A stretch of 64,000 nt of DNA from Thalassotalea sp. 273M-4 (GTDB taxonomy: Bacteria > Pseudomonadota > Gammaproteobacteria > Enterobacterales > Alteromonadaceae). Positions 1 through 64,000 of this stretch are shown here, piece after piece. The DNA is taken from positions 2,418,001-2,482,000 of the forward strand of contig NZ_CP166961.1 in assembly GCF_041410465.1 (NCBI RefSeq), read 5' to 3'. A program made the position numbers and the translations under genes. The notes beneath the pieces were generated by a model, which was not told the DNA's origin, ran no database searches, and was given only the letters and a program-made list of their open reading frames with translations. Every line of letters starts with the position of its first letter. The first letter of the stretch is position 1.

Positions 1-919
1 CATGGCTTAACGCGCCTTTGGAATTTAACGCGGCCAAATTATCTTCGAGTTGAGCCAATTTGCTCACCCCTAAAATAACACTTGAAACCTGCTCATTGGT
101 TAACAGCCAACAAAGCGCCAGATGATGCAATGGCACTCCAATGTCTCTGGCCAACCGATCGAGTTTTCTAATTTTGTCTAGATCATCTGGGTTATCCATT
201 AGGATATCTTTTAGCCATTGATAATCATCTAAACTAAAACGACTGCCCGTTGGGATGCCATCGATGTATTTACCGGTTAACAAACCTGAAGCTAAAGGCG
301 AAAAAGTGGTTAGCCCTAAACCTTTTTCGTATAACGGTCTGAACTCACCTTCCACTTTATTACGGCGCAACATATTGTATTCCGGCTGTTCAACAACTGG
401 AGCAACTAAATTACGAGCTTGAGCAATACCCATCGCTTCGCTAATTTGTTGGGCGTTCCATTCACTGGTTCCCCAGTACATCACCTTACCTTGCCTGACA
501 AGGTCCGTCATGGCTTCGACTGTTTCTCCAATGGGGGTATCGATATCGGGTCTGTGACAATAATATAAATCTAAATAATCAACATTAAAGCGTTTCAATG
601 CACCGTGACACGCATCAAAAACGTGTTTGCGCGATAAACCGCGTTGAGTTGGTTTATCGCCCCCCCAAAATACCTTCGATGAGATCACATAGGAATCACG
701 TGTCCATTGCAATTTAGAAATGACGTTGCCCATAAGCTCTTCAGACTTTCCGGCCTCATAGCCTTCGGCATTATCGTAAAAATTAATGCCTGCATCATAC
801 GCCGCAGCCATCAAATTTTTGGCATCGTTAAATTGCACCCCAGTCGCAAAATTTACCCAAGAGCCAAAACCCAATTCACTCAGTTGCAACCCTGTTTTGC
901 CCATTCTTCTGTACTGCAT
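1..919 (-). CDS. aldo/keto reductase (KvBeta/YghZ-like), 3' end outside window
   Basis: This is an NAD(P)H-dependent aldo/keto reductase of the voltage-gated K+ channel beta-subunit-like group. I translated it from the complementary strand; it starts at the ATG whose complement is at 917-919, reads MQYRRMGKTGLQLSELGFG at the N-terminus, and has no stop before base 1, so the C-terminus is missing. The family tetrad is visible: Asp and Tyr in FYDNAEGYE, Lys in ISSKVFWGG and His in LDLYYCHRPD. The order GLGLTTFSPLASGLLTGKY later in the chain is typical of the NADP-binding side of the barrel. The enzyme is presumably cytoplasmic; its substrate cannot be read from the sequence. A LysR regulator lies immediately upstream on the same strand. 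Confidence 0.9.
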   Translation of the reverse strand, partial: MQYRRMGKTGLQLSELGFGSWVNFATGVQFNDAKNLMAAAYDAGINFYDNAEGYEAGKSEELMGNVISKLQWTRDSYVISSKVFWGGDKPTQRGLSRKHVFDACHGALKRFNVDYLDLYYCHRPDIDTPIGETVEAMTDLVRQGKVMYWGTSEWNAQQISEAMGIAQARNLVAPVVEQPEYNMLRRNKVEGEFRPLYEKGLGLTTFSPLASGLLTGKYIDGIPTGSRFSLDDYQWLKDILMDNPDDLDKIRKLDRLARDIGVPLHHLALCWLLTNEQVSSVILGVSKLAQLEDNLAALNSKGALSH

Positions 920-1020
920 ACGATCCTCTTATTATCACTATACGTAGGTATTCGCCCGATTTTAGAGGCTCATTCCCCCATTTGCAACAATCGACACTAA
1001 AACGATTAATCAGCCCTAGC

Positions 1021-1908
1021 TTATTTGATTTGTTGTTTTATTAAATCAATGACCGTATCAAAACGCTTCGGCAGTTCCCGATTGCGCTTATGAATTAAAT
1101 AGAGGGTTTCGGTAACAGACTTTTTAGCTTCAAATACCGATAGTGTCTCTCGTTCGATAAAACATTCTACGGCACTTTTGGGTAATACTGAGAAGCCCAG
1201 TCCCTTAGATACGGGCAACAATATTTGACTTATTTGGTTGACGTAACCTGTAATGGGAATATCGTCAAGATTGAGTTCACTAAAGCCTTTGTTGCCACAT
1301 TGAGCAAAATACATCGACAAATAATAATGCCCGTCAGGATGATTTATCAGCCCTAAGGTTGTTAAAAAATCAGCCGAATCTAAATCCCACTCTCTGTCAG
1401 CAGGTAACACTAAACACAAGGTTTCAACACCAAGTATTGTGACCTCAAACTGACTGGGGTTAGCCAAGTGGGTCACTATACCGACATCGGTCTCACCGTC
1501 TTGGACTTCTTTAATAATGTGTCGATTAGGCGCGGCTTCCATGTTTATAATGAGTTGAGGATGTTGACATTGTAGATTTAAGAGCTTGGGGTAGAGTTTT
1601 AACACCAATGAGCCAGAACAAGAGATTTTACAACTACCGGCAAAAGGATCATCAAAATTTAGAGCGGTCAAGAGATCCTGTTGTCCCTGTTGCAATGTTA
1701 TTGCATAGTCGTATACCAACCGCCCTTGTTCGGTAAGTTCAAAACTTTTGTTTTCTCGGCGAATTAAGTCATGACCACAGGCTTGTTCTAGTTTTTTTAT
1801 GTGTTGACTGACCCCTGGCTGGGTCATAAACAACTTTTCTGCCGTTTGGGTGAAATGCCCCACTTCGATTAAGGTTTTAAAAGTATTAAGCCAAATCGGA
1901 TTAAGCAC
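1021..1908 (-). CDS. LysR-family transcriptional regulator
   Basis: This 295-aa protein has the standard LysR length and layout. The N-terminal winged helix-turn-helix is at about residues 4-60 (TLIEVGHFTQTAEKLFMTQP, then VSQHIKKLEQACG), followed by the periplasmic-binding-protein-like effector domain from about residue 90. It probably activates or represses a nearby gene in response to a small molecule, but the ligand is unknown. The aldo/keto reductase gene follows on the same strand after about 100 bp, so that gene is one candidate target. Nothing divergent is coded next to it, which is less usual for this family. Confidence 0.9.
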   Translation of the reverse strand: MLNPIWLNTFKTLIEVGHFTQTAEKLFMTQPGVSQHIKKLEQACGHDLIRRENKSFELTEQGRLVYDYAITLQQGQQDLLTALNFDDPFAGSCKISCSGSLVLKLYPKLLNLQCQHPQLIINMEAAPNRHIIKEVQDGETDVGIVTHLANPSQFEVTILGVETLCLVLPADREWDLDSADFLTTLGLINHPDGHYYLSMYFAQCGNKGFSELNLDDIPITGYVNQISQILLPVSKGLGFSVLPKSAVECFIERETLSVFEAKKSVTETLYLIHKRNRELPKRFDTVIDLIKQQIK

Positions 1909-2016
1909 AGTATTGCTCCTAAGACATTATTTGAATCATCACATCATAACAAGTATTTATAATTATTGTTGATATTGATAATTAGTTAATAGGAAATTTA
2001 AAACCACAATCAAATC

Positions 2017-2035
2017 GGGCGCTAGATGAGCGCCC
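2017..2035 (-). terminator. hairpin downstream of the 1351-aa gene
   Basis: A perfect 7-bp stem, GGGCGCT-N5-AGCGCCC, lies just after the stop codon of the minus-strand gene ending at 2043. Flanking CAAA and TTTG can extend the pairing. The T-tract is poor on the minus strand and better on the plus strand, so it may act in both directions. Confidence 0.55.
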
Positions 2036-2042
2036 GTTTGTT

Positions 2043-5000
2043 TTACTTTGCTTTTTCAAGTGATTGTTTTATTTTACTGCGCCAATAGCCTTGTTGGCCT
2101 AATACTTTCCATGCCCATTTGATCCAATTAAGCATCGAAAAACTTAACCAAATAACCCAAGCCAACATGATGGCTTTATAAAATAAGGTGCTAATACTCA
2201 CCACCGACACTTGCGGTAGTTGGCCTGAACTTTGATCAATAAACCATTGTAAATAATTTCCATAAGAGTTATTTCCTTCAACCCCCATATTTGGTGCACT
2301 TAATAAACTGTATGGGATCACCGACAACAGAGATATAATGGCTAGCAAAGACAACACATAAAGACCAAGCTGGGACAGATTAAAACTCAGATAACCAAGC
2401 TCTTTAGGCCGCCACTTACTTGCTGTCAGAGCACCAAACCACAACGCGATTAGCATCAAAACACCCCAGTTATTCAAGCTTATCCCCAAGCCAAGCACTA
2501 TCCAACTAACGGTATTTAAGGGGGAGAATGGTACTCGAGCAATACACAAAGCGATTACGATAAACGCAAGCAGTTCTCCCCAGTATAATATCGCTGGGCC
2601 TAATAAAGGTCCGTCAGTCCATAAAATCCATCTCTGGCTGTTAACGGAAATAACGCTGGTAATATTGCTTGTCGGTGCATTTAAATCAATTTTGGGGGCA
2701 GATAAAAATACCTCGCTGTTTTTATTTGCCCGCATTTGAATCGCAACGTTGTGACTGCCTGGTACAATCGGCATCAATAACTTACCCTCTTCAACTTGTA
2801 AGTTTAAGGGCGTGTTATCGACCTTGATTTGCTTAAGATCATAGCCTTTAGGAAGTTCAATGCTATGTTCTTGCCCTCGGGTACTACGATAAGTAAATTC
2901 TAAATCCAGTAAACTTGTGCGCTGACCTTGTTCAATTTTGTATTGCACCGAATCAATGGCTAACACACTTCCGGGCACCGCATCAGGACGGGTGAGGGTT
3001 AACTCTAATGATTCATCAACGTAAGGGAAAAACGAATAGACATAATATTGCTGGTCGTTTTGTTGTGACAATACCATTGGCACGCCCGCAAGTTCGAGAT
3101 GCCAAGATGGGCTAACAATCACTTGCCAATGTTCAATAAAGGGCTGGTTTGGCATGGCCTTTAGTTGCAACGACGGCACCGGTTGAAGACTTGATTGCCA
3201 ACGAAAGTATTTCTCACCGGCAGACAGACTGACGAGTACATTGGCGTTTTCAACATTGATTTTTGAGCTGGTAATATTTTCGCCTACAAGAGTTGGCACT
3301 TTCACATTTAAAGCACCAATATTTGGCGCGATGCGAGTGACTTCAGTCACTAATCGCCATTCATTGTCTATCGTTAATGTTCTTCGTACTTGCACAAATG
3401 GGCTACTAATATAGCGACTTACGATTTGCTCACCAGCTTTTTTGTGGCTCACCTTTGCCATAAACTGAAGGACATTTCCAGATAGCGTATGGTCTTTCAT
3501 TCCAGCAATATCCCAATCTTCTGACACCTTGTAGTTCACAAATTTTGGCGGCTGATTAAACTCAAGCTCAAAAACATCAACAGGCGCAATACTCCCTTGC
3601 AATGTCAGTTGAGATACACCTTTAGCAAGATGCATATACACCCAGTCATTTGACTTATATAAGCCGGTAACGGGTTTATTATTTAACTCTATGGTTTGCG
3701 CTAACCAATAGTCGGCTTTTGGCAAGGCAAATGCGGTATCGTTGGCGGCATGAACTTCAAGAGTTAATGACAACTTTTGTTTGCGGATGTCTATTTCCAT
3801 GCGGTTTAAAATGGCACAATTTGGGGCACACTCTGGCGCTTTGAGTAACCGAGATTTGAGCTGTTCTAATAATGCTTGCTCAGGAAAGTTTGCAGCCATT
3901 GCATCCGAAGAAATAGCAGGAACAAGTAACGCTAAGTAAAGTACAACTGATGCGGTTTTACTCACCAGTGGTTTTAATGCAAGATGAAACTCGCGCTTTA
4001 TTAATAAAAAGAACCACAACAAAGTTAAGCTGATGCCAACAAACTTAAATACCCGATAACCATTTTTAGATAGCAACCAAAGATCAAAGGTTTGTCCTTG
4101 CGCCACTGGAGAATGCCAATTTATTGTATACTGTTTCCACTGCCAGTTGGGCAGACCAGAGCCGGTTTGGATTAATGCATCTTTTTGATAACGTTCCATA
4201 ATCTGCTTGTTTTGATATTCTAATTTTTCCCCGGGCAGCGCTATCATTTCAGGTTCAACGCGGTTCTGACTTTCTCTACGTGCAGATTTTGACAACAGCT
4301 CATCTCGCATTTTTCGCGCCCGCACAATTTGATTGTTGTCATCATGTGCCACTGTCACAATGTTATTTACTTGCCTATCTTGTGGCTCTAGCTGAGGGTA
4401 AATAACCGTTTTAATTTGTTGAGCAGAAAAGAACAAAATGCCAGCAAAAGCGATTAAACCACTGACAATAAAGTAGCTTTTACTGATGCTTTTTAACTGT
4501 GTAAAGGGCTGATGTTTAAAAATCGCATACGCCAACAGCAAATTAAGAATAGAGATAATCGGTGCATTCGGCTCTTGATAAATACAGACCAACATCAATG
4601 CTGTACACAAACCAATGGCAAGATGAAATAACCGAGTTGCCATCATGGTGGCCAATAACACAATAAAGCTGGTCCAAATTGTCCATCCAGACCACCAACT
4701 TTTTGAGACAAAATCGGCACCAAAAACAGCCATCAACATATTGCCAGGAGGTAGGTTTAAACCAATAGAAACGCGTTCAAAATCATGTTGCCAACCGGTT
4801 ATTGGCATTTTTGTGTTGGCCAACACACTGCCCGTGGCATCAATATCTACTTGCGGGTAACGATTTTCAACGCCTCTCTCCCCATCTTTAATGCTGGTGA
4901 TCAGACTATAGCCATCTTTATCTTGTGCCGATTCAAGAGTGAACGGCGCCTGCATACTCAAGCGCCATTCACTGCTCATTTTACCACTTAGATGATCGCT

Positions 5001-6098
5001 AAATGCGTAACTTTGCTGATCAAATGACAGCCATAAATGACGATTTAACTCGATTTGATTCTCTAAATGCAAAGGCTTACCACGATGTTGGACGTCATAT
5101 TGCAATCGAGTTTGTGCCGACACAAGGTAACTGGGTAATTGATACCAGCTAGGGGGCATATCAATCTGACTGCTGTCGATCATCCTCGCTCCTTCGAGTT
5201 TACCAATACGAAAGTCAGGAGCAAAATCAAATACCCATACCTCTTGCTCAGGCCAAAAATAAGTTGGCTGAGGCCGTTGCCAAGTTAATCGTGTTGGTTT
5301 GGCATAAGCAAGCGCCTCAATCTGCCACTCTCCAGGTGTTACTTTGGCATGTAACACCCCTTCACCATCGACATAAGTAGAAAGTCTTGAATCTATTCCA
5401 ATCAACTCAAAGCCTTGTGGTAATAAACTGCCCAGTTTTTCTTCTCGTATTTTGCCTGAGGCGGTTAATTTTATTGAGGTGATTAACTCAATATATGGGC
5501 CATCATTAATGCGCCGCAAAACCCTCATTTCTAAGGTATCATTAGTTTTTGTCTCAGATTGCACTTGCTGCAACCAAAGCTCATTATTTTCGACTTTAGG
5601 AAACGACACCAATTGTTGGTTAACCGTTAAATTAACCGCGGCAAACTTGGGTGATATCACCAAGCTTTGTGGTAATTCAGACCAGATAAAACGCCCTGAT
5701 ATTTGATAATTGCCTTGCTCTAATTGGATAAAGGGTAAACCATCAATATTTAACACCACGGCCAACTGTTTATTTACCTGAACCGATTGAGGCCAATGTT
5801 GTAAACTACCGGGCAAAGGCACAAAACTGGGTTGTAAAACTTTCCATTGCTGGTTAAACCAACCTTGTGTTTCGTTGACGTCAATGGTTAATGATGAGGG
5901 CCAAGCACAGATATGATTAAACGAGTTATGATAATCGGAGTTATTAATAAAAGGACATGAATACATTTCATTTCCCTCTAATACCCAAGGCACCCAAGGA
6001 CTTAAAGAGTCGGGAATGGCATCTTGAGCCTGGTTCGAAAATGCAGTGAAAAATAATCCCCAAAAGAATAAACAAAATGCCTTTTTAAGGTTTAACAT
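2043..6098 (-). CDS. giant exported/membrane protein of unknown function
   Basis: I do not recognise this 1351-aa protein. It opens with a Sec-type signal (MLNLKKAFCLFFWGLFFTAF, cleavage probably near NQAQDA). About 400 residues predicted to lie outside the cytoplasm follow, built of many short beta-prone segments. Next come several membrane helices around residues 450-560 and a further helix near 690 (FVGISLTLLWFFLLIK). A second signal-like hydrophobic stretch (VVLYLALLVPAISSDAMA) sits near 730, followed by another large beta-rich domain. The chain ends with about five C-terminal membrane helices. The two halves, each a hydrophobic lead plus a beta-rich ectodomain, suggest duplication or fusion. 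A terminator-like hairpin follows the stop and another lies upstream, so it is probably monocistronic. It could be an envelope assembly or secretion component, but no motif proves that. Confidence 0.75.
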   Translation of the reverse strand: MLNLKKAFCLFFWGLFFTAFSNQAQDAIPDSLSPWVPWVLEGNEMYSCPFINNSDYHNSFNHICAWPSSLTIDVNETQGWFNQQWKVLQPSFVPLPGSLQHWPQSVQVNKQLAVVLNIDGLPFIQLEQGNYQISGRFIWSELPQSLVISPKFAAVNLTVNQQLVSFPKVENNELWLQQVQSETKTNDTLEMRVLRRINDGPYIELITSIKLTASGKIREEKLGSLLPQGFELIGIDSRLSTYVDGEGVLHAKVTPGEWQIEALAYAKPTRLTWQRPQPTYFWPEQEVWVFDFAPDFRIGKLEGARMIDSSQIDMPPSWYQLPSYLVSAQTRLQYDVQHRGKPLHLENQIELNRHLWLSFDQQSYAFSDHLSGKMSSEWRLSMQAPFTLESAQDKDGYSLITSIKDGERGVENRYPQVDIDATGSVLANTKMPITGWQHDFERVSIGLNLPPGNMLMAVFGADFVSKSWWSGWTIWTSFIVLLATMMATRLFHLAIGLCTALMLVCIYQEPNAPIISILNLLLAYAIFKHQPFTQLKSISKSYFIVSGLIAFAGILFFSAQQIKTVIYPQLEPQDRQVNNIVTVAHDDNNQIVRARKMRDELLSKSARRESQNRVEPEMIALPGEKLEYQNKQIMERYQKDALIQTGSGLPNWQWKQYTINWHSPVAQGQTFDLWLLSKNGYRVFKFVGISLTLLWFFLLIKREFHLALKPLVSKTASVVLYLALLVPAISSDAMAANFPEQALLEQLKSRLLKAPECAPNCAILNRMEIDIRKQKLSLTLEVHAANDTAFALPKADYWLAQTIELNNKPVTGLYKSNDWVYMHLAKGVSQLTLQGSIAPVDVFELEFNQPPKFVNYKVSEDWDIAGMKDHTLSGNVLQFMAKVSHKKAGEQIVSRYISSPFVQVRRTLTIDNEWRLVTEVTRIAPNIGALNVKVPTLVGENITSSKINVENANVLVSLSAGEKYFRWQSSLQPVPSLQLKAMPNQPFIEHWQVIVSPSWHLELAGVPMVLSQQNDQQYYVYSFFPYVDESLELTLTRPDAVPGSVLAIDSVQYKIEQGQRTSLLDLEFTYRSTRGQEHSIELPKGYDLKQIKVDNTPLNLQVEEGKLLMPIVPGSHNVAIQMRANKNSEVFLSAPKIDLNAPTSNITSVISVNSQRWILWTDGPLLGPAILYWGELLAFIVIALCIARVPFSPLNTVSWIVLGLGISLNNWGVLMLIALWFGALTASKWRPKELGYLSFNLSQLGLYVLSLLAIISLLSVIPYSLLSAPNMGVEGNNSYGNYLQWFIDQSSGQLPQVSVVSISTLFYKAIMLAWVIWLSFSMLNWIKWAWKVLGQQGYWRSKIKQSLEKAK

Positions 6099-6191
6099 TG
6101 GTCTGCGTTCCTGGTTATTTTTTATACCATAGTACGCAACATCGTTTACGAATCAACTATTTCCTTTATTTTCAATAAGATTTAAGGCATA

Positions 6192-6216
6192 AAAAAAGCG
6201 CACTAAGCGCTTTTTT
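6192..6216 (-). terminator. strong intrinsic terminator upstream of the 1351-aa gene
   Basis: The stem AAAAAAGCGC-ACTAA-GCGCTTTTTT is symmetrical and has T-tracts on both strands. On the minus strand it would end transcripts arriving from katG, about 400 bp after the katG stop. Confidence 0.75.
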
Positions 6217-6613
6217 ACTTTATAAATTCAGGAATGTTTCCTACACCCGAACACACCAGTTAGCCTTTGACGTCATATTTAAACTCAAACATGAACTCAA
6301 TTATTACCGCACTTAATTACTTTTTCTAATTGTGAGTAAACTTGTTGTTATGTTTTGAGTTTCTCGCTTTTAAATATGACAATACTGCTTTCATGACCCC
6401 ATAGCATGACATGGCTTGGAAAAAGTCAATGGTTTATCGAAGTTATGTCCTGCTTCGTACATCACCATATCCGTTACATAATATGACAACTTTACGTAAC
6501 CATCTTTGATTTATTACAAACTTTTAATCAAAAATCAACGCATTTTTGTAAATCTTCCCAGCTCGATTAGGCATGTTTTCCCCGTAGCCATTAGCCATTG
6601 TTGGCAATTGGGT
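6217..6613. other. 397-bp gap between katG stop and terminator
   Basis: No open frame of protein-like character is seen on either strand. The stretch is A+T-rich. Because the terminator sits at its far end, the katG mRNA would carry a long 3' untranslated region, or a small RNA could be encoded here. The sequence alone does not decide between these. Confidence 0.4.
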
Positions 6614-8842
6614 TTATTTTAAATCGAATCGGTCTAATTGCATGACTTTAACCCATGCATTGACAAAATCCTCGACAAACTTTTGCTTAGAGTCATCATA
6701 CGCGTACACTTCGGTAACCGCTCTTAGTTCGGCATTCGAGCCAAAAATCAAATCTACCGGTGTTGCGCTCCATTTTAATTTACCGCTAGCGCGATCTTTA
6801 CCTAGGTATATCCCAGGCTCAGACGATTTTTCCCAAACCGTTGCCATGTCCAGTAAGTTAACAAAAAAGTCATTCGTTAACTGGCCAGGAGTGTTGGTAA
6901 AAACACCGTGTTTACTGTCTTGATAATTTGCCCCTAAGCTGCGTAAACCACCAATAAGAACCGTCATTTCGGGTACGCTTAATCCTAATAGATTGGCTTT
7001 ATCGACCATCATTTCTGTGGGGTTAGCGTAACTTGAACTGTGATAATAATTTCGAAAAGCATCGGCTTTTGGCTCTAAATAGCTAAACGATTTAATGTCG
7101 GTCTGTTCTTGGCTAGCATCGACTCGACCTGGCGCAAACGGAACTTGAAGACTTAGACCTGCCTCTTTGGCTGCCTGCTCTATCGCCGTCGCCCCACCAA
7201 GCACAATTAAATCCGCCAACGAGACATTGGTCGATGAACGGTCGTTAAACGACTGTTGAATATCTTTTAACTTAGTGAGTACCTTATTAAGTTCAGCAGG
7301 ATTGTTCACAGCCCAATCTATTTGTGGCTGTAACTGAAGACGCGCACCATTGGCGCCTCCTCGCATGTCTGTGACACGATGACTAGAAGCCGAAGCCCAT
7401 GCAGTTCTAACAAGTTCAGCCCTTGTTAAACCCGAGTCTAAAAGACGCTCTTTAAGCTTTGCGATATCTTGTTTATTTATGTTGTTCGCGTTGGCTTTCG
7501 GTAACGGGTCTTGCCACAGTAAAACCTCTTCTGGCACTTCATCACCAATATATCGAGCTCTTGGCCCCATATCGCGATGCGTTAATTTAAACCACGCTTT
7601 AGCAAAGGCAAGCTCATATTCCGCTGGATTTTTACGAAAACGTTCAACAATTTTGCGAAAGTCAGGGTCTTCTTTAAGAGCAATATCCGTGGTGAGCATC
7701 ATGGGTGCATTACGCTTACCTTCGATATGAGCATCTGGGACCAAGTTTTCAGCACCATCGACATTGGGTTTCCATTGCTTAGCACCTGCAGGACTGGTTG
7801 TTAACACCCAATCAAAATTCATCAGATTATCAAGGTAGTTGGTTGACCACTGGGTTGGAGTGACAGTCCACGCACCTTCTAATCCACTGGTTGTGGTATC
7901 TGCGCCTTTACCGCTACCACAAGTGTTTTTCCAACCAAAACCTTGTTGCTCTATCGGGGCTGCTGCGGGCTCTTTTCCAACACATTCATTAGGTTTTTTA
8001 GCACCATGCGATTTACCAAACGTGTGGCCTCCGGCAATCAAAGCGACAATTTCTTCATCGTTCATCGCCATCCGTCCAAACGACATACGAATATCTTGCG
8101 CTGCGGCTAATGGATCGGGTTTGCCATGTGGGCCTTCTGGGTTAACATAAATCAAGCCCATTTCTACGGCGGCCAAAGGTCCTTTTAATTTGCCTTTGTT
8201 ATCGCGTCGAGAATCGCTTAAAAAAGCTGTTTCTGGTCCCCAGTACACTAAATCGGGCTCCCAATCGTCAGTTCGCCCCCCAGCAAAACCAAAGGTTTTA
8301 AAGCCCATTGACTCAAGGGCGACATTACCCGCTAAAATCATTAAATCGGCCCAGGAAAGGTTTGCTCCATATTTTTGTTTTACCGGCCACAACAAACGTC
8401 TGGCTTTGTCTAAGTTGGCATTATCTGGCCAACTATTAAGTGGGTCGAACCTTTGCTGACCACCGGCCGCGCCACCTCGACCATCGTGTACTCGATAAAC
8501 ACCGGCACTGTGCCAAGCCATTCTGATCATTAACGGACCATAGTGACCCCAGTCCGCTGGCCACCAGTCTTTTGAATCAGTAAGCGTAGACTCAATATCT
8601 TGCTTAACTTGCGTTAGGTCGAGCTCAGCAAAGGCTTTGGCGTAATCAAACTTTGCGCCGTAGGGATTAGACTTAGGATCGTGTTGTCGAAGAGGGGATA
8701 AATTGAGTTGTTCAGGCCACCAGAATTGGTTGGTTTTCGCTTCACTGGTGGTATTTGCAGAAGACGGTACAGCATACATCACAACGCCTGCAATCAGTAC
8801 ACCCGCACAAAACCAGGCAGGTAATTGAGTAGTGAGTTTCAT
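6614..8842 (-). CDS. katG: catalase-peroxidase with N-terminal export signal
   Basis: This bifunctional heme catalase/peroxidase (742 aa) removes hydrogen peroxide. Distal-site residues are visible as Arg107, Trp110 and His111 in [13 protein letters not shown]. The proximal His is His273 in [12 protein letters not shown]. The residues of the Met-Tyr-Trp adduct are present as Trp110, Tyr232 ([10 protein letters not shown]) and Met258 (GRMAMNDEE). The N-terminus is unusual for KatG: residues 1-30 form a signal peptide ([20 protein letters not shown]), so the enzyme is probably periplasmic, like KatP-type enzymes. It is divergent from oxyR, with a dyad between them, so peroxide induction through OxyR is likely. 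The C-terminal pseudo-peroxidase half is complete. Confidence 0.95.
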
Positions 8843-8887
8843 GGGTCACCTCTTGATTGATTTGCTTTGTAGTTAGCATCAATTAGT

Positions 8888-8903
8888 ATAGGTGTGTTCC
8901 TAT
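8888..8903. promoter_or_regulatory. dyad in the katG-oxyR intergenic region
   Basis: The inverted repeat ATAGG-N6-CCTAT lies between the divergent katG and oxyR genes. The ATAG/CTAT half-sites resemble those of OxyR operators, although the spacing here is one base longer than the usual seven between tetramers. Assigning it to OxyR is inference from position. Confidence 0.5.
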
Positions 8904-8959
8904 TTAATGAAAATCACATTAAACTGAATATCATATTCAATTTTTTTGAACGACTAATA

Positions 8960-9868
8960 ATGATTTCTTTAAAACAAATAAATTATGCTCTGGCTGTCGA
9001 AAAAACATTGCATTTTAAAAAAGCCTCTGAGCTTTGTAATGTATCGCAATCTGCACTCAGTACCGCCATTACCGAAATGGAATCGCAAATTGGCGTTCAA
9101 ATATTTGAACGTAATAATAAACACGTTTTTGTCACCAGCCTCGGCCAACAAATCCTTGATAAAGCTAGAAAAGTAAAAATGGATGTGGAAGAGTTGATGT
9201 TAATTTCCCAACTCAATAAATCACCATTAACGACGCCAATGAGCTTAGGCGTGATCCCGACTATTGGCCCCTACCTGTTACCTAAGGTGCTGCCTAAAGT
9301 GCGCCAGGTTTACCCAGAGTTTCGGTTAAAAATCACCGAAGGGCAATCGCATGAGTTACTCGAGATGCTGCGTAATGGTGATTTAGATGCTGCCATTTTG
9401 GCTTTACCCTATCCGATTTCCGGTTTAATGAGTTTTGAATTTTGGCAAGAAGACTTTTTTTGGGTAAGTCACAAAGACGAATTAGACAGTCACCCAAAAG
9501 AGATCAGCACAAAAGAAATGGAACTGGACAAATTGATGCTATTAAAAGAAGGGCATTGTTTAAAAGATCATGCTTTAGCAGCTTGCCATTTAAAAAGCCT
9601 AAAACAAGAATCTGGTTTTGACTCCACCAGCTTACATACAATTATTCAAATGGTGGCAGGTAAATTAGGTACCACCTTAGTACCCGAAATGGCGTTAACC
9701 CAACTCTTACATAACAACTCAGAGTTATCGGCGATTCATTTAAATGAACCTGGACCACATCGCAGCATAGCCTTTATTATTCGACCAAATTACGTTAAAA
9801 CCCAAGATATTGAAACGCTAAAAAATTTATTTGTTGAACAACTATCTAATAACAAACCTCATATTTAA
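8960..9868 (+). CDS. oxyR: hydrogen-peroxide-sensing LysR activator OxyR
   Basis: This 302-aa LysR-type regulator senses peroxide through a reversible disulfide and activates antioxidant genes. The diagnostic pair of cysteines is visible in GHCLKDHALAAC, the equivalent of Cys199 and Cys208 of the E. coli protein. The N-terminal HTH (LHFKKASELCNVSQSALSTA) is normal. The frame is open back to 8894, but the ATG at 8960 is the better start: it gives MISLKQINYALAVEK, which matches the family, and the upstream residues do not. It is divergent from the exported catalase-peroxidase gene, and a MarC-family gene follows 32 bp later on the same strand. Confidence 0.95.
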   Translation: MISLKQINYALAVEKTLHFKKASELCNVSQSALSTAITEMESQIGVQIFERNNKHVFVTSLGQQILDKARKVKMDVEELMLISQLNKSPLTTPMSLGVIPTIGPYLLPKVLPKVRQVYPEFRLKITEGQSHELLEMLRNGDLDAAILALPYPISGLMSFEFWQEDFFWVSHKDELDSHPKEISTKEMELDKLMLLKEGHCLKDHALAACHLKSLKQESGFDSTSLHTIIQMVAGKLGTTLVPEMALTQLLHNNSELSAIHLNEPGPHRSIAFIIRPNYVKTQDIETLKNLFVEQLSNNKPHI

Positions 9869-9900
9869 AATATCTAATTTAAACATTAACCGGATGATTT

Positions 9901-10494
9901 ATGGAATTATTAACAATCGCTGTCACCCTATTTTTGATCATGGATCCTTTGGGTAACTTACCTGTCTTTGTTTCCATCTTAAAAGACATTGATGCTAAAA
10001 GGCAGCGTCAAATAATGATCAGAGAGCTACTTATCGCTTTGCTTATTATGTTTTTGTTTTTATTTGCTGGCGAAAATATTTTAAGCTTTTTGCATCTTAA
10101 GCAAGAATCAGTGAGTATTGCTGGGGGGATTATTTTATTTATTATCGCAATCAAGATGATTTTCCCACAGCCTGGTGGACTGATGGGCTTAGATGAAGGT
10201 GAAGAACCATTTCTTGTACCTATAGCCGTACCTATGATGGCAGGCCCGTCAATTTTGGCTTCGTTGATTTTATTTACCAATCAAATGCCAAACCAATTAT
10301 TTGAACTTAGTATTGCTTTAGTCATTGCTTGGGCCTTAAGCGCCATTATTTTGATCTATTCAAACGTATTTAACCGCTTGTTAGGTGAGCGTGGTTTAAA
10401 AGCAATGGAGCGATTAATGGGGATGATATTAGTGATGATCGCAGTACAAATGTTGCTGGACGGTTTAGCTAAGTACGCCAGTAACTTTTACTAA
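9901..10494 (+). CDS. yhgN: MarC-family inner membrane protein (YhgN type)
   Basis: This is a 197-aa integral membrane protein with about six hydrophobic helices. Family features include the N-terminal LFLIMDPLGNLPVFVSIL and the internal PIAVPMMAGPSILASLILF. Both length and sequence fit the YhgN/MarC group, whose molecular function is not settled. It begins 32 bp after oxyR and may be cotranscribed with it, though nothing else links it to oxidative stress. Confidence 0.88.
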   Translation: MELLTIAVTLFLIMDPLGNLPVFVSILKDIDAKRQRQIMIRELLIALLIMFLFLFAGENILSFLHLKQESVSIAGGIILFIIAIKMIFPQPGGLMGLDEGEEPFLVPIAVPMMAGPSILASLILFTNQMPNQLFELSIALVIAWALSAIILIYSNVFNRLLGERGLKAMERLMGMILVMIAVQMLLDGLAKYASNFY

Positions 10495-10518
10495 TATAGG
10501 ATAGAATCAGACGCGCAG

Positions 10519-11046
10519 TTACAACATGACGACTTTGCCAATATAAGGTAAATGGCGATATTTCTGCGCGTAGTCAATACCTACGCCGACAACAAACTCA
10601 TCTGGAATTTCAAAGCCAACCCAATCAACATCTAATGGCACTTCTCGTCGCGAAGGCTTGTCGAGTAATGTACAGATATGAATGGCTTTGGGATCGCGTA
10701 AAGACAAAATTTCGGTAACTTTTTTCAATGTATTACCGGTATCGATAATATCTTCAATAAGCAATACGTCTTTGCCTTTAATGTCATCATCTAAATCTTT
10801 TAAAATGCGAACATCGCGCGATGACGCCATCGTATTGCCGTAACTGGATGCAGTCATAAAGTCGACACTATGATTTACGGTTATCGCTCTGGCTAAATCG
10901 GCCATAAAGACAAAAGATCCCCTAAGTAAACCAATCATCACCAAGTCATTACTGTTTTGGTAAAAGGCGCTGATCTCCTGCCCCAGCTCTTGGATACGAT
11001 GACGAATATCATCTTGTGAGATAAGCTCTTCAATTTTGTATTTCAT
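10519..11046 (-). CDS. hpt: hypoxanthine phosphoribosyltransferase
   Basis: This 175-aa purine-salvage enzyme converts hypoxanthine (and guanine) plus PRPP to the nucleotide. The PRPP-binding loop is seen as [17 protein letters not shown], with the usual C-terminal [20 protein letters not shown]. The frame is open to 11,106, but the ATG at 11,046 gives the family N-terminus [10 protein letters not shown] and has AAGGA about 7 bases upstream, so I take it as the start. It is convergent with yhgN, and its promoter region faces the AbgT transporter gene. Confidence 0.93.
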
Positions 11047-11421
11047 CAACATTCCTTGACAACACCTGCAAAGGTAAAAAAATTTATCACCGAACTTTAT
11101 TAACAACTTTAAAAACAGGCTACTGATTTAAAAAACAACCAGTAGTGGCTAAAAATATAGAACACCTGCTTAATAAAACCAGCCTAAAAGCATTTTAAAG
11201 CTGACAAAAAAAACCAACAAAGTTGCTTATTTAATCGCTTACAAATCACAATATAAACATTAAGTGGACCTTGTGCGAATTAATAAACAAACCAATTGAA
11301 ATTGCATCTTAGTAAGGTTAAATGATATCTTTGCATCCAATTGTTAGCCTAGCTAACCCTATGTACACCTACAACGAGAAGCAAATATGTTCATTTGCTC
11401 ACGACAAAAGGCGCTATATAT
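11047..11421. other. intergenic region between hpt and the AbgT transporter
   Basis: This 375-bp, A+T-rich divergent spacer must hold the promoters of both genes. I see no coding frame of note and no clear hairpin. A short frame starting at the TTG at 11,395 is simply an upstream extension of the transporter gene. Confidence 0.4.
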
Positions 11422-13002
11422 ATGAGTTCTACACTTGATCAGCCAATGCCAAAGAATGGCTGGTTTAACCGGTTTTTAGCAACCGTTGAATTTTTAGGGA
11501 ATTTACTTCCGCATCCTGTCACCCTATTTGCTATGTTCTGTCTCTTCATCATTGTGTTTAGTGGGGTTGCAGACTTTTTTGGCTTAAGTGCAATTGATCC
11601 CAGACCTATCGGCTCAGCAGGACGCGATCCTGACGGCGTAATTGAAGTGGTTAGTTTGATGAGCGCGGAAGGTTTACAAAAAATCTTTTCGGGTTTAGTC
11701 ACTAACTTTACAGGTTTTGCACCTTTAGGGACCGTATTGGTCGCCCTTCTTGGTGTGAGTGTGGCTGAGCACTCTGGCATGTTATCCGCGGGTCTTCGCG
11801 GTATGGTATTAGGTGCATCAGAGCGACTTGTTACTTTTATGGTGGTTTTCGCGGCGATCTTATCAAATACCGCATCAGAACTTGGTTATGTGGTACTGAT
11901 CCCTCTAGCGGCTATGATCTTCCACAGTTTGGGTCGCCATCCTTTAGCCGGTTTAGCCGCCGCATTTGCCGGTGTGTCTGGCGGATATAGTGCTAACTTA
12001 TTTTTAGGCACCATCGATCCATTGTTGTCGGGCATTACGACCGCGGCCGCACAACTGATAGCCCCAAGTTACGAAGTCGGACCTGAAGCCAACTGGTTCT
12101 TTATGATTGTTTCGACCTTTATGATTGCCCTGTTAGGTACCATTATTACCGAAAAAGTAGTCGAACCAAGACTGGGTAAATACAATGAAAGCGAGGCCAG
12201 TGAACCACTACAAACCAACATTGAGCGCCTTACGCCACTTGAAGTAAAAGGCTTAAAATGGGCAGGGGTAAGCTTTTTATTACTGGGGCTATTACTGTCT
12301 TTAACCATTGTTCCAGAAAACGGTATTTTACGTCACCCTGAAACAGGTGCGGTAAGTGGCTCGCCATTTTTAAAAGGCATTGTGGTGATTATCTTTATTG
12401 TTTTTGCCATCCCTGGTTTTGTCTACGGCAAAGTTGTAGGCACCATGAAAAACGACAAAGATGTAATTAATGCGATGAGCAAAAGCATGAGCTCACTGAG
12501 TCTTTACATTGTATTGGTATTTTTCGCCTCGCAATTTGTCGCATTCTTTAAATGGACCAACCTTGGTACCATCTTAGCCATTAACGGCGCTGAGTTATTA
12601 CAAGCCCTTAGCTTAACGGGCCCTGAAGTGTTCGTATTGTTTATCTTTATGTGCGCAATCATCAATTTAAGTTTAGGCTCATCTTCGGCGCAGTGGGCAG
12701 CAACTGCACCAATTTTTGTGCCTATGTTGATGTTAATTGGCTACGCCCCCGAAACCATTCAAGCGGCGTATCGTATTGGTGACTCGGTAACGAATCTTAT
12801 CACCCCGATGATGAGTTATTTTGGTTTGATTTTAGCGGTCGCCAGCAAGTATAAAAAAGACATGGGGATCGGCACCTTAGTCGCGACCATGTTGCCATAC
12901 AGTTTGGCATTTTTTGTTGGTTGGGTGGCACTATTTTACATTTGGGTATTTGCTTTGGGGATGCCTGTAGGACCTGGTTCTCCGGTGTATTACACCCCTT
13001 AA
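11422..13002 (+). CDS. AbgT-family transporter
   Basis: This 526-aa polytopic inner membrane protein belongs to the AbgT family, whose members move p-aminobenzoyl-glutamate or export antimetabolites such as sulfonamides. Family landmarks are HPVTLFAMFCLFIIVFSGVA near the N-terminus, ILSNTASELGYVVLIPLAAM, the SGGYSANLFLGTIDPLLSGI region and NLSLGSSSAQWAATAPIFVP near the C-terminus. The ATG at 11,422 is preferred to an upstream in-frame TTG at 11,395, because the latter only adds a polar tail. A bidirectional terminator follows. The actual substrate cannot be stated. Confidence 0.92.
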   Translation: MSSTLDQPMPKNGWFNRFLATVEFLGNLLPHPVTLFAMFCLFIIVFSGVADFFGLSAIDPRPIGSAGRDPDGVIEVVSLMSAEGLQKIFSGLVTNFTGFAPLGTVLVALLGVSVAEHSGMLSAGLRGMVLGASERLVTFMVVFAAILSNTASELGYVVLIPLAAMIFHSLGRHPLAGLAAAFAGVSGGYSANLFLGTIDPLLSGITTAAAQLIAPSYEVGPEANWFFMIVSTFMIALLGTIITEKVVEPRLGKYNESEASEPLQTNIERLTPLEVKGLKWAGVSFLLLGLLLSLTIVPENGILRHPETGAVSGSPFLKGIVVIIFIVFAIPGFVYGKVVGTMKNDKDVINAMSKSMSSLSLYIVLVFFASQFVAFFKWTNLGTILAINGAELLQALSLTGPEVFVLFIFMCAIINLSLGSSSAQWAATAPIFVPMLMLIGYAPETIQAAYRIGDSVTNLITPMMSYFGLILAVASKYKKDMGIGTLVATMLPYSLAFFVGWVALFYIWVFALGMPVGPGSPVYYTP

Positions 13003-13021
13003 CGAACATTTAAAAAATAAC

Positions 13022-13044
13022 AAGGTGAGCGTAATGCTCACCTT
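13022..13044 (+). terminator. bidirectional intrinsic terminator
   Basis: The 9-bp stem AAGGTGAGC-GTAAT-GCTCACCTT is followed by a T-run. It lies between the convergent AbgT transporter and potassium channel genes and probably serves both. Confidence 0.85.
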
Positions 13045-13069
13045 TTTTTATTCTTAATATGCATTTACC

Positions 13070-14005
13070 TTAAGGTTTTTTTACTTCAATAATATTGCCG
13101 CATTTTTCACAGACGATGATTTGGTTTTTATGGTCTTGATAATGGCGGATCAACTGCTCTAGCTCTTCGCTTGACACGCCCATGCTATCGCATATGTCGT
13201 TAATAGCGGTTTTTTCAGACCGACTGATGACCCCATCTTCTAATGCGCTAGCAATTTCTTGCTCAAGATGTTTGCGTTTGGTGCGCAGTTCATCGCCAAA
13301 TTTTGCGGCCAACATAGCAGCAGGTAAAGCAACAACCCCTACCCCTAACAGCATAATAAAAATAGAGATAAACTTGCCTAAAAAGGTCACCGGGGTGACA
13401 TCACCATACCCTACTGTGGTCATGGTCACTACCGACCACCAAATAGCACTGGGAATGCTATCAAACACCTCGGGCTGGGCTTTTTGTTCAACACTGTAAA
13501 TAATACCTGCAGATAGGATCACCAAAACCGCCATGATCATAATCGCGGCGCCAATACTGGGCAGCTCTTTTTTTAATACATCAATAAACAATCTGATGCC
13601 ATTAAAGTAGTGCGTCAATTTCAATAACCGAAGCATCCTCAGCATGCGTAAATAACGCAAATCAATAGCAAAAATAAACGACAAATAAAAAGGCGCAATG
13701 GCTAAAAAGTCAATTAAAGCAATAGGACTAACAATGTATTGGATGCGAGATTTGTATGCTTTAGACTCTGTACTCACCCACACTCGAGCAATGTATTCGA
13801 CGGTAAATACCGCAACGGAGAAGAGATTAAAAAGAGAAAAAAACAGCGAGTATTTTTCCCCTATAGGCGCATAGGACTCTAAAATAACGGCGCTTACATT
13901 AGCGATAATTAATAAGACAATAAAACCGCTGACAAACTTACTCCAAAAATGGCCTTCAAAGCCTCTTTCAAGCAGCTCATAAAGCTGTTTTTTTATGTTA
14001 GGCAA
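13070..14005 (-). CDS. voltage-gated potassium channel with C-terminal CxxC tail
   Basis: This 311-aa ion channel of the six-TM voltage-gated K+ family carries the selectivity filter TMTTVGYGDVTP. An S4-like segment with regularly spaced arginines and lysine (RYLRMLRMLRLLKLTHYF) precedes the pore. After the last membrane helix is a cytoplasmic tail with a helical EF-hand/TerB-like look (EDGVISRSEKTAINDICDSM), ending in a small zinc-ribbon-like knuckle (VCEKCGNI). The tail may tune gating or oligomerisation, but that is inference. It is convergent with the AbgT gene. Confidence 0.9.
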   Translation of the reverse strand: MPNIKKQLYELLERGFEGHFWSKFVSGFIVLLIIANVSAVILESYAPIGEKYSLFFSLFNLFSVAVFTVEYIARVWVSTESKAYKSRIQYIVSPIALIDFLAIAPFYLSFIFAIDLRYLRMLRMLRLLKLTHYFNGIRLFIDVLKKELPSIGAAIMIMAVLVILSAGIIYSVEQKAQPEVFDSIPSAIWWSVVTMTTVGYGDVTPVTFLGKFISIFIMLLGVGVVALPAAMLAAKFGDELRTKRKHLEQEIASALEDGVISRSEKTAINDICDSMGVSSEELEQLIRHYQDHKNQIIVCEKCGNIIEVKKP

Positions 14006-14077
14006 AATGATTTTTCCAATTTAAGCTTAGCATTAAAGCTTGGCTTCCCCCCAAGAGTGGCGCAACCAAGATCGACC

Positions 14078-15292
14078 TTAATTATGGTCGGGTTTTGCAA
14101 CTTCTTCTTTTAAAAATGTAAAATATGCTTTGGTTAAAGGAATAGCTATTTGTGAAATTAACGCTATACCCCACAGTAAGTTACCAATAAGGGCTGGCAC
14201 AAAGGGTAATAAAAATAAGGTAAGCAAAGCAAAAAACACCCCGAACATTCTAACCAAAGGGGTAGCGAAGCGATGGGCAACTCGCGTTTCAATGCTGTAC
14301 TGGATCCACAATAAACTGAGTAAATAAATGATCAGGCCACTACAGCCAATGATGCCATAGCCTAAAGGATACGGTTGCCAAAATCCTACCTTGACTTCTC
14401 CCGCAAGCGCTACGCCCATCATCACTGCCGATAACATCAGACATAAATGCGCTAACCACCATGACACCAAAACGGACTTCGTTTGATTTTTGGGTTTGCC
14501 ATTACCTACAAAATCAAAATAAATCCAACACAACACAAAAATAGATATCCCACCCCAGATAAAATTAACAAACACACTGGGACTGACTTTATAAACGCCT
14601 TTTTCAGATAAGGTGATCACCAGTTTAAAAAAGCCCTCTCCAATCACAATTAACAGCAATAAAGCAAAGCGCTCTGACATATGACCTAACCGCGGTATAA
14701 AGCGTTTGTGCTCTAGTACTCCGACTTTGGGCAACATGTACAAAATTTGAATGGATACAATGCCAACACCAAACAACCAATAATTATACGGGGCCGGTAA
14801 AAAAGCGCTGATCAAGAAAATAACCGCAAGAATTGCAAAATTACGACTGACATCATGAGCAAGTCGAGTGCCTTCAACACCGAGTCGAATGGTTCGATAA
14901 TACAAGTAGCTTGTTATAAGTCTATTTAGAGCAAACGCCAAGGCAAAGTAGAGCCAGCCTTTATCATGAATACTAGGGATGGCAGCGGCCATAACCATAG
15001 ACGTCACAATTTGGCAGGACATAATGATTCGATGCTTAAGATCAGTGCTGACATACAAAGAATTGAATACGCTAGAGTCTGCCCACGCGAACCATATTGA
15101 AATAAATAGTCCCGCAAAAATCGCAAAACCAGCGATAGATAAATGATCGCTCAAATAATTGCCCAGCAAAAAAATGATCACAACATGAATTAAATCGTAG
15201 AAAAGCTCAACCCAGTGCACATGATCATGAGCCTCGTCCTGATCTAAGTGATGTTTAGGCAAACGCCACATTGGATGGTTTTCTAGTGCCAT
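14078..15292 (-). CDS. low-temperature-requirement A (LtrA) family membrane protein
   Basis: This 404-aa protein has about ten to twelve membrane helices. The LtrA signature appears near the N-terminus as WVELFYDLIHVVIIFLLGNY, and IVIGEGFFKLVITLSE is a second typical patch. The N-terminus contains a His/Asp-rich stretch (HHLDQDEAHDHVHW) that might bind metal; this is speculative. The biochemical role of the family is not well defined. It follows the K+ channel on the same strand with a 72-bp gap, but no functional link is evident. Confidence 0.85.
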   Translation of the reverse strand: MALENHPMWRLPKHHLDQDEAHDHVHWVELFYDLIHVVIIFLLGNYLSDHLSIAGFAIFAGLFISIWFAWADSSVFNSLYVSTDLKHRIIMSCQIVTSMVMAAAIPSIHDKGWLYFALAFALNRLITSYLYYRTIRLGVEGTRLAHDVSRNFAILAVIFLISAFLPAPYNYWLFGVGIVSIQILYMLPKVGVLEHKRFIPRLGHMSERFALLLLIVIGEGFFKLVITLSEKGVYKVSPSVFVNFIWGGISIFVLCWIYFDFVGNGKPKNQTKSVLVSWWLAHLCLMLSAVMMGVALAGEVKVGFWQPYPLGYGIIGCSGLIIYLLSLLWIQYSIETRVAHRFATPLVRMFGVFFALLTLFLLPFVPALIGNLLWGIALISQIAIPLTKAYFTFLKEEVAKPDHN

Positions 15293-15635
15293 GTTGGTTC
15301 CTTGCTCTCCTGATGTAAGGTTTTATCGCTTCATCAAGTTTGGTACGGATTATGGCTTTGGTAAAGTTAAGTCACTTTTTCAATTTTGACTTGGTACTGG
15401 CGATCTTTTCTGCACGGGGACATAATCACTCGATAACGTTTAGCCTATATCGGTATTTTTCTTCTTGTAGAGAAAGTAAAGCTCGCACCCAAAAAATTTG
15501 CTTATATACTAACAACCACCCAGAAAACAACCTTGGTGTTTTTGATAGCGCTATGTTTTTTAGGGGATTTATATATAAACCGGTTAATAATGGTCATAAA
15601 CACCATTATGGTTAATTTCATCACAAGGGAAAAAA
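15293..15635. other. intergenic region upstream of alkB
   Basis: This 343-bp divergent spacer lies between the LtrA gene and alkB. A 91-codon frame from a TTG at 15,340 has no recognisable protein features and is not called. The only clear structure is the dyad at 15,587-15,609. Confidence 0.4.
15587..15609. promoter_or_regulatory. dyad upstream of alkB
   Basis: The perfect 8-bp inverted repeat ATAATGGT-N7-ACCATTAT lies 26 bp before the alkB ATG, with GGTTAAT repeated directly on each side. Position and symmetry suggest an operator for an alkane-responsive regulator. No regulator gene is adjacent. Confidence 0.5.
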
Positions 15636-16826
15636 ATGACCCAAAGCAATACCTTCATCGCTCCAAATGGTGACGTCTACGTTGATAAAAAACGCTACTA
15701 TTGGCTGTTATCTTTGCTTATTCCCTTCGTTGCAATAATGGGACCCGTGCTCTATTTTCAATACAACAATGAATTGTTTTTGTGGGCATTTCTACTGATT
15801 TGGTATGGTCTATTTCCATTAATTGACCTTTTTCTAGGCGAAGATACCACTAACCCGCCCGAGTCGATAATTCCCCAACTTGAAGCCAATCCGTACTATC
15901 GTTGGATTGCATTGCTGCATGTGCCCATTGTGCTGATGGTATTTGTATTTTTGGGCTGGTTTGTTTCTCACCATGAATTATCGACCATGGGCTATATCGC
16001 ATCGGCTCTGCTCTCTGGTTATATTGGTGGGCATGGGTTAAACATTGGCCATGAGCTTGGCCATAAACGCCATCCGCTGGATCAATGGATGGCAAAAATT
16101 ATTCTCGCGCCAGCGGCTTATGGTCATTTTTTTATTGAACATAACCGCGGTCATCACAAACATGTCGCCACCCCTGAAGATCCGGCATCGGCAAAAATGG
16201 GGGAAAGTATTTATCAGTTTGCTTTAAGGGAGTTACCGGGTGGCTTTATTCGAGCTTATGGTGTTGAAAAAGAGCGTTTTAAAGCAAAAAGCCTTTCCCC
16301 GTGGACAATAAAAAATGAGTTTCTGCAAACCATCCTGATGACCTTATCTGTCTATTTAGCGATGGCACTTTGGCTAGGTGTTGAGGTGATCCCCTACTTG
16401 TTTATTGCTGCTTTTTGGTCGATGTGGCAATTAACCTCTGCTAATTATGTTGAACATTATGGCCTAAAACGTAAAAAGCTCTCATCGGGGCGCTATGAGA
16501 AAACCCAGCCTCACCATAGTTGGAATAGTAATCATATATTTTCTAATCTCGCGTTATTTAATTTGCAACGCCACTCCGATCATCACGCTCATGCCACTCG
16601 AAGCTATCAGTCATTAAGGCACTTTCAAAACTTGCCAACCTTGCCAAATGGTTACTTTGGCATGTTTGTGATTGCTTACATTCCATGTCTTTGGTTTAAA
16701 GTCATGGATAAAAGGCTAGTAGAGGTTACACAAGGTAATCTTGACAGCATTAATATGTTGGTAAGTAAACAAGATACGTTGGTAAAGAAATACAACTTGA
16801 TGCCAAATTCGCAGCATAGCCATTAG
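15636..16826 (+). CDS. alkB: alkane 1-monooxygenase
   Basis: This 396-aa integral membrane non-heme diiron enzyme hydroxylates terminal carbons of n-alkanes, using electrons from rubredoxin. All the histidine clusters of AlkB are visible: GHELGHKRH, EHNRGHHKHVATPEDPASA, NYVEHYGL and LQRHSDHHAHATRSYQ. The N-terminal third has the expected hydrophobic hairpins. The ATG is preceded by AAGGG at a good distance. No rubredoxin gene is adjacent, so the electron partner must be encoded elsewhere. A hairpin follows the stop codon. Confidence 0.95.
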   Translation: MTQSNTFIAPNGDVYVDKKRYYWLLSLLIPFVAIMGPVLYFQYNNELFLWAFLLIWYGLFPLIDLFLGEDTTNPPESIIPQLEANPYYRWIALLHVPIVLMVFVFLGWFVSHHELSTMGYIASALLSGYIGGHGLNIGHELGHKRHPLDQWMAKIILAPAAYGHFFIEHNRGHHKHVATPEDPASAKMGESIYQFALRELPGGFIRAYGVEKERFKAKSLSPWTIKNEFLQTILMTLSVYLAMALWLGVEVIPYLFIAAFWSMWQLTSANYVEHYGLKRKKLSSGRYEKTQPHHSWNSNHIFSNLALFNLQRHSDHHAHATRSYQSLRHFQNLPTLPNGYFGMFVIAYIPCLWFKVMDKRLVEVTQGNLDSINMLVSKQDTLVKKYNLMPNSQHSH

Positions 16827-16853
16827 TGTTACTCATTAGATGTTTATCAAAGC

Positions 16854-16876
16854 GCGAGAGCTCAACCGGCTCTCGC
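16854..16876. terminator. hairpin between alkB and the convergent small exported gene
   Basis: The stem GCGAGAGC with partner GCTCTCGC lies between the two convergent stops. There is no long T-tract, so terminator strength is uncertain. Confidence 0.45.
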
Positions 16877-16901
16877 ATCAGGTAAATACAGGGACTAAAT
16901 T

Positions 16902-17354
16902 TTATTTTCTAAACTTCATTTCCTGTAAAAATGAGGTACTCATAATGGTTCGATATTCAGCTCGATTGCCACTTTCACTTTGCATTGTTTCCATACTTTT
17001 TTTGGTCCATTCCATATAGGCTTTTCGGCGCTTTTCACTTTCTTCAACCGATGCCCAATCTTTAAAAATTCGAACCAAGTAAAGATCGGGTTCGTCAGCA
17101 CGTGCGTGCACATTACTTATCACATGGTAGCTTTCTAACCAACCTTTAGATACGGCAAAGTCGAGATTTTTACGCCACTCGCTAGCCAACCATTTGGCAT
17201 ATTTTAAACCCGCACCATCGGCCACTTTAATTCCGGTTACTTCCCAATAGTTACCGCCAATAAATGGTGGCTCGTGATCATCTGCATATACATTTTGCAT
17301 AGCAAATACGCTAAAAACACAAAATAACAATCCTCGAAGTAATTTACTATTCAT
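16902..17354 (-). CDS. small exported protein of unknown function
   Basis: This protein of about 150 aa has a signal peptide (LLRGLLFCVFSVFAMQNVYA) and a polar mature part. I see no catalytic motif I can name; the mature part, with WEVTGIKVADGAGLKYAKWL and LYLVRIFKDWASVEES, looks like a small alpha/beta fold, possibly of the ferredoxin-like/antibiotic-biosynthesis-monooxygenase type, but this is a guess. The start at 17,354 has GGAG about 7 bases upstream, which favours it over the ATG at 17,378. It lies just downstream of the S15-type hydrolase and on the same strand. Confidence 0.7.
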   Translation of the reverse strand: MNSKLLRGLLFCVFSVFAMQNVYADDHEPPFIGGNYWEVTGIKVADGAGLKYAKWLASEWRKNLDFAVSKGWLESYHVISNVHARADEPDLYLVRIFKDWASVEESEKRRKAYMEWTKKSMETMQSESGNRAEYRTIMSTSFLQEMKFRK

Positions 17355-17444
17355 GATTAATCTCCAAAATATAAGCACTCGATTGAGTCCTTAAGGTATT
17401 TAGCCTAGTTGAAAATTTTAAATTGTCTATCGACCGATTAAGCT

Positions 17445-17474
17445 GTCAAACCCAGTAAATGCACTGGGTTTGAC
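17445..17474. terminator. 12-bp perfect hairpin after the S15-type hydrolase gene
   Basis: The stem GTCAAACCCAGT pairs perfectly with ACTGGGTTTGAC across a 6-base loop, 6 bp after the stop at 17,481. A T-tract is missing on both strands, so it may stabilise a 3' end rather than terminate. Confidence 0.55.
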
Positions 17475-17480
17475 CATTTA

Positions 17481-19820
17481 TTAGCTTGCTTTGAGAGGAT
17501 GTGAAGCGGCATTTGGCCAAGGTTTTAACGGCAGGTTTATTTGCGACGATAAAAACCATTTTAACTTTAATGGTTCTCCTGCTTCTGAAATATGCTCATA
17601 ATTCACCGGCTTACCTGTGCCTAAGTTAACCTGAGCAGCAACGTTTTTATTCACATTGAGCACCAGTACCAGTTTGCTGCCTTTTTTAATTAATTTCGAG
17701 GTAAATCGAGCATTTACAATCGGCACTCGACGCTTTTCATTTGGTATAAGCAAGTGTCTTTTACCCATGTCATCGGCATAACTGGCACGGCTGCGGTAAT
17801 TGTTCAAATGAAACACTTCTCCGTTTGCTGTCACTTCAAAATAATTAAAACCGATATCGACGTCTTTTTTATTAATGCCTATGTCAAAGAACCCCGTAAT
17901 CGAACCGGTAAGCTCCATATCTTGTTCAAACACTGGGGTCTCAATTTGGATACCACCTTGTTTATCTAAATTGTCTTGAATAACAGGCCACGGCGCCATA
18001 TTTCGTTGTTCGGTTCTGTCGCTCATATCGATGATTTGTTCAATATATTCATCGGTCTTGGCAGAAGGCGTTTGCCCTAAAGCATAGTTTTGCGATTTAT
18101 TGGCCTGTGCGCTTTGAATATAAAAGCTTTTGGTTTGTTGATTAAGCTCTTGTAAAGAATCGGCAAATCGCCAGGTATTGGCCCCCATCACTTGGTAATT
18201 CACTTTGTTTTGTACCAAGGTTGGTTTAGGTTTGTCGTATAAGACATGATCAAACCAGTCAAATACCACCTCTTCAGTGTCTTTTAATAACGCAACCGGA
18301 TCCAACTCATAGTTACTGTGGTGCGAGCGCGGTTTACTTTGCGCTGACCAATGATTATATGGACCAATTAACAGCGAGTGATTCGCATTTTTGTTGTATT
18401 GGTAATGTTGATTAAGGTAGTTTAACGCTGAAATTTGCCCACCTTCAAAATACCCCGTAATGGTGAGTACGGGAATGTTAATGCGCTTATATTCATGTTG
18501 GTGTGGCACCATGTTTTGGTAATAGGCATTGTCTTTTGGGTTTTCTAACCATTTTTGTAACCAAGGGTTTGGTTTTTTCGCAATTTTGTCAATATCAACA
18601 ATTGGACGACCACTAACAAACAGCTCTTCAACAATGTCTTCACTACGTTGCCAGTTGTTATAAACACTGTTATCGACTGTTTTGTTATTGGTGACATATA
18701 ATGGCCATTCAAAGTTGGCGGTTATGGCAATATTGTTTTCATAAGGCAACCCCGTAATAAGATTCGCCGCCACGAAAGGTGCCATTGCTTTAAGGCCTGT
18801 TGGCATATATTTAGCGGTTGCCCATTGGGTAAACCCATTGTAACTGCCACCATACATGACAACACTGCCATTGCTCCATTCTTGCGCCGTTATCCAGTGA
18901 ATCAGCTGGGCAGCATCTTCCCCTTCATGTTGCCAAGGCACTATGTCATTTGAGCTTGAACGCTTACCACGAGAATTGGCCACAATACCAATATAACCAT
19001 GAGCGGCGGCATGCATGGCCGATTTAATATGGCCAGCTTCATCTGCGTAAATGGTATATTGCAGTGCCGTGGTCAGAGGGTGATTTTGGTGACGACGTCG
19101 AACGATAGTGGTTGACAGTTCAATACCATTTTTTAATTGAACTAAAACATTGGGTTCAATAATAAAGCGTTTTGTTCGTTGTTGCGCTAAAGCATTATTA
19201 ACCAGTGGAATAATGGCCTCTAAGACATGATATAAATGGCTATTTACGGCGATATTTATCATTTCATCTGGCGTTAACATAGCCTTATTTTGCACTTGCT
19301 TGTATACATTCAACGCATAATCTTTTGCATTAGGTACTGACCAACCAAGAGCAAGCGCCATTTGCACAAAGTCTTCATCATTCGCCTGTGCCAAGGTATA
19401 TTGAATTAATGCTTTCGCTTCATCAGTAAAGTGCGCTGGGGTTAAATTTTTATTTTTTAGCCGTTGTTTGGTTTGATGATAAAGCTGATAATGCGAAAAC
19501 TCCAAGGTGTTATTTTGTTGTTTGAGCAGTTTATTAATTGCCTCAAGGTCTTCACGCAATGACAACAAAGCGATTTTATTAAACATGCTTTGATTTGCTA
19601 TCTCTTGTTCTTTTAAACTTAAGGCAAATGCCTTAAGCTCTGTTTTAAATGGCGAAGAAGATAAAATAACATCGGCCCCTTCAATAGAATTCAAATCCGT
19701 TGTGGTGATAATGTCAAAAAGTGGATATTCGCTTTTATCAGCTGCATAGGTATTATGTGCAAAGTTTAGTAAGATAATGACCCAATAGACCACTACCAAG
19801 ATTACGTTTAATCTCGTCAT
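17481..19820 (-). CDS. exported CocE/NonD-type S15 hydrolase
   Basis: This is an alpha/beta-hydrolase of the CocE/X-Pro dipeptidyl-peptidase S15 superfamily, about 779 aa. It cleaves acyl or peptidyl bonds; the natural substrate is unknown. The nucleophile Ser lies in GGSYNGFTQWATAKYMP, and a likely catalytic His in IGPYNHWSAQ. The C-terminal jelly-roll domain of the family follows. A signal peptide is present (LNVILVVVYWVIILLNFAH). About 250 extra residues precede the hydrolase core. The frame is open to 19,862; the ATG at 19,820 is chosen for its GGAAA ribosome-binding site. It is divergent from a CadC-type regulator that may control it. Confidence 0.85.
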   Translation of the reverse strand: MTRLNVILVVVYWVIILLNFAHNTYAADKSEYPLFDIITTTDLNSIEGADVILSSSPFKTELKAFALSLKEQEIANQSMFNKIALLSLREDLEAINKLLKQQNNTLEFSHYQLYHQTKQRLKNKNLTPAHFTDEAKALIQYTLAQANDEDFVQMALALGWSVPNAKDYALNVYKQVQNKAMLTPDEMINIAVNSHLYHVLEAIIPLVNNALAQQRTKRFIIEPNVLVQLKNGIELSTTIVRRRHQNHPLTTALQYTIYADEAGHIKSAMHAAAHGYIGIVANSRGKRSSSNDIVPWQHEGEDAAQLIHWITAQEWSNGSVVMYGGSYNGFTQWATAKYMPTGLKAMAPFVAANLITGLPYENNIAITANFEWPLYVTNNKTVDNSVYNNWQRSEDIVEELFVSGRPIVDIDKIAKKPNPWLQKWLENPKDNAYYQNMVPHQHEYKRINIPVLTITGYFEGGQISALNYLNQHYQYNKNANHSLLIGPYNHWSAQSKPRSHHSNYELDPVALLKDTEEVVFDWFDHVLYDKPKPTLVQNKVNYQVMGANTWRFADSLQELNQQTKSFYIQSAQANKSQNYALGQTPSAKTDEYIEQIIDMSDRTEQRNMAPWPVIQDNLDKQGGIQIETPVFEQDMELTGSITGFFDIGINKKDVDIGFNYFEVTANGEVFHLNNYRSRASYADDMGKRHLLIPNEKRRVPIVNARFTSKLIKKGSKLVLVLNVNKNVAAQVNLGTGKPVNYEHISEAGEPLKLKWFLSSQINLPLKPWPNAASHPLKAS

Positions 19821-19967
19821 CTGTGTTTCCATTTTTACAAAGTAAATAAAAAGTGAAACCACTGTAGTTAATTAACCATTTGAAGTCCTGACCGAAAGGT
19901 GAATCGTTGTGACTTTTTATGACAGCCGCATTTTTAAAGGGCTAGAACAACAAATCAAAGGATGTAT

Positions 19968-22019
19968 ATGCGCTGGCAAATTAATGGTTTTGTGTTTTGT
20001 GAACAACAACAAACCTTAACAATTGAACAAAACACGGTTCGCATTGAACCTATGATGAGCGACCTATTACGTTATTTTTGTCAGCACCCTGATCAAATTA
20101 TTAGTAAAGAGCAACTCCTTGATGAAGTTTGGCAGGGTCGCTATGTTAGTGATAACACCGTCAGTAAACTCATTACAAAACTTCGAAAAGCTTTGCAAGA
20201 TGATGCCAGAAACCCAAGCTTTATTTTAACCGTGCCTAAACGCGGTTATCGCTTGGTGGCAAAGGCAGAGCCTATTCAATCTCAAGCACCGACTTCATTG
20301 CCAGCATCTAGCCTAAAAATACCCGTAACGTTTAACCCTGTGTATGTAAAAACCCTACTGTTAACGTTTGTGCTTTTGCTCATCACCTTTGTTGTTTGGA
20401 TAACATTGTTTCATGCCCCATCGTCAAAATCTTTTGTATCGGCTAAAGCCTTAACTTCGGATAAGGGCAGTGAATACTTTCCCAGCTTTAATGCTGATGG
20501 TATCAGGCTCGCTTACATGAACCATGATGGTGAAAAATTTAGACTCATGGTTAAAAATATCGACTCTGGTGAGCAAGTTGAGATTGAGCATGGCAATAAA
20601 GTCGGGGTTGGCCCTGGCAGTTGGAACGACTCTGGCACCAAACTGGTGTATTTAGTCGCGACACAACAGCGTTGTCAGTACTTTATTCGTGAATTTAATG
20701 GCTTAGCTATGTCTGAGCCTAAGTTAATATACACCTGTAATGCGGGTAGTTTTGGTGCAATTAAGTTTACCCATGATGATAATCTGCTGGTTTTTGCCCA
20801 ATCGTCAGAGCCTGGCGGCCCCTATTCGCTTTATTCTCTAGACCTTGATAGTGGTAAAACTCAATGGCTTCCGCAACCTGAACTGCATTTAGGTGGAAAC
20901 AGCCAGTTTGACTTACACCCAACAGACAATAAATTGCTAATCTCTTCGCCCGATAAACAACAGTGGGAGGGCTTTTATCAGCTCGACTTAGATACTCAAG
21001 AGCTTAGTTTACTGTTTAGGTTAAATGCTTATATCTGTTGTGGTATTTGGTCGCATGATGGCGATCATGTGGTGCTGATGGGCGATCACCCTGCCCATGA
21101 AATAGTACAATATAATCTTGATGGTACGAATAAGACGGTACTTTTTAGTGGTCCACAGCAGCTCAGTCGACCAGAGCGCCACAGTAACGGCAAAGATTAT
21201 ACCTTTACGGCATTTAAACATGACATCAATGTGGACCAATACCACTTAACCACAGGGCAAACAGCCGCGCTATTGCACGATACTTTCGATCAACGCTTAG
21301 CGGTGTTATCACCAAGCGCCGAGCAGGTGGCCTACATAAGCCTAACATCGGGTAATGAAGAGTTATGGCTATATAACCGAGAGACCAAAAAGAAAAAAAA
21401 GATCAGCCAATTTGCCGATGGTCGCCACTACATAGACTTAACGTGGTCTCCCGATGAGCAAAAGGTTGCGGCTTTAACCTTAAATGCCATTCACCTGATT
21501 GATCTTGCTAGTGGTAAAGCTAAAGTTTTACCTATGCCAGAGAAAGAGTTAAGAGGTATCTCTTTTAAAAATTCAGAACAAATCGCCTTTAGTATGAAGA
21601 TAGGCGCCAATTGGCAAGTGGTCATATTTCACCTTGAGGATGAGTCAATGCAGCGCCTTGAACAAAAATGGCAAAGCGTGCAATTTGCGCCCTCATCAAA
21701 TGATTGGTTATGGGTAGACCAAGACAATAATTGGTACCTAGGTGAAGATGCTAATCCTGTTAAGATGCCAAAAAACAACTTGTCAGCCTTTTATGGCCGA
21801 CAATTTAACGTAAAGAAAAGCGCTGAACATATTGCGTTTTACAATGGGCAAAAAGCCAAATTAGAGATATATAAAACGCAAAGTAATGAGCTTGCGGTGT
21901 CATTAGACAGCCAGATTGGCCATTTTTCAATAAATGGCGACATCGTATTAATTGGGCAAAAATCATCAAACTCTAATGACAGTGATATTTACCAAACCTT
22001 TCGTGTTACCGCAAGGTGA
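19968..22019 (+). CDS. CadC/ToxR-type membrane regulator with beta-propeller sensor
   Basis: This protein of about 683 aa contains an N-terminal OmpR/CadC winged helix at about residues 1-95 (KEQLLDEVWQGRYVSDNTVS, then the wing VPKRGYRLV). One membrane helix follows near 125-145 (LLTFVLLLITFVVWITLF), and then a long periplasmic part built of TolB/WD40-like repeats (EYFPSFNADGIRLAYM and WSPDEQKVAALTL). It presumably binds DNA from the membrane in response to an external signal. The ATG at 19,968 has AAAGGA at proper distance; the ATG two codons earlier does not. It is divergent from the S15-type hydrolase and followed by a terminator. Confidence 0.88.
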   Translation: MRWQINGFVFCEQQQTLTIEQNTVRIEPMMSDLLRYFCQHPDQIISKEQLLDEVWQGRYVSDNTVSKLITKLRKALQDDARNPSFILTVPKRGYRLVAKAEPIQSQAPTSLPASSLKIPVTFNPVYVKTLLLTFVLLLITFVVWITLFHAPSSKSFVSAKALTSDKGSEYFPSFNADGIRLAYMNHDGEKFRLMVKNIDSGEQVEIEHGNKVGVGPGSWNDSGTKLVYLVATQQRCQYFIREFNGLAMSEPKLIYTCNAGSFGAIKFTHDDNLLVFAQSSEPGGPYSLYSLDLDSGKTQWLPQPELHLGGNSQFDLHPTDNKLLISSPDKQQWEGFYQLDLDTQELSLLFRLNAYICCGIWSHDGDHVVLMGDHPAHEIVQYNLDGTNKTVLFSGPQQLSRPERHSNGKDYTFTAFKHDINVDQYHLTTGQTAALLHDTFDQRLAVLSPSAEQVAYISLTSGNEELWLYNRETKKKKKISQFADGRHYIDLTWSPDEQKVAALTLNAIHLIDLASGKAKVLPMPEKELRGISFKNSEQIAFSMKIGANWQVVIFHLEDESMQRLEQKWQSVQFAPSSNDWLWVDQDNNWYLGEDANPVKMPKNNLSAFYGRQFNVKKSAEHIAFYNGQKAKLEIYKTQSNELAVSLDSQIGHFSINGDIVLIGQKSSNSNDSDIYQTFRVTAR

Positions 22020-22031
22020 TAAAAACAACAT

Positions 22032-22057
22032 GCGCGACATCGCCCTCGCGCTTTTTT
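22032..22057 (+). terminator. intrinsic terminator of the CadC-type regulator gene
   Basis: The stem GCGCGA with partner TCGCGC is followed directly by six T, 12 bp after the stop codon. Confidence 0.8.
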
Positions 22058-22077
22058 AACTCCCCCATAACAGCTAT

Positions 22078-22950
22078 TTACTCTAACGTTGAGCGCCACT
22101 GTTGTAGAGCTTTAAACCCCTGTTCTAAACCGTGCTGATAATCTTCTTTTAATGCTTCTAAACTAGAACCTAGAGTCATAGATAACAATGGCCTTGTTGG
22201 CGCGATTTGCACCACATTCACCCCCTCTGGTGGCATGTTGATAAAATCCATTGCCTCAGCATAACGGTCTTGGTGGTGTTGGTACATTTCAAACACTCTA
22301 GGGTGTTGGTTAATTCGTCGAATAATCGGTTCGATTCTATCCATTACCGATATTTTGCCATCAACATGCGCTTCTACCGTGCGAATAACCCATATATTTT
22401 TAGCCCCCTTCTGATGCGCCCAACGCACAGGTATAGGGTCGGCGACGCCCCCATCAACCATAAAGTTACCAGCCACATTGACCGTAGGGCGATATAAAAA
22501 TGGGATTGCACTGGACGCTTTGAGATGCTCAAACATATTGTCGTGCCAAGTGTGCAAATAATGTGGGGTGAAGGAGTCATATTGACTCGCGACCGCATAA
22601 AAATTGGAATCAGGGGTTAAATGACTTGGCTCGGTCGGAAAGCGTACTTTGTCGTTAAACTTAACTTGGTCAAAATACCAGTCTAAGTCAATAACATTGC
22701 CCCCTGTAAAAAAACGTGCAGGGCGAAAAAAGTGTTGCTCTGTAGTTAACGCTTCAATCGCCGTTTGGCCATATTGACGAGCTCTAGCACAATAAGCAGC
22801 AATATTTTGCGCACCAGAAGACACCCCCACTTTTAAATCAAAAGGAGCAAACTTCTGTTCAAGAAAGGCATCCAGTACACCAGCGGTAAAAATCCCTTTT
22901 TGACCTCCCCCTTCGGCGATAATCGCAGAATGTATATCGGTTGTCATCAT
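22078..22950 (-). CDS. patatin-like phospholipase (YjjU type)
   Basis: This 290-aa lipid acyl hydrolase of the patatin family has the oxyanion-hole glycine run in EGGGQKGIFTAGVLDAFLE, the nucleophile Ser in GVSSGAQN and the catalytic Asp in VDGGVADPIPV. Its length and motifs resemble E. coli YjjU. No signal peptide or membrane helix is seen, so it is probably cytoplasmic. It is convergent with the CadC-type regulator gene. Confidence 0.88.
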   Translation of the reverse strand: MMTTDIHSAIIAEGGGQKGIFTAGVLDAFLEQKFAPFDLKVGVSSGAQNIAAYCARARQYGQTAIEALTTEQHFFRPARFFTGGNVIDLDWYFDQVKFNDKVRFPTEPSHLTPDSNFYAVASQYDSFTPHYLHTWHDNMFEHLKASSAIPFLYRPTVNVAGNFMVDGGVADPIPVRWAHQKGAKNIWVIRTVEAHVDGKISVMDRIEPIIRRINQHPRVFEMYQHHQDRYAEAMDFINMPPEGVNVVQIAPTRPLLSMTLGSSLEALKEDYQHGLEQGFKALQQWRSTLE

Positions 22951-23162
22951 TATTGATTTCTACTTTTTATTAAGAAATGACTACTTACATAAAAGTAAGT
23001 AAGAAAACACGGACCTAGTCTTAGAATTTCGACTTTGAACGACCACTTTACAGCAAAAGCTCACTGCGTGTTAGCTATTTAATTATAGGCCAAGAAGCGA
23101 TAATTCAAGTGTTGACTAAAATATTCGATGATAGGTGTATTAAAAACTATTTAAGTTTAGAA

Positions 23163-23181
23163 AAGGGCCTTAACGGCCCTT
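23163..23181 (-). terminator. intrinsic terminator after the lyase remnant
   Basis: The stem AAGGGCC-N5-GGCCCTT is followed by TT on the minus strand. It lies about 60 bp after the stop of the truncated lyase gene and appears to be the surviving terminator of that gene. Confidence 0.6.
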
Positions 23182-23243
23182 AACATTGCATCCATATAAG
23201 AACCAGTTTGCTGCAAACTCAAATATTACAGAGCCGATTTGGC

Positions 23244-23693
23244 TTAGATAGTAATGGCTTTTTCCCGATTGTGCGCAAGAAATCCAGCCTGTTTCATTTG
23301 CTCCAGTACGTGCTCTTTTTGAGTCTGAGTGAGCGCCTTGATTGGTAACCTAGGATCACCAACATCAATACCATGTAATTGCATCGCCGCTTTTCCGGCA
23401 GCAACCCCACCATACTGTACTAAAGGTCGAATTAAACAAATAACTTTATCCATTAAAGCTTTAACGACATGGTGCTGACCATTATTAAAAGCTTCAATAA
23501 TGTCTTGATATAAAGGTGCTGCATAATTATATGTGCTTCCAACAGCACCAACAGCACCAACGGATAAACCACCGGGTAAATATTCATCAACCCCAAATGG
23601 TAAGTCAAACTTTCCATCTAATACACGTGCACAGCGCTGATTGTAACGGTATGATTTAATTTTATAAGGGTTTAGAGACTTACTCGAATTCAA
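23244..23693 (-). pseudogene. 3' remnant of a DapA/N-acetylneuraminate lyase-family gene
   Basis: Only the C-terminal part, about 115 aa, of a dihydrodipicolinate synthase/NanA-type aldolase is present: FGVDEYLPGGLSVGAVGAVG, then STYNYAAPLYQDIIEAF and a C-terminal helical tail. Family members are about 295 aa long, so the N-terminal two thirds, including the Schiff-base lysine, are missing. The first ~30 residues of the frame do not look like the family and are probably read-in. The upstream neighbour is now the betI promoter. It is probably a deletion remnant. Confidence 0.8.
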
Positions 23694-23990
23694 TTAAATT
23701 TACTCTAACTTAAAACAAAGGCGCACAAATGAAAGAAGAAACCTCTGTAAAAATACCCCTCTTTTAGCAACGCTTACTTTTTATTTTCGTCTCCCCCTAT
23801 TTCGCTAGCCCCTAAATACTTACACAAATAATCAATTCAACTCAAACTAATTACAAAATATTTCATTTTTAACAAGTCTACCTAACCCCCTGTTAAGACT
23901 ATAAAAATAAGGCGTACCCGACTAGAAAAGCCACTACCTCAAAACAAAACCCCTTGAAAAATTAATTCGTACTCTATAGAGTTTATTTTA

Positions 23991-24004
23991 ATTGAACAGT
24001 CAAT
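23991..24004. promoter_or_regulatory. probable BetI operator
   Basis: The dyad ATTGAACAGTCAAT lies 12 bp before the betI ATG. The TTGA-N4-TCAA core is of the kind bound by BetI repressors upstream of bet operons. Autoregulation is inferred from position and from family knowledge. Confidence 0.6.
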
Positions 24005-24016
24005 CAATAAAAAACT

Positions 24017-24607
24017 ATGCCAAAAACAGGAATGGAACCCATACGTCGCCAACAGTTAATAAAGGCAACGTTGGAGTCGGTCGCGGAGTTAGGTTTACAT
24101 GCCACGACCATTAACAGCATTAGTAAACGAGCAGGTTTATCTTCTGGGATCATCAGTCATTATTTCGGTGGCAAAGATGGTCTACTTGAGGCAACCGTTC
24201 GATTTTTATTAACCAATTTACGCACAACCTTAGTTGAGAAAACGCGTGGAGGTTGTACAGCTGCTGAACGCTTAATGTTTATAGTTGAAGCAAATTTTTC
24301 AACCGTGCAGCAAAGCGCAAGCTCGGCTAAAACCTGGTTAAGCTTTTGGGCTCAGTCGATGCACGACCCTAAATTAGGGCGACTACAGAAAATCAACGCG
24401 CAGCGCTTGTATAGTAACTTGCTCTGTTCGTTGAAGACCTTGATGCCCAAAGCTGAAGCACAAAAAGCCGCTAAGCTCTGTGCAGGAATGATTGACGGAT
24501 TATGGTTAAGAGCAGTGCTTAGCCAAGCAAATGAGGCTCAGTTCAAAGAGGCCGAGCAGCTGACTAAAGACTATATAGAAACACTAATTTCATTGGGCGG
24601 AGAGTAA
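24017..24607 (+). CDS. betI: choline-responsive TetR-family repressor BetI
   Basis: This 196-aa TetR-family repressor governs glycine betaine synthesis from choline. The N-terminal HTH reads [20 protein letters not shown]. The family-specific opening [19 protein letters not shown] and the C-terminal [17 protein letters not shown] support BetI rather than a generic TetR. It is first in a betI-betB-betA operon, and its stop is directly followed by the betB ATG (2-bp gap after the stop), so the two are translationally coupled. Confidence 0.95.
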
Positions 24608-24608
24608 T

Positions 24609-26072
24609 ATGACCCTAGCTGTTTTACAGAATTTTATTAATGGCAAGTTTGTTGCTAACCAAAGCGGCCGTATGTTCGCAGTAAAAAACCCTGCGACTGA
24701 TGAAGATATTTATTTGGTCGAAGAAGCGGATGAAACGGTGCAACAACAGGCTATCGAAAGCGCCAAACAAGGTTTTACTATTTGGTCTTCTATGTCGCCA
24801 ATGGAACGAAGCCGTATTCTTCTAAAAGCGGTTGCTTTGTTACGCGAGCGCAATGACGAGTTAGCCAAATTAGAGGTGTTAGATACAGGTAAGCCCATTC
24901 AAGAGGCTGATTGTGTCGATGTTGAAACCGGAGCCGATGTTATCGAGTACTTTGCAGGATTAGCACCAGCACAACTTGGTAGCCAGCAAACGGTGGGACA
25001 GGACTTTTTCTATACTCGCCGTGAACCTTTAGGTGTGTGTGCTGGTATCGGTGCATGGAATTACCCTTTGCAGATTGCTTGTTGGAAATCAGGCCCTGCG
25101 CTTGCTGCAGGTAATGCAATGATTTTTAAGCCATCAGAAGAAACCCCTATGGGCGCGGTAAAACTGGCTGAAATTTTTATTGAAGCTGGCATGCCTGCGG
25201 GCGTATTTAATGTTGTGCATGGTGCTGCCGAAGTTGGTCAATGGTTAACCGCAAACCCAGAGATAGAAAAAGTTTCTTTTACTGGCGAAGTGGGCACAGG
25301 TAAGAAAGTCATGCAAAGCGCAAGCTCAAACCTTAAAGAGGTCACCATGGAGCTTGGCGGTAAGTCGCCGTTAATTGTGTTCGATGATGCCGATGTCTCT
25401 CAAGCAGTGAGTGCAGCCATGCTAGGAAATTTTTATACCCAAGGTGAAGTTTGTACAAATTGTACCCGCGTTTTTGTCCATAAGAACGTATACCAAGCGT
25501 TTGTGAAAGAGCTAAAGTTACGAACTGAAAACAATATTATTGCTGGTGATCCGCTCGATCCAAAAGTGAATTTAGGCGCATTGATCTCGAAGAAGCACCA
25601 ACAGTTGGTGTTAGATTACATTGAAACAGGTAAAGCAGAAGGCGCTACCTTATTAACGGGCGGTCATGCTCTAAAACCAGCATCAGCGCCAAACGGCTAT
25701 TTTGTTGCACCGACAGTATTTATCGACTGTAACGACGAGATGACCATAGTCAAAGAAGAGATTTTTGGTCCAGTTATGAGTGTGTTGATGTTCGAAGATG
25801 AAGATGAAGTGATTAAACGTGCCAACGATACCGAGCTTGGCTTAGCCGCTGGTGTATTTAGTTTAAACATTCAACGAGCTCATCGTGTTATCCATCAGCT
25901 TAATGCGGGTATTTGTTGGATTAATAGCTACGGAAATTCTCCTGCACAAATGCCAGTAGGTGGTTATAAGCAATCTGGTATTGGCCGTGAAAACGGTGTT
26001 GAAACGCTAAACAGTTATACCCAAACCAAATCGGTTTATGTCGGTATGGGCAACATAGAAAGCCCGTTTTAA
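24609..26072 (+). CDS. betB: betaine aldehyde dehydrogenase
   Basis: This 487-aa NAD(P)-dependent enzyme performs the second step of choline oxidation, betaine aldehyde to glycine betaine. Aldehyde dehydrogenase landmarks are the cofactor patch [20 protein letters not shown], the catalytic Glu in [18 protein letters not shown] and the catalytic Cys in [12 protein letters not shown]. Its length matches E. coli BetB. It lies between betI and betA with gaps of 1 and 9 bp, a compact operon. Confidence 0.95.
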
Positions 26073-26081
26073 GGAGTTAAT

Positions 26082-27734
26082 GTGAACACATTTGATTATA
26101 TTATTGTAGGTGCAGGCTCTGCCGGTTGTGTGCTGGCTAATCGCTTGTCTGCTAACCCTAAACACAAGGTGTTACTGCTTGAAACGGGTGGCTCAGACAA
26201 AAGCATTTTTATAAAAATGCCAACTGCGCTGTCGATCCCAATGAACACTAAAAAGTATGCATGGCAGTTTCATACTGAACCTGAGCTATTTTTAGATAAT
26301 CGTCAAATGCACTGCCCTAGAGGCAAAGTATTAGGTGGTTCATCTTCGATCAATGGCATGGTTTATGTGCGAGGTCACGCCAAAGATTTTGACGAATGGG
26401 AAGAGCATGGCGCTGAAGGTTGGAACTACCAAGCCTGTTTGCCTTACTTTAAGAAGGCAGAAACTTGGTATAAAGGCGAAGGTTCATATCGTGGTGGTCA
26501 AGGTGAACTTGGTGTAAACAACGGTAATGAAATGAAAAACCCTTTATACAAAGCTTTTATTAAAGCGGGTGAACAAGCAGGTTATAACACGACAAACGAC
26601 TATAACGCCGAGCAGCAAGAAGGTTTTGGCCCTATGCACATGACCGTAAAAGACGGGGTGCGCAGTTCAACCAGCCGTGAGTATTTAGACCCAATTAAAA
26701 ACCGTAACAATCTAACCATAGTTACTGGTGCCTTGGTAACCAAAGTATTACTTGATGGCAAAAAAGCAACGGGTGTTGAGTATCGCGTTGGAAACACTAC
26801 CAAACAGGCAAACAGTACTAAAGACGTGGTGCTAAGTGCAGGCCCTATTGGTTCACCGCATATCTTACAGCTATCAGGTATTGGCGATGCCGATGTACTG
26901 AAAAGTGCCGGTGTTGAAGTAAAACACGAGTTAACGGGTGTCGGTAAAAACCTTCAGGATCACTTAGAGTTTTATTTCCAATACAAGTGTAAGCAACCCA
27001 TTACCTTAAATGGCAAATTAGGGCTGTTTTCAAAAGGCATGATTGGCGCCGAATGGTTTTTTAACCGTTCAGGTTTAGGCGTTACCAACCACTTTGAGTC
27101 TTGTGCATTTATCCGCTCAAAACCGGGTGTGGAATGGCCAGATATTCAATATCACTTTTTACCCGCGGCGATCCGCTACGATGGTAAAAAAGCGTTTGAT
27201 GGGCATGGTTTTCAAGTCCATGTTGGGCATAACAAGCCCAAAAGTCGTGGTGCGGTAACCCTACAATCAAACGATCCAAGTGTTGCGCCTAAAATACAGT
27301 TTAACTATTTGGAGCATCCAGACGATATTGAAGGCTTTCGCGCCTGTGTTCGTTTAACCCGAGAGATTATCTCGCAACCTGCCTTTGACGAGTTTCGCGA
27401 TGGTGAAATACAGCCTGGTGAACATATTCAAACGGACGAAGATATCGATAAGTTCGTACGCCAAGCCGTTGAAAGTGCGTACCACCCTTCTTGCTCTTGT
27501 AAGATGGGCAAGGATGAACTTGCGGTTGTTAATTCTCAAACTCAGGTTCACGGTATTGAAGGGTTACGTGTGGTGGACTCGTCCATCTTCCCGACTATCC
27601 CAAATGGGAATCTAAATGCGCCAACCATTATGGTGGCCGAAAAAGCCGCTGATATGATTTTGGGCAAAACGGTCAAAGCCATTGAACCCGTAAACGTTGC
27701 AAAAAGCCAGAACTGGCAAACCACGCAACGATAA
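26082..27734 (+). CDS. betA: choline dehydrogenase
   Basis: This 550-aa FAD-dependent GMC oxidoreductase converts choline to betaine aldehyde at the inner membrane. The dinucleotide-binding motif is [17 protein letters not shown], the GMC signature [18 protein letters not shown], and the active-site His lies in [10 protein letters not shown]. The start is a GTG at 26,082 with AAGGAG 5 bases upstream; the overlapping ATG at 26,080 is out of frame and runs straight into a stop, so the GTG is forced. Confidence 0.95.
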
Positions 27735-27763
27735 ATACGTTTCAATTTTTTATTCGGACTTCT

Positions 27764-27832
27764 CCCCAACGCTTGTTGGGGTCGGGAGTGGATTTTCACA
27801 ACTGTTGTTTCTGTACAGGACTGTGCAGAAAC
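27764..27832 (+). terminator. two hairpins between betA and the BCCT-like gene
   Basis: The first hairpin is CCCCAAC-GCTT-GTTGGGG at 27,764-27,781. The second is GTTTCTG with partner CAGAAAC at 27,807-27,832, followed by a T-run. The second looks like an intrinsic terminator or attenuator that would reduce read-through from betIBA into the transporter gene. Confidence 0.6.
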
Positions 27833-27861
27833 GTTTTTCATAAAAAATAACTGGAGTAGTT

Positions 27862-27912
27862 ATGAAGTACTTTTATTTGTATTGGGAGGGTGACAATGAC
27901 CGTTTGGCTTAG
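27862..27912 (+). CDS. possible 16-aa leader peptide overlapping the BCCT-like gene start
   Basis: A short frame begins with ATG at 27,862, preceded by CTGGAG, and reads MKYFYLYWEGDNDRLA before a TAG that lies inside the transporter gene. It is rich in aromatic residues. Its end overlaps the start of the transporter, the arrangement expected for translational coupling. It could also be chance. Confidence 0.35.
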   Translation: MKYFYLYWEGDNDRLA

Positions 27913-29113
27913 TGCTGGTATCTTGTTTACCCTATTATCGGTAGCCTTCTTTGTTTATAAGTGGGGTAATGTACCTGTTGTGGGTGTTACACCGGTTAAG
28001 ACTTTTACTTTTATTGCGATCCTGTTTACTTCCGGCTTGGATGTAGGCTTGATCATGTTCCCGCTGACTGAATTTGCGGGTTATGCAGACATAAACGCAA
28101 GCCCAGAATATGGCTTTACCAATCCACTCGCGATCGAGTTTGGCTTTTGGGGGTTCTTTATCTGGCTATTTTATTTTTTAACTTGTTTTTATTTCTGTGT
28201 AATAGAGCCTAAAGTAAAATTTTTCGAAAAGCCTTTGGTTAAAGTCATCAACAATGTGGTCATCATTGGTACCTGTGCCTTTACGGCTTACTTATTGTTG
28301 TCGAACCTACCTTGGTATTTACCTTCATTAGGTGATGGCGAGTCTATTAATGCGCTGTTTTACTTGATTGTATTTGTGGCTATTTCAATTGCAGTGTATT
28401 CAAGTACCAACATTAAGTATGTACGCTTTTTAAGTTTAACGACTAGCTGGTTATTTATCGCACTTATTGCCTTTATGGGAACCTCGGCTTTTGCCTTTGG
28501 TGACAGTGAAATTTCAAGCTATGCAAACCATTTGGCATTGATAGGTGATTATTTCCCTAACATTCACCATTTTGTCTTACCACTGAATGATTACCATGAA
28601 TTTTACCTATTCTGGTGGTTTGCTTGGAGCATCATGATTGGTCAATTTACCTCGCGTTTTGTTGGTGGCTTAAAAACCTATCAAGTATTACTGGCGATGG
28701 TGGTTTTCCCGTCAATTCCAATCGCCACTTGGTTAGCGGTTCTGTACCACTACCATGATGCAGGCATTGCGACCGAAGGGTTATTAAACTTTGCCATGGT
28801 ATTTGTCGGTATTGTATTTGTTGTCAACTCTTTAGACTCGTTGATCCGTTTATATACCGACAACTTGAACCTTACAGTCGAGCGCCTAGGCAAAGCTAAC
28901 TATATCGTATTAAACATTGTGGCATTGTCACTGCTAACCTTGTTGTTCAAATTGAACTTCTTGCAGATCCAATGGGTGGGTGCGCTAGTGATTGCCATCT
29001 TCTTTACGTGCTTTGGCTACATTATGTACCAAAAATATCACACCATTAAAAACATCAGCGGTTCACCAAAAGAAAACGCCATTGACTACAGTAAAATTGA
29101 GAGTATGTGTTAA
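27896..29113 (+). CDS. short, divergent BCCT-like transporter
   Basis: This protein of 405 aa has about ten membrane helices. The region FWWFAWSIMIGQFTSRFVGG resembles the tryptophan-rich signature of betaine/choline/carnitine transporters, and the position right after betIBA supports choline or betaine uptake. Typical BCCT proteins are around 500 aa or more with twelve helices, so this is either a short divergent branch or a different fold; I treat the family call as probable only. The ATG at 27,896 has GGGAGGG 5 bases upstream and is preferred to the GTG at 27,890. Confidence 0.7.
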   Translation: MTVWLSAGILFTLLSVAFFVYKWGNVPVVGVTPVKTFTFIAILFTSGLDVGLIMFPLTEFAGYADINASPEYGFTNPLAIEFGFWGFFIWLFYFLTCFYFCVIEPKVKFFEKPLVKVINNVVIIGTCAFTAYLLLSNLPWYLPSLGDGESINALFYLIVFVAISIAVYSSTNIKYVRFLSLTTSWLFIALIAFMGTSAFAFGDSEISSYANHLALIGDYFPNIHHFVLPLNDYHEFYLFWWFAWSIMIGQFTSRFVGGLKTYQVLLAMVVFPSIPIATWLAVLYHYHDAGIATEGLLNFAMVFVGIVFVVNSLDSLIRLYTDNLNLTVERLGKANYIVLNIVALSLLTLLFKLNFLQIQWVGALVIAIFFTCFGYIMYQKYHTIKNISGSPKENAIDYSKIESMC

Positions 29114-29117
29114 CGTT

Positions 29118-29822
29118 ATGAAGTCTTTAACTAAAAAATTTATTTTATCTTTACCTTTAATTTTCGCTACTCAGTCTGCCTTAGCAGATTGGAGCACCAC
29201 AGTGACAGCAGCGTCTGATTACACCTTTAACGGGGTGAGCCAAACCGATAACTCACCCGCTATTCAGGCGAGTTTAGACAAAGCCCTAAGCGATGGTGTT
29301 TACCTAGGTACCTGGGCATCAAATGTTGACTTTGGTGGCAAAACCAACACCGAGTGGGACTTTTATCTTGGTCAATACAAACAGTTAAATGACAAGGTAA
29401 GTGTTGATTACGGTATTGCCTATTACACTTATCATGGTGACAATGCATCAAGCGATGGTAACTACCCAGAAGTTTACACAAACTTTAGTTATGCCAATGC
29501 CTTAGGTCACACCGAGTTAAATTTTTGGTACAGCTGGGATTACTTCGGTACCGGTGCCGGCCACATGGTAAGCATGCTAGCGCACACCGTTAAATTGGCG
29601 CCAAACCATGCACTTCGTGCAAGTTTTGATGTTTCAAATTCGTTTGACGGTGACAAGTGGCGCTGGGATGGTGACAACAGCTCATACCATCACTATCGCT
29701 TAGCGTATCAAACCAGCTACGCCGGCTTTAACCTTGAGCTAGCCGCAGAAAACACCAACTTAGATTGGGATACGGCCGACGAGCGTGTTGTACTGAGTGT
29801 TTCTCGCACATTCAGCTTATAA
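29118..29822 (+). CDS. TorF-family putative porin
   Basis: This protein of 235 aa has a signal peptide (KKFILSLPLIFATQSALA) and a mature part of short amphipathic beta-strands with aromatic girdles (WSTTVTAASDYTFNGVSQTD at its start). The N-terminal pattern of an Asp-Tyr-x-Phe-x-Gly strand fits the TorF/Gcw_chp group of outer-membrane proteins, and the chain ends in Phe-Ser-Leu, close to the aromatic end common for OMPs. The ATG at 29,118 lies 4 bp after the transporter stop, so the pair is cotranscribed; it may admit choline or betaine across the outer membrane (inference). The same frame is open upstream, but that part is a shadow of the transporter gene. Confidence 0.82.
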   Translation: MKSLTKKFILSLPLIFATQSALADWSTTVTAASDYTFNGVSQTDNSPAIQASLDKALSDGVYLGTWASNVDFGGKTNTEWDFYLGQYKQLNDKVSVDYGIAYYTYHGDNASSDGNYPEVYTNFSYANALGHTELNFWYSWDYFGTGAGHMVSMLAHTVKLAPNHALRASFDVSNSFDGDKWRWDGDNSSYHHYRLAYQTSYAGFNLELAAENTNLDWDTADERVVLSVSRTFSL

Positions 29823-29833
29823 GATTTTATATA

Positions 29834-29858
29834 AAGGTGAGCATCGCTCACCTTTTTT
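29834..29858 (+). terminator. intrinsic terminator closing the betaine block
   Basis: The stem AAGGTGAGC-ATC-GCTCACCTT is followed by T's. It lies 11 bp after the porin stop and between convergent genes. Confidence 0.88.
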
Positions 29859-29901
29859 GTTGTTATTACTTTTTGTTTTTTATGTGAAAAAACTGGCTTA
29901 T

Positions 29902-30255
29902 TTAAATAACCTTAAGTACCCCTTTATACATATTCATTTGACAATGAAACTCGTACTCACCGGGGCGTAATTTGCTTAAATCAATATGGGTTTGTTGATT
30001 TAACCTTAACTGCTTACTGATTTCTAATTGAGGAATTAATAACATTTCTGCACAAGGTGACGCATCGGTTCGCATAAATCGAAGTTTAATCGGTTGGTTG
30101 GCAGAAACAGTAATTACCGACGGCGAATAGCCCCCATCTTTGACTTCTATCAGCACGTCGTTTTCAATGTTGCTGACCGCTTTGGCTTTATAAAGCCAAA
30201 ACCACCAAATAATTAAGGCAATAAACAACAAACCCAGTACATTCACTAGCCACAT
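29902..30255 (-). CDS. membrane-anchored cupredoxin-like protein
   Basis: This 117-aa protein has one N-terminal membrane anchor (VNVLGLLFIALIIWWFWLY) and an exported cupredoxin domain. Probable copper ligands are Cys in SPCAEMLLIP and the His, Cys and Met of FHCQMNMYKG near the C-terminus. Proteins of this EfeO/cupredoxin_1 type are often found beside copper ATPases, and here it follows copA by 8 bp on the same strand. It probably binds or buffers copper on the periplasmic side. Confidence 0.82.
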   Translation of the reverse strand: MWLVNVLGLLFIALIIWWFWLYKAKAVSNIENDVLIEVKDGGYSPSVITVSANQPIKLRFMRTDASPCAEMLLIPQLEISKQLRLNQQTHIDLSKLRPGEYEFHCQMNMYKGVLKVI

Positions 30256-30263
30256 ATTTCCCC

Positions 30264-32507
30264 CTAATGCTCTCGCGTTTTAAATAAACGCAGTCTATTG
30301 GCATTGGAAACAACGGTAAACGAGGAAAACGCCATCGCAGCCCCCGCAACAATAGGGTTTAGCAAAATGCCAAAGATGGGATAAAGCACACCCGCGGCAA
30401 TGGGGATCCCAGCTACATTGTAAATAAAGGCGCCAAACAAATTCTGCTTAATGTTGCGCAAGGTCGCTTTGCTCACCAAAATGGCATCGGCAAGACCATG
30501 AAGAGAGCCTCTTATTAGAGTAACATCCGCACTCTCAATCGCGACATCAGTCCCGGTGCCGATAGCAAAGCCAACATCCGCTAAGGCCAGCGCAGGGGCA
30601 TCATTGATCCCATCGCCACTCATCCCAACAATTTCCCCTTCGTTTTGCAACGCTTTCACTTTATTGGCTTTATCTTTAGGCAGAACGTCTGCATAAAACT
30701 CACTAATGCCCGCTTTTGAGGCTACGGCTGCAGCGGTTTCTTTATTATCGCCGGTGAGCATAATAACCCGTATGTTATTTGCCAAAAGCCGCTTAATCGC
30801 TGAAATAGAGTCATGCTTAATGGGATCTGAGACCGCAATAATGGCGGCCAACTCACCATTGATGGCAAAATACATTGGCGTTTTTGCCTCCTTGGCAAGC
30901 GCTGTTGTTTTTTCAACAAAGCCAGTTAAATTGACGTTTCGTTTCGCCATCAATTTGGCGTTACCAAACAACAAAACCTTACCGTCACATTCTGCCTGAA
31001 CACCAAGGCCTGAAATCGCTTTAAAAGCGTCTATTTTTAACAGTTGAATCTGCTTCTCCACGGCACTTTGTACAACCGCTTGTGCTAATGGATGCTCTGA
31101 GCCACTTTCTAAACTAGCGGCAAGTTGCAACACGCTTTTTTCATCATGGGCATTGGCTAAAATCACATCGGTAATTTTGGGCGCACCTTCGGTAATGGTG
31201 CCGGTTTTATCTAAAACCATCGCCGTAACTTTGGATGCGGTTTGCAAAGCCTCGCCATTTCGAATAAGCACCCCAGCTTCTGCCGCTTTTCCTATCCCGA
31301 CCATAACCGATATGGGTGTTGCTAAGCCCAATGCGCAAGGACAAGCAATAATCAGCACCGTGGTTGCTGACACCATTGCAAATGCGATGGTGGGCTCAGG
31401 CCCAACGTTAAGCCAAGCAAGTGCGCTAAATATGGCAATAATCATCACTGTCGGGACAAAATATGCGGAAATCACATCGGCTAAACGACTGATGGGCGGT
31501 TTAGAAGTTTGTGCTCTTTTCACCATCTCGATGATATGAGCCAAAGTGGTATTTTTACCCACTCGGGTTGCCTTAAATAAAAACATACCCGATTTATTTA
31601 GTGTGCCAGCGACCACCTCATCATCTTGGTTTTTCTCTACAGGCATGGGTTCGCCGGTTAACATGGACTCATCGATAAAGCTTTGCCCTTCAACGATTTT
31701 GCCATCAACCGGAATTTTTTGCCCCGGTTTAACCTTTATTACATCGTTTTCTAATACTTGCTCAATAGCGATTTCTTTTTCGTTATTATCTCGAATAACC
31801 GTTGCCGTTCGAACTTGTAAACCGATAAGTCTTTTAATCGCTTGCGAGGTTTTACCACGAGCTTTTAACTCTAATGCTAAACCTAAATTAATTAACCCTA
31901 AGATCATGCTTGTGGCTTCAAAATAAACGTGACGCGCCAGCAACGGCAATACATCTGGCCAAAGTACAACCACCATAGAATATAACCACGCCGTGCCAGT
32001 GCCTAAGGCAATTAAGGTATCCATATTGGCTGAATGATTTTGAAAACTATGAAAAGCCCCCACATAAAAGTGCTTTCCAGAAACAAACATCACGCCCAAG
32101 GTCACTACGCCAACCATAAGCCATGCGATTCTTTCTGCTGTTGTTTCAACGCTCATGTCACCAATAAACAAACCGTAGATCATCAAAAGGATCCCAACTG
32201 ACAAGGCGATATAAGTCTTTTTAAGCAATTGTGTGTAATACGCCCGATCTGCAGCGTCCTTTTCGTCTAACAACTGCGCTTCTTGTTGGGTTTCTAGTAG
32301 CTTGGCATGATAGCCGGCTGACTCCACCACCTTAATTAAATCATTCGAATTCGCTGTGCCCAACACCATAACCGTTCTATCGGCAAAGTTCATTTGTGCC
32401 GATAACACCCCAGGCACTGATTGTATTGCCGACTCAATTTTGCTCACACAACTGGCACAGCTTGCGCCGTCAATAAGAAGTTGCTGGCTTTGTGCTTTAT
32501 TCGTCAT
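30264..32507 (-). CDS. copA: copper-exporting P1B-type ATPase
   Basis: This 747-aa protein pumps Cu(I) out of the cytoplasm. In order it shows one N-terminal heavy-metal-associated domain with [13 protein letters not shown], membrane helices, the actuator motif [11 protein letters not shown], the intramembrane metal site [10 protein letters not shown], the phosphorylation site DKTGTITEG, and the nucleotide/Mg motifs [10 protein letters not shown] and [12 protein letters not shown]. It has one HMA domain rather than two. It is cotranscribed with the cupredoxin gene. No CueR-type regulator is next to it; the only nearby regulator is a broken XRE gene. Confidence 0.95.
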
Positions 32508-32618
32508 CGGTTTGGCACTCTTAATTTACTGCTTGAAACTCGCGATAAAATGCACCCAAACTAACGGGGCATTTGAATAAAGGGTAGTCTGTATAAAGCC
32601 ATTTAAAAAGGGATGTTT

Positions 32619-33060
32619 ATGAGCAAACACTAGCTAAAAAATTGGTCGCAAGAACAAGTTGCCAGATTCAGTGGCCTTAGTATTCGAACGATTCAACGGG
32701 TTGAAAGTGGTCAAAGTGCTAGCTTAGAAACGCTTAAAGCTCTCGCCTCTGTATTTGAAGTTGAAGTATTAACATTAACAGAGGAAATACACGTGATAGA
32801 TAAAAAATCAGAACATTGGAAAACACAGCCTTGGTGGTTCAGATTGTGGGCTTTAGGCGTTGGCTCTAGGCGTTGGCTATAGGCAAGTTCAAGCGGGGCT
32901 TAAATATATGCTTTTAGTAGTCGCCATTACCTTAACCATAACCAGTTATTTTGAGCCTACTTTGACAAAATATTCCCTCATAACCATGTACTTACTTTTT
33001 ATTCAAACCACCTGCATTCATTATGATGATAAAAGTAAACCTTGGGGTTATGACACTTAG
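32619..33060 (+). pseudogene. broken XRE-type regulator with 2TM domain
   Basis: The start MSKH is followed at codon 5 by TAG (32,631-32,633). After the stop the same frame continues as a clear HTH protein: EQVARFSGLSIRTIQRVESG then LETLKALASVFEVEVL. After the segment WKTQPWWFRLWALGVG the frame is broken by a 13-bp tandem duplication (32,855-32,867 and 32,868-32,880). Skipping one copy restores YRQVQAGLKYMLLVVAITL and the rest of a short two-helix membrane domain ending at 33,060. AAGG lies correctly before the ATG. The original product would be about 140 aa. Two independent lesions make it a dead gene unless suppression occurs. Confidence 0.85.
32855..32880 (+). repeat. 13-bp tandem duplication
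   Basis: Two adjacent units, AGGCGTTGGCTCT and AGGCGTTGGCTAT, differ at one base. They cause the second lesion of the broken XRE gene. Confidence 0.95.
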
Positions 33061-33093
33061 CAAAGTACAACCACCTAACATGCAATTCATAAC

Positions 33094-33131
33094 AAAAGAC
33101 TGACTAGGATTTAAAACCGAGTCAGCCTTTT
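33094..33131 (+). terminator. terminator-like hairpin after the broken XRE gene
   Basis: CTGACT (33,100-33,105) pairs with AGTCAG (33,120-33,125), flanked by AAAAG and CTTTT, about 40 bp after the end of the pseudogene. Confidence 0.5.
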
Positions 33132-33322
33132 GTTTAAGAAACCATGAAATGGAAATTTAATCACTAAAAAACATATAACCCTTACAAAGTATTAATTAAG
33201 GCAAAAATTTCAATTTCTGCTGACTTAGCACATAAGAATGGGACATATTTGTCATCGCTCCCTTTTTTCTGTTTCAATAAAGCTAAATTAGAGATAGCAC
33301 AATATATAATTAGCTATTATTG

Positions 33323-33427
33323 CTAGGTCAAGTCACATCGGCATAATGGCGGTTTGTCGACAAACGAGTCAGAAAAAAGATACTGGCAAAACTATAAAAC
33401 CGTGGTCAATTTAACCAGACCATTACA
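33323..33427 (+). mobile_element. relic of the right end of an IS3-family element
   Basis: About 105 bp closely match the last part of the IS3-family element at 52,930-53,035 (read in reverse). The shared stretch encodes [13 protein letters not shown] here and [13 protein letters not shown] in the element, and runs to the terminal inverted repeat (GACCATTACA here, GACCACTACA there). A small deletion is visible at the left side. No other part of the element is present. The relic is in frame with the following gabD-like gene and artificially lengthens that reading frame. Confidence 0.85.
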
Positions 33428-33458
33428 TACTAATGCTTTATTCATCATGGAGTTAGTC

Positions 33459-34910
33459 ATGAACTTAAGGTTAAACCCTTCGTTAATGAAGTCTTGTTCA
33501 TTTATTGACGACAACTGGCATCAAGCATCATCAACCTTTGCGGTAACCAACCCAGCTACAGGCGAAATAATTGCCAATGTTGCCGATTGCACGAAGCTAA
33601 CTGCAGAAACTGCTGTTTTGGCCGCTAAAAAAGCATTTAATACATGGTCAAAAAATAGCGCTACAGAGCGGGCAGGATTATTACGACGTTGGTTTGAGCT
33701 TATTATGCAACATCAGGATGATTTAGCACTTATTCTGACCAAAGAACAAGGGAAACCGTTTGCTGAGGCGAAAGGGGAAATTGCCTATGGTGCATCGTTT
33801 ATAGAGTGGTTTGCCGAGGAAGCAAAACGTGTTTATGGCGATACCATTCCTGCACCTTCTTCAGATAAACGTATTATTGTAATAAAGCAACCCGTAGGTG
33901 TTGTTACCGCTATTACCCCGTGGAATTTTCCTAATGCCATGATCGCAAGAAAAGCTGCAGCAGCACTGGCGGCAGGATGTAGCTTTGTTGTTCGCCCCGC
34001 TAGTGAAACACCTTTGTCTGCACTTGCCTTAGCGGCATTGGCTGAACAAGCAGGTATTCCAGCAGGCGTTTTTAATGTTATTACAGGCACTGATGCGCAG
34101 GGCATAGGCGAAGTTTTTACCCAACATAACGCTGTCGCTAAGTTTACTTTTACAGGCTCAACTCATATTGGTAAACAGCTGATTTCACAATGTGCACAAG
34201 GCGTTAAAAAAGTCTCTATGGAGTTAGGAGGTAATGCTCCTTTTATCGTTTTTGATGATGCAAACGTAGATGCTGCAGTAAAAGGGGCAATAGTATCTAA
34301 ATATCGTAACGCAGGGCAAACCTGTGTGTGTACCAATCGAATTTTTGTGCAACGCACTGTTTATGAAGAATTTGTTGAAAAATTTACTGCCGAAACAAAA
34401 AGCTTGGCAATGGGTAATGGCCTAGATAACAATGTACAAATTGGTCCGATGATTTCCAAAAAAGCATGCAGTGAAATACATCAACTCGTTGTTAACGCCC
34501 AACAAGCTGGTGCTTACATTGAACTTGGTGGTGAACTAAATGAAAGCCAACCAACATTTTACCCACCAACCATTTTAACGAATGTTAGTAATGATATGGA
34601 TATCGCACAACAAGAAATATTTGGCCCGGTCTCTATCATTATTCCATTTAATGAAGAACAAGAAGCTGTCGAAATGGCTAATAACACAGAATACGGTTTA
34701 GCAGCTTACTTTTACGCTAGAGATATTGGCCGGGTATGGCGAGTAGCCGAAACATTAGAATTTGGCATGGTCGGTATAAATGAAGGTCTTATCTCCAATG
34801 CAGCGGCTCCCTTTGGTGGCGTGAAACAATCAGGAAATGGACGTGAAGGTTCAAAGTATGGGCTGGATGATTATATGGAAATTAAGTATTTATGTATGGG
34901 GGGAATATAA
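33459..34910 (+). CDS. gabD: succinate-semialdehyde dehydrogenase-like aldehyde dehydrogenase
   Basis: This 483-aa NAD(P)-dependent aldehyde dehydrogenase is close in length and N-terminus to GabD, which oxidises succinate semialdehyde to succinate. Visible motifs are [20 protein letters not shown] (cofactor region), [17 protein letters not shown] with the general-base Glu, and [15 protein letters not shown] with the catalytic Cys. The frame is open back to 33,354, but that part is an IS3 relic. The ATG at 33,459 with GGAG 6 bases upstream gives the family-like start [20 protein letters not shown]. The promoter may come from the relic. Its 3' part is repeated at 36,799. Confidence 0.88.
34332..34910 (+). 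repeat. long direct repeat, copy 1 (gabD 3' part)
   Basis: The last ~0.57 kb of the gabD-like gene is duplicated at 36,799-37,359. Identity is high by eye, with scattered substitutions, one 16-bp deletion and a one-G difference near the end in copy 2. Confidence 0.93.
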
Positions 34911-35178
34911 ACATAGGGCACTTATTGAATGCTTTTCTTATTAAGACCAATTTTAATATCCTTATAGTTGATCTTCTTTTATTAAAAAGCTTGATATCAA
35001 TAATTCTAATCTTTACTCAGCCGTATCTTTAGATATTACTTTAATAGCTTTACCACATAAAAAATTGAATACATGCTCCACATAACCAGCACAGGTGGGG
35101 CAAAGACCTATATCTACAGAACGAATACTATAAGGCTGATTTGCCCGTTTCGATTGGCTTATAAAAAAATTAAGCGTA
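34911..35178. other. junction region between gabD and the S41 peptidase gene
   Basis: No full gene is visible. On the minus strand a frame ending at 35,013 reads about 50 codons with a CPTC knuckle (SVDIGLCPTCAGYVEH) but lacks a normal start, so it may be the tail of a lost gene. The 14-bp repeat TTCGATTGGCTTAT at 35,149-35,162 has an inverted partner at 36,794-36,807. Confidence 0.4.
35149..35162. repeat. 14-bp inverted repeat bordering the S41 gene, left arm
   Basis: TTCGATTGGCTTAT here is the exact reverse complement of ATAAGCCAATCGAA at 36,794-36,807. The arms enclose about 1.63 kb with the S41 gene. Confidence 0.8.
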
Positions 35179-36660
35179 TTAGTGTAAAGCGGTCTTCAAC
35201 CAGGCTATTACCGCTTCTTCATCTTCTTGGTCGAGATCAACAGGAAAAGTCAAAGTTGGCAGATAGCTACCACCATTTGGACGGATCCGACCACGGTATA
35301 CCTTTAACGGGATTGAAACGCGGAAACGATAACCAGGGAGAAATACCCCCCTGACATCGATGTAATTTGTGTCCGCGCCTGTCTCTTCGCCAACCAGTAA
35401 AACATTTTCGAACGACGTCACCAGATCAAGGAAATCCAGACAAGAGCTGCCACAAGCGGAGTCCATCAACACGATAACTTTCCCGCTGACGGGTGAAATC
35501 ACATTTCTGGCAGGTTGGCGTTGGGTGAAAGTTTGACGGTAAAGTGTTTCGCCATTTGAAAACGCTTTCTCCATGTCTTCAGCAAGCCGTGCCCAAGCAG
35601 GACCGCTAGCTAAGTCGTTTTCCAGATTCTCTTTGGCGATGCCGTGAACGTGTTCCACATTGTCCTGTGAGAGTCGCCAGTCCACCGCTTGAGCTCCAGT
35701 GCGCCAGAAGGCCTCGACATATTCGCTAGACCAGATGTTTCTCGAAAACAATCGCCCCCAGGCGCTATTGCCACCGCCGTTACCTCGTATGTCGAGGATC
35801 ACAAGCTTTGCAGAGCGGATAGCATCCGTATTAGACTGTATGCTTTCGGATAACTCCTGCAGAGAGTCAGCCCTAGAGTTGTTGAATGTGGGTATCGTGA
35901 TCCATGCAGTGTCCGCAGTAATCTTGAAACCAAAAGAGCGACGACTCCCCCTTTGTCCGGGTGCTCCGGCTTTCCAATCTGCTGCAGATATTGAAGCCCA
36001 TATCAGTTTGCGCTCCACCTCGGTTCCAGCTACGCGGCAGGATTGGGGTGAGGCAATAAAAGGATTCCCATGCTTGGTAAAAAGCCAGGGAGCAGCCGCC
36101 CGAGCGCGTGCTGGAATACCCGAGCCCCGAAATGCAAAGATTGTTTCATCGAGCCAGTCGCTAATGTCTCGTCCATCGCATGAAACGATGACGTCTCCAG
36201 TCTCGAAGCCACCGCCTGCAGCGGTAACCCGCATCACAGTCTCTCCATCGCTGCCCTTTTCAATACCGGCATAGAAACCTGGCCAATCGTAACGGCCAAA
36301 CCAGTGTTCCACTCCCAGATCGGGCAATCCGATAGCCCATCCATGCAGATGTGGGTCATCGTGGATAGCTTTATACCGCTCCATGGACCAGCGGTATCCA
36401 GCTCTGTTTTCTGCACGTTCAGCAAGCAATAGGGCCTCTCGACGAGCAGTTTCCATAATTTGCGCAAAAGCTGGGGTTTCCTGATCAACAGGGCCAGGGT
36501 GATGCTCTTTTATCATTGTATGCCAGGCTTCGATATCGTCCCTTGCAGCTTCCGACCAGTCGGTTGTCCACAGACGTAGCATGTAAACAGCCAATAGAAC
36601 GATAAATAGTGCGACAAACCCGCCTACTAGCCAAAGAAGGCGTTTGAATAATCGTAGCAT
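35179..36660 (-). CDS. S41-family (tail-specific type) serine peptidase, probably transferred
   Basis: This 493-aa protein has an N-terminal membrane anchor or signal (LLWLVGGFVALFIVLLAVYM), a central PDZ-like stretch (GGGFETGDVIVSCDGRDISD) and the S41 catalytic fold: VILDIRGNGGGNSAWG at 287-302 and the probable nucleophile Ser in DSACGSSCLDF at 400-410. Base composition stands out: a sampled 60-base line inside it (35,581-35,640) has 32 G+C, against 22 in a line of gabD. It is bracketed by duplicated gabD sequence and a 14-bp inverted repeat, consistent with lateral arrival. Its substrate is unknown. Confidence 0.85.
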   Translation of the reverse strand: MLRLFKRLLWLVGGFVALFIVLLAVYMLRLWTTDWSEAARDDIEAWHTMIKEHHPGPVDQETPAFAQIMETARREALLLAERAENRAGYRWSMERYKAIHDDPHLHGWAIGLPDLGVEHWFGRYDWPGFYAGIEKGSDGETVMRVTAAGGGFETGDVIVSCDGRDISDWLDETIFAFRGSGIPARARAAAPWLFTKHGNPFIASPQSCRVAGTEVERKLIWASISAADWKAGAPGQRGSRRSFGFKITADTAWITIPTFNNSRADSLQELSESIQSNTDAIRSAKLVILDIRGNGGGNSAWGRLFSRNIWSSEYVEAFWRTGAQAVDWRLSQDNVEHVHGIAKENLENDLASGPAWARLAEDMEKAFSNGETLYRQTFTQRQPARNVISPVSGKVIVLMDSACGSSCLDFLDLVTSFENVLLVGEETGADTNYIDVRGVFLPGYRFRVSIPLKVYRGRIRPNGGSYLPTLTFPVDLDQEDEEAVIAWLKTALH

Positions 36661-36698
36661 TAGCTTTCCACCCTATTTTATTACACCAAAGTCACTCA

Positions 36699-36753
36699 GG
36701 TTAGGATTTACAGAGCCAGCGAAGTTCGCTAGCCTAACGCCTCGATAAGAGGC
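36699..36753. repeat. nested hairpins upstream of the S41 gene
   Basis: GTTAGG (36,700) pairs with CCTAAC (36,733); inside lies the near-palindrome AGCGAAGTTCGCT (36,718-36,730); directly after is GCCTC-GATAA-GAGGC (36,739-36,753). This resembles a folded recombination site, but no complete attC core pair was found. Confidence 0.6.
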
Positions 36754-36793
36754 TAAAAAAATCAATAGGTTATACTTTAGCGAGGTACGAGGA

Positions 36794-36807
36794 ATAAGCC
36801 AATCGAA
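36794..36807. repeat. 14-bp inverted repeat bordering the S41 gene, right arm
   Basis: ATAAGCCAATCGAA is the exact inverse of 35,149-35,162. Its last nine bases are also the first bases of the second gabD copy. Confidence 0.8.
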
Positions 36808-37378
36808 TTTTTGTCCAACGCACTGATTATGAAGAATTTGTTGAACAATTCATTGCCGAAACAAAAAGCTTAGCAATGGGTAATGGCCTAGATAAAAACA
36901 TACAAATTGGCCCGATGATCTCCGAAAAAGCGTGCCGTGAAATACATCAACTCGTTGTTAAGGCCCAAAAAGCTGGTGCTTGTCTTAAACTTGGTGGTGA
37001 ACTAAATGAAAGCCAAGCGACATTTTAACGAATGTTAGTAATGATATGGATATCGCACAACAAGAAATATTTGGCCCGGTATCTATCATTATTCCATTCG
37101 ATGAAGAACAAGAAGCTGTCGAAATGGCTAATAATACAGAATACGGTTTAGCGGCTTACTTTTACGCGAGAGATATTGGCCGAGTATGGCGAGTAGCCGA
37201 GACATTAGAATTTGGCATGGTTGGTATAAATGAAGGCCTTATTTCCAATGCAGCTGCTCCCTTTGGTGGCGTGAAACAATCAGGCAATGGACGTGAAGAT
37301 TCAAAGTATGGGCTGGATGATTATATGGAAATTAAGTATTTATGTATGGGGGAATATGAACTGTCGTGGCAAAAATAA
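36799..37378 (+). pseudogene. decayed second copy of the gabD 3' part
   Basis: Homology to gabD begins at CCAATCGAA without any upstream part of the gene. A 16-bp deletion at ACATTTTAACG breaks the frame (copy 1 has an extra segment ending in the same ATTTTAACG). The rest stays open from 37,046 as [20 protein letters not shown] to the C-terminus, where loss of one G alters the last residues. The fragment lacks the catalytic Cys region and the cofactor domain, so it cannot be an active dehydrogenase. Confidence 0.9.
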
Positions 37379-37437
37379 TTATGCAACTACACCGCCCCCA
37401 TTTTTTATATTAATATGATTTTAGAATTGCAACATTG

Positions 37438-38805
37438 TCACATGGCATCACTGTGACTAGTAATCCCTAACAACTCCAATTTAACTCTATTCTTGGCCTG
37501 GTGACTTACATCAAACGGCACGACTCTCAATTTTAATTTATGATCATCGTCATAATAAAAGTCATTTTCTAATATCGTATCGAAGTTATCTGTTTTGGGA
37601 TAAATCAAAATTAATACTCCTTCCCCCTTGAGATACTTATAGCCATAACCCAGCATTTGATAGAAGTCAGACTGTGACAAATCAAATTTATCTTTACCTG
37701 CTTTCTTTTTTTGATCGATTAATTTCCATTTTGTATCCAATACAGTGTCCAAACCATTAAGCTCTTTAAGGTAAAGATCAGGCTTGAGGCGGAAATAGCT
37801 TTTATCACCATAAGTCACCAATGCTTTGCTTTGTACTTGAAAAGATAGCTCTTGAGGGGTAGTCACTCGTTGCTTCAGATATTTAGCGACAAAGTTTTCA
37901 AACACTGCTTCCATTGGAAACAACAACGAATAAGCATTGTTATCACCTAACATTGACTGAGGTGAGTAGCCCTCCAATATAAGCCTTGTCCAACTTAACG
38001 GCACATCATAATGTTGCATGCCCCTTTGCAGTTTTACACTGGAAAAGTCATTCTTGTAGTTTGTGCTAAGAGGCACCTCGTCAAACGTAAAAAGCAGTTC
38101 CTGAGATAACTTTTTACTCTTATTCACACTGGTATACGTCGCGACAGATTTAAGGGCTGAATGTATGAGTCGGTTTTCAGCTCTGTCCATGATGTAAGCA
38201 TCGAACTCAACGTAAAACTTGTGACGATTGATAAAGTTGTGCTTTAGCTGTTGACTATGATGCAATTTCCCTTTTAAAAAATTGCTATTGCTTTGCTCCC
38301 GAACATATTCACTTCTAATGCCTTTTTTAACAAGATCATTAACTGCATTTAAAAATTGCACTATGAATATTTCCATCAATGGCATTTTTTGCCTTTTAAT
38401 GTTCGCAACTTCAGTCTCAATATGGCGAAACTGCTTAAGGGACTTCAGCATCATTAACAGCGAAAGCCTTGATTGCTCTTCTTTGCTATCACTACTTGCA
38501 TATTTAGCGACTTTTGGTAGCACCTCTATTTGAGTACCATCAGGACAAAGAACCACACCAGCGTAATTCTGCACTTGCAGAACTTCCATGCCATGTGCAA
38601 TTTTTAGTTTTAAAAAGCGAGACTCTGACTCATCACATAAACAGCATTTCTTTAAATATTCAAAAGCATCTTCCGTGATTGTTTCAACATTATTTTTCTT
38701 TATTGCTTTAGTGCTAGAGCTTAGCAATCCATACTCAAATACGGTAATGTTTGTCGTTTTTCGTCGTTTTAATCTCTTAAGCATGTTGAGCGAGTTAACC
38801 TTCAT
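37438..38805 (-). CDS. mcrC: McrC-type nuclease subunit of a type IV restriction system
   Basis: This 455-aa partner of McrB has an N-terminal domain with the McrC pattern LQVQNYAGVVLCPDG then QIEVLPK (residues 76-98). A C-terminal PD-(D/E)XK nuclease follows, with Asp343 in RLKPDLYL and Asp357-Thr-Lys359 in VLDTKWK. McrBC complexes cut DNA carrying modified cytosines. The gene overlaps the end of mcrB by 11 bp, so the two are translationally coupled. A clear terminator was not found after it. This copy looks intact. Confidence 0.92.
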   Translation of the reverse strand: MKVNSLNMLKRLKRRKTTNITVFEYGLLSSSTKAIKKNNVETITEDAFEYLKKCCLCDESESRFLKLKIAHGMEVLQVQNYAGVVLCPDGTQIEVLPKVAKYASSDSKEEQSRLSLLMMLKSLKQFRHIETEVANIKRQKMPLMEIFIVQFLNAVNDLVKKGIRSEYVREQSNSNFLKGKLHHSQQLKHNFINRHKFYVEFDAYIMDRAENRLIHSALKSVATYTSVNKSKKLSQELLFTFDEVPLSTNYKNDFSSVKLQRGMQHYDVPLSWTRLILEGYSPQSMLGDNNAYSLLFPMEAVFENFVAKYLKQRVTTPQELSFQVQSKALVTYGDKSYFRLKPDLYLKELNGLDTVLDTKWKLIDQKKKAGKDKFDLSQSDFYQMLGYGYKYLKGEGVLILIYPKTDNFDTILENDFYYDDDHKLKLRVVPFDVSHQAKNRVKLELLGITSHSDAM

Positions 38806-40858
38806 CCTGATTTGGGAAAATTAAATCACTGGCGCTATACATGCCTATATAGGTAAGAGCATCAAGCCAAAGCTTAGAATCAGCTTTGATTAACGTATAA
38901 TCCTGAACATCGTCTGCATAATCACCAACATCGTCAGTATCACCAAAAAGCATCTCGTAATCTACATCTGACTGCTTGATAAGTTGATATGCTTTGTTTT
39001 TTTGATTGTCACCAAGAACTAAGCGAATCTTTTGCCAATCTTCAAAAAAGTATTCAGCCAGTAAAGGAATAACCTTATTTTGAAAGCAGTTCTTAAGTTC
39101 ATTAAGCGCTTTATCATCCTCACCAGCAACAATAGCCTTAACTACAGGCATTAAGAAAGCGTGACCTAGCTGATGTTCCCTGTCATAAAGTGCGGATATT
39201 CGTTTGTTTAATGTTTGTAATAACAAGGCTAAATCGACTTCAAAACCATTACTTTTAACTGTGAACGGCACACCACCTTCGTCACGTAATACACTGTAAT
39301 CAGGCATCATCTCAACAAAATCAAAACGGCGGCGAAGGGCTGTATCCATAAGTGCCAGAGATCTATCTGCGGTATTCATCGTACCAATAATATAAAGATT
39401 ATCTGGTACAGAAAATCTATCACCAGAATATGGTAGGGTTACTTCAATAGCTTCCGACTGTCCTAAACGCTTTGATGGCTCAATGAGTGTAATTAACTCA
39501 CCGAAAATTTTTGATATATTGCCGCGATTTATTTCATCGATAATTAGAACGAAGTTTTTACGTTGGGTACTTTTATTAGCTCTTCTTGCAATTAATTCAG
39601 CGCAAAGAGGTTTGAATAATGTTTTGTACCCAGAAACGAAATAAACATCAGTGCTTGAGCTTAGAGCACGTAATTTTTCCGCATTGACTTCATCTATAAA
39701 TAGTGATTTATACTGAACCAAGTCAACCACTTCATCAATTACAGTCCTAGGCATGAATAAGTCTGTGCCACTTTGTTTAATGATGTGGATAATTTCAGCC
39801 GATATTGATTGCACCTTAAAACTACCAAACATATCGCCTATTTTTATGTAGCTTGATGCGCTATCGACTCCTTTTGCTTCATTGCAAATAGCTTTAAATA
39901 CCCCATCCTTTTCATAGTAACTAAGTTGGTCGCCTTCGGTTTTAGCACTTAGCCCCTCGACAAATTCCTCATATCCATAACTTTGATGGAAGGTAACAAA
40001 CCTAATTCGTCCAGTATTAAACAAGCCTTTATAGAGTTGAGTTAGCTCCTCTCGCTGCTCTTGTGTCGCACCAAAGGTTTCATCTATACCTAACTCACTA
40101 AATAGTTGAGGATCTGCTGCCTTTACTGCAGCTTGTATTGAGTGGTAGGTTTTTCCAGTTCCCGGCGGTCCATATAGGATTTGGTTGAGTGATGGGGTTG
40201 ATTTAACTGAATAAACTGAACTGCTTGGCTCTTTTACAAAATTACTTTTCTGTTTTTGCTCATTCAGCTTTCTATCCAACTCTTCAGACAAATGCCAAAT
40301 AGCCATGTTGGTATAAAACGGATCAAAACCTTCAGGTAATAAATTATTTAGCGCACTCTTTAACTCTATGTTCTTTTCACACCAATTACCTTTAAGGATT
40401 AATCCCAAATTAAATTCTTCGTTTAAGTATTTGGCTGCTAGATCAAAGTTGACTTCACGAACGGCTGAAGTAACTTTCTCAGGAGCAATTGCAGCAAAAG
40501 CTCTGTTCAACAAGGCTTTGTAGTATTTTGACAGAATTCCGTCATTGACGGCTTCTCTAAACTTTTCACTTACCATTTTAAACGTTTTGCTATTGGGAGC
40601 TTCGAAAATTAAGTTAGTAATTTCTGAGAGAAAAGACTTTGCATTTTCAAATTCTGTTTTCGATGGAGCGCCTTGCATGAGACTCGATACTGAATTATCT
40701 CTGGTATACCAAATCAACTCTAAACTGCTATCAGATAAAGGGTCATCAAGTACGAGCTGGTTAGTTTTCTTATAGCCTTTATACCAGCCAGATTCTTTGT
40801 AATTCAGCTTATACGCATAATGTTCTACAAGTTCTTTAAAAGTCGAAAAATGTTGCAC
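38795..40858 (-). CDS. mcrB: McrB-type AAA+ GTPase of a type IV restriction system
   Basis: This 687-aa motor and recognition subunit has the Walker A motif YGPPGTGKTYHS at 229-240 and Walker B with the McrB signature IIDEINRGNISKIFGE at 439-454. The sensor motif IIGTMNTADRSLALMDTAL at 490-508 is followed by RRRFDF. The N-terminal ~220 residues, which decide what modification is read, are not one I can identify, so target specificity is open. It lies 10 bp after the 410-aa coiled-coil protein gene and overlaps mcrC, giving a three-gene operon. Confidence 0.93.
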   Translation of the reverse strand: MQHFSTFKELVEHYAYKLNYKESGWYKGYKKTNQLVLDDPLSDSSLELIWYTRDNSVSSLMQGAPSKTEFENAKSFLSEITNLIFEAPNSKTFKMVSEKFREAVNDGILSKYYKALLNRAFAAIAPEKVTSAVREVNFDLAAKYLNEEFNLGLILKGNWCEKNIELKSALNNLLPEGFDPFYTNMAIWHLSEELDRKLNEQKQKSNFVKEPSSSVYSVKSTPSLNQILYGPPGTGKTYHSIQAAVKAADPQLFSELGIDETFGATQEQREELTQLYKGLFNTGRIRFVTFHQSYGYEEFVEGLSAKTEGDQLSYYEKDGVFKAICNEAKGVDSASSYIKIGDMFGSFKVQSISAEIIHIIKQSGTDLFMPRTVIDEVVDLVQYKSLFIDEVNAEKLRALSSSTDVYFVSGYKTLFKPLCAELIARRANKSTQRKNFVLIIDEINRGNISKIFGELITLIEPSKRLGQSEAIEVTLPYSGDRFSVPDNLYIIGTMNTADRSLALMDTALRRRFDFVEMMPDYSVLRDEGGVPFTVKSNGFEVDLALLLQTLNKRISALYDREHQLGHAFLMPVVKAIVAGEDDKALNELKNCFQNKVIPLLAEYFFEDWQKIRLVLGDNQKNKAYQLIKQSDVDYEMLFGDTDDVGDYADDVQDYTLIKADSKLWLDALTYIGMYSASDLIFPNQDEG

Positions 40859-40868
40859 TGTTTAAGCC

Positions 40869-42101
40869 TTATGCCTTGGGAGACAATCTATTAATTAAGT
40901 CTACGAGTTGAGTGGGCCCTTGGTCATTTTTAACCATGTCTGTTGTGCTAGGTCTAAAAAGGGTTTGCAGAATAAGTTGACGGTCTTCTTCTTTGGGTCC
41001 TTGGCCTTTTCGCGTTAATGCAAGGTAGGTGTGGATCATGGTTCTGCGCTCTTGTGCATCAGTAGCCAAGTGAAGGTGAGACATAAATATATTGCCCACG
41101 ACTTTAATTATCCAAATACCAAACGTAGTTATCGCTGCTGCGGTTACTAAGCGGCTAACGGCTACTTCCTTGAATGGCTTATCTAAGCCCCAAATTGCAA
41201 ATAATATAATGGTCAGCAGAACAACAAATGTCGTTGCGCCTAAAGCCTTAGCGTATAACTTAGCTTTGTCATTATGGCTATTTTGTTGGATGCCCCAGTA
41301 TTTAACCGCTGCGTGCAGTGCTAACTTATCATCGTAAGTTTTTGTGAGGTTTTCTAAATCAGTTTTGGAGTTTGCGAGTGCATCTTTGAACTTTTTCTTA
41401 AACTCTTCTTTATGCGTTTCTAAGTCTGCTGTTTGCGTTTCAGTTTGTTCTTGCCAATCACTGATTAAACCATCAACTTTTAAGTTTTGACGTGTTGCTT
41501 CATCAATTTTTTGTTGATATTCATTAACCCAGTTATCTCGCTGATTAGTTTGCTCTTCATCCCAACGCTCTTTTAATTGCTGCAATGAGTCCGCTTCATC
41601 TTTAATACGATCATCACTACCCGCAAAATACTCATCTGCCTGCTTCAAGCCTAGATACATTTTGCGATCAACAGGTGATACATTAACATCAAAAGCTACC
41701 GCTAAGGCAGCGAGCCCCAATTCAACACTTTTCTCAGATTGGCGTTGCACGAATGGTGCAAATAACGCTTCTTCAGTAAAAAGTTGTTTATTAGTTAGAT
41801 AAAAAGAAAAGCTATTACTAAATTGCTCAACTCGATTGTTATAGTTATCAGGATCGTTTTTAAAGCGGCGCAAGCCATCGGTTATTTGTTTTTGTAAACT
41901 ATTCCAACTTTGATCAAACGTACTGAATAACTGCTGCATTTGATAACGCTGGCTAACATTACTGTGAAAACCATATAGCTGACGTTGTTGTTGAACCCAA
42001 GCCAACAACTTATCCGGGTCATCAAACCACTTACTGCCAGTCTCAGTTTTTATAGTGATGCGCTTTAATTTAGTTTCTTCTTTTTCTAACTCTTCTGACA
42101 T
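40869..42101 (-). CDS. coiled-coil, two-TM protein leading the mcrBC operon (DUF6161-like)
   Basis: This is a 410-aa protein. The N-terminal ~170 residues are soluble and followed by a long charged coiled coil at about 175-265 (LKERWDEEQTNQRDNWVNEY). Two membrane helices follow at about 285-345 (ATTFVVLLTIILFAIWGL and LVTAAAITTFGIWIIKVV). The conserved-looking C-terminal tail is TYLALTRKGQGPKEEDRQLI then LQTLFRP. The tail resembles proteins annotated DUF6161; I give that as resemblance only. It starts the operon and sits 10 bp before mcrB. It could be a membrane effector or sensor added to McrBC. Confidence 0.75.
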   Translation of the reverse strand: MSEELEKEETKLKRITIKTETGSKWFDDPDKLLAWVQQQRQLYGFHSNVSQRYQMQQLFSTFDQSWNSLQKQITDGLRRFKNDPDNYNNRVEQFSNSFSFYLTNKQLFTEEALFAPFVQRQSEKSVELGLAALAVAFDVNVSPVDRKMYLGLKQADEYFAGSDDRIKDEADSLQQLKERWDEEQTNQRDNWVNEYQQKIDEATRQNLKVDGLISDWQEQTETQTADLETHKEEFKKKFKDALANSKTDLENLTKTYDDKLALHAAVKYWGIQQNSHNDKAKLYAKALGATTFVVLLTIILFAIWGLDKPFKEVAVSRLVTAAAITTFGIWIIKVVGNIFMSHLHLATDAQERRTMIHTYLALTRKGQGPKEEDRQLILQTLFRPSTTDMVKNDQGPTQLVDLINRLSPKA

Positions 42102-42363
42102 ATCTACATCCTTGTTACTGTTGCTGATGCTAGTATTTACAAATCCCTTAAGAAAGTTACATAGATAAGTAAAACAAAACTATATTTACATAATCCTATT
42201 TTTTAAACCATATCTTTCAGCTATTTAACTTTCATAGTTAAGATATTATTGCTAAAGAAGAAGCCTTCAGTAACAGATCATTCTCGTTATCAATTACTGT
42301 TAATCAATATACAGTAATCAAACTTTCTAGCTACCTAATAAAAATTATTGTTTTATTTGTGAA

Positions 42364-42393
42364 AAAAAAGACAAACCGAAGTTTGTCTTTTTT
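42364..42393 (-). terminator. intrinsic terminator with UUCG loop
   Basis: On the minus strand the stem GACAAAC closes on a TTCG tetraloop with GTTTGTC, and A- and T-runs on both sides extend the pairing and supply the T-tract. It terminates the 42,585-43,244 gene and could act in both directions. Confidence 0.9.
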
Positions 42394-42442
42394 CTGTTTA
42401 TCTGAATTTTAACTATTCAGAAATTCTTGAGGATTATTAATT

Positions 42443-42564
42443 AAGTTGGTTAATTCAGGGGCTGTTTATTTGGATATTTTCTCTACATTCTAATAATGGA
42501 AGTTGGTTAACTACTCAACAAATATAGAAAATGAACTACAACTTTAAATAATTAAGTTGGTTAA
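42443..42564. repeat. three direct copies of AAGTTGGTTAA
   Basis: The copies are at 42,443-42,453, 42,500-42,510 and 42,554-42,564, spaced 57 and 54 bp. They lie between the terminator and the stop codon of the unknown 219-aa gene. Their function is unknown. Confidence 0.8.
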
Positions 42565-42584
42565 CAAAAATTTAAAACGCTCGT

Positions 42585-43244
42585 TTAGAATTTATCTATT
42601 TTCAAACGTTTTATTTCCTCTTTTAATTCAGATAAAACTAGATCCGTATCTATCTGTTTTATATTCTCTTTCACATGCTTCTTAAGCATTGGGTCTGTAG
42701 TTAAATTAATTCTCACTGTTAAATTGTCTTCCTTCTCACTCTTTTCGATATTCTCAATGAGAAAACTTTCAAAATTCCACGCATCAATCACTTTATCAAT
42801 GTTTCTATCCAAAACTTCTTTTCTTTCCTTAGGTTTTGAAAGGTAATCCACAAGATTTTGATGCATCTCACTTTGCTTCCAAGCTTCTTTAACGGATTCA
42901 CCTATAGTGTTTTTTAACAACCATAAACCTACGGCAGTTAATGTACCTCCAATTAAAATACTTCCCTTTTCTATTCGCTCAAAATAATAGGCATCTATAT
43001 GATGTAAGGGCCCTTTTAACTTATCTCTTAAAGATTGTTTTTCTGAAGGGCTTATAGCACTGCTATTTATTAGATAAAATACTTCTTGATATTGTATTTC
43101 TCTTAGAAGGGACGATAATTTTTTTAGAAGCCCTCTTAGAGTTCTATCTGAGACTATATTTAGATCAGGGTGATAAATTTCGAAGGTAATATTTTTCATG
43201 ATGTTAGGGCTCGAGTTCAGGCGTCTATTACTTGGTTTTTTCAT
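42585..43244 (-). CDS. unknown protein with one membrane segment
   Basis: This protein is up to 219 aa; a start at 43,199 giving MKNITFEIYHPDLNIV (204 aa) is equally possible, as neither has a strong ribosome-binding site. About 90 soluble residues precede a hydrophobic segment (GSILIGGTLTAVGLWLLKN), and a charged helical part with basic and acidic runs ends the protein. No family is recognised. Three phased dyads stand directly upstream, between a possible promoter and the start, so expression seems tightly controlled. Its place between two defence loci suggests a defence role, which is inference. Confidence 0.65.
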   Translation of the reverse strand: MKKPSNRRLNSSPNIMKNITFEIYHPDLNIVSDRTLRGLLKKLSSLLREIQYQEVFYLINSSAISPSEKQSLRDKLKGPLHHIDAYYFERIEKGSILIGGTLTAVGLWLLKNTIGESVKEAWKQSEMHQNLVDYLSKPKERKEVLDRNIDKVIDAWNFESFLIENIEKSEKEDNLTVRINLTTDPMLKKHVKENIKQIDTDLVLSELKEEIKRLKIDKF

Positions 43245-43260
43245 AGATTTTTCATAGCTA

Positions 43261-43311
43261 GAACGATTGTTCTTAACTTGGAACGGCTGTTCTAAGTTAG
43301 AGCTGGTGTTC
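43261..43311. promoter_or_regulatory. three phased GAAC-N4-GTTC dyads
   Basis: The dyads GAACGATTGTTC (43,261), GAACGGCTGTTC (43,281) and the imperfect GAGCTGGTGTTC (43,300) recur every 19-20 bp, about two helical turns. They lie 16 bp upstream of the 219-aa gene. This is a typical multimeric operator layout. GAAC-N4-GTTC is also the core of Gram-positive LexA boxes, but a LexA link is not shown here. Confidence 0.75.
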
Positions 43312-43346
43312 TAGCTTACGGCACTGAACCGCAAAGCCAATTCCTT

Positions 43347-43373
43347 TTTATAATAAATGTACGGTTAAGTCAA
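43347..43373 (-). promoter_or_regulatory. possible promoter of the 219-aa gene
   Basis: On the minus strand TTGACT (43,368-43,373) is followed by TATAAA (43,347-43,352) with a 15-base spacer, upstream of the three dyads. The short spacer lowers confidence. Confidence 0.35.
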
Positions 43374-43437
43374 ATAAACCTAACGCTTTATAAAAATAAT
43401 ATCAATAACTTATGGGGGATAACTTAGGATACTTACT

Positions 43438-43938
43438 TTATTGACTAGCAAGTAATTCTACAAACTTCGATTTAGCTTGTTCGTAATACTTAAGGTGATT
43501 GAAATCAACGTTTCTTACTTTTTTTATATACCTATCTTCTTTAGGCAATATAAAGTTATGCAATTGGGTTCCATTAAACTGGCCCTTCAAATCTAAATAA
43601 AATCGACGGGGATCATTATGCTTTGCAATACTCATCATCCTATATTGCTCTGTCCTAGTTTTATTATCTTTACCAGCTAAGTAATAGATTGCATTATGTT
43701 TAAGTGTGAACTCTCCGATTGCCACATCATACAGAGGCATGAAACCGTGAAGTTCACCTGCTTTCCTAGCAAAAACAGGTATTTCTAACTTTACAGGACC
43801 TTCGTGCATAATAATAATTGTCGGCCATGTTCTTTTTCGAGGGTAACTCAAAAACTCTGATTCAAAGTCATCAGAGAACGTAACTTTAGGATTAGGTTTC
43901 TCTTCAAAATTAATGTTCAGCTTATCAATTAAATTCAT
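43438..43938 (-). CDS. unknown 166-aa protein, third gene of helicase-nuclease operon
   Basis: This small soluble protein has no recognised family. It contains segments such as KRTWPTIIIMHEGPVKLEIP, FMPLYDVAIGEFTLKHNA and RRFYLDLKGQFNGTQLHNF, suggesting a compact beta-rich fold, and no membrane segment. It starts 13 bp after the stop of the 678-aa gene and ends the operon, followed by the dyad region of the next gene. Its conservation with the other two genes would show whether it is a core subunit. Confidence 0.75.
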   Translation of the reverse strand: MNLIDKLNINFEEKPNPKVTFSDDFESEFLSYPRKRTWPTIIIMHEGPVKLEIPVFARKAGELHGFMPLYDVAIGEFTLKHNAIYYLAGKDNKTRTEQYRMMSIAKHNDPRRFYLDLKGQFNGTQLHNFILPKEDRYIKKVRNVDFNHLKYYEQAKSKFVELLASQ

Positions 43939-43951
43939 ATAACCTACCTTA

Positions 43952-45988
43952 TTAATTTTCTAGGTATAGCTTGGCAATTTTTTCCAATAGCGAACTTTTA
44001 CTTACTTCATTTATTTTTAAAATATCTTCAGTGAACGAATTAAAAAACAAATGTGTTATTGGCTGTTCCAAAGCATTCAACAAATCACCATTACTGTTAA
44101 AGGTGAGTAAGTTATAAATACGATTTTGCTTTGCTATATCTTGATTAGGTCTTTGCTTTTGGGCTACAAAGTAGAATAGATCGACGCCAGCTTCTTGCAG
44201 GTAAACATGATGATACTGCTTGCGTTCTTTCGGCAATAAATAGTAAGGCAATACAGAACTTTCAATGCTGCTTTGTCGATTGACGGTTCGTTCATCACTT
44301 TCTGCAACTGAAATAGAATCAACTAATGTGTTACCAATAATCTGAGGTACACGTATTGTGCTATATGTCGTAAGTAAAACATCATTATCTTCATCGTATA
44401 AATAGAAACTACCGTTGTGAAAGTTTCGTTCTCCAAAAAAAGAACACTCTAATTTCAATCTAGCTTCAGATTTAATCACCTGGTTATTTGTTATTTTTAA
44501 TACATTGTCTTTTATCGTCACTTCAACAACTGATGCAAAAAAGTTATTTTTTCTTCTTGCCGTTTTTCTTACATAAACAAGCTTTAAGCTTGCACTAGGC
44601 AAGTTAATGTCTGTAAATTGCTGATTAATGAAGACACTCTGTTTTAACCACAATTCAGATTTAATTCTTTCTAACTTATAGGGGGATATCGCATAGCGTT
44701 CTTCATCACCTTTTACTATCGATTCTTTATCCGATTCAGAAAAGTTTAGCCCCTGTATAACAACCTGCGTTTGTGATTCAAATTTATCAATTTTTAATCG
44801 TGTATAGTAATCAAGGTTCTGCTTTTGCGAAAAATTTGTATTGCAATAAGCATCCCAAAAGCCAGTAAACACCCTATCTGGCTCACAAGATAAAGTGATA
44901 CTAGAATTTCCATCCCCTTCATTTAATACGATATAACTTATATCCGGTGACATATCTTCAATTGCTAATGAAGGCTTAACAATTGACAGACCAGTTTTCT
45001 CGAACTCTGAATGAAGCTGAGATAAAGCTTTATCTTTTTTCACCGGGTCAAAATCACGCCCTAAATTATCTATTAGAACAATGTTTGAGGGATGCTCTTT
45101 TTCAGACTCTAAAAATTGATCAGTTACATGCGTTGCATTAAAGATGCGTGGTTCAAATGCTATATCTAGTCTATTTAATATGCCTTGTAATATGTCAGAG
45201 ATAAGGTTTTGTGCATAATTAACTGAAGCTGGATACTTATCACCAAAAGACATAAACTTGCGTTTGGAGAATTTCGTGGCGCTAATATCTCTACTTGCCT
45301 GATAGGAAAACTCTTTGTTTTTAAATAACGCTTTAGTCTCATCTAGATCTGCTGTTACAGCTTCCAACTTTTGAGTTTTAAAAACCTTCTTCTTCAACTC
45401 AAAACACAATTCTTGAGTGGGCGAAAAATAAATTTCAGGTTTAAGCACTTCAAAATATGCCGTTCCATTCTTTTTTTCTCGACCAGACCTTTGCACGCTC
45501 AAGTAAAGCTCTGCGTTATAAAAGCTTGGAGAAAACTCATATTTATCCTTGGTTTGCTCCATAAACTCTGTCTTAAGCTGCAAGCTAATTAGTCCAGATA
45601 TCAAACGCTCCTTTTGTGATTTACTTAGTTGAGATAATTCCTCAACCAATACAGCGTAGTTAGGTAAAATATGAGTTAAATAGAAAAAATATACTTCATA
45701 CGAGCCATTGTTATATAGCTTTACCATCTCATATTGAACATTTTTATCTTTAGATAACTTAAGCTCTCTACGAATTGATATTTTTATCTCTCGATGAATT
45801 CTTTGCTCAAATTCAGCTTGACTCTTTTCTTCCTTAACGAAAGACTTAGACTTACAGCCTATGTATAAATCACTATTAAGTGATTGAAATAATGATGCTA
45901 TAAGTTCATTGAGCTCACCGTGAACATCAATAATATTAGTGGATGCTGCTGGCATATTATTGGCAAGAATAGTACTTTGATAAGTCAT
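43952..45988 (-). CDS. unknown 678-aa protein, second gene of helicase-nuclease operon
   Basis: I do not recognise this protein. It is soluble, with no signal or membrane helix. An N-terminal helical part (about 1-130) is followed by mixed alpha/beta segments. IVLIDNLGRDFDPVKKDKAL near 310 and AGVDLFYFVAQKQRPNQDIA near 625 have the look of a nuclease- or Argonaute-like alpha/beta core, but no catalytic tetrad can be read with confidence. Its ATG overlaps the helicase stop (TAATG), showing strict translational coupling, so it probably binds the helicase. Alternatives are a DNA-end or nucleic-acid recognition subunit. Confidence 0.8.
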   Translation of the reverse strand: MTYQSTILANNMPAASTNIIDVHGELNELIASLFQSLNSDLYIGCKSKSFVKEEKSQAEFEQRIHREIKISIRRELKLSKDKNVQYEMVKLYNNGSYEVYFFYLTHILPNYAVLVEELSQLSKSQKERLISGLISLQLKTEFMEQTKDKYEFSPSFYNAELYLSVQRSGREKKNGTAYFEVLKPEIYFSPTQELCFELKKKVFKTQKLEAVTADLDETKALFKNKEFSYQASRDISATKFSKRKFMSFGDKYPASVNYAQNLISDILQGILNRLDIAFEPRIFNATHVTDQFLESEKEHPSNIVLIDNLGRDFDPVKKDKALSQLHSEFEKTGLSIVKPSLAIEDMSPDISYIVLNEGDGNSSITLSCEPDRVFTGFWDAYCNTNFSQKQNLDYYTRLKIDKFESQTQVVIQGLNFSESDKESIVKGDEERYAISPYKLERIKSELWLKQSVFINQQFTDINLPSASLKLVYVRKTARRKNNFFASVVEVTIKDNVLKITNNQVIKSEARLKLECSFFGERNFHNGSFYLYDEDNDVLLTTYSTIRVPQIIGNTLVDSISVAESDERTVNRQSSIESSVLPYYLLPKERKQYHHVYLQEAGVDLFYFVAQKQRPNQDIAKQNRIYNLLTFNSNGDLLNALEQPITHLFFNSFTEDILKINEVSKSSLLEKIAKLYLEN

Positions 45989-48900
45989 TACACATTTCCT
46001 TGAAGTAAAGTTGATACCACACGATTAAGTGCAATTCTTTGTTTAAGCTGACTACCGTCAAAATATTGTGTGGTTTCACCATATGCATTTCTTTTGTGTT
46101 TTGGTCTATAGCTAGATTCTTCTTTAAAAAGGTTCAAATAATAGAGTTTCCCGCTGTTATCAACTTCTTGCTCATGGTTCAATGAATTGTTCTCTAAGCG
46201 CCCATTTACATACATGTAATGAACTTCATCATAAGTACAACTAACGTATTCTGAGATAGTATTAATCTTTGATAGTGCTTTTTTATGAGTACTTTTAGAA
46301 AGCACGGCTTTATCTAAACTAGATGACCAATTCTTAACGTCAATGCATAACAACATTCCCTCGACTTCTACATAAAAGTCAAAAAGCTCATACGCTCTTT
46401 TTCCAACCCTTTTAATAACTTCCTGAGTAGATAGCGGAGTAACGTTAAGTTTATCTAGGAGCAGAGAAAACAAGTGTTCTCCTACATTACCTTTAATCAA
46501 TTTGATAAATTTTGGGTGAGGTACATACTTTTGGAAAGCACCTAAGGATATTGATGCACTTTCACGAACGAGCGTTGTGACAAGGTTATCCTGAGTGAAT
46601 TCCATTTTACTGGTGTAGTCTAAAGATATCATTTTTTCTGGGCGATATAGGCGATCTCCATTGACTATATCAGTCAATATTTCTGGAGATTTATCGCTGT
46701 AACAGAGCTTTAAACTCTGCTTATTTCCGTCTAACCGTATGTACATTTTATCAATTGCTGCGGCGACCAATTTATCACTTTTTGCTATTTGAGATGCTTG
46801 TAATTGTTGAATGTACTTTTCTGGGTTACTGGCAGACGTTATCTTTCTTAATAATTCATTAAACTCCATAGAATCATCATCACCTCTTCGGGCGTCTTCA
46901 ATTATCTCGGGGACTGTTACTTCAAAAAATTCATTCAAAAGCTCTCCTGATGATTTGACCTCTAATTCAAACGCCTCTCTCTCAGACTCTGTTTTGAATC
47001 CGACCTCAAGGCTTCTTTCGTGACATTCAGTTTTAAAGCGATGATTTAGTAACGACATACTTTCGAAAAAAATGTCATTTTTAGGGTCTTTAGATAACCT
47101 CGAAAACTGAACAGCCGCTATATCAGCAATATCAGATGCCATATATATTTCACTAAGCATATTCGCATCTTTTCTTTCAATGCGACCAATGGCTTGCATA
47201 ATAGCTTTCAGTAACTCAAGTTCATGCTCATAATTCAAGAATCGGTAATCTTTACCATGAACGAGATTTACCTCAAACTCGCTAAGTGCTTTGTCTTCAG
47301 AAGTATCTGAAATGCGCTTCATTATTGATAGACAATTAGCTAACGAATAAAGCGTTTTTTCGCCGGTTGCACTATCTTTTATAACTTGGCTCCAGAAAGG
47401 AGAATTAACTAACACCAGTCGCTCAAAATCAACCTCGAATCTACTCCCCGGTTCATTGAGGTATTCAACAAAATAGTTTAACCCTGTGCCGGCACCTTTG
47501 TAGGTAGACATAAACGCCAACTTCAAATTGTTTGAATCAACTTGAACAAACTTTCTAACATCAACCTCTTTATTAAGCTCAGCATTAAAAAGCACAGTTT
47601 GAATTACAGGTTTACCTTGGAAAGGAGTAAATTGGAATATTCTTCCCTTTTTATCTAACCCTCTAAATCCTTCAGGTTTAGCAGCTTTTCCTGCCCTTAT
47701 TGCCATTACATATTTTTTTAAGGCTCCTAAAAAGTTACCCGATAACGCTAAAGATAGTGTATGTTTTCCATCATATGCACAAAGTAACCAGGCTGATAAT
47801 TGCCTTTTAAATTCAATCGTTTTGTATTTATCTTGCTTATAACTGTAATCTTTTAACTTGCGATACCAGAGCTCAAAAGTAGCCTTAAAATCATCTGTTA
47901 GTACACGTTCATCTATAACTTCACGGTTTTCATCAAACACGTGAAACTGAACTTTCCTCAATTCAGCTCTTGTTTCTCTTAAATTAACGAGTGTATCTTT
48001 TGAATCTGAATCTCTAACAACAATTTCTACGCCTAGGTTATTAGTACCTTCACAACAGTATTTTCTCAAAAAAGGTTGGTTATATTGACCAACAATATTT
48101 TTATTTATGCCACTTGTAGCACTTAGCGCTATTACTGCATTTTGTGTATTGTGCAGCATCCGTAGAATTGAAACTTCGGGTTGTTCTTTAATTAAGTTCA
48201 AAGAAAAATTTACATAAGTGAGCTTTTCTAATGACGGCTCTCTAAATTCAAGTAACTTTTGTGGGATTAAAGAAAACACCGTTTTTGGGTGAAAGTATGT
48301 ATAAAAATGATCAATCTGAATTTCCTCACTCTCATCTGGGCGATCAAACATACTTTCAACTTCAGATGCTACCGTTCTGGCTTTCTTCATGAATTTGTAT
48401 AACGGGTAGTTTTGGCTACTATCTCCGCCCTGTTTCAGTGACTTAACAAATTCAGATGAAGATTTGAACTCTTTAGCTGCTGCTGCTAAAACAGCCATAG
48501 TTACTTGATAAACATCATGCAGCGATAAAGTGTTATCAGATTTATCGGTAGTATAATAAAGCTGGCATGTACCCGTACCATGAGCTAATCGAACTTTAAT
48601 TCTTTTTAGACCATCTTCATTAAAGTAACGCTTAGGGGTAAAACAAAAAGCATTCCTTGTTAGATTAATTATTTGCTCTGCATCACCATGCCTTATCTGA
48701 ACAAAATCAATATTTCCTGCAAATGTAGTTAAGACTGATTTCAAATTGAGACCCGCCGATAAATCACAATATTTAGAAAGGTTATCTTTAATCCTTTCTA
48801 TAAAAGCTAACTTATCAGCGTAAAATGGCGTGTATTCAATATCACTTTCAACGGTTTCCGTTGCTTGCATATATATTCGATAAACACCGGCAAATACATG

Positions 48901-50478
48901 GGCTAGCTGAATATCTGGGGTAATTAAAGTAGTCGTTGCAGAATCAGAGAAAAGCTTGTGTGCATCATGTAATTCATCGATGACAACTGTAAAGCCTATT
49001 CCTTTATCACGGAAGTAATTAGAATCATCAGCCTCGAAAAAGTCCTCTTTTAAAAACTCGACTCTTTTCTCATGTTTATCAGATAGGTGAATACCGGTTC
49101 TAATATTAGAATCCGTCAGATGCTTTTTTCCACCAACAATGCAATCAAATGGCATTGATTTAAAGGAAAACAGTCCTTGATGATTTTTTTGAGGCAACCG
49201 AATATTAAGATCAAACTTGTTAGTTGTAGCAAGCATGATACAAGGTTTAACCATTGCTACAGAAAACGGAATACAGTGTTTAATAATTGCAGTTCGAAAC
49301 ATGTCTAATTCAGTATTAGACTCAAACAAAGCCTCTAAATCCACGGGGGAAGAATTATAATTTAAGCAGGCCAAAGATAAATCAAACAACGTTTTTTCCA
49401 TATTTCTGCGCTGTTCTTCAAGTTGCTTCTTCAAGTCACTTATAAGCTCTGCATTATCCGCTTCATAGGTTTTTACCTCCGTATTAATACGGTTTTGAAG
49501 TGATTCAACTGTTCTTACTGACTGTGCAAGCCTAGTTAACCCTTTTTCTAACGATTTATACTTGGTTTTCTTCTTAATCCACGTTGTGTAAAGAACACTA
49601 TTTTTTATTTTTTCGCCATTTGGTGAGCTAACCCAGCTCTCAAATTCGAGATCTGTAAGATCTAACATAGAAAGAAACGCGACAAACTCAATACCGGCGT
49701 TGTGTGCTTTACTAACTAAGCTTGAATCAAAATCAAATTGTGATTTTTGTGGACTAACAAAAACAAGGTTTGTAAATTGACCGCTAATATTTGGCTTAGT
49801 GGAATAATCTATGTACTCGGAAATAACACCATAGGATTTGCCAAAGCCAGTTCCATCATTTGATTGAATCAAACAAGGCCTATTGTGGTTAGTTACATTA
49901 TACAATTGGGATGCATGAGCCCTATATTTATTAACTGCATCTTTCAGTTTATTTTCGGGTTGTAACTTACCAACGGAAACAGCTATAGGTTCGTCTTCTT
50001 GAAGGTATGTTCTGTCTGAAAATTGATACCCTTTAGAACTATCATGAACTAGAAGACCTGCCCTAACTAATTCATACTTTATATTCAGTTCACTTATCTC
50101 GAATTGCTCACTTAATAGAGATAGGCAATCTTGCAGTGGACTACTAATTTTGATCAATTCGGTTAGTGCCAACTCAAGTTGAGTTGCTCTTTCTGTAGAT
50201 AACCTTTCAAATTGTGGATGAATACTAAACTGCTCAATAGAAACGTTAGCATCTCTTTTATAAAAAACACCATCTCTATAACTAGTACGGTTATTAGCCT
50301 TAAAAAAACCCATTTTAGCTAACATGAATAAAACAGCACGAGGTTCTTCATCAACTTGTTCAGCAATACAATGTATTACCTCACTTGACTCATTTACTTC
50401 CTTCAAAGCTACTAACTTTTTATCATGCATCTTAGCAATAACAAATAGTTGCTCTTTTTTTCCATTAGTCCATTTCAT
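45988..50478 (-). CDS. large superfamily 2-type helicase fused to PD-(D/E)XK nuclease
   Basis: This 1496-aa protein has an N-terminal ~190 residues of helical, possibly DNA-reading character. The motor has Walker A NDGTGFGKSY (207-216), Walker B VVIDELHD (498-505), motif III ALSATSG (784-790), a motif V-like STYKGAGTGLNY (991-1002) and motif VI MQAIGRIERKD (1094-1104). Between motifs I and II lies a coiled-coil insert near 325-370. The C-terminus holds a PD-(D/E)XK site: Glu1334 (NVGEHLF), Asp1367 (LFDFYVEVEG) and Asp1380/Lys1382 (CIDVKNW). It is thus a translocating nuclease. It leads a coupled operon, with a WYL regulator divergent upstream. I cannot match it to a named defence system. Confidence 0.85.
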   Translation of the reverse strand: MKWTNGKKEQLFVIAKMHDKKLVALKEVNESSEVIHCIAEQVDEEPRAVLFMLAKMGFFKANNRTSYRDGVFYKRDANVSIEQFSIHPQFERLSTERATQLELALTELIKISSPLQDCLSLLSEQFEISELNIKYELVRAGLLVHDSSKGYQFSDRTYLQEDEPIAVSVGKLQPENKLKDAVNKYRAHASQLYNVTNHNRPCLIQSNDGTGFGKSYGVISEYIDYSTKPNISGQFTNLVFVSPQKSQFDFDSSLVSKAHNAGIEFVAFLSMLDLTDLEFESWVSSPNGEKIKNSVLYTTWIKKKTKYKSLEKGLTRLAQSVRTVESLQNRINTEVKTYEADNAELISDLKKQLEEQRRNMEKTLFDLSLACLNYNSSPVDLEALFESNTELDMFRTAIIKHCIPFSVAMVKPCIMLATTNKFDLNIRLPQKNHQGLFSFKSMPFDCIVGGKKHLTDSNIRTGIHLSDKHEKRVEFLKEDFFEADDSNYFRDKGIGFTVVIDELHDAHKLFSDSATTTLITPDIQLAHVFAGVYRIYMQATETVESDIEYTPFYADKLAFIERIKDNLSKYCDLSAGLNLKSVLTTFAGNIDFVQIRHGDAEQIINLTRNAFCFTPKRYFNEDGLKRIKVRLAHGTGTCQLYYTTDKSDNTLSLHDVYQVTMAVLAAAAKEFKSSSEFVKSLKQGGDSSQNYPLYKFMKKARTVASEVESMFDRPDESEEIQIDHFYTYFHPKTVFSLIPQKLLEFREPSLEKLTYVNFSLNLIKEQPEVSILRMLHNTQNAVIALSATSGINKNIVGQYNQPFLRKYCCEGTNNLGVEIVVRDSDSKDTLVNLRETRAELRKVQFHVFDENREVIDERVLTDDFKATFELWYRKLKDYSYKQDKYKTIEFKRQLSAWLLCAYDGKHTLSLALSGNFLGALKKYVMAIRAGKAAKPEGFRGLDKKGRIFQFTPFQGKPVIQTVLFNAELNKEVDVRKFVQVDSNNLKLAFMSTYKGAGTGLNYFVEYLNEPGSRFEVDFERLVLVNSPFWSQVIKDSATGEKTLYSLANCLSIMKRISDTSEDKALSEFEVNLVHGKDYRFLNYEHELELLKAIMQAIGRIERKDANMLSEIYMASDIADIAAVQFSRLSKDPKNDIFFESMSLLNHRFKTECHERSLEVGFKTESEREAFELEVKSSGELLNEFFEVTVPEIIEDARRGDDDSMEFNELLRKITSASNPEKYIQQLQASQIAKSDKLVAAAIDKMYIRLDGNKQSLKLCYSDKSPEILTDIVNGDRLYRPEKMISLDYTSKMEFTQDNLVTTLVRESASISLGAFQKYVPHPKFIKLIKGNVGEHLFSLLLDKLNVTPLSTQEVIKRVGKRAYELFDFYVEVEGMLLCIDVKNWSSSLDKAVLSKSTHKKALSKINTISEYVSCTYDEVHYMYVNGRLENNSLNHEQEVDNSGKLYYLNLFKEESSYRPKHKRNAYGETTQYFDGSQLKQRIALNRVVSTLLQGNV

Positions 50479-50571
50479 GAATAATCTCTAATACTATTAA
50501 TCTTCAAATTACATTACATAATAAGAAATACCGTAGCTTTGCCTACCAGCAGTAATTACATTTAAAACCAT

Positions 50572-50796
50572 TTAGCCTTTCGGTGGATATGGATCATTAC
50601 CGTAACTATTTTTCTCTCTGATTTGACCGTTCTTACCATGTATTAGCATTTCTGAACCTTGATTCTGTGCGATAGAGCGAGCCTGTGCTGCCGCTTCTGC
50701 CTGCGTGCTGTGAACTGATGTAGCTTTAGAGTTACCAGCGCCTTTAACAGCCCAACCAGAGTCATGTGGTACTACATGTTGATTTTTTCCTGACAT
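50572..50796 (-). CDS. small DUF2188-type protein
   Basis: This 74-aa protein has the DUF2188 pattern: HVVPHDSGWAVKGAGNSKAT, then the helix TQAEAAAQARSIAQNQG and GSEMLIHGKNGQIREKNSYG. AAGGAG stands at good distance before the ATG. It lies upstream of the helicase-nuclease gene with a 93-bp gap on the same strand and could be cotranscribed. Proteins of this type are small and stress-linked in many bacteria, but no mechanism is established. Whether it belongs to the system or is a bystander is open. Confidence 0.82.
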   Translation of the reverse strand: MSGKNQHVVPHDSGWAVKGAGNSKATSVHSTQAEAAAQARSIAQNQGSEMLIHGKNGQIREKNSYGNDPYPPKG

Positions 50797-51024
50797 TTTT
50801 TACTCCTTATTAAACAATTTAATAAACCTATATAGCGAACATATCTAGGTGCTCACACAACCACCCGCGCAGTTCAATTAATAATCTACCGTATACTGAT
50901 GATACAATCAAGATATAATTTTAAGGCAGTAACAAAACCATAAAGACTTTATCATGGTATTGTATTTGTACTCTAATGAAATCTATGCTATACAAGCCTT
51001 ATTATAAATAAACGATGCTTAAAG
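50797..51024. promoter_or_regulatory. divergent control region of the helicase-nuclease locus
   Basis: This 228-bp A+T-rich spacer lies between the DUF2188 gene (minus) and the WYL regulator (plus). It must hold both promoters. A weak dyad GTAT-N7-ATAC lies near 50,891; no strong operator is visible to me. Confidence 0.4.
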
Positions 51025-51897
51025 ATGATTGATCTCAAACATTTACCTTCACAACAAGTAAGCCGATTAAGGTACATAGAGTTTTGCCTAAGATTTCTAG
51101 GTAGCTTTACCAGAGCTGATCTTATTAAGAAGTTTGGGATAGGAACTGCGGCTGCAAGTAGAGATATTGCTGAATATAAAAATCTGATGCCAAACAACAT
51201 CTCTGATTCATCAAATTCAAAAAACTATTTCTTAAGTGAGGATTGGAAAGAGCTATTCAAATTCAAATCTTCAGAGGTTTTAGCACAACTTACAGGAAAT
51301 GAAATTCAAGCTAATACAAAGTCTTATATATCGAGTGAAGTGATCGATATTATTGATGAACCTGATATTGAGGTTGTTACAGCAATAACTAAAGGAATTC
51401 TTCAACGAGCTCCTATTAAATGTGAGTATTTCTCCAACTCAAGTGGTGCAAGTGAAAAAATACTAATTCCACACTCTTACATGTTTAATGGTTCAAGATG
51501 GCACTTAAGGGCTTATGATAGAACAAAGGGTCGATTTGCCGATTTTGTAATTTCTAGATTTAAAAGTGCTCATACTATTGAAGAACCAGTATTGCCTAAA
51601 GAGCTTCAGAACGAAGATGTTCAATGGAATCGTCAAGTCGATTTAGAAATTATTCCTCACCCTAGCTTAAAAGATTCAAGTGGCGTTTTAAATGAATTCA
51701 ACATGACTGATGGGATTCTTCACAAACGAGTACGAGCATCATCAGTTGGTTACTTACTTCAAAAGTTATATGTTGATTGCTCAAAAGATCCTATCGTTGA
51801 AGAACATTACTTTAGATTAAAACTTAAAAATCGCTTGGCATTATACGGAGTAGAAGGTCTCCACCTAGCTCCTAATTTTGATGGATTTAATGATTAA
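51025..51897 (+). CDS. WYL-domain transcriptional regulator (BrxR/CapW-like)
   Basis: This 290-aa regulator has an N-terminal winged HTH at about 10-60 (SFTRADLIKKFGIGTAAASR). A central WYL domain at about 125-195 (ILIPHSYMFNGSRWHLRAYD, then RFADFVISRF) and a C-terminal extension (WCX-like) follow. The order wHTH-WYL-WCX is that of defence-island repressors such as BrxR and CapW. It is divergent from the DUF2188/helicase-nuclease block and most likely represses it, perhaps responding to nucleic-acid ligands through the WYL pocket (inference). Confidence 0.88.
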   Translation: MIDLKHLPSQQVSRLRYIEFCLRFLGSFTRADLIKKFGIGTAAASRDIAEYKNLMPNNISDSSNSKNYFLSEDWKELFKFKSSEVLAQLTGNEIQANTKSYISSEVIDIIDEPDIEVVTAITKGILQRAPIKCEYFSNSSGASEKILIPHSYMFNGSRWHLRAYDRTKGRFADFVISRFKSAHTIEEPVLPKELQNEDVQWNRQVDLEIIPHPSLKDSSGVLNEFNMTDGILHKRVRASSVGYLLQKLYVDCSKDPIVEEHYFRLKLKNRLALYGVEGLHLAPNFDGFND

Positions 51898-51955
51898 TTT
51901 TTTAGTTAGTTGTATTAGCTAACAGTTGATACAACTAACTATTCATTTATCAACA

Positions 51956-52351
51956 TCATATCAATTTAAACGCTTTAGTGAAGTTTTTAGGGTGTTGATG
52001 AAACCTTACATGGCCTTTGGCATTCAATCGTTTTCGTATTTGTCTGAAAAGTGGCGTGATATAACCCCAATTACCAACTCTTGAAAAATAAATGACGTAG
52101 TCAATTTTTGCGTCACCCCATTTATTTTCTACTAGATTTTCTTCATCATTGGTTTCAATTGATTTAACTTGGATGCGATAAAAATCATCGCCATCAGAGA
52201 TAACAAAATCGGTTTTTAAACCATGATCTATCATGGGAAGAAAAACATCCCAACCATCATTGAGCAGCCAGCTTGCTGCTAGTGTTTCATATGAAAGGCT
52301 TTTGTAATGTTTTAAAGATTGGTTTGCTGGAGTTGAGTTTTTTACAGGCAT
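51956..52351 (-). CDS. small PD-(D/E)XK-type protein
   Basis: This 131-aa protein carries the likely nuclease core GWDVFLPMIDHGLKTDFVIS followed by DDFYRIQVKSIE, that is a metal-binding Asp and a Q-x-K active-site strand. This resembles the PD-(D/E)XK group related to group I intron-encoded endonucleases (PDDEXK_5), here standing free. It is convergent with the WYL regulator. It may be a homing-type or restriction-type nuclease; no partner methylase is visible. A structured spacer lies upstream. Confidence 0.7.
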   Translation of the reverse strand: MPVKNSTPANQSLKHYKSLSYETLAASWLLNDGWDVFLPMIDHGLKTDFVISDGDDFYRIQVKSIETNDEENLVENKWGDAKIDYVIYFSRVGNWGYITPLFRQIRKRLNAKGHVRFHQHPKNFTKAFKLI

Positions 52352-52667
52352 AGTTATATCCGATATAAATTAATGCCGCAGGCCAGTAGGAACCTCTATA
52401 TGCTGCGAACCCGGTATCGTACTCGATTACCGCCAATTTAATATCACCATACAACCTAAAGAGTTTGTATCTAATAGAAAGGCTGCCAGCCTTGCAATTT
52501 CCCGTAACGGGTAGCATGCATAAATGCTATTATCAGACGTAACCGCCTGTGATAAAGCTTGAATGTAAATTAGCAAAAGGTGAGGTTATCTTCAACCCTT
52601 ACACTTAAAGTAAGAGTTGTGAGTACTTCAAACCCTAATACTCTATAGTTGCAAACCACGGGCGAAA
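52352..52667. other. hairpin-rich spacer upstream of the PD-(D/E)XK gene
   Basis: Short perfect hairpins are visible, such as AAGGCT-GCC-AGCCTT near 52,484 and CCCGT-AA-CGGG near 52,502. A 76-codon minus-strand frame (52,287-52,517) overlaps the nuclease gene start and has no recognised homology. The stretch could be the end of a structured RNA or a promoter region. I cannot assign it. Confidence 0.35.
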
Positions 52668-52929
52668 TTATTTCCCTTGAAAAACTACCTTTTTGAAAAA
52701 ATCACTCCCAGAATAGAGCGTGAAAACCTTACCAGAAGCTTGCAGTTCTCCTGACTGATATAGTGGAACAATGACTTCTTTATATATTGAGTCTAGTTTT
52801 TCTATTGGTGTGTTATCTGAGTTTCCCATCCCTGCATAATACCCTAGATGAAAAGAACCATCGTCTTGAGATACTAGTAGGTTAGGAGTACCAAATTCAT
52901 CACTGCTCCACTCTTTAAGCTTGCTTATG
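52668..52929 (-). pseudogene. 3' fragment of an unknown gene cut by the IS3-family element
   Basis: From the edge of the insertion element a single open frame runs 87 codons to a TAA at 52,668: ISKLKEWSSDEFGTPNLLVS, then a middle part with HLGYYAGMGNSDNTPIEKL, ending KVVFQGK. It has coding character but no start codon of its own, so it is the C-terminal part of a gene whose 5' end is gone. No family was recognised. The fragment on the other side of the element does not continue it. Confidence 0.7.
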
Positions 52930-52937
52930 TGTAGTGG

Positions 52938-54128
<1,191 letters not shown>

Positions 54129-54203
54129 TTAATTCACCTAATATTGCTATGAACGGATCATAACATCCTCTAATTAGGTGGCCAAAATAACTATGCCACT
54201 ACA

Positions 54204-54436
54204 AACCCATAAAGGATGAAGTCAACAAACATATCAAATCAGTATTGTCAGAATATAATCTTGAATTAGAAGAATTAAGTGAGCAATTGTTAGGCTGTGT
54301 TGATTTAGATGATATATACACCAGTATGGTAGATAGGTACTCAGGGAGAGAACATGACTTTAGCAGTGATAGTGAGAAGGATTCTCATCACTCTCTAGAT
54401 GAAATTGACGACCTTTTTGAGAGACCAAATTTATAA
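54204..54436 (+). pseudogene. 3' fragment of a second unknown gene cut by the IS3-family element
   Basis: From the right edge of the element an open frame runs PIKDEVNKHIKSVLSEYNLE, then a very acidic helical tail (SDSEKDSHHSLDEIDDLFER) and a TAA at 54,434. An internal ATG at 54,245 would give 63 aa, but coding character continues upstream to the element edge, so this is probably a decapitated gene. The terminal inverted repeat of the next unit starts 4 bp after its stop. No family is recognised. Confidence 0.65.
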
Positions 54437-54439
54437 ATA

Positions 54440-54481
54440 AAAGGCGAGCTATTAAGCAGAGCCTTTCAGTTAACGTGTTGA
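54440..54481 (+). repeat. 42-bp terminal inverted repeat, left end of a 3.46-kb unit
   Basis: It pairs with 57,855-57,896: 38 of 42 positions match. The mismatches are confined to four consecutive central bases, where both ends carry ATTA in the same plus-strand orientation. Confidence 0.92.
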
Positions 54482-54549
54482 TAAATGTTAGCTGAACAAC
54501 AAAAAATGTCCTATAATTAATCAGTTACGGTTGTTATAGGGCTTTTTTT

Positions 54550-56343
54550 ATGCTTAAAAAATCTTCAGAGGGGAAAAAAGAGAAAATAATACCTGAAACC
54601 TTTGATGGTATTCAGGTGAATTGCTGTAACAATCCTTTGTGTATAAACTACGGTGTTGACCCTCATTACAATAACATAATAAAAAAGAGAAAGTCATCAT
54701 CTTCTGTATATAAAGTTCAGGCATCGGGTAAAAACTCCCCTGTAATCTTCTGTGATCAATGTCTTTCAAGAGTTCCTATCAAAAGCAACAAGAGTCTTTC
54801 AGAAGAGTTTAATAGGATAAATAAATTTAGAGTTGTGGCTAAAACTTGTTGCCCTACAATTGATTGCCCAAATAACAATATCGACATTGCAAATTCTGAT
54901 TCGTATCGTTTTTACGGCAAAACGGCTGCTGGCTCTCAGCGATACCAATGCCTATCCTGCAAGAAAGTCTTTTCAAAGCCGAATAAAAGAAGAAAGCAAA
55001 GAGTAAGCCATAAAAATCGAACTATTTTTAAAGCTATTGTTGCTCAAGTTCCTGTCCAGGGAATTCTTGAAATAGCAGAAATAAATCCAGAAACTTTCTA
55101 CAACCGAGTCGGATGGATCTATGAAAAGGTTCAAGAGTTTATGGGAGAAAGGGAACTTAAATTTTCGGAAACAGGATGTGACAGGCTTTATTTATCTTGC
55201 GATAGGCAAGTTCAAACGGTCAATTGGCCTGAACGAAAAGATAGAAGAATTATTCAGCTTTACGGACTAGCCACTGTTGATAATAGAAGTCGATATGTCT
55301 TTGGTTGGGATTTTAATGTTGACCACGATATTTCTCAAGAAGCTATTCTTAATGACCCGATTCTTGAGCTAGAAAAGGATAAAAGACCACAGCATCGAAA
55401 ATATGCTAGGTTGTGGCTTCCTGATGAATTTAAACAGCAAGAAACTGAATTTTTAGAAAAGGCTTTACACGAGAAAGATCCTAACCCTTTAAAGCTAGAT
55501 GTAGATAGTCCAGAATACCAAATATGGCTTACGGAATATAAGCATTCTATTCAACTTAACTTAGATGCTATTGATGAGCCAAATGGTGATGTTAGATTGC
55601 CAAAACAGGGTATGTTAGTTCATAGCGACTACTCTACATATGCCCACTTTCTTGCCAATAAAGAAATGTTTAAATCAGTTGAAAAGGTTCGATTCTTCGT
55701 TGATAGAGAGCCTTCAATACGGAACGCTATTAATATAATTTTTAATGACCGAATTACTGCCAGAACTGCTGATGGTTGGTTTGTTGCCAATGGTAAGAAC
55801 ATCTCTGTAAATCAAAGAACATACATGATTAAACAATTTGAAAGGCAGATGCAGTTAAAAACAGGAATCGCATGGAAAGACTTAGATAACACCTCAAAAT
55901 ATCAACTTATCCAAGAGCTTTACCGTCATGAAATTGAAAACCAAATTCCAATCGAAAATGGTAGCCGAAAAACTTGGGTAAGGTGTCCTATACCAACCAT
56001 GTACGAACCGCAAAAAATGGTAAGAATGTTTACTGACTTAGGAGATTACAGTGAAGAACATATGATTAATCTTTACCACAAGGCAAGTCTTCATGGTGTT
56101 GAGGGTTTCTTTAAGGTGGCTAGAGATAAAATTCGTATGTTTAGCCGAGATTCAACGAGTGCCAGTACAAACAACAAATGGTATGGCTTCAGTCCTTATA
56201 GAGTAGATATGATATCAAAGCTATCAGGCATATTTCGCTTTTATCACAACTATATGAAACGAAGAGGTGAGCAACATGAAGTTCCTGCTGTTAAACTTGG
56301 TTTAGCCAAAGCACCAATAAAAATTGAATCATTACTATACTGA
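54550..56343 (+). CDS. zinc-ribbon, DDE transposase-like protein
   Basis: This 597-aa protein has two N-terminal zinc-binding modules: Cys25/26, Cys31, Cys68, Cys71, and Cys100/101, Cys106, Cys134, Cys137 (QRYQCLSCKKVFSKP, as in IS1-type InsA domains). A basic helical segment resembling an HTH follows (RRKQRVSHKNRTIFK and EINPETFYNRVGWI, 146-190). An RNase H-like core is suggested by Asp218 (LYLSCDRQVQTVNW), Asp360 (LVHSDYSTYAHF) and Glu518 (LHGVEGFFKVA). The C-terminus (ISKLSGIFRFYHNYM) looks like the end of IS1/IS1595-type enzymes. It lies just inside the left inverted repeat, the normal place for a transposase. Family name not recognised. Confidence 0.72.
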   Translation: MLKKSSEGKKEKIIPETFDGIQVNCCNNPLCINYGVDPHYNNIIKKRKSSSSVYKVQASGKNSPVIFCDQCLSRVPIKSNKSLSEEFNRINKFRVVAKTCCPTIDCPNNNIDIANSDSYRFYGKTAAGSQRYQCLSCKKVFSKPNKRRKQRVSHKNRTIFKAIVAQVPVQGILEIAEINPETFYNRVGWIYEKVQEFMGERELKFSETGCDRLYLSCDRQVQTVNWPERKDRRIIQLYGLATVDNRSRYVFGWDFNVDHDISQEAILNDPILELEKDKRPQHRKYARLWLPDEFKQQETEFLEKALHEKDPNPLKLDVDSPEYQIWLTEYKHSIQLNLDAIDEPNGDVRLPKQGMLVHSDYSTYAHFLANKEMFKSVEKVRFFVDREPSIRNAINIIFNDRITARTADGWFVANGKNISVNQRTYMIKQFERQMQLKTGIAWKDLDNTSKYQLIQELYRHEIENQIPIENGSRKTWVRCPIPTMYEPQKMVRMFTDLGDYSEEHMINLYHKASLHGVEGFFKVARDKIRMFSRDSTSASTNNKWYGFSPYRVDMISKLSGIFRFYHNYMKRRGEQHEVPAVKLGLAKAPIKIESLLY

Positions 56344-56398
56344 TCAGAACTAAAAAATAAGGCACTGATTAATCAGTGCCTTTTAAAGTTATCTATAT

Positions 56399-57712
56399 TT
56401 AACTAGCTTTATCAGTAACTATTTGCTCAACGGAATCATTGCCTGATTGCTTAGGGTGTTGTTTTCCAATATTAGGGGTTACTTTATCTACAACGTTCAA
56501 AACTTTATCCCTTAATTCAGGAACATTTTTCATAATGGATTTAAACTGTTCTGAATCAAAAAATTCATGCCAAGGGCTTGAGTGATGATTGTTTTCAAGT
56601 AATCTCAATGGTGGCTCTTCTAATCTTGCCAGCGCAGATTCAAACAACCTTGATTCCATTTTTTTATCAATAGTATTAGCTTCCCTTTTATAGCCTTCAT
56701 AAGCTTTTGACGTTGAGGATTTAAAACCATAATCTTCAGCAAGTTTAAACCTTTGATTTATTTGTTTTGTCGATAACCACGCAAACCACAATGGAGCACC
56801 CAAACTAATAAAAGCTAATACAAGATGGATTGCTACCGTACCCCAAGAAAAATTTGGAGCAGCAAGTAAAGTTGTTAGTGCATCTACTCTTGCAGAGCCA
56901 ATATGCCAAATACCCCACAATGAAAGTAAAAGACCTATTACCCATACCCACATGGCATATGCCATTTTAGTAGCCCTTTGTTCGAATGCACCTGCCAATC
57001 CTTTACTGGTGGTAACTCTGTATGCATCTTCACAATTTTCAACCAATTTATCGGACTTAACTTTATTAGAATCTAATGATTCCAATAGCTGTTTTGATTT
57101 AGTGTTGGCATCTTCAATTTTTGAAAGGATCACAATGGATTTTTGATTTGCTTTTTCAAGCTCAATACGGGCTTTTTTCAAATCCTCTAAATCAGAAGGT
57201 AGAGATTCTGCTGTCTCATGTGCTTCGTTAATTAGCTTGATCTTATTAGTTAAGTCTTCTTCATCGACTTCAATGTTTTGAATTTTTGTGTTTAATGTTT
57301 TTAACCTTCTATGAACAGCAGGAGGCATTGCCTTATTATCGTTTTCTACAATCCAAGTTAATTCTGAATCAATAAGCGTTTCAAGCAATTCCAAGGTAAT
57401 CAAGAAAGAAGATATAGCCGTAGGATAGCTGTTGTGAAATAAGTTAGGTACGCTTCTTGTTTTAAGGCTCTTTATCTTATCTGGAAATTCTTCTAAATAT
57501 TCTAATGTTGTCTCATCTTCAATGGTTAAATCGGCAATTCTAATCTTTTCTGCTAATGCAGTAGGGATGTACGCTAAGTCATGTCTATTTAAAGCAGGAT
57601 ATGCTGGAGAGTTTTGCATATCATTTATATTTCTGTCGTCATTAGAAATTTTCTCTACCGATAAGGATAAATCGTCTAATGAATCGCATATGTCTTCTAA
57701 TATCTTTTGCAT
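56399..57712 (-). CDS. unknown coiled-coil, two-TM passenger protein
   Basis: This 437-aa protein has an acidic N-terminal domain of about 150 residues and a long coiled coil at about 150-240 (DLEDLKKARIELEKANQKSI). Two membrane helices follow at about 253-315 (MWVWVIGLLLSLWGIWHI and HLVLAFISLGAPLWFAWL). The cytoplasmic tail contains KAYEGYKREANTIDKKMESR and LARLEEPPLRLLEN. No enzyme motif is seen. The architecture parallels the 410-aa protein heading the mcrBC operon. As cargo of an inverted-repeat-bounded unit in a defence island it could be a membrane-acting defence or toxin protein (inference). Confidence 0.72.
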   Translation of the reverse strand: MQKILEDICDSLDDLSLSVEKISNDDRNINDMQNSPAYPALNRHDLAYIPTALAEKIRIADLTIEDETTLEYLEEFPDKIKSLKTRSVPNLFHNSYPTAISSFLITLELLETLIDSELTWIVENDNKAMPPAVHRRLKTLNTKIQNIEVDEEDLTNKIKLINEAHETAESLPSDLEDLKKARIELEKANQKSIVILSKIEDANTKSKQLLESLDSNKVKSDKLVENCEDAYRVTTSKGLAGAFEQRATKMAYAMWVWVIGLLLSLWGIWHIGSARVDALTTLLAAPNFSWGTVAIHLVLAFISLGAPLWFAWLSTKQINQRFKLAEDYGFKSSTSKAYEGYKREANTIDKKMESRLFESALARLEEPPLRLLENNHHSSPWHEFFDSEQFKSIMKNVPELRDKVLNVVDKVTPNIGKQHPKQSGNDSVEQIVTDKAS

Positions 57713-57854
57713 TTATTACTACCTATTTTTTATTTATGTACTTTTACATAAGAACATATCAATATTCCTTGTCAATAGGAACAATATATACGTAAGATAC
57801 TGTTATTACATACAAAAAAAGCAAGATGTTGTGGCATCTTGCTTTTTTACTATT

Positions 57855-57896
57855 TCAACACGTTAACTGAAAGGCTCTGCTATTAAGCTCGCCTTT
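57855..57896 (-). repeat. 42-bp terminal inverted repeat, right end
   Basis: This is the partner of 54,440-54,481. It begins 142 bp after the start codon side of the 437-aa gene. Confidence 0.92.
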
Positions 57897-57908
57897 CACT
57901 ATTTTTAC

Positions 57909-57956
57909 TTTCAAACTTTATTAAAGTTTCAAACTTTTTTTGTTGTTTCAAACTTT
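57909..57956. repeat. three copies of TTTCAAACTTT
   Basis: Copies at 57,909, 57,927 and 57,946 recur every 18-19 bp between the right inverted repeat and the gcvP stop. The first two also form the hairpin AAACTTT-ATT-AAAGTTT, followed by a T-run, which may end transcripts on the plus strand. Confidence 0.75.
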
Positions 57957-57977
57957 ATTCGACAGTGACAACAACAC

Positions 57978-60872
57978 TTATTCAGCATCCATGTAGGTTT
58001 CTACTGCAGGGCATGAACAAATTAGGTTGCGATCGCCGTATACGTCATCGATACGGTTAACGGTTGGCCAGAACTTGTTGTTTGCTGCCGCTGGTACTGG
58101 GAATACTGCCTGGCTTGTTGAGTATGCACGGTTCCAGTTAGCATCAGTGATGTCAGCTAAGGTGTGTGGTGCATTGTGCAGCGGGTTATCTTCTAATGTC
58201 CACTCGCCGCTTTCTACTTTGGCAATTTCAGCACGGATAGAAGTCATTGCTTCAATGAAACGGTCAAGTTCCACTTTGCTTTCAGACTCTGTTGGCTCAA
58301 TCATTAGCGTGCCAGCAACTGGGAATGACATAGTTGGTGCGTGGAAACCGTAGTCGATTAAACGCTTAGCCACGTCCATTTCCGTAATGCCAGAAGCTTC
58401 TTTAATTGGGCGTAAGTCAACAATACACTCGTGCGCAACGCGGCCATTGTTACCCGTGTATAAAATTGGGTAGTGTTGGCTTAGCTTGCTTGCTAAGTAG
58501 TTGGCATTGGTAATGGCGTATTTGGTTGCATCAGTCACACCTTTTTTACCTAACATCGCAATGTAAAGGTAAGAAATACATAAAATACCAGCAGAACCAA
58601 ATGGCGCTGCAGAAACCGCACCGTTACCTTGTAAGTCGTTGTTAAAGTCAATTAACGCATGGCCTGGTAAGAATGGTGCTAAGTGTGATTTAACCCCAAT
58701 TGGTCCCATACCTGGGCCACCGCCACCGTGTGGAATGGCAAAGGTTTTGTGTAAGTTTAAGTGCGATACGTCTGCACCAATAAAACCTGGGCTAGTAATA
58801 CCAACTTGCGCGTTCATGTTGGCACCGTCTAGGTATACTTGACCACCGTGTTGGTGAATGATTTCACACACTTCGGTAATGGTTTCTTCATATACACCAT
58901 GCGTTGATGGGTAGGTGATCATGATACACGATAGGTTTTCAGCATGCTCTTGTGCTTTTGCACGAAGGTCTTCTAAGTCTACGTTGCCGTGCTTGTCACA
59001 TGCCGTTACCACAACTTTCATCCCTACCATTTGCGCTGATGCAGGGTTTGTCCCGTGCGCAGATGATGGAATTAAACAGATGTTACGGTGACTGTCGCCA
59101 CGGCTTTCGTGGTATTTGTGAATCGCAATAAGACCGGCGTACTCACCTTGCGCACCAGAGTTAGGTTGCATTGAAATGTTGTCGTAACCGGTTAACTCTA
59201 CCAACCAGTCGCCAAGTTCGTTGATCATTTCAGTGTAACCCTGAGCTTGATCAAGCGGTGCAAATGGGTGCATGTTAGCAAATTCAGGCCATGATACTGG
59301 GATCATTTGCGCGGTTGCGTTTAACTTCATGGTACAAGAGCCAAGTGAGATCATTGAATGGTTTAACGCCAAGTCTTTGTTCTCTAGCTTTTTGATGTAA
59401 CGCAGCATTTCAGTTTCGCTGTGGTAACTGTTAAATACTGGGTGGGTTAAAATCGCTGACTCACGTTGTAAGCTTGCCGGGATTGAGCTGTGTCCAGATG
59501 CAATAATTTCGTTGTCTAGCTTAGCAACATCTAAGCCATGGCCTTCACCTAGTAGTACGTCAAACAGTTGTGCTACATCTTCACGCGTTGTGGTTTCATC
59601 AAGTGACACACTGAATTGACCTTCAACGTCGGTACGTAAGTTAAGGTTGGCAGCAAGTGCACGCTCAACAATGGCGTCTTTGTCGTCGCTGTTAAAGGTT
59701 AGGGTGTCAAAGTAGTTCGCATGAATCGCTGTTAAACCTTTTTGCGCCGTACCTAAACATAAAATGTCAGTTAAACGGTGAATACGATTCGCAATGGTTT
59801 TTAAGCCTTCTGGACCGTGGTAAATGACGTAAAATGCTGCCATATTGGCTAGCAATACTTGCGCGGTACAAATGTTTGAGTTGGCTTTTTCACGACGAAT
59901 GTGTTGCTCACGTGTTTGCATCGCCATACGAAGTGCTTGCTTGCCACGAGTATCTTTAGAAACACCAATGATACGGCCCGGTAATGAACGCTTGTATTTA
60001 TCTGATGTGGTAAAGAACGCCGCATGAGGACCACCGTAGCCCATAGGCACACCAAAACGTTGGCTTGAACCAATAACGGCATCAGCGCCTAGTTCACCCG
60101 GTGACTTTAATAGCACCAAAGACATAATGTCGGCGGCAACAGCAACAATGCCTTTTTTAGCGTGAATATCTTTAATTAGATCGCTAATGTCGCTAACTTC
60201 ACCGGTTGCTGATGGGTATTGTAATAAGGCACCAAACACGTCGTGATCACGCACTTCTTCAGCTGGGGCAATAACAAGGTCAAAACCAAACATTTCAGCG
60301 CGTTGCTTAACCACGTCAATAGTTTGTGGGTAAACGTCTGATGAGATAAAAAAGGTATTGCATTTTTTGTTTTTAGAAACACGCTTAGCAAGCGCCATCG
60401 CTTCAGCAGCTGCTGTACCTTCATCAAGTAGTGAGGCAGACGCTAGTTCAAGACCCGTTAAGTCAATACACATTTGTTGGTAGTTTAACAGTGACTCCAA
60501 ACGGCCTTGGGCAATTTCTGGTTGGTATGGGGTGTAAGCGGTATACCAGCCTGGGTTTTCCAATACATTGCGTAAAATAACATTTGGCGTTAGAGTGCCA
60601 AAATAACCTAAACCAATGTATGAAGTATTTACTTGGTTCTTTTTTGCAACCGTTTTTAAATCGCTTAAAGCTTTAACTTCGGTTTTGCTCTCACCAATGT
60701 TTGGCAAGTTATCAAGGCGAATATTGCTTGGTACGATTTCATCGATTAAAGCATCAACACTGTCAACGCCTAGGTCATTTAACATGTCCTGAGTTTGGCT
60801 TTGGCTTGGACCAATATGACGGCGGATAAAGTCTTCGTTTTGTTCTAATTGGGTCAATGATTGGGTAGACAT
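57978..60872 (-). CDS. gcvP: glycine dehydrogenase (decarboxylating), P protein
   Basis: This 964-aa PLP enzyme of the glycine cleavage system decarboxylates glycine and loads the aminomethyl group on GcvH. It has the standard single-chain proteobacterial length, with N-terminal [17 protein letters not shown] and the PLP-lysine region [20 protein letters not shown] in the C-terminal half. Last gene of gcvT-gcvH-gcvP, it is separated from gcvH by 82 bp with a hairpin. The defence island ends about 80 bp beyond its stop, so the island boundary is here. Confidence 0.97.
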
Positions 60873-60905
60873 AGATTCACTTACTGCTTTTTAGGGGGTA
60901 AAACA

Positions 60906-60935
60906 ATAAACCCCGAACAAGCGTTCAGGGTTTAT
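60906..60935 (-). terminator. hairpin between gcvH and gcvP
   Basis: ATAAACCC pairs with GGGTTTAT and the inner GAAC with GTTC across AAGC. On the minus strand a weak T-rich tail follows. It may be a partial terminator or a processing signal that sets the gcvP level relative to gcvH. Confidence 0.6.
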
Positions 60936-60954
60936 GCATTAATATTACTTAGGA

Positions 60955-61344
60955 TTACTCTTCGTCAACGACGCTTTCGTAACCTTCTGCGTCTAATAAG
61001 GCGTCTAATTCAGATGCGTCATCAAGCTTAATGCGGAACATCCAACCGTCACCGAAGGCGTCTTGGTTTACAAGCTCAGGAGAGTCTTCTAATTCTTCGT
61101 TCACTGCAATAACTTCACCAGATACTGGCGCGTAAATATCAGAAGCCGCCTTAACAGACTCAGCAACAGCCACGTCATCACCAGTGCTTACGGTATCGCC
61201 AACTTCTGGTAATTCAACAAATACCATATCGCCAAGCAATTCTTGTGCGTGCTCAGTGATACCAACAGTTACAGTACCGTCACCTTCGTTACGAACCCAC
61301 TCGTGTGAAGACGCATATTTCAATTCTGAAGGAATGTTGCTCAT
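60955..61344 (-). CDS. gcvH: glycine cleavage system H protein
   Basis: This 129-aa lipoyl carrier shuttles the aminomethyl intermediate between P, T and L proteins. The lipoyl attachment site is Lys65 in [20 protein letters not shown]. The N-terminal [20 protein letters not shown] is typical. It sits between gcvT and gcvP with a 135-bp gap upstream. Confidence 0.97.
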
Positions 61345-61479
61345 TTTTATTGTTCCTAAATTAAATTAAGTTAAAACTGGTTTATATACGATTATTAGCA
61401 GGAAAAAACGAAATAACACTGCTAAAAATTGACCAACACATTTAATGTAGTAAATATTTTGCTGGCCTTAAATATATTT

Positions 61480-62562
61480 TTAAAATACTTTTTTGCCGTT
61501 GCGAACAAAGCTTGGCTTAATAACGTTTACGGTCACTAATTTTTTACGCATTTCCACTTCGCAAGTATCGCCAATTGAACGTGGTACCCGAGCCATTGCA
61601 ATAGAATGACCAAGCGTTGGCGAGAACGTACCAGAGGTAATTACGCCTTCTTCACCGTTTACTAATACTTTTAAGCCGGTACGTAATACGCCCTTCTCTT
61701 CTAGCACCAAACCAACTAATTTAGGTTGGTCGCCAGCGGTTTTTTGCGCTTCAAGCGCCTTACGCCCGATAAAGTTACGATCTTCAGGTTCCCAGCTAAT
61801 GGTCCACGCCATGTTTGCTGCCAGTGGCGATACCGACTCATCCATATCTAAGCCATATAGGTTCATACCGGCTTCTAAACGTAAGGTATCACGGGCCCCT
61901 AAACCACAAGGTGCTACGCCAGCTTCTAACAGCTGTTGCCATAAGTCGGCGGCCATGTCACTTGGTACCACAATCTCGTAACCTGCTTCACCAGTGTAAC
62001 CTGTTGTCGCAATGAATAAGTCGCCAGCTTGCACGCCAAAAAATGGTTTCATGCCTTCTACTAACCCGTTTTGCTCTTCGGTTAAAATGGTTGCAACTTT
62101 GGCTTTCGCCTCTGGGCCTTGTACCGCAATCATCGCGTATTCTGGACGCTCTGTAATGGTTACGTTAAATTCAGCAGATTGTTTTGCTAGCCATGCCAAA
62201 TCTTTTTCACGCGTTGCCGAGTTAACGATTAAGCGGTAAGCCTGGTCATTAAAGAAATAAACAATCAAATCGTCAATAACGCCACCGTCTTCGTTAAGCA
62301 TACCGGTGTACAACGCTTTACCTGCTACGGTCAGTTTTGCCACATCATTGGCTAATAAGTAACGTAAGAAAGGTTTTGCGTCATCGCCTTGAATATCAAC
62401 AATGGTCATGTGAGAAACGTCAAACATACCCGCGCTGGTACGTACGGCGTGGTGCTCTTCAATTTGAGAACCGTAATTGATTGGCATTTCCCAACCGTGA
62501 AAGTCAACCATCTTCGCAGACGATTCAAGGTGCTTGGCGTGTAATACTGTTTTTTGAGTCAT
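61480..62562 (-). CDS. gcvT: glycine cleavage system aminomethyltransferase, T protein
   Basis: This 360-aa tetrahydrofolate-dependent enzyme releases ammonia and methylene-THF from the H-bound intermediate. Typical segments are [40 protein letters not shown] and [20 protein letters not shown]. The frame is open up to 62,643, but the ATG at 62,562 gives the family start [15 protein letters not shown]; the earlier codons belong to the leader. A good sigma-70 promoter lies about 110 bp upstream, with a strong hairpin in the leader. Confidence 0.96.
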
Positions 62563-62621
62563 TTTATTATCACTTTCAAAGATCAGCTCGAAGGCTAGAA
62601 AAGCCAGAAACGTAACCGATA

Positions 62622-62652
62622 ACCTTTGGTTGCAATCTTGCAACCAAAAGGT
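62622..62652 (-). promoter_or_regulatory. hairpin in the gcvT leader
   Basis: A 14-bp stem, ACCTTTGGTTGCAA against TTGCAACCAAAAGGT with one bulge, closes on a two-base loop. It would form right at the 5' end of the gcvT mRNA. It does not show the conserved core of a glycine riboswitch. Confidence 0.6.
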
Positions 62653-62669
62653 AACGAAATTTTGCGCCG

Positions 62670-62698
62670 ATTATATACAGACTGGGAATGTTGATCAA
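62670..62698 (-). promoter_or_regulatory. sigma-70 promoter of gcvTHP
   Basis: On the minus strand TTGATC is followed after exactly 17 bases by a perfect TATAAT. It lies about 107 bp upstream of the gcvT start and downstream of the ubiquinone hydroxylase stop. Confidence 0.75.
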
Positions 62699-62818
62699 TT
62701 GAAAAACAGCACTTAAAGAATATAAAACCGCATCCAAAGCCAGTAACGAATATAATTTCAAATTAATTGATTTATCGAAATTATATACAAAGCATAACAT
62801 CAACCATTAACCTTAATT

Positions 62819-64000
62819 TTACAAGCCGTCGTTGTATTGAGACGGTGTTGGTAATGGTTTACCAAATCCCATCGCATGTTTTAGTAACAAAGCCTTGATG
62901 GGGGCGGTTTTATTTACCAATGACATGCCAATACCTCGAGCCACTTTCGGTAGACGCTGTTGCCATGAAAATCCTTGTTTCAGCGCTTCCATCGCTAAAA
63001 TCATTTCGCTAGCATCGGCTTTGCGCCAACGGCTAAATTTGGCAAACGCCGGCTGATCAGCAATATCAAGGCCTTTACTGTGTATCTCATTTAAGGTTTG
63101 TGCCAAAGCACTGGCATCGATAAAACCTAGGTTAACACCTTGCCCCGCCAGCGGATGAATGGTGTGAGCAGCGTCGCCAATGAGCACCACGCGTTGTTTG
63201 GCAAAGTCATCAACCAAGCGCATGGTTAAAGGAAAGGTCATTCGTTCGCTTTGAAGTTCAATTTGGCCAAGCTTACCATCACTTGCGGCAATAATTTCTT
63301 TATTAAAGTCGACGTCGGCTAATTGCTTTAGTCGGTTGGCTTGCTCTGGCGGTAACGACCAAACAATGGAACACAAGTCCGATTGATACAAGGGTAAAAA
63401 CGCCAATGGCCCGGTCTCTAAAAACACCTGCCAAGCGGTATTTTGATGACCTTGACTGCATTTAACTGTTGCTACCAGTGCATGGTGGTCGTAGTCGCGA
63501 AAGTTCATTGGTACATTAATCTGTTTTCGCACCCAAGAATTCGCACCATCGGCGCCAATCACTAATTTAGCCGTAACAGGCGAATGCGCATCAAAGGTTA
63601 AAAACGATTCACTCTCGCCAATGTGCAAGTCGGTTAAACGGTGTGGGATCAAGTGAATTTGTGGCTGCTGACTGACTTTATTTAACAACGCATTACGCAC
63701 AATGTCATTTTCAACAATCCAACCTAGATCCGTTTCAAGGCTATGCATTTTAGCAATATCTTGACAACTAAAGTCAACATGACCAAACCCGTCTTTATCC
63801 CACACATGCATATGTTGGTAGGCTTGCAATCGCTCATTACTGATGGCATCCCAAACGCCTAAATTGGTTAGAAATTGTTTACTGGCTGCGTTTATGGCAC
63901 TGACTCGAAGTTTAGGGGACGCAGAAACAGAGGCTTGGGGCTGTGGTTCGACAACCGCAATTCGATAATCGGTATTTTGGCTAATAGCCAAAGCAGCAGC
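62819..64000 (-). CDS. UbiH/UbiI/UbiF-family FAD monooxygenase, 5' end outside window
   Basis: The visible 393 codons are the main part of a flavin-dependent hydroxylase of ubiquinone biosynthesis. The family motif VLIGDAAHTIHPLAGQGVNL with GFIDASALAQ is clear, and GADGANSWVRK is the second FAD-contact region. The reading frame continues through the window edge; the N-terminal GxGxxG is not in view, and the apparent start at 63,991 is an internal TTG. The place directly upstream of gcvTHP matches ubiI (visC) of E. coli, so UbiI is the likeliest member. Confidence 0.9.
   Translation of the reverse strand, partial: AAALAISQNTDYRIAVVEPQPQASVSASPKLRVSAINAASKQFLTNLGVWDAISNERLQAYQHMHVWDKDGFGHVDFSCQDIAKMHSLETDLGWIVENDIVRNALLNKVSQQPQIHLIPHRLTDLHIGESESFLTFDAHSPVTAKLVIGADGANSWVRKQINVPMNFRDYDHHALVATVKCSQGHQNTAWQVFLETGPLAFLPLYQSDLCSIVWSLPPEQANRLKQLADVDFNKEIIAASDGKLGQIELQSERMTFPLTMRLVDDFAKQRVVLIGDAAHTIHPLAGQGVNLGFIDASALAQTLNEIHSKGLDIADQPAFAKFSRWRKADASEMILAMEALKQGFSWQQRLPKVARGIGMSLVNKTAPIKALLLKHAMGFGKPLPTPSQYNDGL

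Follow-up and report, generated by a model that had tools for sequence, protein, structure and literature searches.

A probable relative of the ApsAB antiplasmid system beside a WYL regulator gene in Thalassotalea sp. 273M-4

We analyzed the window, a 64,000-nucleotide stretch of Thalassotalea sp. 273M-4 DNA, and from sequence homology we are highly confident that the locus at positions 43438 to 51897 is an ApsAB antiplasmid system, on a branch well apart from the Escherichia coli prototype. ApsAB was described in E. coli ST38 by Zongo et al. in 2024 (PMC11096173) as an antiplasmid system made up of the nuclease-helicase ApsA and the Argonaute-like protein ApsB. The preliminary description had put the locus forward as a candidate undescribed defense system; because its 1496-aa and 678-aa proteins are a distant relative of the ApsAB pair, it is not a new kind of defense. 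This settles the identity of what once seemed to be an unnamed system, and ApsAB, which acts on plasmids, extends to a marine branch that lies beside a WYL regulator. The features of the locus are as follows.

45988..50478, minus strand: apsA-like gene for a 1496-aa SF2 helicase with a C-terminal PD-(D/E)XK nuclease (ORF; 34.4% identity to ApsA of E. coli L034; predicted fold matches DdmD)
47002..49881, minus strand: ApsA helicase part, residues 200-1159 (invariant K214, D501/E502, S786-A787-T788, and Q1095..R1102; AF2 model)
46189..46521, minus strand: ApsA PD-(D/E)XK nuclease region, residues 1320-1430 (E1334, D1367, D1380, and K1382 invariant in 30 rows; in the alignment they correspond to D..DVK of E. 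coli-type ApsA)
43952..45988, minus strand: apsB-like gene for a 678-aa Argonaute-like protein (31.5% identity to ApsB of E. coli L034; AF2 model best matches DdmE)
44642..44806, minus strand: ApsB MID-type guide-5'-end motif Y395-x3-K399...Q412-G413...K449, with the matching C-terminal N678 at the gene end
43438..43938, minus strand: 166-aa gene, a near-orphan, noncore passenger 3' of apsB
50572..50796, minus strand: 74-aa DUF2188 gene (PF09954), 93 bp upstream of apsA
51025..51897, plus strand: divergent gene for a 290-aa WYL regulator of the BrxR/CapW type (PDB sequence matches)
50884..50903, no strand: imperfect palindrome in the WYL-DUF2188 intergenic region, a weak candidate operator (13-nt arms, 77% complementary)

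The ORF sizes and positions are as first described, and so is the spacing of the genes: the helicase stop codon and the start codon of the 678-aa gene have one base in common (TAATG), and the 166-aa gene starts on the same strand 13 bp after the stop codon of the 678-aa gene. The GC content is 0.31 to 0.36 at 42 to 52 kb compared with 0.39 to 0.45 at 1 to 38 kb of the window, which matches the expectation for an acquired island. A promoter scan was uninformative, with 17 sites against 28.3 in shuffled sequence.

As the reference for ApsAB we used the E. coli pair L034 (1569 and 743 aa), standing in for the ST38 sequence. We took L034 to be ApsAB because the published residue numbers fit it exactly: its ApsA has GFGKS at 218-222, DELH at 532-535, SAT at 823-825, QAVGRVER at 1140-1147, D1420, and DVK at 1433-1435, and its ApsB has Y409, K413, Q431, K489, and N743. 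The ApsA numbering fits two of the six E. coli-type helicases checked (L034 and P0030) and is shifted in the other four (P0025, P0029, P0032, and L035). Both window proteins align with this pair almost end to end, over 1465 columns for the helicase and 669 columns for the 678-aa protein, at 34 and 31% identity, and lie on a separate branch. An E. coli pair merely 28 and 25% identical to ApsAB is reported still to clear plasmid (PMC11096173).

The residues printed for ApsAB are also present. The window helicase carries GFGKS, DELH, SAT, and QAIGRIER (QAxGRxER in ApsAB), and the D...DVK nuclease site appears as D1367...D1380-V-K1382, plus E1334. The helicase matched 39 proteins in a protein database search (E ≤ 0.001), 29 of which were aligned with it; the other 10 comprised 8 shorter proteins (1151-1385 aa) and 2 of full length. 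In the resulting 30 rows, the motifs noted earlier proved real and invariant: D208, G209, T210, G211, G213, and K214 (motif I); D501, E502, and H504 (II); S786, A787, and T788 (III); A996-N1001 (V-like); Q1095, G1098, R1099, and R1102 (VI); and nuclease residues E1334, D1367, D1380, and K1382. Likewise, Y395, K399, Q412-G413, K449, and N678 are invariant in the 678-aa family (alignment A2, 21 rows, and also A3, 30 rows), and this Y-x3-K...QG...K motif with its C-terminal N equals Y409/K413/Q431/K489/N743 of ApsB. Activity is lost entirely with the substitutions K221A or E533A in ApsA or K413A in ApsB, and in part with K1435A (PMC11096173).

In a tree of 60 ApsA proteins, built by a quick method and midpoint rooted for drawing, the window protein falls in a six-row group with P0001-P0005; Photorhabdus and Vibrio proteins lie next to this group, and a long branch leads to the E. 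coli-type clade. Pfam gave no family for either protein at E 1, and NCBIfam gave none for the 678-aa protein and a single chance match for the helicase, far under the cutoff (13.9 versus 70 bits). The HMMs of PADLOC-DB 2.0.0 (2023), a release older than the ApsAB paper, yielded 0 families, both for the window pair and for three pairs of relatives. Matches occur in 147 of 5426 E. coli genomes, and the genes are labeled "hypothetical protein" in the 20 records listed.

Structure prediction for the 678-aa protein, suggested earlier as a check, pointed to an Argonaute-like protein. Among solved structures, the AF2 model of ApsB best matches DdmE (Foldseek; identity about 10-12%, TM about 0.5, rmsd about 10). 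The lead of DdmE over other structures is moderate, and one DdmE chain, 8u0j_A, ranks 9th (E 6.1e-10), below four Thermus Argonaute chains. The 678-aa protein is probably a catalytically inactive Argonaute with a DdmE-like fold. For the helicase, modeled with residues 1-199 and 1400-1496 left out, the best match is DdmD, followed by DinG/XPD helicases. The DdmD matches have a TM of 0.36-0.42 and an rmsd of about 20, which implies that the domain arrangement differs. In VIA-align, 11 of 14 DdmD rows reach no further than model residue 961, which confines them roughly to the helicase part; most rows stop short of the nuclease, which is barely covered.

DdmD and DdmE are thus the top fold matches for both window proteins, and DdmDE, known from Vibrio cholerae and Lactobacillus casei, is likewise an antiplasmid pair of a helicase-nuclease and an inactive Argonaute. 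It is nevertheless very unlikely that the locus is a true DdmDE system and not ApsAB. Sequence profiles of ApsA searched against the PDB (E 1) retrieved only two apolipoprotein chains, by chance, and no DdmD, and those of ApsB (E 10) retrieved no chain, in searches run without a DdmD or DdmE sequence as a positive control, whereas E. coli ApsA and ApsB can be aligned with the window proteins over nearly their full length. The MID motif, which DdmE lacks according to PMC11096173, is kept in the window ApsB and invariant in its family. Window ApsA also exceeds the length of DdmD, which has 1190 residues in 9c6q, by about 300 aa.

The same paper reports that the predicted structures of ApsB and DdmE differ (RMSD 30.6) and that ApsB has neither a PIWI RNase H fold nor PAZ, and it connects ApsAB with DdmDE by way of ApsA and DdmD (PMC11096173). 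Going beyond this published view, our models suggest that ApsAB and DdmDE probably form one structural clan. It seems unlikely, if conceivable, that the two make up one superfamily of Argonaute-guided helicase-nucleases and that this branch has come under WYL control and acquired an exchangeable accessory slot, with the 166-aa protein tuning the choice of guide or target. In the literature searched, ApsB, DdmE, and Argonaute were treated together only in PMC11096173, the primary DdmDE papers lying outside that scope. Judging from the folds, structures of DdmDE can help in designing experiments on ApsAB, a system on which the same literature yielded no mechanistic paper.

DdmE is reported to bind a DNA guide, recognize plasmid DNA, and recruit an autoinhibited DdmD dimer, and DdmD to load on the non-target strand, translocate, and cut (PMC12409362); one sentence of a review swaps the names DdmD and DdmE (PMC12904381). 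By homology, ApsB and ApsA of the ApsAB locus probably work like DdmE and DdmD. ApsB would bind a short nucleic acid guide through its MID motif, and the guided protein may then pair the guide with plasmid DNA as its presumed target. It would recruit ApsA, a DdmD-like SF2 helicase and PD-(D/E)XK nuclease, in a putative recruitment step, and ApsA would unwind the DNA, run along the exposed strand, and cut, so that the plasmid is lost. The divergent WYL protein probably keeps the operon repressed as long as no DNA stress or invasion occurs. For the window locus, the gene unit, motifs, homology, and predicted folds are established here; for relatives, others have demonstrated that plasmids are eliminated and that the helicase and MID residues are required (PMC11096173). 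The earlier proposal of a helicase-nuclease with a recognition partner, in a family acting on mobile DNA, agrees with the ApsAB homology. It had left the role as anti-phage or anti-plasmid: the antiplasmid part fits the family, and the antiphage part finds no support in the E. coli relative, which had no effect on eight phages (PMC11096173).

When genome contigs were scanned, the helicase turned up at 31 loci, in hosts including an uncultured Colwellia, an Alteromonadales bacterium, Photorhabdus, Vibrio, Neptuniibacter, Amphritea, Pseudomonas, Crenothrix, and many Enterobacterales. As in the window, and in the ApsAB order of helicase-nuclease then Argonaute-like gene, a 678-aa homologue directly follows the helicase in 28 of them; the other three (L004, L019, and L032) have a partial helicase only. 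The two genes overlap in 24 of the 28 paired loci and are separated by 7 bp in L011, L012, and L013 and by 47 bp in L027; L028, also paired, has its helicase split across three ORFs. Searched by genome, the 678-aa protein occurs once each in 25 of 27 genomes (from 30 loci), with a partial match in that of L019; it is missing from the genomes of L004 and L032.

We also searched 343 genomes drawn evenly from the family of a Mangrovibacter genome. The helicase was found in 7 and the 678-aa protein in 8, with all 7 common to both and the genes adjacent. Five of the seven coincide with loci from the contig scan, which leaves G500 and G728 as additions. (The coordinates of G500 resemble those of L016.) In the eighth genome, G626, the 678-aa gene is in two pieces with stops, and there is no helicase match. 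The genes apsA and apsB form one unit.

The ApsAB family is rare and patchy. Across the class it was found in 1 of 369 genomes, and ApsB in 1 of 29 genomes of a near-relative search, in each case the window's own. Two of 72,556 plasmid records match, one with at least 80% coverage. None of 50,697 phage records carries the system, 15 pattern stretches in viral contigs gave 0 confirmed matches, and a Photorhabdus apsA stretch found no match in E. coli genomes.

The three coupled gene products had been inferred to form one complex, with co-occurrence of all three genes as a check. Co-occurrence held for the helicase and its 678-aa neighbor (7/7 in the 343-genome draw) and failed for the 166-aa gene, leaving two conserved genes. 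A three-gene system with the 166-aa protein as an essential third subunit could draw on the same-strand start 13 bp past apsB and on two homologues in the protein database (81-90% identical), yet it is extremely unlikely: the gene was found in only 1 of 24 genomes searched, the window's own (the others being 23 of the 27 pairing-search genomes, with G392-G395 left out), and in 1 of 29 near-relative genomes, again the window itself. It is absent from both genomes with an approximately 98% identical helicase, where other genes occupy its position. BLAST of the protein found no match in the 31 loci, a DNA search of plasmids found nothing, and viral contigs gave 2 pattern stretches, 0 of them confirmed. 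The tested E. coli ApsAB is itself a two-gene system (PMC11096173). The 166-aa gene is a passenger or local accessory, not a conserved member of the unit.

An RNA-guided pPIWI-RE system with a DinG helicase and a separate REase gene seemed likely at first. In its favor are the combination of helicase, REase motif or fold, and Argonaute- or PIWI-type protein and the DinG/XPD fold matches next after DdmD. It has virtually no chance of being correct, since in those triads a separate REase gene precedes the helicase and PIWI genes (PMC3702460), whereas the window motif lies inside the helicase ORF, and pPIWI_RE Pfam models match neither protein at E 1. A genome search with PF13032 (0 of 185 genomes) shows nothing, because the 14 controls were also negative.

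The neighboring genes were also as first described. The 74-aa gene is DUF2188 (PF09954, E 3.7e-27), and the divergent WYL protein is of the BrxR/CapW type. Over most of its 290 aa it matches, in PDB sequence searches, 7qfz (best, E 1.7e-51) and 7tb5 (E 1.8e-24), both titled as WYL domain-containing protein, 9c5g, titled CapW (E 7.7e-22), and BrxR 7t8k (E 6.3e-19); we take 7tb5 to be CapW, and 7qfz is presumably BrxR as well. BrxR and CapW repressors are known beside BREX or CBASS, and the window protein shares with them its sequence and its divergent position beside a defense operon. It differs in lying beside apsAB, an arrangement that the window was seen to share with L002 and L003 alone. 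The WYL-DUF2188 pair upstream of apsA is confined to the same three among the window and 31 loci, and these represent one lineage, because their ApsA proteins are 98% identical. In this strain, the BrxR/CapW-type WYL protein probably acts as a repressor of the locus. WYL relatives occur in 7 of the 28 other near-relative genomes, 0 of the 7 with ApsB.

The upstream WYL and DUF2188 genes and the downstream 166-aa gene distinguish the window locus from E. coli ApsAB, and the main text of PMC11096173 does not use the words WYL or regulator. In L031, a 28%-identical WYL protein is encoded about 3 kb downstream of apsB. Shango is reported in ApsAB-bearing islands (PMC11096173), and some relatives of the window pair likewise lie in islands with Shango-type genes: the three genes before apsA in L014 are of the TerB, BrxC/D, and DEAD types, the make-up of Shango (PMC10250203).

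Profile searches showed that the island carrying apsAB also carries an McrBC-type gene pair (window positions 37438-40858), made up of a McrC-like protein (PF10117, E 4.8e-98) and a McrB-like AAA protein. The genes that lie between this pair and the 166-aa gene, beside the WYL regulator gene and around the island border are as follows.

40869-42101, DUF6161 protein (E 2.2e-22)
42585-43244, 219-aa ORF of unassigned family, flanked by the AbiZ-like gene and the 166-aa gene
51956-52351, PDDEXK_5-like protein of 131 aa
52938-54128, IS3-like transposase pieces at the island border, partly identified by eye
54550-56343, 597-aa ORF

The DUF6161 protein was also matched by the PADLOC AbiZ model (E 4.1e-16), and the 219-aa ORF gave no profile match over the cut-off in Pfam, PADLOC, or NCBIfam. 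The 131-aa protein scored 25.4 bits against PDDEXK_5, slightly under the Pfam cut-off of 26.1 bits, and such a gene also adjoins the WYL gene in L002 and L003, two loci whose ApsA is ~98% identical to that of the window. Within the IS3-like stretch, an rve domain was found in 52938-53459, the remainder being assigned by eye. A Pfam search with the 597-aa ORF returned no match; judged by eye from its position and Cys pairs, it is possibly a transposase.

Shango-type genes directly adjoin apsA at two other loci, namely, TerB, BrxC/D, and DEAD helicase genes in L014 (4136-9978) and a TerB gene in L021 (7228-9645). By a comparison of lengths, ORFs close in size to these lie upstream of apsA in L023 and L030.

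Disrupted copies were also seen. In Vibrio maritimus (L028, 9992-14462), the helicase gene is split into three ORFs and the adjoining ApsB gene is intact. Genome G626, from the 343-genome family draw, has an apsB remnant broken by stops (L046 and L047, G626:C16:10936-12725) and gave no apsA match. This remnant fits a remark in the paper describing ApsAB (PMC11096173) that many copies have decayed. Among the 20 E. coli records listed, 3 (H8 to H10) have IS21 genes within the apsAB match.
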